DNA of 34,667 nt, taken from a virus. The stretch's first letter is position 1; every line of letters starts with the position of its first letter. Under the pieces are notes generated by a model. It worked only from the letters and a program-made list of their open reading frames with translations. It was not told where the DNA came from and did not search any database. The DNA lies in IMG/VR virus record IMGVR_UViG_3300023210_000114, positions 1 to 34,667 of that record; one strand, given 5' to 3'. Shown here in pieces: positions 1 through 34,667 of the stretch. The position numbers were made by a program, and so were the translations under genes.

Positions 1-138
1 TTGTGGAAGTAAACCGCGGCGGTTTTTCAAATTACAATATTGTTATTGAAGCCGAAACCGTAGGTGAAAATCAAGCGGCGCAAGGTCGTGTTGCGCGTGA
101 AGTAAGAACTATATTTATACAACGTCCGCGACTTGAAC
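1..138. repeat. Terminal direct repeat, left copy
   Basis: These 138 bases recur at 34530-34667 with one difference (C at 127, A at 34656). The same tail gene is open and in frame across the join, so this looks like the overlap of a circular or circularly permuted genome rather than a genuine internal repeat. The mismatch changes Pro to Gln in the encoded protein. Confidence 0.95.
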
Positions 139-302
139 ACAATCCGCAAGATGTTTCTTTAGGAATCGGTGAAAGATTTTTACAAACAGACACCGCCGCA
201 ACTTTTGCGGTCGGCGGCGTTGACGCAGACACCGTTTTGACAATGGACATTTTGGAAGTTCCCGAAGGTTTACCAACAACATTACTTTTATCATTAACTT
301 AG
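1..302 (+). CDS. Tail tip/fibre protein, C-terminal part of the junction-spanning gene
   Basis: This is the 3' end of the gene that starts at 33104. Bases 1-2 complete a GTT codon begun at the right end of the window and the frame ends with a stop at 302. The joined protein is about 575 aa. The C-terminal piece is beta-rich without membrane segments, as expected for an extracellular tail protein. The GTG at position 3 could be mistaken for a start, but it has no ribosome site and lies inside the duplicated terminus. The next gene follows after 9 bases. The exact role (fibre, tip spike or minor tail protein) is inferred from position downstream of the tail hub gene. Confidence 0.85.
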   Translation, partial: VEVNRGGFSNYNIVIEAETVGENQAAQGRVAREVRTIFIQRPRLEHNPQDVSLGIGERFLQTDTAATFAVGGVDADTVLTMDILEVPEGLPTTLLLSLT

Positions 303-311
303 GATTTTTTT

Positions 312-803
312 ATGAGTTCAACAAATCAAAATATTTTACCGATTCCGGAATCAACCGTTGGCGGGTCGGGCGGCTATACCGTGCCCGCAAATAAATACGG
401 GCATATTGTGGCGGTGACCTCTCATTCCGCGGCGGGCGCAGCTTATTTTACGGCGGCGAACGCCATGCAATATTTTTCAACAAATTCTTCGGGCGGCGCT
501 TGCTCCAATACTTGCAGTCAATGGGTCGTTGCGGGTGATAGTATAACAACGGTGTCTGTAGCTCCTACGGGGTCGTCAGGAGGTACTTACTACGCGGTAC
601 GTACTACAAACGGATGGAATGGCGTATTATTGAACGGTATATACTTATCTGTCTCGCACGCGACTGCGGCGTCTGCTATTACGGGCTACGGCGGCACGGT
701 GTCAATTACTGCGTACACACTTCATTCGGGTTCACACGCATGGACGGTCGCATTGTACCCTATACCAAAAAACAATTTACCAAGTGAATTAATAGTCTCA
801 TAA
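312..803 (+). CDS. Small Gly/Ser/Thr-rich tail-associated protein, possible receptor-binding tip
   Basis: This 163-aa protein is rich in Gly, Ser, Thr and Ala, low in charge, and carries an ACSNTC cysteine pair near residue 65. AGGA lies upstream of the ATG. It follows the tail tip gene and precedes the lysis cassette, the usual place for receptor-binding proteins of siphoviruses. From about base 540 to 760 the codon use changes: TAC, GTA, TCT and ACT become common, while neighbours prefer TAT, GTT, TCA and ACA. That suggests the C-terminal half was exchanged by recombination. I do not recognise a family; the function is inferred from place and composition. Confidence 0.6.
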   Translation: MSSTNQNILPIPESTVGGSGGYTVPANKYGHIVAVTSHSAAGAAYFTAANAMQYFSTNSSGGACSNTCSQWVVAGDSITTVSVAPTGSSGGTYYAVRTTNGWNGVLLNGIYLSVSHATAASAITGYGGTVSITAYTLHSGSHAWTVALYPIPKNNLPSELIVS

Positions 804-816
804 AAAAGGAAAACTT

Positions 817-1353
817 ATGTTTAAAATAGAAGTTGATGTAAAAGGAACAACACACGGGCACTATTGGTTGAACAAACATGAAGACGATTTTCTTCAATTT
901 TTACCTAATCACTTTACAAGACAATACGGTGAAGAAATTACAAAAGATCAATTGACCGTTTACAAAGTTGAAGAATCAAAAAAAGATTTACTTGAAGGTA
1001 AAATCGAACAACACAAAAAAAATAAAATTGATTGTGATTCCGAAGCCGGAAAAATTAAAGTGTGTCGTCATGACGAAGCGCAAGTTGCCGAAGGTGATTT
1101 TGTAAGAAGTTCCGAATTTGAACAGAAAAAAACAGAACGGGAAGAAATTTTTATGTTAACTTCATCACCGCAAACGGTTGCAGACATTCCGACGGTTGAA
1201 CATGACTTTGGTGACGGCGCGGAACCCGCGGTTGAAATCCCCATAGGTCATGAACTTGCGTATTCTTATGAAACGCTTGAACTTGAACTTGTTGGTGTTG
1301 AACTTTCACAATGGTCTTATGATAAAAACGGGAAGTTTTTAGGGAACGAATGA
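817..1353 (+). CDS. Hypothetical protein following the tail genes
   Basis: This 178-aa soluble protein has a good ribosome site (AAGGAAAA) before its ATG. It is charged and Glu/Lys-rich, with a helical stretch at about residues 50-110 and an acidic beta-like C-terminus. No signal peptide or membrane segment is visible. It lies between a tail-tip gene and the XhlA-like gene, whose start follows the stop by one base, so it is co-transcribed with both. It could be a tail-fibre accessory or chaperone protein, but no motif supports that; the family is not recognised. Confidence 0.7.
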   Translation: MFKIEVDVKGTTHGHYWLNKHEDDFLQFLPNHFTRQYGEEITKDQLTVYKVEESKKDLLEGKIEQHKKNKIDCDSEAGKIKVCRHDEAQVAEGDFVRSSEFEQKKTEREEIFMLTSSPQTVADIPTVEHDFGDGAEPAVEIPIGHELAYSYETLELELVGVELSQWSYDKNGKFLGNE

Positions 1354-1354
1354 C

Positions 1355-1516
1355 ATGAATGACGTTGATAAAATAATTCTTGAAGAAATCAAATTGATTC
1401 GTGAAGATATAAAAGAATTAAATAAAGAACTATCAACAATGAAAGTAAAGCTTGCAACATTTTCAGCCTTCTTTGGTTTAATCGGTGCTTATATAAAAGG
1501 TAAATTTTTACAATAA
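1355..1516 (+). CDS. XhlA-like holin-associated membrane protein
   Basis: This is a 53-aa protein. Residues 1-32 form a charged amphipathic helix with heptad-like Ile/Leu spacing, consistent with a coiled coil. Residues 34-47 form one hydrophobic segment followed by a Lys-containing C-terminus. That plan (N-terminal coiled coil, single C-terminal membrane helix) is the plan of the haemolysin XhlA family found in phage lysis modules. It starts one base after the preceding stop and precedes the spanin genes. A role as holin or holin partner is inferred from architecture and neighbours. No separate multi-span holin is visible nearby. Confidence 0.65.
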   Translation: MNDVDKIILEEIKLIREDIKELNKELSTMKVKLATFSAFFGLIGAYIKGKFLQ

Positions 1517-1527
1517 AGGAATATAAA

Positions 1528-1779
1528 ATGAAAAAAACAATGTGGGAACTATTAAAAGAAACCGCAAAAGAAATTTTTAAAAGTATGCAATGGGAAAAGG
1601 TTCTTTGGTCGGCATATGAAACAAGTTTAAAACCGTTTCTTGAAAAAAAGGTTCTTGATTCTGAAAGTAAAATTGACGATGTAATTTTTAAAGGTGTCGA
1701 TAAATTACTTGAGACTTATTTAAAACCTGAAGAAAAAGATGAAGAAAAAGATGAAGAAAAAGATGAAGAAAATATTTAA
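1528..1779 (+). CDS. Small helical protein of the lysis region, acidic repeat tail
   Basis: This 83-aa protein begins after AAGGAATATAAA. Residues 1-65 look like amphipathic helices with two Trp residues and no clear membrane span. Residues 68-80 are three EEKD repeats encoded by a 12-bp tandem repeat, so the tail length could vary between isolates. It lies between the XhlA-like gene and the spanins and is presumably expressed with them. The family is not recognised; a lysis-related or membrane-surface role is only contextual. Confidence 0.6.
   Translation: MKKTMWELLKETAKEIFKSMQWEKVLWSAYETSLKPFLEKKVLDSESKIDDVIFKGVDKLLETYLKPEEKDEEKDEEKDEENI
1729..1772 (+). repeat. 12-bp tandem repeat (GAAGAAAAAGAT)
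   Basis: Three complete copies (1729-1764) and one partial copy sit at the end of the preceding gene and encode EEKD units. The ATG of the following 29-codon frame is formed inside the third copy. Confidence 0.9.
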
Positions 1780-1852
1780 GGGTTTACGGAAGAACCCGCC
1801 GTCAATGCTTGGGTTTGTGGCTCCTAGTCCTTGCGTTGGCGGTTTTAAATGA
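1763..1852 (+). CDS. 29-residue peptide coupled to the i-spanin
   Basis: A 29-codon frame starts inside the 12-bp repeat, overlaps the preceding gene by 17 bp in another frame and ends with a TGA that overlaps the i-spanin ATG (ATGA, 1849-1852). The purine-rich repeat ahead of the ATG can act as a ribosome site. The peptide has a basic N-terminus (MKKIFKGLRK) followed by a Pro/Gly-containing half with one Cys. The i-spanin has only a weak ribosome site of its own, so this frame may exist to deliver ribosomes to it. The peptide's own function is unknown. Confidence 0.4.
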   Translation: MKKIFKGLRKNPPSMLGFVAPSPCVGGFK

Positions 1853-2058
1853 TACAAAAAATCATTGTTAGTGTTCTTTTAAAATTATGTACATATCTTT
1901 TTAAACTATTATTTGTATATATTCAAGAAGAACTTCACAAAAAAACAATAAATAAAATACATAAAAAAATTATACAATCAAGTGAAGAACTTTCAAAACC
2001 CGAAACAAGAATTCAAGGGAATTTGTCAAATGAAGACGCTTTTCGTAATCTTTTATAG
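1849..2058 (+). CDS. i-spanin (Rz-like inner-membrane lysis protein)
   Basis: A 69-aa protein with an N-terminal hydrophobic segment (about residues 4-25), followed by a Lys/Glu-rich helix and a short C-terminal region: the plan of an Rz-type i-spanin anchored in the inner membrane with its body in the periplasm. The o-spanin gene begins within its last codons in another frame, the classic Rz/Rz1 overlap. It is short for the family and has two Lys residues in its membrane segment. Together with the o-spanin it would fuse inner and outer membranes in the last step of lysis, which implies a Gram-negative host. Assigned from architecture and gene overlap. Confidence 0.65.
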   Translation: MIQKIIVSVLLKLCTYLFKLLFVYIQEELHKKTINKIHKKIIQSSEELSKPETRIQGNLSNEDAFRNLL

Positions 2059-2272
2059 CACGTTTTTTAGTGCTTGTGTTACGACACAACACAAACCGAA
2101 ACTTCCAAGACAACCGAAGTCTTTTATTTATTTACCGGACAAAAAGGGTTTTTGTCGAATTGAAAAAAATAGTGTTTCATGCGTAAAAAATGACGGTTTA
2201 ATTGCTTATAGTTTTGAAGATAACACAATGATTTTGAATTATATCTTGAATTTGAATAAATCATGTAAATAG
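2030..2272 (+). CDS. o-spanin (Rz1-like outer-membrane lipoprotein)
   Basis: An 80-aa lipoprotein precursor: MKTLFVIFYSTFFSAC carries a hydrophobic signal and a lipobox (FSAC, Cys16). The mature part begins with a Pro/Lys-containing stretch typical of o-spanins and has three further Cys. The ATG at 2030 is chosen over the in-frame GTG at 1982 because AAGGGA precedes it at the right distance and it places the signal peptide at the N-terminus. It overlaps the i-spanin gene by 29 bp in another frame. Partner of the i-spanin in outer-membrane disruption. Confidence 0.75.
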   Translation: MKTLFVIFYSTFFSACVTTQHKPKLPRQPKSFIYLPDKKGFCRIEKNSVSCVKNDGLIAYSFEDNTMILNYILNLNKSCK

Positions 2273-2315
2273 CTTAAAATTAAGCATGTTATAAATTGGA
2301 CAAGGAAGTTCAAGC

Positions 2316-3056
2316 TTGGAAAACCTTCACGCATTTAATGGAAAGATAATACGCGCTTCAGGTAAGACCGTCTTAATTATAAGTGACACACATTTTCCTT
2401 ATTCACACCCCGACACAATTAAATTTCTTGAAAAAATAAAAGAAGAACTTGACCCCGACATTGTTTTACATATTGGTGACGAAGCGGACGGGCACGCTAT
2501 TTCATTTCATAAAAGTTCGGCTTCAACTGAAATTTTTAATGCAAGCGCGGAACTTGAAAAAGCCATTGAAGATATTCAAGAACTTGCAAAAATATTCCCA
2601 AAAATTGACGTCCTTGACTCGAATCACGGAAGTTTAATATATCGCAGACTTCACGCCGAAGGAATTCCCCTTGAATATTTAAAAAGTTTACAAGATTTAT
2701 ACGGCGTCAAATGGTTGTGGAATGAAGAAATAATTTTAAAAACTTTACGCGGTCCCGTTTATCTTTGTCATGGAAAAACCGGTGCAATTGGAAAACTTTG
2801 CAAAGAAATGGGAATGTCTGCAATTCAAGGACACTTTCACGGAAAATTTAATATTAATTGGTTTCATACACCGACGACCGACCGCTTTGACATGTTTGTC
2901 GGTTGCCTTATTGATTACAAGCATAGGGCGTTTGACTATGGTAAAAACCATTTACCTAAGCCTATACTAGGGTGCGGTTGGATTGATGACCACGGCGTTC
3001 CGGCACTTATAAAAATGAAGTTGAACAAAAACGGACGATGGAACGGGAAGCTATAA
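2316..3056 (+). CDS. Calcineurin-like metallophosphoesterase
   Basis: This 246-aa protein has a full set of metallophosphoesterase metal ligands: D24 and H26 (SDTH), D55 (GDEAD), N103 and H104 (SNHG), H152 (CHGK), and H173 and H175 (GHFH). Members of this family are di-metal phosphodiesterases or phosphatases acting on nucleic acids, nucleotides or phosphoproteins; the substrate cannot be read here. The start is TTG with AAGGAAG upstream; no in-frame ATG occurs before the motifs. It follows the lysis genes, separated by 43 bp, and overlaps the next frame. Its place in a late block is unusual for a nucleic-acid enzyme, so a role in host nucleotide or signal breakdown is possible. Confidence 0.85.
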   Translation: MENLHAFNGKIIRASGKTVLIISDTHFPYSHPDTIKFLEKIKEELDPDIVLHIGDEADGHAISFHKSSASTEIFNASAELEKAIEDIQELAKIFPKIDVLDSNHGSLIYRRLHAEGIPLEYLKSLQDLYGVKWLWNEEIILKTLRGPVYLCHGKTGAIGKLCKEMGMSAIQGHFHGKFNINWFHTPTTDRFDMFVGCLIDYKHRAFDYGKNHLPKPILGCGWIDDHGVPALIKMKLNKNGRWNGKL

Positions 3057-3211
3057 TTTTTATATTTATCCCGTTTGAATTTCAAACGGAAATTTTACGG
3101 AATGAATTGCTTGAACATGTTTATAACTATTGCGGGCAAAAAGTTTTTGAAGTTCCTTTAATTGATGAAAGTGAAGTTGCATTATACCAAAGAACCAAGG
3201 GTAAAAAATGA
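3038..3211 (+). CDS. Hypothetical 57-aa protein
   Basis: The 57-aa frame overlaps the metallophosphoesterase end by 19 bp and its TGA overlaps the ATG of the next gene (ATGA at 3208-3211). Tight overlap on both sides suggests it is translated. A hydrophobic N-terminal stretch (about residues 5-13) precedes an acidic helical middle and a basic end (QRTKGKK). No family recognised. Confidence 0.5.
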   Translation: MEREAIIFIFIPFEFQTEILRNELLEHVYNYCGQKVFEVPLIDESEVALYQRTKGKK

Positions 3212-3465
3212 AATTCGTTGAAGGTAAATGCTATTATTTAGAATTTCTTGATCATGCCGTCGGTATAAAAACACTTATGAAAATTCGTGCCGTTGGTTGG
3301 GTTGTTGAAGACTTTAAAAACGGTGTTCATTTTTCATCTTGGGACGTTGTGACCGAAGACGAAGGTGTGAAAAATGATAATATTGAATCATTTACAATTC
3401 TTAAAAGTGCGATTATAAAAAAGCGGCAAATAAAAGGTATTCCGGCACGAAATGACCCAAATTAA
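3208..3465 (+). CDS. Hypothetical 85-aa protein, last gene of the rightward late block
   Basis: This 85-aa protein starts at an ATG with AAGGGT upstream, overlapping the preceding stop by four bases. It has an N-terminal beta-rich half and a basic C-terminus (KKRQIKGIPARN). It is the last rightward gene before the convergent leftward polymerase block; only 52 bp separate the two stop codons and no clear terminator hairpin is seen there. Family not recognised. Confidence 0.6.
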   Translation: MKFVEGKCYYLEFLDHAVGIKTLMKIRAVGWVVEDFKNGVHFSSWDVVTEDEGVKNDNIESFTILKSAIIKKRQIKGIPARNDPN

Positions 3466-3517
3466 GATGTTTTTTTACTTAAATTCGTGTACTACCGCCG
3501 GCTATTTATGGCTATTT

Positions 3518-3829
3518 TTACGGGTATTCGTTCAAGAATTCGACTTTTAAAAAATCAAATATTGCACCCCAAGTTTGCGGACTTACAATGTAAGCAATTC
3601 CCCCCGCCTTTCTAATTTGCATTAATTTAATTGATTGAAGCGGGTCAACAACACCGCCTTCAACTTTTAATTCAAACGCAATAAAGTGTCCGTTCAAACA
3701 AATAAGACGGTCGGGTGTTCCGCGTTTTCCTACTTGTTGAATATTTTCAACCCATATATTTTTTCCAAAAACTTTTTTTAATTCTTTGTCAATCAATTCC
3801 GCAAATATTGTTTCGGGTTTTTTAGACAT
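3518..3829 (-). CDS. VRR-NUC type nuclease (PD-(D/E)XK fold)
   Basis: This 103-aa protein carries the compact VRR-NUC core: GTPDRL with D40, then FELK with E53 and K55, preceded by a helical Glu-containing N-terminus (E11) and followed by a Gln-rich helix. Small single-domain VRR-NUC proteins are common in phage replication modules and act as structure-specific endonucleases, for example on branched DNA. AAGGAG seven bases before the ATG at 3829 fixes the start; an upstream in-frame ATG at 3871 lacks such a site. It overlaps the polymerase gene by 8 bp, so translation is probably coupled. It ends the leftward replication block. Confidence 0.8.
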   Translation of the reverse strand: MSKKPETIFAELIDKELKKVFGKNIWVENIQQVGKRGTPDRLICLNGHFIAFELKVEGGVVDPLQSIKLMQIRKAGGIAYIVSPQTWGAIFDFLKVEFLNEYP

Positions 3830-5627
3830 TATAATTCTCCTTGTCGTGCCATGATTCGCGGGAAGTGTCACAACCCACGGTCAAAGGTAAATATTGATGC
3901 GGGTAAGCATTTTGCATTAATGAAGCAAGTTGTGGAATTAAATCGGTTTCGTTTTCATGAATTTCAAAAACAATTTCATCATGGACATTTAAAAGCATTT
4001 TTGATTTGTGTCCTTTTAAAAAACCGTGAATGTTTATCATTGCTTTTTTGACAATATCGGAACCGCCTCCTTGAATTAAATGGTTCGGTGCTTTATACGC
4101 AAAGTTTCTATTTGCAAAGTGACACAAACGACCGCACCAATTAAAAATGAACTTGCGGTTTTCCGCGGTTTTAATTACATTTTTTATAAGTCCTTTTACT
4201 TTAGGCATTTTTGACATTATTCCGTTTCTAATTTGACCGGCGCGGTCCTTTGAAACATTAATTGCACCCGCAAGTTTTGCGTCACCGCCCCCGTAAAGAG
4301 TCAAAAAATTCACCGTCTTTGCAATTGGTCTTTCAACGCCCGCGGTATTTGCGCACGCGGTGTGAACATCAAGACCTTCAAGAATTTGTTTTATGACGGG
4401 CATTTCCCCCGCGTAGTCAAGCATTAATCTATATTCAAGTTGATCGTAGTCAATCATGCAAAAAAAGAAATCTTCACGCGGAACAAAACATTTACGACCT
4501 TTAAATTTTCCCGTTGCTTTGTTCTTAGTAACATTCTGAAGGTTCGGGTTTGAACAAGACATTCTTCCCGTTGTTGTTCCGGCTTGTCTGAAGTTGGTGT
4601 GAATTATGTTTTCACTATCACTTAATTGAATAAAATTATCGTAATAAGTAAACGCATTTTTATACGCGCTTCGGTGGTCTAGTATAAGTTTTGCAACGTC
4701 ATGTTCAACCGCTTCAAGCACGTCGGACTTAAACGACGGGTTCCCTTTGTCGGTCGTCGGGTATTCAATACCGAATTCGTCAAAAACTTTTGTAAGTGTT
4801 TTGCGCCCGTCGTTGAATGGTGTTCCGGTCATTGTTTCAAACGCGTCTTCAATTCTTTGAAGTTCGCTTTTTTCGTGTGTTAAAGCTTCGGCGGTATAAA
4901 GTGGGTCAATTTTAATGCCTGTTTGTTCCATTTCAAACAAAACTTTTGTCAACTTCATTTCCGTTTTATATATATTTGAAATGCACGGTGACCCCGCGGG
5001 TGTTCGCAACATAATTGAATCAAGTTCTTGAAGTAAATCAATACCAAGATCAAAAGTTAAACGACCGTCAAGACAACCATATTCGGAAATCAATTCAAAC
5101 GGGACTTGATCAAAGTGAAAATTCTTTGAACGCTTTTTTGCGCCCGCGGTTTGGACCCAAGTAAAACACTTATTTTTTGTCATGTATGTTTTTACTTCAT
5201 CACTTAATTTTTTACGCCCCAAAAAGTAGGAAGAACAGGCGTCAAGTGAATAACTTAAAAGGTCATTACGTATAAGTCTTGCAAGAACATTTGTGTCGAT
5301 AATGTCAACACCGTCAAAACAAAGACCTTCCTTTGTTAAAAAGTGCATGTCAAACTTTGCGTTGTGCATGAATATAGTTGCACACAAAAGAAGTTCTTGA
5401 AAAAGTTTGAAGTCACTTTGTTCAAGTAAATATTCCGGCGGTGTTTGTGTTTTGTTAAAAGAAAAATAATAGTCTTCGTTTTTGTCTGATATTATAACCG
5501 AAAATATACGGTCATTTTTAAACGGTTCAAGACCCGTTGTTTCGGTGTCAATTGCTAAATAATCGGGGGAATTCGATAAGATGAATTTAATGGTGCTTTT
5601 AAAATTATCTTTGGTTGTGAGGTGCAT
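3822..5627 (-). CDS. polA: Family A DNA polymerase with 3'-5' exonuclease domain
   Basis: This 601-aa protein joins a DnaQ-type proofreading domain to a Pol I polymerase domain. Exonuclease motifs: D27 and E29 in DTETTG, HNAKFD (Exo II) and YGCLD (Exo III). Polymerase motifs: A at D393 (DYDQLEYR), B at R433-G446 (RPIAKTVNFLTLYG, with Lys437 and Phe441) and C at H549-E551 (VHDEIVFE). The 5' nuclease domain of bacterial Pol I is absent, as usual in phage. Phe441 is the position where Phe disfavours dideoxynucleotides. It is the replicative enzyme of this phage by inference. The start overlaps the preceding small gene by 73 bp and has only a weak GGA site. Confidence 0.95.
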   Translation of the reverse strand: MHLTTKDNFKSTIKFILSNSPDYLAIDTETTGLEPFKNDRIFSVIISDKNEDYYFSFNKTQTPPEYLLEQSDFKLFQELLLCATIFMHNAKFDMHFLTKEGLCFDGVDIIDTNVLARLIRNDLLSYSLDACSSYFLGRKKLSDEVKTYMTKNKCFTWVQTAGAKKRSKNFHFDQVPFELISEYGCLDGRLTFDLGIDLLQELDSIMLRTPAGSPCISNIYKTEMKLTKVLFEMEQTGIKIDPLYTAEALTHEKSELQRIEDAFETMTGTPFNDGRKTLTKVFDEFGIEYPTTDKGNPSFKSDVLEAVEHDVAKLILDHRSAYKNAFTYYDNFIQLSDSENIIHTNFRQAGTTTGRMSCSNPNLQNVTKNKATGKFKGRKCFVPREDFFFCMIDYDQLEYRLMLDYAGEMPVIKQILEGLDVHTACANTAGVERPIAKTVNFLTLYGGGDAKLAGAINVSKDRAGQIRNGIMSKMPKVKGLIKNVIKTAENRKFIFNWCGRLCHFANRNFAYKAPNHLIQGGGSDIVKKAMINIHGFLKGHKSKMLLNVHDEIVFEIHENETDLIPQLASLMQNAYPHQYLPLTVGCDTSRESWHDKENYNV

Positions 5628-5797
5628 TTTAATTCCATTTGAAGTTGTGATTCTTCTTGTTCTTTTATGAATTTTGTTTCAAGTTTTGCAAGCTCTTTTA
5701 TAACAAATAAATAGGCTTCGGAAATATGTATTGAAAAAAATTCTTCATATTCTTCAAGAAACAATCGGGTGTGTTTTGTTTTTTGTAAATTATTCAT
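5555..5797 (-). CDS. Hypothetical small helical protein upstream of polA
   Basis: An 80-aa protein with a long helical, Glu/Lys-rich middle (residues 9-55). The ATG at 5797 has GGAATAAAAC upstream; an in-frame TTG further out (5842) has none. Its last 24 codons overlap the first codons of the polymerase gene in another frame. An accessory replication role is possible from context only. Confidence 0.5.
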   Translation of the reverse strand: MNNLQKTKHTRLFLEEYEEFFSIHISEAYLFVIKELAKLETKFIKEQEESQLQMELKCTSQPKIILKAPLNSSYRIPPII

Positions 5798-5810
5798 TGT
5801 TTTATTCCAT

Positions 5811-5853
5811 AAAAACCCGTTCAAAATTGTACGCTTTGACAAGAAAGAACGGG
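5811..5853 (-). terminator. Possible intrinsic terminator, leftward
   Basis: Reading leftward, CCCGTTC (5853-5847) and GAACGGG (5822-5816) form a 7-bp GC-rich stem with a 24-nt loop, followed at once by five T. It lies after the 262-aa gene and before the small gene ahead of polA. The large loop makes it weaker than a standard terminator. Confidence 0.4.
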
Positions 5854-5863
5854 ATAATTTTAA

Positions 5864-6652
5864 TTAATATTGTGAACCTTGACGAACTTCACCGTCGACA
5901 ACGTCGGCTTGTTTATTGATTGCTTCACCTTCGTCGGTTTCGTCGGTTTTTATAGTTCCTTCGGCTTGCCTTTTTTGCACTTGTGAAACCCACAATTCAA
6001 CCGCGTTTAATTCGTCGGCGTTTATATCACGACCAATTGAAACTTCTTTTACAAAATATTTATGTTCGTCTTTTTGTTGTTCTTTTGCAGACAATGAAAA
6101 TACTTTTGCATAAGACGGAACACCAAGAATTGAAGACATTTTTGCAATTTGCGTTGCAAGTTTTTGACCGGCGTTTCTTGAAGTTCTTTTGAATTCTACA
6201 ATATAAGGAAATGCCATGCCGTCAAGAACGTCTTCAACTGAAAGTGCGTAAAATCTTATACACGTGTCACGGTGAATTGTTCCTTCATTTGTTTCTTCAT
6301 CAAACGCAAGGTTTTTATCATAGTTCACGGTTCTTAAATATGTTTTTTCATTTCCTTCAACTTTAAATTCTTGAATTAATTTGTGATAACCGAAAAAGAA
6401 TAAATCAAGCGACCCGCCTTTTTCAATCAATTCATTGCCTTCAACCGAATCAACATAAGAACCAACAACGGCACCTTCGTCAACCGCCTTTGACATTTTT
6501 TGAACAACTGCAATCTTTGAAATTAAAATGTCTTCGGTGTCAACCTTTGATTCATTTTGAACAAGTGATTGATCAAACATGTTTTTAAATTCCGTTGAAA
6601 TTGCGTTGTCGTTTTTTACTGCAAGGTTTTTACTTACTTTTTTCTTACTCAT
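5864..6652 (-). CDS. Probable ssDNA-binding or replication accessory protein
   Basis: This 262-aa soluble protein has a basic N-terminus (MSKKKVSK), a central beta-rich region (about residues 43-205) and an acidic, Gln-rich disordered end. The pattern around residues 43-77 resembles phage proteins encoded beside family A polymerases and often annotated as ssDNA-binding, but I cannot confirm the fold. AAGGAAG precedes the ATG. Upstream is the coiled-coil protein and downstream the polymerase, so a DNA-binding role in replication is reasonable. It has no nuclease or ATPase motif, which argues against exonuclease or RecA-like functions. Confidence 0.55.
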   Translation of the reverse strand: MSKKKVSKNLAVKNDNAISTEFKNMFDQSLVQNESKVDTEDILISKIAVVQKMSKAVDEGAVVGSYVDSVEGNELIEKGGSLDLFFFGYHKLIQEFKVEGNEKTYLRTVNYDKNLAFDEETNEGTIHRDTCIRFYALSVEDVLDGMAFPYIVEFKRTSRNAGQKLATQIAKMSSILGVPSYAKVFSLSAKEQQKDEHKYFVKEVSIGRDINADELNAVELWVSQVQKRQAEGTIKTDETDEGEAINKQADVVDGEVRQGSQY

Positions 6653-6698
6653 AACTTACTTCCTTTTATTTAATTACTTCCCGTTCAAGCGGGCGTTC

Positions 6699-7136
6699 TT
6701 ATTTTTTCCTTACCATTAAAGACGTGACATTGTGCGGTTCTTCAACACCGTCAATTTTAAATTCAAAATCACCGGCGTTGATTGCCGCGGTTTCTTCGGC
6801 ATTATAAAATGAACCAAATGAACGTGAGTTGAACGTCAACATTGCGTCAAGAACGTCTTGACCTTTATTGTTTGCGACCCAAGAAAATAATTTTTTCTTT
6901 TCGTGCGGTTCTTTAGGCATTGACGGCGTTGCTTTTATAACAAGTGAAACCTTGCAAGTATCACCTTCAAGTCTTTGTGTGTCTGAATTTTCCATGAATT
7001 CAATAAGGTCTTTTTTCATTGCCTTCAAATCTTTTTCTTGTTCACTAATTAAATTTTTCAATTTAAAAAATGCGTCAACTTTTTGTTTAATTTCTTTTTG
7101 TGCTTGAACAAGCAATTGATCAATTTGTGTTGTCAT
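6699..7136 (-). CDS. Coiled-coil protein, first gene of the leftward polymerase block
   Basis: This 145-aa protein has a predicted coiled coil over about residues 3-50, rich in Lys, Glu and Gln, followed by a compact alpha/beta domain ending in SLMVRKK. Similar proteins with this layout occur in replication modules of many phages; no biochemical role is known to me. GGGG lies 5 bases before the ATG. It is the first gene downstream of the divergent control region 7137-7336 and is separated by 46 bp from the putative ssDNA-binding gene. Confidence 0.6.
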   Translation of the reverse strand: MTTQIDQLLVQAQKEIKQKVDAFFKLKNLISEQEKDLKAMKKDLIEFMENSDTQRLEGDTCKVSLVIKATPSMPKEPHEKKKLFSWVANNKGQDVLDAMLTFNSRSFGSFYNAEETAAINAGDFEFKIDGVEEPHNVTSLMVRKK

Positions 7137-7223
7137 GTTTTCCCCAAGTTAAATGTTTAAAATAAGACCTTATAAAAGCACGACCGGAATGGCAAGAAAA
7201 ACCCTATATAATGATAAAACTTT

Positions 7224-7253
7224 TATATATCCTAAGTGCTTGATATTGTTCAA
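7224..7253 (-). promoter_or_regulatory. Candidate leftward promoter of the polymerase block
   Basis: Reading leftward, TTGAAC (7253-7248) is followed after 18 bp by TATATA (7229-7224), a reasonable sigma-70-like pair about 90 bp upstream of the coiled-coil gene. A second weaker pair (TTGCCA/TATAAG, 15-bp spacing, 7195-7169) lies closer to the gene. Confidence 0.4.
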
Positions 7254-7278
7254 AATCAACAAATACATGCGTTTATGC

Positions 7279-7306
7279 TTGTATTTAAGACTCAGTGTGT
7301 TATTAT
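7279..7306 (+). promoter_or_regulatory. Candidate rightward promoter of the small-gene block
   Basis: TTGTAT (7279-7284), 16 bp, then TATTAT (7301-7306), ending 30 bp before the ATG at 7337. The gene behind it opens the rightward accessory block, so this half of the divergent region needs a promoter here. Confidence 0.5.
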
Positions 7307-7336
7307 TAGGTATTGAAACAAACCAAGGAATTAAAA

Positions 7337-7633
7337 ATGATGACAATTAAAAATGTTCCGGTTACCGCCCTACAATTCAAAATGATTTTGCGTGCTACCA
7401 CAAGAACGGCAAAATATAGTGATTATTTAGGTCAAACGGCAATTGCAAACTTCACAATTGAATCGGTCGGAAAAAGTTTAATAATTAGTTATAAAACAAC
7501 CGCGAAAAAACCAAGTCTTTACAGTGAAATTTATGTTTGTTTTTGTCTTGGACCAAAAGGGGGACTAAAAAACATCTATGTTTCACAAGGTGGTGACACC
7601 GTTATAAAAAAACATTGTAAACTTTTTGTTTAA
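7337..7633 (+). CDS. Hypothetical 98-aa early protein
   Basis: This 98-aa protein is basic and beta-rich, with a Cys-containing C-terminal half. The ATG at 7337 is preceded by AAGGAA; a TTG at 7313 in the same frame lacks a site. It is the first gene after the candidate rightward promoter. The stop is followed by the first of two hairpin leaders. Family not recognised. Confidence 0.6.
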   Translation: MMTIKNVPVTALQFKMILRATTRTAKYSDYLGQTAIANFTIESVGKSLIISYKTTAKKPSLYSEIYVCFCLGPKGGLKNIYVSQGGDTVIKKHCKLFV

Positions 7634-7637
7634 AAAT

Positions 7638-7672
7638 AAACCGTCCCCTTCGAGGGACAAAGGAAAATAAAA
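7638..7672 (+). promoter_or_regulatory. Hairpin leader, copy 1
   Basis: AAACC is followed by a GTCCC/GGGAC stem around a CTTCGA loop, then AAAGGAAAAT as ribosome site just before the ATG at 7673. A near-identical leader lies at 8220-8253. The hairpin sits directly upstream of the ribosome site, where it could control translation or stabilise the message. Confidence 0.65.
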
Positions 7673-7984
7673 ATGAATGACTTAAAAAAAATCTGGAATG
7701 AAGCAATAAGACCAACAATTAAAACCGAATTTGAAAAAAAGAAATCATATTGGGATGGTCGAAATTTTAGAATAATAAAAGGAAGTGATTTTGTATTGGT
7801 CGAAATGGGAAATTTAAATTCTCATGACTCATGGGACGATGTGTTAATTACAAAAAGATTTATAGATATTGATTTGGCGTTAAATTATTTAAGAGATGAG
7901 TCTGGCGCTGAATTAGAAAAAGCTAGGGCAGAATTTAAAGAATTGGGAAAATTTGAATATTTTAAAAACCATAAGGGGCTATAA
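7673..7984 (+). CDS. Hypothetical 103-aa protein of the inserted cassette
   Basis: A 103-aa soluble protein with a basic N-terminal helix, a beta-rich centre containing several Asp and Trp residues, and a helical C-terminal third. It is translated from the first hairpin leader. Codon choice differs from the phage core: GAT and AAT dominate where neighbours favour GAC. The next gene begins two bases after its stop. No family recognised; it looks like a recently acquired accessory gene. Confidence 0.6.
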   Translation: MNDLKKIWNEAIRPTIKTEFEKKKSYWDGRNFRIIKGSDFVLVEMGNLNSHDSWDDVLITKRFIDIDLALNYLRDESGAELEKARAEFKELGKFEYFKNHKGL

Positions 7985-7985
7985 A

Positions 7986-8183
7986 ATGAGATTCTTAAAA
8001 GTTTCAATAACTGATGAGAATGGCGTTCTCTATGGTGAATATAAGATTGTAGATGAATCAACATTAACAAATGATCAAATTGAAGATTTAGACTTTATGG
8101 ATGATAATAACTTTTCAGAAATTGAAGAAATTGAATCAGATATTAAATTATATCAAAACCAAATAAAAAAAGGACTTTATTAA
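7986..8183 (+). CDS. Small acidic protein of the inserted cassette
   Basis: A 65-aa strongly acidic protein (many Asp/Glu between residues 20 and 53). The ATG at 7986 has AAGGGG upstream. Its codon use matches the preceding gene and differs from the phage core. The stop codon lies inside a 17-bp perfect inverted repeat. Small acidic phage proteins often inhibit host DNA-binding enzymes by mimicking DNA charge; here that is only a suggestion. Confidence 0.6.
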   Translation: MRFLKVSITDENGVLYGEYKIVDESTLTNDQIEDLDFMDDNNFSEIEEIESDIKLYQNQIKKGLY

Positions 8184-8214
8184 GCAATTAATTTTGCATT
8201 AATTGCTTAATAAA
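8176..8214. repeat. 17-bp perfect stem-loop
   Basis: TTTATTAAGCAATTAAT (8176-8192) is mirrored exactly at 8198-8214 around a TTTGC loop. It encloses the stop codon of the acidic protein gene. Rightward there is no T-run; leftward the stem is followed after four bases by six T, so it could stop antisense transcripts coming from the convergent operon. Confidence 0.85.
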
Positions 8215-8219
8215 ACTTT

Positions 8220-8253
8220 AAACCGTCCCCTTTGGGGGACAAAGGAAAATAAA
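8220..8253 (+). promoter_or_regulatory. Hairpin leader, copy 2
   Basis: This second copy has a longer 6-bp stem, GTCCCC/GGGGAC, with a TTTG loop, the same AAACC before it and AAAGGAAAAT after it. It precedes the ATG at 8254. Stem changes relative to copy 1 keep the hairpin, which supports function as RNA structure. Confidence 0.65.
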
Positions 8254-8469
8254 ATGAACGAACAATTTATTTACGGCAAGCAATGGGTCAAAGGGAAGCA
8301 TTTCTTCACGTTCACGGCACACCAAATAAAAGGTTTTTATTCAATAGAAAAATATTTAATTAGTGTCGGAATAAAACCGGTTTACGGTTTTAATTCAACA
8401 CCGATAAGTCACGGCGTGTGTAAATTTACAGGTGTGCAAGTTATGCGCATTGAAATCAAAGGGGAATAA
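8254..8469 (+). CDS. Hypothetical 71-aa protein
   Basis: A 71-aa protein, rich in Lys, Phe, Tyr and Gly, without signal or membrane segment. It is translated from the second hairpin leader and returns to the codon style of the phage core. If the cassette between the leaders were removed, this gene would directly follow the 98-aa gene at 7337. No family recognised. Confidence 0.55.
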   Translation: MNEQFIYGKQWVKGKHFFTFTAHQIKGFYSIEKYLISVGIKPVYGFNSTPISHGVCKFTGVQVMRIEIKGE

Positions 8470-8487
8470 AAATAGAAAGGGGGAATA

Positions 8488-8541
8488 ATGGACATAATTA
8501 ATTATAAATTAGTAGTATTCCAAAAACAAACAACATTATAA
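8488..8541 (+). CDS. Possible 17-residue peptide or gene remnant
   Basis: An ATG directly behind AAAGGGGGAATA opens a frame of only 17 codons, which stops inside the first palindrome of the repeat region. The ribosome site is as good as those of the real neighbours, so this may be a leader peptide, or the start of a gene cut by the repeat array. Confidence 0.3.
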   Translation: MDIINYKLVVFQKQTTL

Positions 8542-8574
8542 TGTATATTTATTGGTTTTATAGGCATTATAATG
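8534..8574. promoter_or_regulatory. Pair of CATTATAATG palindromes, possible operator
   Basis: The perfect palindrome CATTATAATG occurs at 8534-8543 and 8565-8574, 31 bp apart, about three helical turns. Each contains TATAAT. This is the geometry expected for a dimeric repressor bound to one face of the helix; no good -35 element was seen. Confidence 0.45.
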
Positions 8575-8579
8575 TTGGG

Positions 8580-8745
8580 CAGCCTTTTAGAAATTATGAC
8601 ATATTTACTATAAAATGACAAGTTCGCGAAATTTAAGAAATATTTAAAATTTGTCAGCCTTTTAGAAATTATACCGCAGATAAATAAAGGATAAGTTCGC
8701 GAAATTTAAGAAATATTTAAACTTTGTCAGCCTTTTAGAAATTAT
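8580..8745. repeat. Imperfect tandem repeat array of about 74-bp units
   Basis: CAGCCTTTTAGAAATTAT occurs at 8580, 8655 and 8728 (periods 75 and 73). Between copies a variable stretch of about 20 bp is followed by a conserved block with the palindrome TTCGCGAA and AT-rich sequence. The gene-free interval 8542-8806 holds nothing else that I can read. It could be a replication origin, a protein-binding array or repeated promoters. Confidence 0.8.
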
Positions 8746-8795
8746 AACGTAAGGAAGAAACAACAAGAAAAATATTATTGAAATCGAAACTATAA

Positions 8796-9043
8796 GGGGG
8801 GAATAAATGAAAGAAGATAAAATTAAAAAAATAATTAAAACGCAAAGATGTTGGGACTTGCGGGTTCACAAAGAAGTGACCGCGGAATGTTTGGACGTTC
8901 GCGAATTTCACGACGACGGTGTAAGTTTTAAAACTTCAGATAATTATATTTCAATTCCGGTTGAAGCCGTTGACGAACTTGTTCTTGAATTGTTAAAGTT
9001 TAAAGTTAAATACGGGGGGGAATAAATGAAAGAAGATAAAATT
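8796..9043 (+). repeat. 29-bp direct repeat covering two gene starts
   Basis: Bases 8796-8824 and 9015-9043 are identical over 29 bp. Each copy holds the G-run ribosome site, the ATG and the codons for MKEDKI, so the start modules of two adjacent genes have been duplicated. Confidence 0.9.
8807..9025 (+). CDS. Hypothetical 72-aa protein
   Basis: A 72-aa protein with a Lys-rich N-terminus and a beta-then-helix C-terminal part. It starts behind GGGGGGAATAA and ends one base before the next ATG. It shares its first six residues and ribosome site with the next gene through the duplicated 29-bp block, but the rest of the two proteins is not clearly similar. No family recognised. Confidence 0.6.
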   Translation: MKEDKIKKIIKTQRCWDLRVHKEVTAECLDVREFHDDGVSFKTSDNYISIPVEAVDELVLELLKFKVKYGGE

Positions 9044-9211
9044 GAAGAAAAAGAAGCCGAACGCGGTCACGAAGACTTAAGGCTTGAAATTCTTTTAAAT
9101 AATTTTTCCGGTTCGGTTGAAAAATATGTAAATAGAAAAATTTCCCTTGAAGAATTTGAAACCGCAAGGGAAATTTCTATTCAAAAAATTCGTGTTATAT
9201 TAAACAAGTGA
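9026..9211 (+). CDS. Hypothetical 61-aa helical protein
   Basis: A 61-aa, mostly helical, charged protein. It starts with the same MKEDKI as its neighbour behind a run of seven G. It is the last gene of the rightward accessory block and overlaps the stop of the convergent wHTH-like gene by 12 bp. No family recognised. Confidence 0.55.
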   Translation: MKEDKIEEKEAERGHEDLRLEILLNNFSGSVEKYVNRKISLEEFETAREISIQKIRVILNK

Positions 9212-9466
9212 CCAAATTTTTTCAGGTTTGCCGGTTTCACCTATTTTAAAACCGGTTTGTTCAATTAGTTTTTTACGTTGCATTGGTGCAAAGCACTTAT
9301 TTAAATGAACATAAAACTTCCAACCGCGAGTATTCACAACGAAGTCTTCACCGGCTTTTAAGTCTTTTTTAAAAATCTTTTTGATAATTTCATTTGTCGT
9401 TTGTGGTTTTTTACCAAGGGTTTTCAATAATAAAAGTTCCCTATCTGTTTTTCTTACTTCCTTCAT
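9200..9466 (-). CDS. Small winged-helix-like protein
   Basis: An 88-aa basic protein. Residues 8-32 (helix, KKPQTTNEI turn, helix) resemble the start of a winged-helix DNA-binding domain, and residues 35-88 could form the recognition helix and wing. The ATG overlaps the M15 peptidase stop (ATGA), with AAGGAA before it. It is the last gene of the leftward operon. A regulatory role is possible but unproven. Confidence 0.5.
   Translation of the reverse strand: MKEVRKTDRELLLLKTLGKKPQTTNEIIKKIFKKDLKAGEDFVVNTRGWKFYVHLNKCFAPMQRKKLIEQTGFKIGETGKPEKIWSLV
9231..9261 (+). terminator. Possible rightward terminator
   Basis: CCGGTTT (9231-9237) pairs with AAACCGG (9249-9255) around an 11-nt loop, followed by TTTGTT. 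It lies 20 bp after the last rightward accessory gene, inside the convergent coding sequence. The short T-run makes it uncertain. Confidence 0.3.
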
Positions 9467-9885
9467 TTCTTTTTCCTTGTGTCAACGTCACCATTAAAGC
9501 AATGACCGTGAATAAATGTGTTATATCTTTTTATATAGTCGTAATGTTTTTTCATTATGATTTCAAGAATGTCAAGGTCTTCTTGCAAATCTTCGGTTTG
9601 ATACCAAGGCTGTAAATCCGTTGCTTGCCCGCGTGTGTGCATTGAATTTTTTACGCCGCCGACCGCATTGTTGTATGTTGCACAACGGTAAAAACTTGTG
9701 ATTTTCAGGGGACCGCCGAATTCATCACGGGTTTTTTGAAACGCAAGCGCGGTTTCATCATAAAATAAAGTGTAAGAACAAAGCGGGTGCCCACACTTAC
9801 AATCAACTTCTTTTGTGTGCAAGCTTTTTAAAAGTTGTTTACCGCTTTTTTTATTTATTAAATTATACCCAAGTTGTAAAATCAT
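9463..9885 (-). CDS. M15-family peptidase, probable endolysin
   Basis: This 140-aa protein matches the VanY/M15_3 peptidase plan: SFYRC near residue 64, AVGGVKNS, then SMHTRGQATD with zinc ligands H83 and D90, and a third His at 126 in FIHGH. Such phage enzymes cleave peptidoglycan cross-links and serve as endolysins. In the family the last His is normally followed at once by a V/I-D-x-R type strand; here about seven residues (GHCFNGD) lie between H126 and VDTR. No signal peptide is visible, so a holin would be needed. It lies in the leftward early operon, one base after the SNF2 gene, far from the spanin cassette. Confidence 0.8.
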   Translation of the reverse strand: MILQLGYNLINKKSGKQLLKSLHTKEVDCKCGHPLCSYTLFYDETALAFQKTRDEFGGPLKITSFYRCATYNNAVGGVKNSMHTRGQATDLQPWYQTEDLQEDLDILEIIMKKHYDYIKRYNTFIHGHCFNGDVDTRKKK

Positions 9886-9886
9886 T

Positions 9887-11371
9887 TTATATTCCTAATT
9901 TTAAAACATTATCAGCAATGTTTTGTTTATCTTTTAAAGCTTGAAGAACTTGTTCGTCAATTGTGTCGGGGCATACAAGGTCAATTCTTGTACACGGTCT
10001 TGTTTGACCGCCGCGGTGATTTCTTGCTTCACTTTGCATGTCCGCTTCAAGTGAAAAGTTCCTTGAATAATAGATTGCAAAATTTGCCGCTTGTAAATTG
10101 ACACCGGTGCCGCCCGCACTTTGGTTTGCAACAATTATTTCAATATCGTCGTCATTATTGAACGCGTCCATTGCTTCAATTTTTTCTTTATAATTTTGGT
10201 CGCCTGTTAAAAAGACATGATTTACTTCAAGTTTTGTAAGAAGTTCACCGATTATTTTATACGATTCTTTGAAGACACACCAAAGAATAATTTTATTTTT
10301 ACTTTCTTTGTTTGCAAGAATACTTTCAACAAGATCAACAAGAATTTTATTCCTTTCAGAATCAAGACGAATTATTTCTTTTTCTTCGTTGATAAATATA
10401 CCCGACACAATTTGTTGCAGCCTTAAAAGCTTTACAATGGCAAGGTCCGCGGACATATGTTCAACGTCTTCACCTTGTTCAATTTTATTTATATCAACTT
10501 CTTTTAAAAAAGCAACATAGTCGTTTTTCATGTCCTTATATATTCTTTTTTGTTCCGGTCCCATTTCAACATGCACGGTTTGAAAAGTTAATTCAGGAAG
10601 GTCAAGTGCTTCGTCTTTTGTCACACGGTGCGCGTATTTATATACAATTTTATTTATGTCTTCAAACACTTCTTGTTTTGTTTTGTTCGCACCAATTAGT
10701 TTAAAATATTTTTCATCTTTCATCTTCCAATCGGGGAACTTTATAAACGGATTGTTTGCGTTTGCATTATAAAAATATTTTGACCGGAACGCGTAAAAAT
10801 TACGGTCAAAAATTTCAGGGTTTAATATCTGATATTGACACCAAATGTCAAGGGCACTATTTAAAATAGGTGAACCTGTAAGAATGAAGCGAAACTTCAA
10901 TTGTGGTTGTTTTGCAAACTTCAACATTGTCTTTGTACGCTTTGAAGAATGTTCTTTAAATTTATGCGATTCATCAACAATTAAAAATTCAAAACCGTAA
11001 GCTTCCACGGTCCCCCAAAATTCTTTCATGTTCAATGCGTCGGTGTTTGTAATGAATATATTTGCCCGCGATTCGGTAAGAAGTTTGACCCGTTTTTTAC
11101 CGGAACCGTGAAGAACTTCAATTTCTTTTTGATTTATATTTGAATGAAGTAAAAATTCACGCTTCCAATTTTCAAGAACAACAACAGGTGCAATGACCAA
11201 ACACAAAGGTATTCTTTTTTCACGGTTACAAATTCCCCTGAAAATATTTATTGCGGTTCCTGTTTTTCCGGCACCCATTTCATAAAAAAGCGCAAAGAAG
11301 TCTAGGTTATTATCGAGAACATGTTCAATCGTTTTTCTTTGGTGCTTCCACGGTTTAAGTTTATAATTCAT
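9887..11371 (-). CDS. SNF2-type SF2 helicase/ATPase
   Basis: This 494-aa protein is a superfamily 2 ATPase of SWI2/SNF2 type: motif I EMGAGKT (K36), motif II DESH (133-136), motif III LTGSP, motif V GGTGVNLQ and motif VI EARNHRGGQ with its Arg residues. The length is just the two RecA-like lobes without extra domains, as in many phage homologues. These proteins translocate on duplex DNA; in phages they are thought to help replication, recombination or removal of bound proteins. It lies between a small membrane-protein gene and the M15 peptidase gene with almost no spacing, so it is part of one operon. Its own ribosome site is weak (GGA), suggesting coupled translation. Confidence 0.93.
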   Translation of the reverse strand: MNYKLKPWKHQRKTIEHVLDNNLDFFALFYEMGAGKTGTAINIFRGICNREKRIPLCLVIAPVVVLENWKREFLLHSNINQKEIEVLHGSGKKRVKLLTESRANIFITNTDALNMKEFWGTVEAYGFEFLIVDESHKFKEHSSKRTKTMLKFAKQPQLKFRFILTGSPILNSALDIWCQYQILNPEIFDRNFYAFRSKYFYNANANNPFIKFPDWKMKDEKYFKLIGANKTKQEVFEDINKIVYKYAHRVTKDEALDLPELTFQTVHVEMGPEQKRIYKDMKNDYVAFLKEVDINKIEQGEDVEHMSADLAIVKLLRLQQIVSGIFINEEKEIIRLDSERNKILVDLVESILANKESKNKIILWCVFKESYKIIGELLTKLEVNHVFLTGDQNYKEKIEAMDAFNNDDDIEIIVANQSAGGTGVNLQAANFAIYYSRNFSLEADMQSEARNHRGGQTRPCTRIDLVCPDTIDEQVLQALKDKQNIADNVLKLGI

Positions 11372-11542
11372 TTAAATTGTCCAAACATCACGAAGCATGT
11401 CATTCAATTCGTCGATTGTTTCACGAACTTCATAAAGTTCATATTTTTGTGAAAGCAACATGAAGGGCGAACAAAATAAAATGACAACCAAACACAACGG
11501 ATAAGACCAAAATGTAAAAGTAAGCGTGTGTAAGATATTCAT
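11372..11542 (-). CDS. Small membrane protein with coiled-coil tail
   Basis: A 56-aa protein with one hydrophobic segment (about residues 8-30) followed by a charged helix (residues 32-56) likely to face the cytoplasm or periplasm. AAGGAATTT lies before the ATG, which overlaps the upstream stop (ATGA), and the stop is directly before the helicase ATG. The single-span, short-tail plan fits an inner-membrane effector such as a superinfection-exclusion or holin-regulating protein, but no family is recognised. Confidence 0.6.
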   Translation of the reverse strand: MNILHTLTFTFWSYPLCLVVILFCSPFMLLSQKYELYEVRETIDELNDMLRDVWTI

Positions 11543-11718
11543 TTGCAAATTCCTTTGTTATAGATTTTAAGTTTTTTTGTACATTGACAAAAAGACCTAT
11601 GTGAATTTAATTCTTGCGGGTATTGTTTTCCGTAGTACATGCACGTTGTAAGGTCCGTTTGTTGCGCCGGTGTGATTGACAGTGTCCTAATAAACGCCGC
11701 CCAAATTACAATGTTCAT
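11539..11718 (-). CDS. Small Cys-containing protein, probably exported
   Basis: A 59-aa protein. Residues 1-18 form a hydrophobic segment that can act as a signal peptide or anchor, and the rest holds four Cys (including CQC) and several basic residues. The start at 11718 overlaps the upstream stop by four bases, which favours it over an in-frame start 21 bases upstream. Cys pairs suggest disulfides in the periplasm. Function unknown. Confidence 0.5.
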   Translation of the reverse strand: MNIVIWAAFIRTLSITPAQQTDLTTCMYYGKQYPQELNSHRSFCQCTKKLKIYNKGICK

Positions 11719-11978
11719 TGATTCACCACGCGACGACAAATAAAATCAACGGCACCGCTTGGAAGTCTTTCTTCAACTTGAACGCGGTTAAAATTATGAA
11801 ATTCATACTTATGTAATTGATCAACGCATGTAAAAAAATATTGTGTTTTACCTATATAGATTATTTTATTCGATTTTCTAATTGTTGAAACGCCGCCAAG
11901 TTGAACCGATAATTCTTTAAAAGCTAAATTCATTTTTTGTTTTGTGTTATAAAGTTTTAATATTTTTATAGGTTTCAT
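11715..11978 (-). CDS. Hypothetical 87-aa protein
   Basis: An 87-aa basic protein without membrane segments, with two clusters of aromatic residues. AAGGAAAAAAATAA precedes the ATG. It overlaps the next gene by four bases. It starts at the base after the zinc-ribbon gene's stop. No family recognised. Confidence 0.55.
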   Translation of the reverse strand: MKPIKILKLYNTKQKMNLAFKELSVQLGGVSTIRKSNKIIYIGKTQYFFTCVDQLHKYEFHNFNRVQVEERLPSGAVDFICRRVVNQ

Positions 11979-12197
11979 TTATTTTTTTCCTTTGTTGCAA
12001 TCACCGCAAGTAAAACCGCGGTTGTCGTCGGTCCATGTCCGCGGCATTTTAAAATTGTATTCGTCTTTATATTTTGACCAAACCAAACAACGTGAACATT
12101 GAAACGCAATCGGGTCTTGAACAATCACAACCGGCACGGTGTCGGGTTTAATTGGTCCTTCAATAATTTTACCTTTTATTTGAAATGGCACTCGCAT
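11979..12197 (-). CDS. Zinc-ribbon protein
   Basis: A 72-aa protein (from the ATG at 12197; a GTG at 12212 is an alternative). Two CxxC pairs, CSRC near residue 34 and CGDC near residue 66, separated by about 30 residues, form a likely zinc ribbon; the end is KGKK. Such small phage zinc proteins often touch RNA polymerase or nucleic acids. It overlaps the lipoprotein gene by 22 bp, so it is probably translated by coupling; GGAG abuts the ATG, too close for a normal site. Confidence 0.55.
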   Translation of the reverse strand: MRVPFQIKGKIIEGPIKPDTVPVVIVQDPIAFQCSRCLVWSKYKDEYNFKMPRTWTDDNRGFTCGDCNKGKK

Positions 12198-12304
12198 CTC
12201 CAAACCGTGCACTCAAGTAATTTGCAATCGGTTTCATCGACGGCGAATTCTTTACAAGCGGTTGAAGTCAAAAGAAGAAATATAAAAAGAAATATTATAT
12301 TCAT
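12176..12304 (-). CDS. Tiny Cys-rich lipoprotein
   Basis: A 42-aa frame with a signal peptide of 16 residues ending in a lipobox-like TSTAC (Cys17). The mature part of about 26 residues holds four more Cys. It is the first frame of the leftward operon. The -10 box TATAAT ends seven bases before the A of its ATG, so the transcript may begin at the start codon. Small phage lipoproteins made early can block superinfection at the envelope; that role is inferred from type and position only. Confidence 0.6.
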   Translation of the reverse strand: MNIIFLFIFLLLTSTACKEFAVDETDCKLLECTVWRCECHFK

Positions 12305-12310
12305 CCTTTT

Positions 12311-12338
12311 ATTATAAGGCAACCGGCAAAAAATTCAA
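12311..12338 (-). promoter_or_regulatory. Leftward promoter of the SNF2 operon
   Basis: Reading leftward, TTGAAT (12338-12333), 16 bp, then a perfect TATAAT (12316-12311). The predicted start falls at 12304, the first base of the lipoprotein ATG. It is the best -10 match in this control region. Confidence 0.6.
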
Positions 12339-12347
12339 CCGACTAAA

Positions 12348-12404
12348 TTAGTATAAATTTAAGATAAGAACTATTAAAAATATTATCAATATAAATGTTT
12401 TAAT
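12348..12404 (-). CDS. Possible 18-residue hydrophobic peptide (ATT start)
   Basis: On the leftward strand a six-G run like the local ribosome sites is followed four bases later by ATT and a frame for a peptide with one Lys and otherwise Ile, Leu, Phe and Val, ending at 12348. It would insert in the membrane. The ATT start and AT-rich setting make chance likely. Confidence 0.2.
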   Translation of the reverse strand: MKTFILIIFLIVLILNLY

Positions 12405-12600
12405 TGTTCCCCCCAAATAATTAAGTAAATACTTTATTGCACGGTCGCGTGTTGAATGTCAAACTATTTTAAAAAAGATATACTCTTTACAAAGTTTCAG
12501 TGATTTAAAACCTTGGGGGGAAATAAAGACAAAAAGCTTTGCAAAGAGTATATCTTCTTATACTTTAATTGTTCAACATTTACAAACTATTTGGGGGGAA
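12399..12600. repeat. Nested inverted repeats upstream of the primase-helicase
   Basis: Three inverted pairs share roughly one centre. Outer: TTCCCCCCAAATA (12407-12419) and its complement at 12588-12600. Middle: TGTTGAA (12450) and TTCAACA (12572). Inner: arms 12475-12497 and 12534-12556, 23 bp with one mismatch and one G-T pair, around a 36-nt loop. TTTAATTGTTC is also repeated directly (12399, 12564). Both inner arms contain TATACT, facing inward. A replication origin or a repressor/promoter complex is the likely role; the gene-free interval 12305-12603 holds little else. Confidence 0.8.
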
Positions 12601-12603
12601 TCA

Positions 12604-14916
12604 ATGATTCAATTAGGTGTTTTACGGGATAATAAAGGGTTTCAATTTATAAACGGTTGGAACTATAAGACACTTGAAGCAATGTTTGCGGGTGTTCAAG
12701 CCGATCTTGTGACTGAAAAATATTTAAAAAAAGATGAACAATACAATGTTTTCTTCACGGTCGCGCATCACTTGGAAGGAACACGAAGTCAAAAGTCTTT
12801 TCAATCACAAGAACATATTGCATTTGATCTTGACGGAATTGACCTTGACCGACTTGACGAATATTTTCCAAAGCTTTGCAAAGTCCTTGAACTTGACCCT
12901 GAAAAAACCGCTTGTGTTTATTCCGGCAACGGAATTCATGTATATATTCGAATTCCTGAAATGATTACAGACAAAGTAAAATATAAAAATCTTAAAAAAG
13001 GCTATAAAAGAAAGTGTGATATTGCAGAAAAAAAGTTTAATGAAGCGGGCATGAAGCTAAAAATGGACCCGACATGTTGGGACTTTGCGCGAATTCTTCG
13101 TGTTCCTTTTACAAAAAACCTAAAAATAAAAGGCGGTGTTGTAAGTGAAAAACAATGTGAAATCAAAAACGCCGTTTGCTTGCCCCAAGAATTTGAACTT
13201 GAAACCGTTGGTGACAAAGAACCGTCAAATCATTTTCTTAAAGCGGGACAGTTTGCAAAACCCGACCCCGAAACAATTCTCAAAAAGTGTGACTTTTTTA
13301 AATGGTTACAAGAAACACCGGAACAAGTTCATGAACCGCATATGTATGCTATGTTGTCAATTACTGCTCATTTCCATGATAACAATGACACTTCCTATCG
13401 TCTTATGTCTAATTTTTCTAGTCCTTCAATTGATCGGGTTGATAAAACTGAAAAAATTGATCAAGCACTAAGTGCTTCGGGACCGCGAACGTGTGCGGGT
13501 ATTGATGACATTTATGGTAAGTGTCAAAAGTGCCCTTACTTTGGGAAAATAACTTCACCTATTCTTTTAAAATCAAATAAACATATTGGAACCGAAGAAA
13601 TGGGTTTCACAATTGTTGGACCAAAGGGCGGCATAAAAAGACAATACGGTGATTTATTGCTTGCCTTCCAACGTGACAAACATCATAAGTCCGTAGGTAC
13701 TATGAAAAAAACTTACGTTTACACCGGCACCCATTACAGAATGACCAACGAAATGGAAATAAAAAACTTTGCGCAAACTAAATTTTTTCCAATGGCAAAT
13801 GAAAATGAATGTTCTGAATTTAAAAGTCTTGTGACCCGAACAAATTATGTTCATGACGGAATTTTTGACTTTGCAGACACAACCGGCATGATAAATTTGA
13901 AGAACGGAATTCTTGACATAAAGACAAAAACATTGAAACCGCATACACCCGAAATTTATTTTACTTCGTGTTTAAAATATAATTATAATCCGGCGGCAAC
14001 GTGCCCAACTTGGGACCAATTTATAAAAGACGTGACGCTTGACCGTCAATGTCTTCAAAACATTCTTCATGAATACTTAGGTTTTATTTTATCGGGCGAA
14101 CCTTATAAATTTCAAAAAGCTTTAATTCTTGACGGTGCCGGTAAAAACGGGAAGACAACATTTTTAAAACTATTAAAAAAACTTGTTGGGTTTACAAATG
14201 TTTCAACAGTTTCAATTAAAGAACTTGGTGCGTCCGTTTTTGCGTCGTCAAGTCTTCATGGTAAATTGTGTAATATAAGTGAGGAAGAACCGCCCGAATC
14301 ATTTAAACAACAATCGGGAAGTTTTAAGAACTTGACGGGTGACGGAACAATAACAGCACAATATAAATATGGGGATTTATTTCAATTTGAAAACATTGCA
14401 AAATTAATTATTTCCTATAATGAAATGCCGTATATATCCGACACAACAACCGGTATGATGCGGCGGCTATTAATTACACCGTGGGATTATGACCTTGAAG
14501 ACGTTCACAAAGATCGGGTTGACCCCGATATTGACGGGAAGCTTGACGCGGAACTTGAAGGAATATTTATAAAATGCCTTGAAGGATATGAACGACTTGT
14601 CAAACAAAAAGGGTTCACAAAATCAAAATATGTTGACGACCGTGTTGAAGACGTTCGGGTTTTTTCTGATAATGTTGGTGACTTTTTGAAGAACGGGTGT
14701 GTCAAAACGGGAAATAATTCAGACGAAGTTTTGTTTTCAGACTTTTTTAATGCCTTTGAAATTTACAATGAAGACGAACGCAACGGGCAAAAAATTTCAA
14801 AAGTTGCTTTTTCAAAACGACTTACGAAGAACCGCGTCAAGATAATGGAACGCAGCGTGAAGGGAAGAAAAACAAAATTTATTATTGGCTTTGCGTTGGA
14901 CGCTCCGAATTACTGA
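12604..14916 (+). CDS. Primase-polymerase/SF3 helicase fusion
   Basis: This 770-aa protein has an N-terminal archaeo-eukaryotic primase domain: DLD (D75, D77), SGNGIH (107-112) and DPTCWDFARILR with D155. A Cys cluster follows (C297, C307, C310), likely zinc-binding. The C-terminal half is an SF3 helicase of the D5/P4 type: Walker A GAGKNGKT (511-518), Walker B ISEEE (558-562), motif C with N606 and an Arg pair at 620-621. Such proteins prime and unwind at phage or plasmid origins. The ATG follows GGGGGGAATCA. Repeat loci lie just before and just after it, consistent with origin recognition. The following C-terminal tail is basic. Confidence 0.93.
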   Translation: MIQLGVLRDNKGFQFINGWNYKTLEAMFAGVQADLVTEKYLKKDEQYNVFFTVAHHLEGTRSQKSFQSQEHIAFDLDGIDLDRLDEYFPKLCKVLELDPEKTACVYSGNGIHVYIRIPEMITDKVKYKNLKKGYKRKCDIAEKKFNEAGMKLKMDPTCWDFARILRVPFTKNLKIKGGVVSEKQCEIKNAVCLPQEFELETVGDKEPSNHFLKAGQFAKPDPETILKKCDFFKWLQETPEQVHEPHMYAMLSITAHFHDNNDTSYRLMSNFSSPSIDRVDKTEKIDQALSASGPRTCAGIDDIYGKCQKCPYFGKITSPILLKSNKHIGTEEMGFTIVGPKGGIKRQYGDLLLAFQRDKHHKSVGTMKKTYVYTGTHYRMTNEMEIKNFAQTKFFPMANENECSEFKSLVTRTNYVHDGIFDFADTTGMINLKNGILDIKTKTLKPHTPEIYFTSCLKYNYNPAATCPTWDQFIKDVTLDRQCLQNILHEYLGFILSGEPYKFQKALILDGAGKNGKTTFLKLLKKLVGFTNVSTVSIKELGASVFASSSLHGKLCNISEEEPPESFKQQSGSFKNLTGDGTITAQYKYGDLFQFENIAKLIISYNEMPYISDTTTGMMRRLLITPWDYDLEDVHKDRVDPDIDGKLDAELEGIFIKCLEGYERLVKQKGFTKSKYVDDRVEDVRVFSDNVGDFLKNGCVKTGNNSDEVLFSDFFNAFEIYNEDERNGQKISKVAFSKRLTKNRVKIMERSVKGRKTKFIIGFALDAPNY

Positions 14917-14917
14917 A

Positions 14918-15160
14918 AAATGAACCCGCGACTTGCACCGCATTGAAGTCAATAAAAACAATTAAGTAATGCACCGTTTCGCAAAACATGGGTTCATTTA
15001 ACCCTTTATAATCTATTTACATAGGGATTGATTTTTAAAATAAAATAAAAGAGAGGGTAAGAAAGTAAAAAAAGGTTTTAAAACGGTCAAATGAACCCAT
15101 TGAACCCGCGGTTTGCTTGATTCCTCAATAATATTATCGGTTTATAGCGCGGGTTCATTT
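14918..15160. repeat. AAATGAACCCGCG inverted-repeat cluster (origin or packaging-site candidate)
   Basis: The core TGAACCC or its complement occurs five times in the 359-bp gap between primase-helicase and terS: forward at 14918, 15089 and 15100, reverse at 14990 and 15148. Forward and reverse copies pair into stem-loops, the best being TGAACCCGCG (15101-15110) with CGCGGGTTCA (15148-15157). Between lies a purine-rich AT tract (15040-15085). The place, next to both the initiator-like gene and terS, fits an iteron origin or a cos/pac site. Confidence 0.75.
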
Positions 15161-15204
15161 AAAATTAAAGCACCTTGTCATTTTGACGCGGTTTTTGTTA
15201 TTAC

Positions 15205-15232
15205 TTGACCCGTTTACTTCGTTGACAATAAT
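15205..15232 (+). promoter_or_regulatory. Candidate promoter of the terminase operon
   Basis: TTGACC (15205-15210), 16 bp, AATAAT (15227-15232). The predicted start lies about 37 bp before the terS start. TTGACG and TTGACA nearby give alternative -35 boxes without good -10 boxes. Confidence 0.4.
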
Positions 15233-15275
15233 TTTTTATTTTGCTTGGTTATTGATATTTAGGTAAACTGTTTTG

Positions 15276-15770
15276 ATGACAACTAAAAAAACAAAAACAA
15301 AAAAGAAACCAACAAAAAAAAGCACAAAGAAAAAGGTTTTAAAAAAGTCCGGTCCTGAAAAGGGTGAAGAAATGCCTGAAGGCTATACGTTCGGACGACC
15401 GACAAAATACAAAAAAGAATTTTGCGCTTTACTTCTTGAAAAATCAAAAACGGGTGAATGTTTAACACGTGCAAGTCTTTGTGTTTTACTTGATATTGAT
15501 TTTGATACTTTGCAAGCTTGGGAAAAAAAACACCTTGACTTTTCCGAAGCTATAAAAAAGAGTGAAGTGCATCGTATGCACCACATGGAAGCAAAAGGTT
15601 TTGCGGGAATAAACGCGGGTAAACAATTTAATGCGGTCCCTTGGTTGTTCCTTACAAAAAACATGTTCCCAAAACATTATGCGGACAAAAAAGAAGTTGC
15701 TATTGAAGCAACGGAAGACGCAAAAAAAACATTTGCTTTTACACTTGAAAAAGACGTTGAAAAAATTTAA
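15276..15770 (+). CDS. terS: Terminase small subunit
   Basis: A 164-aa protein with a very Lys-rich N-terminus (residues 1-25), then GRPTKY and a helix-turn-helix region (about residues 45-90, LTRASLCVLLDIDFDTLQAW) typical of small terminase subunits, which bind the packaging site and load DNA onto the motor. The helical C-terminal part would form the ring. An in-frame TTG at 15273 is an alternative start; neither has a strong ribosome site. Its stop overlaps the ATG of the large subunit by one base (TAATG). Family identity rests on the HTH pattern and context. Confidence 0.85.
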   Translation: MTTKKTKTKKKPTKKSTKKKVLKKSGPEKGEEMPEGYTFGRPTKYKKEFCALLLEKSKTGECLTRASLCVLLDIDFDTLQAWEKKHLDFSEAIKKSEVHRMHHMEAKGFAGINAGKQFNAVPWLFLTKNMFPKHYADKKEVAIEATEDAKKTFAFTLEKDVEKI

Positions 15771-17209
15771 TGGGTGCGCAACTTCAGACACCCGTAAGTG
15801 ATTCCGCAACACCTTCATTTTTTGAATTTAATCCTGAATTAATTCCTTATCAATACAAAGTAATAAAAAATGTAAAAACTTATTTTGATTATTCAATGGG
15901 ACCGCATGAAATTCTTTTGTCGGGTACAATTGGAAGCGCAAAAAGTTGTTTGCTTGCTTGGTTGATAATTAAACACGCAACGGAATTCAAAGGTGCGCGT
16001 GTGCTTATAGGTCGGAAGGCAATGACGGACCTTAAAGAAACATTGTTTCAAACTATTCTTGAAATGCTTGACGGTTCATTTATGGAACATGACGACTTTG
16101 TTGTGAACCTTACGGCGACGTCAATCAAGTTTTATGTCGATGGAAAATACCATAGTGAAATCATTTCAAGATCATGGCACGATAAAAAATATAAAAAATT
16201 TAGGTCGGTAAACATTTCAATGCTTGCAATTGAGGAAGCAACGGAAAACGACAACAAAGAATTCAAAGGTTTTTACACTGAAGCAATTGGTCGTCTTGGA
16301 AGAATAAAACATATTGCAGAAAAAGAATGTCTTTCAATCCTAGCCACAAATCCCGATTCACCTAGTCACTATTGTCACGACTACTTCATAAAGGGTTCAA
16401 AGAAGTTTGCAAACCGCCATGTCGTCTATTCAAGGACCGAAGACAACCCGTTTCTTCCTTCATGGTATATTGATTCTTTACGCGAAAAGTATGACGAAAA
16501 AATGTGTTTAAGACTTCTTGAAGGTCAATGGATACATATTCACACGGACATTATTTATTATTCTTACGACCCCGAAATTCATTTTGTTCTTGAAGACACT
16601 GAAGTTGACCCCGAACTTCCTATTCGTTTAAGTTTTGACTTCAACATTGCAAAAGGAAAACCAATGTCTTCATGTTTGTTTCAATTCGACCCAAGGACAA
16701 AGTCATTTATATTTATTGATGAAGTTGCGGTTGAAGGTGCGCGAACAAGCGCGGTCATTGAACTATGGTGTGATAAGGGATATTTTGACACCAAACACAA
16801 CCCCGAAATAATTATTCACGGTGATGCGTCGGGTCGCTACGGTTCAAGTAAGTCAATATATTCCGATTATGATATTATTGAAAAGTTTATTGCGAACTAT
16901 GAAAGGCATGATTCTTTAATGCTTGACTATGACATTCAAGTTCCTGAAGCAAACCCGTCAATTCGTAATCGCCATAATATAACCAACGGACAATTGCAAA
17001 ATGCGAAAAAGGTGTCTAAAATTAAGATTGACAAGCGTTGTGAAAATATTGACCACGGTTTTCAAAAGACACAATTGAAAGACGGTGTAAATTATACCGA
17101 AGACCAAAACACGGAAGGACAAGACATGTCAAACGCCGTGACTTATGGAATTTTTGCGTGCATTGAAGGCGATTATGAAATGACAAATTCAATTGAAGGA
17201 CATTCTTAA
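15770..17209 (+). CDS. terL: Terminase large subunit
   Basis: This 479-aa DNA-packaging motor has an N-terminal ATPase: Walker A GTIGSAKS (52-59), Walker B MLAIEE (E155, E156) and coupling motif ATNP (192-195). The C-terminal RNase H-like nuclease has D290 (FDFN), D352 (GDASG) and D452 (QDMSNA). The length is normal. The order terS, terL, portal is the standard packaging cluster. The ATG overlaps the terS stop, so the two are probably translated together. Confidence 0.95.
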   Translation: MGAQLQTPVSDSATPSFFEFNPELIPYQYKVIKNVKTYFDYSMGPHEILLSGTIGSAKSCLLAWLIIKHATEFKGARVLIGRKAMTDLKETLFQTILEMLDGSFMEHDDFVVNLTATSIKFYVDGKYHSEIISRSWHDKKYKKFRSVNISMLAIEEATENDNKEFKGFYTEAIGRLGRIKHIAEKECLSILATNPDSPSHYCHDYFIKGSKKFANRHVVYSRTEDNPFLPSWYIDSLREKYDEKMCLRLLEGQWIHIHTDIIYYSYDPEIHFVLEDTEVDPELPIRLSFDFNIAKGKPMSSCLFQFDPRTKSFIFIDEVAVEGARTSAVIELWCDKGYFDTKHNPEIIIHGDASGRYGSSKSIYSDYDIIEKFIANYERHDSLMLDYDIQVPEANPSIRNRHNITNGQLQNAKKVSKIKIDKRCENIDHGFQKTQLKDGVNYTEDQNTEGQDMSNAVTYGIFACIEGDYEMTNSIEGHS

Positions 17210-17221
17210 AAGGAATTATAA

Positions 17222-18733
17222 ATGAAAAATAAAGAACTTAATATTTTAAATCCGTCACACCTTGCAATAATTATTGAAGACGTTGAATCAAGTGACAACA
17301 AGCACCGCAAGCTTCACGCGTGGAAGGCTTTTAATTGTCTTGAAGGCAATCAAAAACAATATGTAAAAGACGAATTAAAAAATCTATACCCAAAAACACA
17401 CAACAAGTTTCGTGTCGGTGATTTATCAATTGTAAAAAAAGTAATAAAAAAACTTAGCAAGGCATATAAACAAGACCCCATTCGCCGCGCTTCAAACGAC
17501 AAAGAAACCGAAGCACTTGAAGAAATTTATAGCGCGAACGGTTTCAAAAGGGCGTGGAAGGAATTCGACCGCATATTTAATTTACATAAATATGCTTGCC
17601 TATGGTTGAAATATTTAAATGATAACGAAAAATATAATTTACAAGCACTTGCACCTTATGAATATGACCTTGTTCGTGATGAAGTCACCGGAAAACCTCT
17701 AGTGTTTATTTTATCTTATCCCGATAATGAAACAACTTCAGGTTCTTCTTTTGCCGACGGTGTTGAAACCGTGACCGCCGAAAGTCAAGCAGACACAAGC
17801 GCGGAATCAAAAATTTATTCTGTTTGGTCCGATAAAAACTTTGTTCGTGCCCGTGCACAATTCGACGGTGAAGGTTCTGCAATAAAAATTGAAATTCTTT
17901 TAAATGAAAAAAACAAAGACAATAAAAATGAAGCCGGTGTTCTTCCAATACATTTTGAAAGTCAAGACACCGCCGTTGATTACCCTGTTCCGTCAAATTT
18001 AAGTGATCAATCAATCTCATGGAACGTAAGTTTTTCAGATTATAAGACGGCAAGCGCGGCGCAAGGTCACGGAATTTTGACCTATAGCTATCCCGATTCA
18101 ATGAAGGCAAAAAGTAAGTTGCACACCGGTATGCACACCGCTATTGATTTACCACAATCAACGAAACCAAACGCGCCCGAAACAAAGGCAAGTTTTATAA
18201 ATGCAAACCCCGCACTTGCGGACCAATTGGACGGACTTAAATTTGAAGCGGTCAACATTCTTGATGACCACGGAATTTCAAACGGGTCTTCAATTCAAGG
18301 ACAAGACGCCGATTCATTTGCTTCAGGTTTTGACCGCATACTTGCCGGCGCAGACGTTCAAGACGAAATTGAAAACAATCAAAGTGTTTATGTTCTTGCG
18401 GAACAAGGTGTGTTTGAATTATTGTCTGCGCATGAAACTGCTTTAAATAAAAACACTTTTAAACAAGATCAAAAGTTAAACGTCACGTTTTTGAAACCAA
18501 CCGTTTTAATTTCCGACGCAGAAACCCTCTCAAATATTGAAACCCGTGACCGCTTAGGTTTATCACTTCCTTGGGAAAAACACCAAATACTTGACCCCAA
18601 TTTAAGTGACGCCGACGCGCAAGAACGTGAAGAAAGAATTAGGGAAATAAAAACCGAAGAACTTAAACGCAATCAAGAATTGTTTTCACCGGAAGAAAAT
18701 AATGACGACGACGAAACGGAAGACGAAAAATAA
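17222..18733 (+). CDS. Portal protein
   Basis: This 503-aa protein directly follows the terminase genes and has the layout of SPP1/HK97-like portals: an N-terminal helical region with basic residues, a central beta-rich region (about residues 150-330), a long helical segment near residues 340-420 and an acidic C-terminal tail rich in Asp/Glu. AAGGAATTATAA precedes the ATG. The portal forms the dodecameric ring at one vertex through which DNA passes. No single catalytic motif exists; assignment rests on position, length and architecture. The last 32 bp overlap the next gene. Confidence 0.85.
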   Translation: MKNKELNILNPSHLAIIIEDVESSDNKHRKLHAWKAFNCLEGNQKQYVKDELKNLYPKTHNKFRVGDLSIVKKVIKKLSKAYKQDPIRRASNDKETEALEEIYSANGFKRAWKEFDRIFNLHKYACLWLKYLNDNEKYNLQALAPYEYDLVRDEVTGKPLVFILSYPDNETTSGSSFADGVETVTAESQADTSAESKIYSVWSDKNFVRARAQFDGEGSAIKIEILLNEKNKDNKNEAGVLPIHFESQDTAVDYPVPSNLSDQSISWNVSFSDYKTASAAQGHGILTYSYPDSMKAKSKLHTGMHTAIDLPQSTKPNAPETKASFINANPALADQLDGLKFEAVNILDDHGISNGSSIQGQDADSFASGFDRILAGADVQDEIENNQSVYVLAEQGVFELLSAHETALNKNTFKQDQKLNVTFLKPTVLISDAETLSNIETRDRLGLSLPWEKHQILDPNLSDADAQEREERIREIKTEELKRNQELFSPEENNDDDETEDEK

Positions 18734-18911
18734 AAAGAAGTTTGAAAGATTACAAAATGAAGTGTGTCGAAACAAAAAGACTTTTACAAATCACAACTTT
18801 GCGACACAACAGGCGATAAAAATAAAAAAAACTTATGGAAGGAAAATGCGTGTTTATTTTTGTAATTTTTGCGATAATTACCATTTAACAAGTTCGGTTG
18901 ACGATGAATAA
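18702..18911 (+). CDS. Small zinc-ribbon-like phage protein
   Basis: A 69-aa very basic protein ending in CNFCDNYHLTS, the short form of a motif (C-x2-C-x3-HLTS) seen in many small phage proteins, with a C22 and H31 further upstream as possible further metal ligands. The start overlaps the portal end by 32 bp, behind GGAAGAAAATA. The function is unknown; the zinc knuckle and charge suggest nucleic-acid contact. Confidence 0.65.
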   Translation: MTTTKRKTKNKKKFERLQNEVCRNKKTFTNHNFATQQAIKIKKTYGRKMRVYFCNFCDNYHLTSSVDDE

Positions 18912-19092
18912 ATTTAATGGAAGGCAACAATTAAGGGAATTCAAGCACTACAAAGAAACGTGGATTGAACAAACCGCGTGTAATTATTTTGAAGCTTACA
19001 AGGCACCTTGGGCGTATTCGCTTGCGTTTGCCGGTATAGCTTGGAAAAAATTCCATGCAAAACATTTAATTGTGGAAGCTCCAAATGAATGA
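18904..19092 (+). CDS. Hypothetical 62-aa protein
   Basis: A 62-aa protein rich in aromatic residues (Trp, Tyr, Phe), with a mildly hydrophobic stretch at about residues 36-52. It overlaps the upstream gene by 8 bp and the next by 8 bp, so it is translated in a chain. No family recognised. Confidence 0.55.
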   Translation: MNKFNGRQQLREFKHYKETWIEQTACNYFEAYKAPWAYSLAFAGIAWKKFHAKHLIVEAPNE

Positions 19093-19177
19093 AGAATTTA
19101 AACAACTATTTTTTGATATATTAAAAACAATTCTTGTCGTCGCGTTGTTGTCGTTAACTTATGAGCATAGCAAATGA
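19085..19177 (+). CDS. 30-residue single-span membrane peptide
   Basis: A 30-aa frame with GGAAG before its ATG. Residues 8-26 form a hydrophobic helix (LFFDILKTILVVALLSL region), with an acidic N-terminus. It overlaps both neighbours (ATGA at the end), so translation is likely. A membrane peptide in the head gene cluster is unexpected. Confidence 0.5.
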   Translation: MNEEFKQLFFDILKTILVVALLSLTYEHSK

Positions 19178-19803
19178 CGAAGATATTGAAACGCCTTGAT
19201 CTTGATTTAAAAGATATTCCAAGAAATAAACGGAAGGAAGCGAAACGTGACGCGCTTGACTTCCTTGAAAATGAAATTCAAAGGCATGTATCAAGGGGAA
19301 AATCACCCGTTCACGGTGAAGGTTCATTTAAAACATTAAACCCTAAATATTCAAAAGATGAAAAACAAGGGAATTCAATTGCAAACCTTCAACTTGAAGG
19401 TGATTTAATGGAAGCCTTGGAATTAAACGACAAAACAGGCGCAACAATTGAGGTCGGATATTCGTCAAAGAACCCCGAAATCGAAAAAGCGGACGGACAT
19501 AATCAATTTTCCGCGGACGCAAAAAAACCAACTTGGGGAACGGGAAAAAATAAACGTAAAGCACTTCCAAAAAGACGATATATTCCAGAATCAAGTCAAT
19601 CATTTAAAAAGTCAATAATGAATGGTATAGATAAAATTTTAAATGAACATAGGGTTGACCCTGAAGTTCAAAGACAGAACCGTGTTACAATCACAAGGGT
19701 TGAAGACACACCTGAAGAAACGCGTGTTGAAACACAAAGTAATTTATTTGATGAAGAAAATATAATTGACCTTTTAAGACGTGAATTTGAACGGACGCTT
19801 TGA
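19174..19803 (+). CDS. Neck/tail-completion type protein, paralogue 1
   Basis: A 209-aa protein. An N-terminal basic helix is followed by GKSPVHGEGSFK, then LQLEGDLMEAL, a beta segment (IEVGYSS) and RRYIPESSQSFKK before a C-terminal helix. The order matches phage virion-morphogenesis or HK97 gp10-like proteins that join head and tail. The next gene repeats the same landmarks in the same order, so the two are paralogues. It sits between portal and scaffold. Role inferred from pattern and place. Confidence 0.6.
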   Translation: MTKILKRLDLDLKDIPRNKRKEAKRDALDFLENEIQRHVSRGKSPVHGEGSFKTLNPKYSKDEKQGNSIANLQLEGDLMEALELNDKTGATIEVGYSSKNPEIEKADGHNQFSADAKKPTWGTGKNKRKALPKRRYIPESSQSFKKSIMNGIDKILNEHRVDPEVQRQNRVTITRVEDTPEETRVETQSNLFDEENIIDLLRREFERTL

Positions 19804-19804
19804 C

Positions 19805-20401
19805 ATGGCAAAAATAAAACTTGATTTAAAAAACATGAAGCGGTTCGTGCCCGCGGTCAACCGAAGGTTTGCGCGAATTGCACCGAAACCAATTAAAAGA
19901 AGAATTCTTGATGACTTGAATAGCGGTGTTTCACCGGTCCGCGGTGAAGGCAAATTTAAAAAATATTCGGACTTTTATAAAGACGCGATAAGGGGAGAAC
20001 CACACCTTGACGATTCGGGACAACCTTTTATTTGGAGGTCCGACAAAAGCGGACGACCGCACAAGGTTTATGTGAATGAAGGCTTCAATAATACCGACGT
20101 GACAAGTCAAGGGTCAAAATCAATTTCACCTGTTAATTTAAAATTATCGGGAAAACTTCATAAATCTTTGACCGTTGCCGCAACTTCATTCCCTATAAGT
20201 GGAAGACCTTTTTTAATTTTATCTATTCAATTTAAACACTTTCTTGCGTATATACACAATAATTTGGGTGCGGGTCGTAAAGGCGTGGTGCGTCGAATGT
20301 TGCCGACCGAATCGGGGGAACAATTTAATACTAAGATAACACGTTTAATTAAAGACATATTGAACGCGTCGGTTTCTTTTGTTGTCAAAAAGAATAAGTG
20401 A
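19805..20401 (+). CDS. Neck/tail-completion type protein, paralogue 2
   Basis: A 198-aa protein from the ATG at 19805, one base after the preceding stop. Landmarks SPVRGEGKFKK, LKLSGKLHKSL and RRMLPTESGEQF line up with paralogue 1. A 40-residue insert rich in Gly and Asp follows the first landmark. Overall sequence has diverged strongly, which suggests different partners or positions in the connector. The stop lies inside the -35 box of the downstream promoter. Confidence 0.6.
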   Translation: MAKIKLDLKNMKRFVPAVNRRFARIAPKPIKRRILDDLNSGVSPVRGEGKFKKYSDFYKDAIRGEPHLDDSGQPFIWRSDKSGRPHKVYVNEGFNNTDVTSQGSKSISPVNLKLSGKLHKSLTVAATSFPISGRPFLILSIQFKHFLAYIHNNLGAGRKGVVRRMLPTESGEQFNTKITRLIKDILNASVSFVVKKNK

Positions 20402-20425
20402 CAATAATATAAAACTAGTTATAAT
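20398..20425 (+). promoter_or_regulatory. Promoter of the scaffold/capsid operon
   Basis: GTGACA (20398-20403), 16 bp, perfect TATAAT (20420-20425). The predicted start is near 20432, right before a pair of direct repeats. A dedicated promoter fits the need for large amounts of capsid protein. Confidence 0.65.
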
Positions 20426-20435
20426 ATAAACACGC

Positions 20436-20473
20436 GTCAACGTAGGTTGCGCAATTTGGTCAACGTAGGTTGC
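20436..20473 (+). repeat. Direct repeat GTCAACGTAGGTTGC in the capsid-operon leader
   Basis: Exact 15-bp copies at 20436-20450 and 20459-20473, 23 bp apart, in the presumed 5' leader. Each can fold a small CAAC/GTTG hairpin with a GTAG loop, and the first overlaps the palindrome TTGCGCAA. They could bind a protein as DNA or as RNA. Confidence 0.85.
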
Positions 20474-20489
20474 CGAAGGATTGAAAAAG

Positions 20490-21080
20490 ATGGAAATTGA
20501 AGAACTAAAAAAACAAATGGAAGAACAAGCGGAACAAATTAAAAACTTGACCGCAAGCAAATCAAGACTTGAAAGTGAGAACTCGAAAGTGAAAACAAGG
20601 GCGCAAGAAGCTGAAGGTAAATTGACCGAAGCGGAAAAGCAAAAGATGGAAGATGAAGGAAAACTTCAAGAACGTCTTGACCTTGAAAAAAATGAAAAAC
20701 TTGAATTGCAAAAGAAATTTGAAGTTCAAAAATCAACCGTCTTGACGGAAAAACTAAAAGGTGCGCTTGCAAAGGCTTGTCCCGATGCACACGGAAATTC
20801 AATTGACTTAATGTTAAACGTCAAAGAACACCGTGCCCTTTTGAAAGTTGACGACGACGCTTTAACGGTTGACGGTGTTGAAGACTTTGTTGGAAAACTT
20901 CGTGAAACACATAGTTTCTTTTTTACAAAATCGAAACTACCCGAAACGGAAGACAAGAAACCGGACGGAAAAGGACTTGACGAACCTTTAAGTGATATTG
21001 AAAAATATTCAAAAGAACTTAAGGCTTGCAAGTCACAAACAGAAATGGACGCCGTAATGTTAAAACACGGAAGACTTTAA
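20490..21080 (+). CDS. Scaffold protein
   Basis: A 196-aa protein: residues 1-85 form a long Glu/Lys/Gln coiled coil, followed by a compact region (about residues 88-140) and an acidic, helical C-terminus. This coiled coil directly before the major capsid gene is the mark of phage scaffolding proteins, which guide procapsid assembly and leave or are degraded. AAGGA nine bases upstream selects the ATG at 20490. No protease motif is visible here or in the neighbours. Confidence 0.85.
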   Translation: MEIEELKKQMEEQAEQIKNLTASKSRLESENSKVKTRAQEAEGKLTEAEKQKMEDEGKLQERLDLEKNEKLELQKKFEVQKSTVLTEKLKGALAKACPDAHGNSIDLMLNVKEHRALLKVDDDALTVDGVEDFVGKLRETHSFFFTKSKLPETEDKKPDGKGLDEPLSDIEKYSKELKACKSQTEMDAVMLKHGRL

Positions 21081-21112
21081 AATTTTATAAACTATAAAAA
21101 AGGACAATTATC

Positions 21113-22057
21113 ATGGCAGATTTCACACAAGTAATGACGGGAACCGCGGAACTTGACAATTCAGCAGTTGAAGAATTTGATGCACAATTTATTCTTGCGC
21201 AAGCCGCAATGGGTGTTGCCGATCAATTTGCATCGTATAAAAAAGATATTGGCGCAAAATCAATTTCACTTCCGAAATATGATCAAATGCCATTAAACAC
21301 AACCCCGTTGAATGAAAGGGAAGACCCTGATTCCACGGCAATGTCAGACAGTGAAGTAATTTTTACACCGGTCGAATATGGTGATGTAATTACAAGCACG
21401 TCACTTTCAAATTTACAAAGCGGCGGGAAAACCAACATTGCGGCGGCGCGAATTGTTGGAATTAATTCGGGACGTGTTCACAACAAACTTGCACTTCAAG
21501 CACTTGACAGTTCTTCAAGAATTTTATTTGCGGGCGACGCAACCGGTCTTGGTGACATGGACGCCGCCGACGAAGTTGACGCTTTACTTTTAGAAAAAGC
21601 CTATTCAGCACTTGCGGACCGAAGTTCAATCGGACTTCCACAAGCAAACGGTGAATTTGTTTGTATCATGCACGACAACGTGATTGCTTCACTAAGAAGC
21701 GGCACGGCGGCGGGTTCTTGGCAAGATACGCACAAATATGCCGCACCTTCCGAAGTCCTTAGGAATGAAGTTGGAATGTTTAAAGGTTTTCGTATTATAA
21801 GGGACAACTTATCAACTGTTGTTGCCGCCGGTGCATTGGGTGACGGGTCCGACGCATACAATTCTTACTTTATGGGTTATAATGCCTTTGGAAAGGTTGA
21901 ATCACAAACAAGAACACAAGTGATTTCAGGACCATTTGACAAGCTTCAGAGATTTTTAAATATCGGTTGGAAATCGACCACAAAATATGGCATAGTGGAG
22001 CAGGATTCACTCGTGATTGCGAAGTCTGTTAAATCACCAAATGCCGGACTTGTTTAA
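21113..22057 (+). CDS. Major capsid protein (HK97 fold, N4-gp56-like)
   Basis: A 314-aa protein after the scaffold gene with AAGGACAATTATC before the ATG. The order of elements resembles N4-gp56-type coat proteins: an Ala-rich N-terminal helix, EFTPVEYG-like strand with ITSTSLSN, a long helix (about residues 105-125, HNKLALQAL), MHDNVIASLR, and NEVGMFKGFRIIRD near residue 220. The promoter at 20398 and the terminator at 22077 frame scaffold and capsid as one strong unit. Family placement within the HK97 superfamily is tentative; identity as coat protein is firm from context. Confidence 0.85.
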   Translation: MADFTQVMTGTAELDNSAVEEFDAQFILAQAAMGVADQFASYKKDIGAKSISLPKYDQMPLNTTPLNEREDPDSTAMSDSEVIFTPVEYGDVITSTSLSNLQSGGKTNIAAARIVGINSGRVHNKLALQALDSSSRILFAGDATGLGDMDAADEVDALLLEKAYSALADRSSIGLPQANGEFVCIMHDNVIASLRSGTAAGSWQDTHKYAAPSEVLRNEVGMFKGFRIIRDNLSTVVAAGALGDGSDAYNSYFMGYNAFGKVESQTRTQVISGPFDKLQRFLNIGWKSTTKYGIVEQDSLVIAKSVKSPNAGLV

Positions 22058-22076
22058 TAAATAATTTAACTTAAAT

Positions 22077-22104
22077 AAAGGGGGACTTCACGTCCCCTTT
22101 TTTT
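22077..22104 (+). terminator. Intrinsic terminator after the major capsid gene
   Basis: GGGGAC (22081-22086), loop TTCAC, GTCCCC (22092-22097), flanked by AAAG and a run of seven T. The stem extends to about 10 pairs. It is a textbook rightward terminator. Confidence 0.9.
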
Positions 22105-22115
22105 GGACTTAAAAA

Positions 22116-22376
22116 ATGGACATGACAAATCGGGCGTTGACATTTGTGGAAGGAAGAAATTTACTTGACCTTGAAAAAAAACTTGATCAAGTAAGAATTT
22201 TAATGAACAAAGGAATTGAAGTTGTTTCGGTTTCAACGTCCGCGCCGTGGATTGCTTGGTTTTATACCGATCAAACAAAAGTCCCGTTGCAGTATCGTAT
22301 GCGCGGCAAGGAATTAAAGGAAGAAATAAAAGATATAAAAAAGAAGACAAAAAAACGAACAAAGAAAAAGGTGTAA
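22116..22376 (+). CDS. Small protein with Lys-rich tail
   Basis: An 86-aa protein. Residues 1-60 look like an alpha/beta unit and residues 62-86 are almost all Lys, Glu and Arg (ending KKRTKKKV). It follows the capsid terminator by 11 bp, so it must be reached by read-through. Position after the coat gene suggests a head or head-completion role; the basic tail could contact DNA. A second ATG at 22122 is possible. Confidence 0.55.
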   Translation: MDMTNRALTFVEGRNLLDLEKKLDQVRILMNKGIEVVSVSTSAPWIAWFYTDQTKVPLQYRMRGKELKEEIKDIKKKTKKRTKKKV

Positions 22377-22379
22377 TTT

Positions 22380-22772
22380 TTGGGAACACCAACAAAATCA
22401 TATTTAAGTATTAAAGACGTTCACCGTGAAACAAGGGAACAACAACAATTCGGTCTTGACGAAAAAGGTCTTGTTGTTGTGCGAACATTACAAAGTGATA
22501 CTATCACTTATGACACACTTTTTTCAATAGCGAATTCATCGGGTTTTCTTGTCGGTGAAGTTTATGACGAAATTGCCGCCGGTCTTAATTTAAGTGGAAA
22601 ATATATATTAGACTATTATTTTGCAGGAATCACACAATTTCAAATTGAATTAAACATAATATCACAAAAAGATTTTACCGTAAAAAAACTTGTCGCTGCG
22701 TCATTTTTACTTCAAGAAAATGGTGATATAATTAACCTTGAAGACGACGGAAAACTATTAATTCAAGGTTAA
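22380..22772 (+). CDS. Hypothetical virion protein after the capsid gene
   Basis: A 130-aa protein starting with TTG at 22380; AAAAGGTG lies nine bases upstream and no in-frame ATG follows early. It has a beta-rich body and ends in two short beta strands with NLEDDGKLLIQ. It lies between the capsid and the fibre-like gene and may be a head-fibre base or connector component. No family recognised. Confidence 0.55.
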   Translation: MGTPTKSYLSIKDVHRETREQQQFGLDEKGLVVVRTLQSDTITYDTLFSIANSSGFLVGEVYDEIAAGLNLSGKYILDYYFAGITQFQIELNIISQKDFTVKKLVAASFLLQENGDIINLEDDGKLLIQG

Positions 22773-22793
22773 TTCCTTAAGGATATATATATC

Positions 22794-24899
22794 ATGGCAA
22801 ATGAAAAAATAAGTGATTTAATAGAACTTACAACAATTGAAGACGTTGACGTTTTGGTGGTCGTTGATGACAGCGCACTACCAAAAACAACAAAAAAAAT
22901 CACCGCGCAAAACTTAGTTAAAAATGACAGTGACGTTGCGGCAAATACTGCGCATAGGTCAAGCACTTCAAACCCGCACACGGTAACAAAAACGCAAGTG
23001 GGTTTGTCAAACGTGCCGGACGTTGACGCGACCGCAAGAAGTTCACACACCGGCACGCAATTAAAGAGTTCAATATCAGATTTTGAACATAGTGTTGTAA
23101 GTCATTCCGACACAACCGCAACGGGCGCAGAACTTAATACTTTGACAGACGGTTCAAACGCCGATGCACTTCATAGTCACTCCGGCGGCGTTGGTCCAAC
23201 CGCACACGCTTCAACAACGGGACAAACACCCGACGACCATCACAACCAAGTTCATGACTTCGCGGGCGCGGACCACAACGCGGCAACCCTAGCACAATTA
23301 AATTCTAAAATATCCGACGCAACGCTTGACGATGCGTCCGCGTCAAGACCGCCTTCATCACACACAATTGCAAGTCATTCCGACACAACCGCAACCGGCG
23401 CGGAACTTGAAACATTGACGGACGGTTCAAACGCAGACGCACTACATGTTCACACAATTCCGGTTGATAGTTTACCGGCGGCGGTTGCCGGTGTGATAAC
23501 GCTTGCCGATAACACAACCTATACTTTGTTGGGGACGACGAACATCGGAACCGATAGAATTGTGACCGCTATAAATTCAGCTTTACGCGGGCACGACCCG
23601 CAAAAAGATATTGTTGTTTATACCGGAACCGGTAACATGATAACTTCAGATAACAATAATTTAATTTTAGATAAACTTGGTTTTTCTTGCGCAAACGGCA
23701 CACTTATAGCGGCAACAAATATTGATTATACAATCAACCCTTCGGTTGACCCGTTCCAAGGAAGAAATAAAAGACTTGCAATCACGCAATGTAATTTGAC
23801 CGGCGGTGCAAACGGCTTGGGGAGTACGATAGGATTCACGGAAGGTTTTGGAACCGTAAATTTCAACGGCAATTTGATTGTCAATTGGGACGAAGGATAC
23901 AAAATTTCAAATTCATTGTCTTTTGAAGGTTTAAATAATAAATCGGTTTTGTGGAATGACCAAAGTTCAACAATGATCACTTTAAGAAGTGATAATTGGT
24001 CCGGTCAAACCGGCGGTGTCGGGTCTTATATCCCGACGGGTTTCAATGCTTTTAATTTCAACGGGAACACGTTACACCCAAGAACTTCCGGTTTTGCCGC
24101 GGTCATTGAGGAAGGAAGTACAACCGCACTTGGAAATGTGTCGGGAAATATTTTTATAACTTCCGGCGTCACGTCCGGCGGCATATTTGGACCAACAAGT
24201 GTTGGGTATAATGAGCTACAAACTTATAACATTCAAGGCAATCAAGGAATAGCGGATAACACTCCAAGTATTCAAGGAACAATAGACATTTTACAAACAT
24301 TCGCAACAGTTATCGCAACTCAGAATGTCTTATATAAATTAAATCTAGGCAACACGTTAAAGACTTCCGAAAACTTATTGTTTTCAAGTAGAATTTTAGT
24401 TTCGGACGTGACGGGTTTTTTGGTTGACGAAATAATCACCGGCGGGACTTCAGGGTTCACCGGAAAAATTCAGTCAATCGACGCGGGAAATAATTATATT
24501 TATGTTAAATATATAGTTGACGGTTCAAGTGTACCCCAATATTTTACAATTGGCGAAACAATAACAAGCTCAAGCGCATCGACAACTTATAATGGTGTCG
24601 ATGGTAGCTTCAAATATTATGGAGCCAAAGACATTGTGATTCGGCTAATTGGTTCAATGACGATGGAAAAGGCACAAAACGGGCGAGACATCTATCAAGT
24701 TGTTCCTGTTAAAAATGCAGTTGCTCTTAATGAATTGTCAACAGTGTCGTATTTAGACGAAGGACGACCCATGGACATCATCGTTCAAGGATTGATTCCG
24801 TTTGTGCATGACGATATTTTAGAAATCTATGTAAAAAATACTGAATCAACAGATAATGCCACACTTCAAACAATGGTATTGAATATTTCAGGAAGATAA
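22794..24899 (+). CDS. Fibre protein in the head region
   Basis: A 701-aa protein behind AAGGATATATATATC. Residues 55-95 contain SNPHTVTKTQVGLSNVPD, a hallmark of phage tail-fibre repeats. A 27-residue unit with SHSDTTATGAEL is present twice (about 103 and 194), and the region holds many His and Thr. After about residue 235 a beta-helix-like body follows, then a C-terminal beta domain (to residue 701). It sits between capsid and connector genes rather than with the tail tip, so a head fibre is as likely as a tail fibre. From about base 24180 the codon use is less biased than before. Confidence 0.75.
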   Translation: MANEKISDLIELTTIEDVDVLVVVDDSALPKTTKKITAQNLVKNDSDVAANTAHRSSTSNPHTVTKTQVGLSNVPDVDATARSSHTGTQLKSSISDFEHSVVSHSDTTATGAELNTLTDGSNADALHSHSGGVGPTAHASTTGQTPDDHHNQVHDFAGADHNAATLAQLNSKISDATLDDASASRPPSSHTIASHSDTTATGAELETLTDGSNADALHVHTIPVDSLPAAVAGVITLADNTTYTLLGTTNIGTDRIVTAINSALRGHDPQKDIVVYTGTGNMITSDNNNLILDKLGFSCANGTLIAATNIDYTINPSVDPFQGRNKRLAITQCNLTGGANGLGSTIGFTEGFGTVNFNGNLIVNWDEGYKISNSLSFEGLNNKSVLWNDQSSTMITLRSDNWSGQTGGVGSYIPTGFNAFNFNGNTLHPRTSGFAAVIEEGSTTALGNVSGNIFITSGVTSGGIFGPTSVGYNELQTYNIQGNQGIADNTPSIQGTIDILQTFATVIATQNVLYKLNLGNTLKTSENLLFSSRILVSDVTGFLVDEIITGGTSGFTGKIQSIDAGNNYIYVKYIVDGSSVPQYFTIGETITSSSASTTYNGVDGSFKYYGAKDIVIRLIGSMTMEKAQNGRDIYQVVPVKNAVALNELSTVSYLDEGRPMDIIVQGLIPFVHDDILEIYVKNTESTDNATLQTMVLNISGR
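23100..23453 (+). repeat. Duplicated 81-bp segment in the fibre gene
   Basis: Bases 23100-23180 and 23373-23453 encode nearly the same 27 residues (SHSDTTATGAEL..TLTDGSNADALH) and differ mostly at third codon positions, which points to an old internal duplication. Confidence 0.85.
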
Positions 24900-24961
24900 T
24901 TTTCTTTTACTTGTTTTTGGTGTAAAATTATTCATGTACTAATTTGACGGAAAAAAATAAA

Positions 24962-25789
24962 ATGGAACACTTTACAATAATTCACGAAACAACCGACGTT
25001 TCAAAAGAACTTAAAGACTTCACGAAGGGAACAAAAACAATTCCTTTACTTGCAAGTGAAACTTTATTTGTCGGCTTCAGAAAAACATTTAATGTCATGT
25101 ACTTTGAATTAAGTGTTGTGAATACAACACCGGCTTCAATAAGTGCAACATACACAAACGCGGACGGCGTGCAAACATTAAAAATTTGTGACGAAACAAA
25201 CGGTTTCACGGAATCGGGTTTTATAACTTTTGAAAGACCGACCGACGCAATTAAAACAACCGTTGAAACCATTGAAAAAGTTTATGTTGAATTAAAAGTT
25301 GACGTTGATATTGATGTAGGAACAACCTTTGACGGTGTCGGAATTGTTTTATGTGATACAAATGACGTTGAACAAGTGCGGTCAAATATTGTTTCACGTT
25401 TGAACAACGGAAAAAGCTTGATTTCAAAAATAAACCTTGCAAAAGATTTAATTGTTCAAATGTTAAACAATCAAGGCAACGTAAAAATTACAAGTGACGT
25501 TTCGGGTTCTTTAATTACTGGAACCGTAATGAATTCAATCACTGAATTTGATTTCCTTGAAGTTGATCAATTTAGGCTTGCCGCCGCATATTTGACCGCC
25601 GGAACTTTTTATTTACAAGAATTAAGTGACGAAGGCGGTGACAAGTGGGACGTTCAAGGTAAAAGATTTATGTCAAAGTTTAATGAACTTTTTCAAACGT
25701 ATCTTTTAAAATTAGATATAAACGACGACGGTGTTGCAAATGACAATGAAATTCAAGAAGTTTCATTGATAGAGTTGATTCTGGATTAA
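24962..25789 (+). CDS. Connector-region virion protein with EF-hand loop
   Basis: A 275-aa protein. The ATG at 24962 has GGA ten bases upstream; an in-frame TTG at 24944 has no site. The first 150 residues look like a beta sandwich, followed by a helical region. Residues 252-263, DINDDGVANDNE, match the EF-hand calcium loop at all key positions (D1, N3, D5, G6, N9, E12). It precedes the tail-terminator-like gene. A virion decoration or neck role with bound calcium is inferred. Confidence 0.6.
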   Translation: MEHFTIIHETTDVSKELKDFTKGTKTIPLLASETLFVGFRKTFNVMYFELSVVNTTPASISATYTNADGVQTLKICDETNGFTESGFITFERPTDAIKTTVETIEKVYVELKVDVDIDVGTTFDGVGIVLCDTNDVEQVRSNIVSRLNNGKSLISKINLAKDLIVQMLNNQGNVKITSDVSGSLITGTVMNSITEFDFLEVDQFRLAAAYLTAGTFYLQELSDEGGDKWDVQGKRFMSKFNELFQTYLLKLDINDDGVANDNEIQEVSLIELILD

Positions 25790-25790
25790 T

Positions 25791-26249
25791 ATGTCAAATA
25801 TAGTTGAAGAAATTGTTGATGCAAGTAAGACTTTAATTCAAAGTATTTTGCCGGATTATTCGGAATTATATTACGCAAATAATCTTGACATGAACGCGTG
25901 CGGTGAACTTATTAAAAAATTTGGTATAATCTCACAAGGCGCAAGTTTTGCCGAAGGTCGTGCAATCGGTTTTACAACAATGAACCATGATTTTCAGATA
26001 ATATTATCCGACGAATTTAATTTAAAAGACGACGACGCCGCGCTTCAAGACACAACAAATAAAATGTATGCACAACTTCATGCAATATTGAAGGACATGC
26101 AAAAGAAAAAACTTGTCCTTGCAACGCCGACGAATTTAGTTATGATCATAAACGGAAGTTCATTTGAAATTCCTGAAGTTTTGGGTGATAATATGGGTGT
26201 AGCATTGCGGTTGAATTTAAATATACAATATAGATTTAAAAATAATTAA
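25791..26249 (+). CDS. Tail-terminator-like protein
   Basis: A 152-aa alpha/beta protein starting one base after the preceding stop. Its size and its place right before the tail tube gene fit the tail terminator that caps the tube and joins it to the head. C-terminal strands (VALRLNLNIQYRFKNN) resemble the edge strand of that fold. No signature motif exists; confidence comes from order. Confidence 0.55.
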   Translation: MSNIVEEIVDASKTLIQSILPDYSELYYANNLDMNACGELIKKFGIISQGASFAEGRAIGFTTMNHDFQIILSDEFNLKDDDAALQDTTNKMYAQLHAILKDMQKKKLVLATPTNLVMIINGSSFEIPEVLGDNMGVALRLNLNIQYRFKNN

Positions 26250-26269
26250 ATTTAAAAGGGAAAAATATC

Positions 26270-27451
26270 ATGGGAATAGGACTAATTGCAGACGAAGGTG
26301 TTGTTTACATCGAAAAAGAAGACACGGAAGCGGTTTATAAACCGGAACAAGGTTCAAGTGCCGCCGTTGAATCACTTTCCGAAGGTTTGGAATTTTCACC
26401 GCAAAAGGAACTTTTGACTAGGTCAAACAGAACTTCAACCGTTGAAACGGTCGCGGCATTACTTGGAACAAAATCAATGAGTGGGTCCGTTCCGGTCGAA
26501 CTAAAAAGTGCCGGTGTTGAAGGCAACGCGCCCGAAGCCGGTGTTCTTTGGGAAGCTTTACTAGGCGGGAAAAGAACGGGAACGGTTTCAACAACAAAAA
26601 CAGGGCACACAACTTCAAGACTAGAAATTGAAGACGCCGATATTTCAAAGTATAGTGTCGGTGATGTTATAACCGTAAAAGAATCGGGCGCACACCACAC
26701 TTCACCGGTCACGGTTGTTGATTCTTCAATCGGCGCGGCATACGTTGACTTACTTGTTCCCGCCGCGGGCGCGTTTACCGACAATGTTGACATTGCCGCA
26801 TTTACAACTTATTTTCATCAATCAGACGCACCGACACTTTCTATCACTAATTATTTGGCAGGGTCCATAAGGGAAAAAGCTATTGGGATGCGTCCAACAA
26901 GTGCGGAAATCGGGAACTATACAACCGGAACTTTAAGTGACGTGAATTTTGCAGTTGAAGGAACTTCTTTTGAAAGGGAAGTCGGAACACCTTTATTCAC
27001 ACCGACGTTTGATTCTGACAACGGTGTGACACCGCCGGTTGTTCTTTGCACAAAAGTTTACAAGGATTCAACGGAAGTTGCGGTGAATTCCGTCGGCGTT
27101 TCTTTGACAAACACACTTGCGTTCTTGACAAGTACGGCGTCTTGCAATGGAAAAATTGCGTCAAGAATAACAAAATTTGAATGTTCGGGGAGTTTCAATC
27201 CGTACATGCAAGATGACAACGTTGACTTGTTTACAATTTTTGATGACAACACACCGTTTTCAATATTCACTTCAACGCATAACTATACGGGTGTTGCAGG
27301 GGAACAAAAGGACACAATCGGTTTTTATGTGCCAAGTGCAAGAATTTCAGAAATCGGGACCGGTTCGGAAGACGGCGTTTTGACCGATGCGGTAAGTTTT
27401 ACCGGTCATAAATCTTTGGGAAATGACACTTTTTTCATTACGTTTTCTTAA
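26270..27451 (+). CDS. Major tail tube protein
   Basis: A 393-aa beta-rich, Thr/Ser/Gly-rich protein behind AAGGGAAAAATATC. It lies before the tail chaperone genes and is followed by a strong terminator, as expected for the most abundant tail protein. The length is above that of simple tube proteins; residues around 100-185 could be an inserted Ig-like or decoration domain. Cys residues occur only in the C-terminal part. No sheath gene is present, so the tail is non-contractile. Confidence 0.8.
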   Translation: MGIGLIADEGVVYIEKEDTEAVYKPEQGSSAAVESLSEGLEFSPQKELLTRSNRTSTVETVAALLGTKSMSGSVPVELKSAGVEGNAPEAGVLWEALLGGKRTGTVSTTKTGHTTSRLEIEDADISKYSVGDVITVKESGAHHTSPVTVVDSSIGAAYVDLLVPAAGAFTDNVDIAAFTTYFHQSDAPTLSITNYLAGSIREKAIGMRPTSAEIGNYTTGTLSDVNFAVEGTSFEREVGTPLFTPTFDSDNGVTPPVVLCTKVYKDSTEVAVNSVGVSLTNTLAFLTSTASCNGKIASRITKFECSGSFNPYMQDDNVDLFTIFDDNTPFSIFTSTHNYTGVAGEQKDTIGFYVPSARISEIGTGSEDGVLTDAVSFTGHKSLGNDTFFITFS

Positions 27452-27476
27452 TTAGACAAAACACATTTTAAATTAC

Positions 27477-27506
27477 AAAATAGGACTTGAATAAGTCCTA
27501 TTTTTT
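27477..27506 (+). terminator. Intrinsic terminator after the tail tube gene
   Basis: TAGGACTT (27481-27488) pairs with AAGTCCTA (27493-27500) around GAAT, extended by four A-T pairs and followed by a T-run. It is a strong rightward terminator. Confidence 0.9.
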
Positions 27507-27528
27507 ATATTATTTCTTAGGGGGAAAA

Positions 27529-27978
27529 ATGATTTTGGTTGAACCGATTGAAAAAGAATATGAAATTGAAATGACGCATGAAGACGTGAAAGTTGTTTTT
27601 ACTTTTTGTCAATTGACCTATGAACAAAAAGCGGACATTGTTTCAAGAACAACTAAAATGAAACAAGGAAGGGTTGTACAAGATATTACTTTAAATTCAT
27701 TTTTAACGGTCAAAAATGCACTTAAAAGCGTCACGGGTTTACATTGCCTTGTCGATGGTAAGGAAAAAGAATACACGCTTCAGTTCGACGCTGAAGGCTT
27801 GGTGACGGATAAAAATTTGAATGAATTATTTAACACACCGTTTCAAGATAATTTGGTTTTTTCCGCAAATCATTTGAGTTCGGGAATTCCCGACGAAATT
27901 ATTCACCCATTGACGCGCCAAAAACTTGAAGGTGTTGAAATATTGCCGCAAAAAGGAAGTGTTGAAAAAAAGTCTTAA
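27529..27978 (+). CDS. Tail assembly chaperone, G-type
   Basis: A 149-aa protein whose ATG at 27529 follows GGGGGAAAA; an in-frame upstream ATG lies inside the terminator and is not used. It occupies the place of lambda gpG between tube and tape measure genes. At its 3' end seven A and a G form the heptamer A AAA AAG just before the stop, allowing a -1 shift into the following frame. The chaperone binds the tape measure protein during tail assembly and is absent from the mature tail in known systems. Confidence 0.85.
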   Translation: MILVEPIEKEYEIEMTHEDVKVVFTFCQLTYEQKADIVSRTTKMKQGRVVQDITLNSFLTVKNALKSVTGLHCLVDGKEKEYTLQFDAEGLVTDKNLNELFNTPFQDNLVFSANHLSSGIPDEIIHPLTRQKLEGVEILPQKGSVEKKS

Positions 27979-28010
27979 ATTACTTTAAGAATAATTTACT
28001 TGAAGTAATT
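27966..28010 (+). promoter_or_regulatory. Programmed -1 frameshift site
   Basis: The slippery heptamer A AAA AAG is at 27966-27972. After a 5-nt spacer an 8-bp stem, AATTACTT (27978-27985) with AAGTAATT (28003-28010), can form. An alternative 7-bp hairpin (27973-27990) competes with it. The -1 frame is open from the heptamer to 28421. Confidence 0.85.
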
Positions 28011-28421
28011 GCTTCCCGAATTCACGAAGTTTCAAGAATTTCAGATTATGAATATATAAAAATATTTGCGTCAATTGAAGCGGGTTTTGAAAAGGGTTTT
28101 AATTGTAGTGATTGCACCGCAATAAAAAAAAGGTTTGCGGATAAACTACACAACAAACAAAAAACAAAGGGTTGTTTTGATTTTGAAACAAAGTCCTATT
28201 TACTTGGTGACATGCGCGTTGAAACCGCTTTAAAATTCAACGGGTGTGTCGGAAATTACACTTCCTATTCGGTCAATTATTTTATCGACTTATTTCACAA
28301 ATTTGAATCGGGTGTGTTACCATTTAAAGGAACATTTGGGCAACAACCGGCAAAAATCATTGAAGTTTTCCAAGTGATAGAACGGCGTTTAAATTTTAAA
28401 AAGTCGGAACTTCAAAAATAA
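27972..28421 (+). CDS. Tail assembly chaperone, T-type extension (GT fusion)
   Basis: This frame of 149 codons has no ATG with a ribosome site at its beginning; the first ATG is at 28212, in its middle. It is entered by -1 slippage at 27966-27972, giving a fusion of about 297 aa (148 from G plus 149). The extension is helical, with four Cys (NCSDC, KGCF, NGC) and a basic end. In lambda the GT form links the chaperone to the tube protein. It ends 15 bp before the tape measure gene. Confidence 0.85.
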   Translation, partial: VLNYFKNNLLEVIASRIHEVSRISDYEYIKIFASIEAGFEKGFNCSDCTAIKKRFADKLHNKQKTKGCFDFETKSYLLGDMRVETALKFNGCVGNYTSYSVNYFIDLFHKFESGVLPFKGTFGQQPAKIIEVFQVIERRLNFKKSELQK

Positions 28422-28436
28422 AAAAAGGTTTAATTT

Positions 28437-30878
28437 ATGGCAACCGATAAAATACTTGTTGAACTTGCGGTTGAAAATACAAAAGCTATAAAAGCAATAA
28501 ACCAAACTTTGAAATCAATTCAAGGATTTTCGGGAAAAGCAACCAAGAAACTTAGCTTTTTTGAAAAACAAGTGAAGGCAACAAATCAAGCCTTTGTTTC
28601 ATTTGCGGGAAATCTTGGGGCTATTGCCGTGACAAATGCAATCGGCGCAATTACAAACGGACTTCGTGAAAGCATTGAAGTTGCAATTCGTTTTGACAAG
28701 GCTTTGATCGGTGTTGCAAAAACGACCGATCTTTCAGGACGACCGTTAAAAGCATTTGGCGAAGACATGCAAAAACTTGCGCGAACGGTGCCCCTTGCCG
28801 CCGACTCCTTATTAGACTTGGCAAAAGTTGGGGGACAATTGGGAATTTCAGGTGCTAAAAATTTATCAAAATTTGTTGAAACAATGGCACAACTTCAAGC
28901 ATCAACGGACATTGCCGGTGAAGCGGGGGCGCAAAGTATTTTAAAAATATTAAATTTGACCGGTCAAGGTGTCGAACAAATTGAAGGCTTCGGTGCTTCA
29001 ATTGCGTTTTTAGGAAATAATTTCAAAACAACGGAAGCGCAAATTGTAGGAACTGCAACGAATGTTGCCGGTGCCCTTGCACAATTCGACGTTTCAAGTG
29101 CGGACGTTTTGGGTTTAAGTACAACAATGGTTGAACTTGGTATTCGTGCGGAACTTTCAGGGTCAACAATGGGGCGCGCGTTTCGTGGAATAAAAAACGC
29201 AATTAATGAAGGCGGTGTTGCAATGCAAACACTTTCAAAACTTTCAGGAATTGCAAGCGCGGATTTAAAACAAGCGTTTGAAAAGGACGCGGTCGGCGTT
29301 TTCAGAAAATTTATTGAAGGACTTTCAGGTGTCAAGGACATTGACGGAACACTTGCACAATTTAAACTTCGCGGTGAAGAAATTTTGAAAGTTCTTCCTT
29401 CAATGGCAAAACAAAGTGAACGTTTAGGTCTTGCGCTTGATTCTTCAAATACGGCTTTTACAGAACAAACCGCGCTTGTCGATGAAGCAACACGCGCCTT
29501 CGGTTCACTGGAATCAAGAAACAAAATTGCAAATAATAGGTTTGAAGAATTGTCCAAAACACTTGGTGATTCACTTGCGCCGCTTTTAATTACTTCAAAA
29601 GAATTAATGCTTGATTTTTCGGACGCGTTGGGTGACTTATTTCTTGGGACAAATGAAGAAAATGTTGCCGAACTTGACGAACGAATAAAAAAACTAAATA
29701 AAAGCATTTTTGAAACCGCGTTTGCACGCGACCATTTAGACGAAAGTGACGGTGACTCTTTTTTTGGTATTTTCGGAAGTGACGCGGACAATTTACAAGA
29801 AAAACTTGAAAGACTTCAAAAAGAACTTGCGACGTTGCAACAAGCAAGAATAAAAATTGCACCGCCTAAAAAAGACGAATTTGTTGGACCGCCGGAACCG
29901 CCAAAAAAAGACGGTGAAGACGGAACCGCGGGTGATGAAGAAAAAGCAAAAACACAAGAAATTTTAAATGCGATAATTGAACGGCAAATTGCAATTGCTG
30001 AATTGGACGCAAATTTTGCAAATGAACAAGCGGCATTTGCGCAAGAACAATTGATTGCCGATCAAGAACTTGAAGCCGAAATTCGTTTAAATGCACTTGT
30101 TGATTTACAATCTTTGGAAGACGAAAAACTTCAAATAAAAGCCGATGCCTTGCTTGCAAAAGCGGCATTGATAAAAGACGCCGATCTTCGTGAATTGACC
30201 GAAGACAAGATAAAAAAAGAAACATTATTCAAACAAGAAGTTCTTGATAATAAACGTCGCTTGAAGGGTCAAAAAGCATACGACACCGAAAAAAAGAAAC
30301 TTGATAAACAAACACAACAAGGTGAACTTTCACTTGCAAAGGCGGGTGCCGACGCACTTCTTGCTTTGACGGGTGACAATCAATTTGCCGCGCTTGCAAT
30401 TTCAAAAGGTTTTGCGATTGCGGACATTTTTGTGAAAGACGGTGCCGCGCGTGCCGCCGCAACGCTTGCCGCTTTAAATGCCGCTAGTACCGCCGGACCC
30501 GCCGCGCCCGCTGTATTTGCCGCGAACCTTGCGGGTTTAAATGCGATAATTGCCAAGAACACCGCACTTTCTTTGGGTGTTGTTGCCGCACAAACCGTTG
30601 CCGGTGTTGCTAGGTTTCAAACGGGCGGGATTGTTGGCGGTCCGCAAACGGGTGATCAAAACGTCATTCGTGTTGACGGCGGTGAAGGAATTTTGACCCG
30701 TGAAGGTGTTCGCGCAATTGGTGAATTAAATAGTGGGAACACCCCGCCCGCCGGTGGTGACGTTGTTGTGAATATTTCAGGTGATTTTATAGGTGAAGAA
30801 AGCATGATTGACACTTTAATTGACAGAATAAATGATGCAACTGAATTTAGAAACCGCGAACTTCAAACAGGAACATAA
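28437..30878 (+). CDS. Tape measure protein
   Basis: An 813-aa protein with the conserved N-terminal core of tape measure proteins (about residues 80-340: VGGQLGISGAKNLSKF, ALAQFDVSSADVLGLS, GRAFRGIKNAI). A charged coiled-coil region covers about 400-640. A hydrophobic Ala-rich segment (about 655-735) may insert in the host membrane. The C-terminus is short and Gly-rich. At about 1.5 angstrom per residue the length predicts a tail of roughly 120 nm. AAGG precedes the ATG. Confidence 0.92.
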   Translation: MATDKILVELAVENTKAIKAINQTLKSIQGFSGKATKKLSFFEKQVKATNQAFVSFAGNLGAIAVTNAIGAITNGLRESIEVAIRFDKALIGVAKTTDLSGRPLKAFGEDMQKLARTVPLAADSLLDLAKVGGQLGISGAKNLSKFVETMAQLQASTDIAGEAGAQSILKILNLTGQGVEQIEGFGASIAFLGNNFKTTEAQIVGTATNVAGALAQFDVSSADVLGLSTTMVELGIRAELSGSTMGRAFRGIKNAINEGGVAMQTLSKLSGIASADLKQAFEKDAVGVFRKFIEGLSGVKDIDGTLAQFKLRGEEILKVLPSMAKQSERLGLALDSSNTAFTEQTALVDEATRAFGSLESRNKIANNRFEELSKTLGDSLAPLLITSKELMLDFSDALGDLFLGTNEENVAELDERIKKLNKSIFETAFARDHLDESDGDSFFGIFGSDADNLQEKLERLQKELATLQQARIKIAPPKKDEFVGPPEPPKKDGEDGTAGDEEKAKTQEILNAIIERQIAIAELDANFANEQAAFAQEQLIADQELEAEIRLNALVDLQSLEDEKLQIKADALLAKAALIKDADLRELTEDKIKKETLFKQEVLDNKRRLKGQKAYDTEKKKLDKQTQQGELSLAKAGADALLALTGDNQFAALAISKGFAIADIFVKDGAARAAATLAALNAASTAGPAAPAVFAANLAGLNAIIAKNTALSLGVVAAQTVAGVARFQTGGIVGGPQTGDQNVIRVDGGEGILTREGVRAIGELNSGNTPPAGGDVVVNISGDFIGEESMIDTLIDRINDATEFRNRELQTGT

Positions 30879-30880
30879 AA

Positions 30881-31288
30881 ATGAACTTTATTCCTAAAAT
30901 TGAATATATTGAAAAAGGGACCGGCTTGCCGAAAAGTGTGAATTTTACAACGCCGCCGGAAGGTGACCCGTTCAAAGAATCATATAAAATTTCAAGCATT
31001 GTTTCACGTTCAAACAATGGGACAATACAAACACAATTTAATTATAATATGAAAGTTTACGACGTTGAATTCATTTTTGAACCTGAAGCACAAAAAGTTG
31101 AAATGCTTGATTTTGTTTTAAATCACGCTTCACGCGGTTCGGAATTTAATTACTTCCCTTCAAGTGATGAGGTCGAATTTCAAACTTTTAAATTCACCGA
31201 TAAAAGTTTCAAATTAAAAAGACCTATTCCAAACGGTGCCGGTGATTTCCTTTATTCTTTCAAGTTTAAAATGGAACGGAAGGTTTAA
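30881..31288 (+). CDS. Distal tail protein-like minor tail protein
   Basis: A 135-aa protein two bases after the tape measure stop, with AGGAAC before the ATG. It is beta-rich with many aromatic residues. Its size and order (tape measure, then this, then the hub) fit the small minor-tail/Dit-type protein that starts the tail tip. No signature residues can be named. Confidence 0.6.
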   Translation: MNFIPKIEYIEKGTGLPKSVNFTTPPEGDPFKESYKISSIVSRSNNGTIQTQFNYNMKVYDVEFIFEPEAQKVEMLDFVLNHASRGSEFNYFPSSDEVEFQTFKFTDKSFKLKRPIPNGAGDFLYSFKFKMERKV

Positions 31289-33091
31289 ATGTCCGAATAT
31301 ACCGACGAACTTGAAAACCTTGATTTTGAATTAAATATTGTTTTAAAAATAGGCGTATTATATTATGCAATAAAACAACCCGATTCGGGTCTTGTCATTG
31401 ATTCTGAAAAACTTGTTGTTGACCGCCCAAAAATTTCAGGTGTTAAATTAGACATACGAAAAACATCAACACCCATTGGGTCACTTTCTTTTATTTTAAA
31501 AGATGAAGAATCAACCGATTATGCAACGACCGTTGAAATAATGAAAACCGAAGGAATGTTTCTTGAACAAAATGTGACGGCATACGCCGGCTTTATTCGC
31601 GGACCCGCCGACCCTTTTGATTTTTTAGACTATAAGGAAATAAGTAAAACAAAAATCACGGGAATTGTAAAAGTTTCAAACGGCTATTCGGTGACAAGTA
31701 AAGAAATCACACACGAAATAAATAAACCGGCGTTAAATGCTGAAAGCGGATTGACAACCGCACTTATTCCGGCGTCACTTTCACTTGATATTGAAGACGG
31801 AAGTGTTGCACCATTTACTTCAGGGATTATTTACGTCAACGGTGAATTCATGAATTTTACCGGAATTGTTGGTGACACAATAACAAATTTAGTCCGCGGA
31901 ATTGTCGGGTCAACCGCAAGTGACCATGAAGTCGGTGAAACCGTGCAATTTGTGACTGAATTTGTTGCACAAAACCCGATTGACATAATGTTACAAATAA
32001 TGTTGTCAAACACCGGTGACGGAAGCAATCACGCAACCTATGACGTTTTAAATGGCGGTTTAAATATACCAACAACAGACATTGACATTGTTGCGTTTGA
32101 AAATATTCGTGACAATTTCTTTTTAAATGAACAATTTGAACTTATAACATTCGGACAAGCAAACATTTTAAAATTCATAGAAAAAGAACTATTGAACGCA
32201 ACCGGAACCCGAATTGTTCCCAAGAACGGGCAAATTTCTTTGTCGGTCCTTGATCAAGTAAACTTTGCCGACGTGGTGCCGGAAATAAACGAAGACACTA
32301 TAAAAGGAAATCCTACTTGGAAATTGTCAAGTGACAAAGTTGTAAATGAAGTACAAATTTTTTATGATTACAATGAAGGAACGCGACAATATGAAACAAC
32401 AAAAATTTTTAAAGACGGCGATTCAATAACAACCTTCGGTTTAAAAAAACCATTAAAATTAAAATTCAAAGGAATAAAAACGGCACTTGACGGAAATGCA
32501 ATAGCAACGGAGCGCGGCGCAAGACTTTTGTCAAGACTTTCAACGGCACGCGGTGAAGTTTCTTTTCGTGCAAATTTTGACGTGTCTGACATAAAAATCG
32601 GTGACGACGTTTTTCTTGCACACCGATATATTCCACAAGAAGGTTCAACGCTTGGAATTGCACAACAACTTGAAGTAATGACACGGAGTGTTGACCTTGG
32701 AAAAGCTGAAGTAAAAATGAACCTTGAATTTACTTCTTACACAGGAATAAGAATTCCTTTTATTGGTCCTTCACCTTTAATTGTAAGTGTGACCGATCAA
32801 AAAACTTTTGAAGTTCCCGACGGAACTTGTTATAAAATAGGTGATTGTTTGCGTTTATGGGACGACACCGCCGTTGATTACTTGCCGGACGCGAATAATT
32901 TGGTACAATCAATAAGTGGGAATATTATCACAATGTTAAATGATTTTGTGACGCCGTTGACGGTATTAATAAGGGTGAAGCTTTGTGACTATGACGAAGC
33001 AAGTGACTTACAAAAAACACGGTATGCTTACATAGGTGAAAACACCGGTTTTTTTAATGACGGGTCAAAATCTTATCAAATAATTTTTTAA
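31289..33091 (+). CDS. Tail hub/tip protein
   Basis: A 600-aa protein with GGAAGG before the ATG, directly after the preceding stop. Residues 1-140 and about 290-490 look like the two beta-barrel halves of a gp27-type hub; about 175-220 seems to be an inserted small beta domain (DGSVAPFTSGIIYVNGEF region). The C-terminal 100 residues form a separate domain. In siphoviruses this protein forms the trimeric hub at the tail end and may start penetration. Assigned from order and architecture. Confidence 0.65.
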   Translation: MSEYTDELENLDFELNIVLKIGVLYYAIKQPDSGLVIDSEKLVVDRPKISGVKLDIRKTSTPIGSLSFILKDEESTDYATTVEIMKTEGMFLEQNVTAYAGFIRGPADPFDFLDYKEISKTKITGIVKVSNGYSVTSKEITHEINKPALNAESGLTTALIPASLSLDIEDGSVAPFTSGIIYVNGEFMNFTGIVGDTITNLVRGIVGSTASDHEVGETVQFVTEFVAQNPIDIMLQIMLSNTGDGSNHATYDVLNGGLNIPTTDIDIVAFENIRDNFFLNEQFELITFGQANILKFIEKELLNATGTRIVPKNGQISLSVLDQVNFADVVPEINEDTIKGNPTWKLSSDKVVNEVQIFYDYNEGTRQYETTKIFKDGDSITTFGLKKPLKLKFKGIKTALDGNAIATERGARLLSRLSTARGEVSFRANFDVSDIKIGDDVFLAHRYIPQEGSTLGIAQQLEVMTRSVDLGKAEVKMNLEFTSYTGIRIPFIGPSPLIVSVTDQKTFEVPDGTCYKIGDCLRLWDDTAVDYLPDANNLVQSISGNIITMLNDFVTPLTVLIRVKLCDYDEASDLQKTRYAYIGENTGFFNDGSKSYQIIF

Positions 33092-33103
33092 AAGGTTTAT
33101 AAT

Positions 33104-34667
33104 ATGGCACTTCCTTTTCCAATAAACGCAAATCAAACCGACGCAAAAAGTCCCATTGATCAAACATTGATGGACGCTTTAAGATTGAACCAAGAATATA
33201 TTGAAGCACAACTTGGTGCGGGTTCGGCGGGCGGCATTATCGCCTTCAGGGTGAACGGTTATTTAAATTCAATAAAAGCTTTACTTGATCAAGGTGCCGG
33301 AAAATATCTTGACGGCGGTGTTCTTAGTGCCGCGGTAACATTTACAAAGGCGGCGTTGTACTTAGAAAGAAGCGGAACTTCAGGCGCGCTTGAAGTTGAT
33401 GTTTTAAGACACAAAGAAGTTCAACACGGTATTGAAGACATAAGTGCGCAATTTAATGAAGTGCCGCAATCGGTGGGACGTGCAACAACTTCAAGCGCGA
33501 CTTTAAGTGTTGCGCGAGCAACCGCAAATATAAACACGCAATCAATTGCATATGCAAAACCGACTTTAAACATTGAAAGCATTGCCGCGGTTCCCGACGC
33601 GGTTTTTGGTGCAAATTATTGGTTGATCACTTTTTCAGGATCAACTTTACTTGATAGTGATTTTGAAATCGGTGACTATGTTGTAATTTCCGGCGCAACG
33701 TCGGGGGGGAATAATTCAACCCAAGGGATTGAAGCAATAAATTATGACGGACTTCCTTCCGTTGTGGTTCAAAACCCTTCAGGTGTTTTACAACCCGCAC
33801 CCGCGGGAACCGTTGATTTAAAATGTCATGTATTTACTTATCTTACTTCGGTTGATAGTGAATTTGTTGTAGGTGAAACCTTAATACAAACAGGGCACGG
33901 GTTCACCGGCGGCGCAATGACCGTTTTTAAAACAAACCAAGGCGGGAATAACGTTTGGTTAAAACATTTAAATATTATCAACACCGGCGCACCCGCGGGT
34001 TCTATTCAATGCGGTCGGTATGTTTACACTTACGGAAGCGCGATTGACACAACGGCGTATGTCGTTGACGAAACCGCGCATTTCACAGGTCATGGCGGTT
34101 CGAACAACGGGAAGTTTTTAATTAAAGGAATTAATGAAGCGGGAAATAATATAAAAGTTTATAATGCCGGCGGTATTATACAGGCGGGTGCCGGCGGTCA
34201 AGTTGATTGTTTGCGGTGGTCCTATGCAATGCCGGTTGACCCAACGGGTGACGTTGTTTTAAATGACAATGTTGTTTTTTCAAATATGACCGCGGCGGGA
34301 AATGACGGGACTTTTGCGGTCGGTGAAATAAATCGCTTTGCAAGTAATAACATTGTAATTCACAATGACGACGGTGTTGTTCAAGCCGGCGTTGCCGGTG
34401 ACGCAAAACACACTAAGAAAATTTTAACTTTTTTACAAGATCATAGCGCATTTTATATTGCAGACACTTCAAAAGTTGCGCTTGAAGGTGTCATAAATAT
34501 TTTAGACACGGACAAGCGAGAATATGCCGTTGTGGAAGTAAACCGCGGCGGTTTTTCAAATTACAATATTGTTATTGAAGCCGAAACCGTAGGTGAAAAT
34601 CAAGCGGCGCAAGGTCGTGTTGCGCGTGAAGTAAGAACTATATTTATACAACGTCAGCGACTTGAAC
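33104..34667 (+). CDS. Tail tip/fibre protein, N-terminal part (continues at 1-302)
   Basis: The ATG at 33104 has AAAAGG upstream. The frame is open to the end of the window and continues at base 1, giving about 575 aa. Residues 1-70 are helical, the rest is Gly/Ala/Asn-rich and beta-structured with repeated short turns (for example ISGATSGGNN and TGHGGSNNGK), as in trimeric fibres. It follows the hub gene, so a tail fibre or tip spike is likely. No enzymatic domain is seen. Confidence 0.8.
   Translation, partial: MALPFPINANQTDAKSPIDQTLMDALRLNQEYIEAQLGAGSAGGIIAFRVNGYLNSIKALLDQGAGKYLDGGVLSAAVTFTKAALYLERSGTSGALEVDVLRHKEVQHGIEDISAQFNEVPQSVGRATTSSATLSVARATANINTQSIAYAKPTLNIESIAAVPDAVFGANYWLITFSGSTLLDSDFEIGDYVVISGATSGGNNSTQGIEAINYDGLPSVVVQNPSGVLQPAPAGTVDLKCHVFTYLTSVDSEFVVGETLIQTGHGFTGGAMTVFKTNQGGNNVWLKHLNIINTGAPAGSIQCGRYVYTYGSAIDTTAYVVDETAHFTGHGGSNNGKFLIKGINEAGNNIKVYNAGGIIQAGAGGQVDCLRWSYAMPVDPTGDVVLNDNVVFSNMTAAGNDGTFAVGEINRFASNNIVIHNDDGVVQAGVAGDAKHTKKILTFLQDHSAFYIADTSKVALEGVINILDTDKREYAVVEVNRGGFSNYNIVIEAETVGENQAAQGRVAREVRTIFIQRQRLE
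34530..34667. repeat. Terminal direct repeat, right copy
   Basis: Copy of bases 1-138 with one mismatch at 34656. The first 126 bases are identical. Joining the two copies closes the genome to about 34,529 bp. Confidence 0.95.

Follow-up and report, generated by a model that had tools for sequence, protein, structure and literature searches.

What is the function of the short repeats that lie between the primase-helicase gene and the gene for the terminase small subunit (terS) of an uncultivated phage? The original prediction regarded this locus as either a replication origin or a packaging start, and allowed for a combination of the two. The window (the entire stretch of DNA analysed) comprises the 34,667 bases of virus record IMGVR_UViG_3300023210_000114. 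Its ends (1-139 and 34529-34667) are near-identical over about 139 bases, with at least one mismatch, and the record is therefore probably a near-complete tailed phage genome of ~34.5 kb, in what is probably a circular or permuted assembly of that size.

Direct reading of the sequence bore out the predicted five copies of TGAACCC in both orientations, three on the plus strand (14921, 15092 and 15101) and two on the minus strand (14990 and 15151). Motif and inverted-match searches extended four of these to a longer core, which reads AAATGAACCC at 14918-14927 and 15089-15098 (iterons 1 and 3, plus strand) and GGGTTCATTTAA, i.e. the same core on the minus strand, at 14990-14999 and 15151-15160 (iterons 2 and 5). 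Iteron 4 (15101-15107, plus strand) consists of TGAACCC and was found by the motif search. The outermost copies mirror each other: AAATGAACCCGCG (14918-14930) is a perfect 13-nt inverted match of 15148-15160. The entire element, as delimited by the repeats, the inverted matches and shuffle tests, runs from 14917 to 15162. The stop codon of the primase-helicase gene ends at 14916, with the first extended copy starting 2 nt further on, and about 115 nt separate the end of the last copy from the ATG of terS (15276-15770, plus strand, phrog_309), which probably lies outside the element.

Within the element an AT-rich purine tract (approximately 15033-15082, plus strand; about 73-80% AT and up to 90% purine over 30 nt) has inverted repeats on both sides. 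The left one (14918-14936 with 14981-14999) is 19 nt long and 79% matched, with a perfect outer 10 bp; the right one (15101-15110 with 15148-15157) is a perfect 10 bp. Thus, of the two predicted stem-loops around the tract (14918-14999 and 15101-15157), the inverted repeats and the tract itself were recovered. However, the single-strand DNA folding z-scores of -1.5 and -2.7 were modest, and the stem-loops look like a by-product of the inverted iterons rather than large hairpins.

Among GC-containing 7-mers, TGAACCC forms the densest cluster of the window. When the test covered the whole window and was open to every 7-mer that contains 3 or more G/C (copies counted within 250 bp), five copies were equalled in 1 of 100 dinucleotide shuffles. 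In addition, the interval 14917-15275 contains 14 pairs of repeated 10-mers, against a mean of 0.22 and a maximum of 6 in shuffles (0 of 2000 reached 14). For repeated 10-mers, other stretches of the window have equal or higher scores: repetitive coding sequence near 1.6 kb and near 23.1 kb, and, at 8.5 kb, a tandem repeat that is non-coding. The last of these (8531-8751) is built of 73-75 bp units, two copies of which are 94% alike and are followed by a partial third; the units carry TTCGCGAA and CAGCCTTTTAGAAATTAT, and an 18-nt inverted repeat (CAACATTATAATGT) precedes them. It had no match in Rfam and is a possible second cis element. As a rival origin it was rejected, having other motifs and no TGAACCC cluster. 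The GC skew was uninformative: it shows no switch at the element between the primase-helicase gene and terS, and its detrended minimum is near 18.6 kb and its maximum near 3.4 kb.

The extended motif itself was of no help in finding relatives: AAATGAACCC-N40-70-GGGTTCATTT matched in IMG/VR only two contigs of one isolate, which have prophage-like surroundings, and no primase was seen around the longer of the two. Relatives were defined by their primases (30-50% identical), and ten of those in IMG/VR were distinct and readable 3' of the primase gene. The order primase, interval, terS was kept in all ten. In nine of them a short motif was clustered in the interval, with copies in either orientation, and only in the primase-terS interval of L008 was no convincing cluster found. 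Six clusters were strong, with ATGTTACC in L014 (equivalent to L001 and L002), GTGTAACC in both L012 (equivalent to L004) and L013, GTGTCACA in L015, GTCCA in L016 and TGCTGCC in L018. Three were weaker, with GTGCC in L007 and GTAACC in both L010 (equivalent to L009) and L011. The motif is thus unlike between most lineages and the architecture is constant; that the iteron changes fast while the architecture stays is the most interesting aspect of the locus. Small genes separate the primase gene from the element in L013 and L015. The array of L013 (11975-12439) is very dense, with eight copies of GTGTAACC, four of which follow one another head-to-tail every 10 bp, roughly once per helical turn. 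Scanning bacterial genome contigs with the primase alignment yielded no relatives.

The gene directly upstream of the element (12604-14916, plus strand) encodes a primase-helicase of 770 aa, which we propose as the origin initiator. It contains the Pfam domains D5_N and DUF5906 (SF3), is classified as a DNA primase in PHROGs, and was matched by family profile to the SaPI5 primase-helicase Rep (7ola; E 2e-33, positions 378-758). The AlphaFold2 model of the protein (mean pLDDT 82.8) agreed with this, giving a TM score (target) of 0.73-0.75 against 7ola. Modelled alone, the last 110 residues formed a winged helix with moderate confidence (mean pLDDT 74). This C-terminal domain (aa 675-770; 14626-14913, plus strand) is proposed to bind the iterons: its model matched 1ka8, the origin-binding domain of P4 alpha, with a Z of 8.3 and an rmsd of 2.4 over 77 of 100 residues, while the sequence profile for a C-terminal origin-binding domain was marginal (E 0.25). 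RFX and ASFV PrimPol domains appeared in the same fold list with a Z of 7.5-9.9, similar to or above 1ka8, and since winged helices are common, the fold by itself leaves the function unproven. Judged by sequence identity, the C-terminus is conserved less than the primase-helicase overall (21-35% between the window and its relatives, against 41-50% for the whole proteins of the same relatives). Within the family, the iteron type was seen to be linked to the residues that precede the conserved Phe in the proposed recognition helix, which are rich in R and K in the GTAACC-type relatives. This link was abandoned, as it breaks down in Javan633, Sfi21 and a Halorubrum virus. Upstream of the primase-helicase gene lies a divergent intergenic region (12213-12603) with a 26-nt inverted repeat (12472-12497 with 12534-12559, 88%) and recurring CCCCCC/GGGGGG motifs, which is likely a control region for two divergent operons.

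The same layout was found in named phages beyond the family, whose D5-type primases are distant (about 22-31% identity). Repeats are situated directly 3' of the primase gene in Streptococcus phage Javan633 (ACGTAAC), a Halorubrum tailed virus (CCGTTAC), Staphylococcus phage DSP2 (CCCCTAA), AcaML1 (CCGTCAG), Synechococcus phage Sc-Yong805-1 (ATCCTCC), Paracoccus phage Pthi1 (GGGCCTG) and Mycobacterium phage Shandong1 (AGCACAGAT); the repeats of Sc-Yong805-1 and Pthi1 overlap with annotated hypothetical ORFs. In DSP2, AcaML1, Sc-Yong805-1 and the relative L007, the copies on each side of the centre share one direction, which is opposite between left and right. Among 33 primases, 13 had a cluster with p<=0.01 within 500 bp on their 3' side and 2 had one on their 5' side (Fisher p 0.0012, for a non-random sample that contains relatives and includes P4 and Sfi21 as yardsticks). 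In many other phages no iterons were found directly 3' of the D5-type primase, among them Proteus phage PM-CJR, KLEA5, the two Klebsiella phages VLCpiS10a and Carvaje, and IME_EF3. The strict k-mer test also misses the annotated Sfi21 origin and is therefore an incomplete detector. Of 17 scorable elements, 15 have the purines of the tract on the coding strand of the primase (sign test p 0.001, uncorrected for relatedness), a bias that suggests a strand-specific role.

Several characterised or annotated systems resemble this arrangement. In the P4 record (X51522), crr and type 1 ori repeats are annotated directly 3' of alpha. Read in the direction of alpha, the P4 iterons lie on either side of AAATTAAAAGAGAAAAACGAAAG, a purine AT tract. 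P4 thus shares with the window two-way iterons directly 3' of the primase-helicase gene, an AT-rich purine tract and a C-terminal winged-helix origin-binding domain. It differs in having a separate ori about 4.7 kb away, two 120-bp copies of crr, another iteron (GGTGAACA) and a primase of the TOPRIM type (PMC4234260). SaPI5 Rep is likewise a D5-type helicase initiator, and both its helicase and its C-terminal part match by profile and fold. The SaPI origin, likened here by its description, consists of short iterons just downstream of the Rep gene (PMC7581432), but SaPIs are satellite islands whereas the window represents a stand-alone phage. In Streptococcus phage Sfi21 (AF115103) a 302-bp origin is annotated at the 3' end of the putative primase gene; it has the same position and an AT-rich and purine tract surrounded by short repeats, but its repeats are AGTAAC-like and more degenerate, and its terS is far away. 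In SCCmec, Cch2 uses its C-terminal domain to bind direct repeats that lie downstream of the Cch2 gene (PMC7581432). The putative origin there differs in having three AAGTG iterons, and replication in vivo was not shown. Finally, ORF904 of pRN1 is an initiator of primase, SF3 and winged-helix parts, and a stem-loop 3' of its gene is needed (PMC4234260). That origin is a single 100-nt stem-loop without iterons. A long stem-loop of the pRN1 type (~100 nt) was rejected for the window, where the arms measure about 10 bp and folding is modest.

The element combines a multi-copy two-way motif, a position 3' of the initiator gene and an AT-rich tract between iteron groups with an initiator that has a D5-type SF3 helicase and, in the predicted model, a C-terminal winged helix. 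Based on these features, on the recurrence of the element in relatives with diverged motifs, on the same layout in unrelated phages and on the protein matches to SaPI5 Rep and the P4 domain, it is very probably a cis-acting iteron origin of the P4-crr / SaPI type, to which the adjacent D5/SF3 primase-helicase would bind and at which it would initiate replication. The C-terminal winged helix would bind the five TGAACCC iterons, and the two-way copies on both sides of the tract would position SF3 hexamers with opposed orientations. Driven by ATP, these would then unwind the DNA and open the tract at 15033-15082, which we propose as the unwinding element. Primers would be laid by the N-terminal primase part and extended by the family A DNA polymerase of the phage, which was identified with Pfam at 3822-5627. 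The iteron-origin design is already known from P4 and the staphylococcal islands, and the window adds a new phage family to it. An uncultivated phage thereby gains a concrete, testable pair of origin and initiator. The named phages suggest that tailed phages with widely differing hosts, an archaeal virus included, commonly have a replicon laid out as a D5-type primase-helicase gene with iterons directly 3' of it. Natural pairs of winged helix and iteron could help to decipher a DNA recognition code and to predict where origins lie in further phages that lack annotation.

Of the two functions originally put forward, the origin is the one backed by the relatives, the named phages, P4 crr and Sfi21, while the evidence turned against packaging. 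A site with both roles, at which TerS or terminase would recognise the same iterons or the melted tract and initiation and packaging would compete, is improbable; if true, it would explain the lasting neighbourhood of origin and terS in the phage family. We consider it very unlikely that the element is purely a packaging start (pac), with the repeats bound by TerS and the initial terminase cut placed within or close to them. The pac sites of headful phages are often in or near terS, which counts in favour, as does terS lying downstream of the element, both in one neighbourhood throughout the family. However, in five relatives (L014, L010, L011, L013 and L015) an ORF separates the element from terS, and the layout exists without an adjacent terS in P4, Sfi21, Javan633, the Halorubrum virus, DSP2, AcaML1 and Shandong1. 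Moreover, the window and L012 have similar TerS proteins (54%, E 6e-59) and unlike motifs, whereas L012 and L013 have GTGTAACC in common and dissimilar TerS proteins (27%, E 6e-9). A pac site whose motif tracks the TerS type and which accompanies terS is at odds with the L012/L013 pair, with the reverse case of the window and L012, and with the elements that lack an adjacent terS. The C-termini of the primases are 33% identical between L012 and L013 (E 3e-14) and 29% between the window and L012 (E 2e-4). As far as a single three-way comparison of sequences (window, L012 and L013) allows, this points to a motif that goes with the C-terminus of the primase and not with TerS.

There is also little probability that TGAACCC is an operator through which a phage repressor or activator controls terS and the late genes. 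Short inverted repeats often serve as operators, and a promoter-like site (15205-15232) is present between the element and terS, but such sites occur at chance level (1 found against 1.4 expected), and the element, which has an AT tract inside it, stretches over 240 bp and is found again 3' of primases regardless of the next gene. Least credible is the view that the primase transcript ends here in a transcription terminator or a structured RNA, with the repeats as RNA hairpins. Terminator-like hairpins do occur at 14990-15004 (the region has 3, with 0.3 expected), and a clear terminator is found beside the element in L010, L011 and L016. On the other side, folding is only moderately better than in shuffles, Rfam gave no match and repeats in direct orientation are unfit for a hairpin. 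Moreover, an origin may have a terminator next to it, as in the P4 annotation.

For Bordetella phage BIP-1, to which BPP-1 is nearly identical, a stem-loop origin was proposed and no origin-like iterons were found (PMC4234260). In BPP-1 (L040) we observed TTTGCCTCG repeats at 4259-4355, two copies in one orientation and one in the opposite, between the primase gene and terS and 470 bp 3' of the former. These repeats may be a better description of the BPP-1/BIP-1 origin than the stem-loop.
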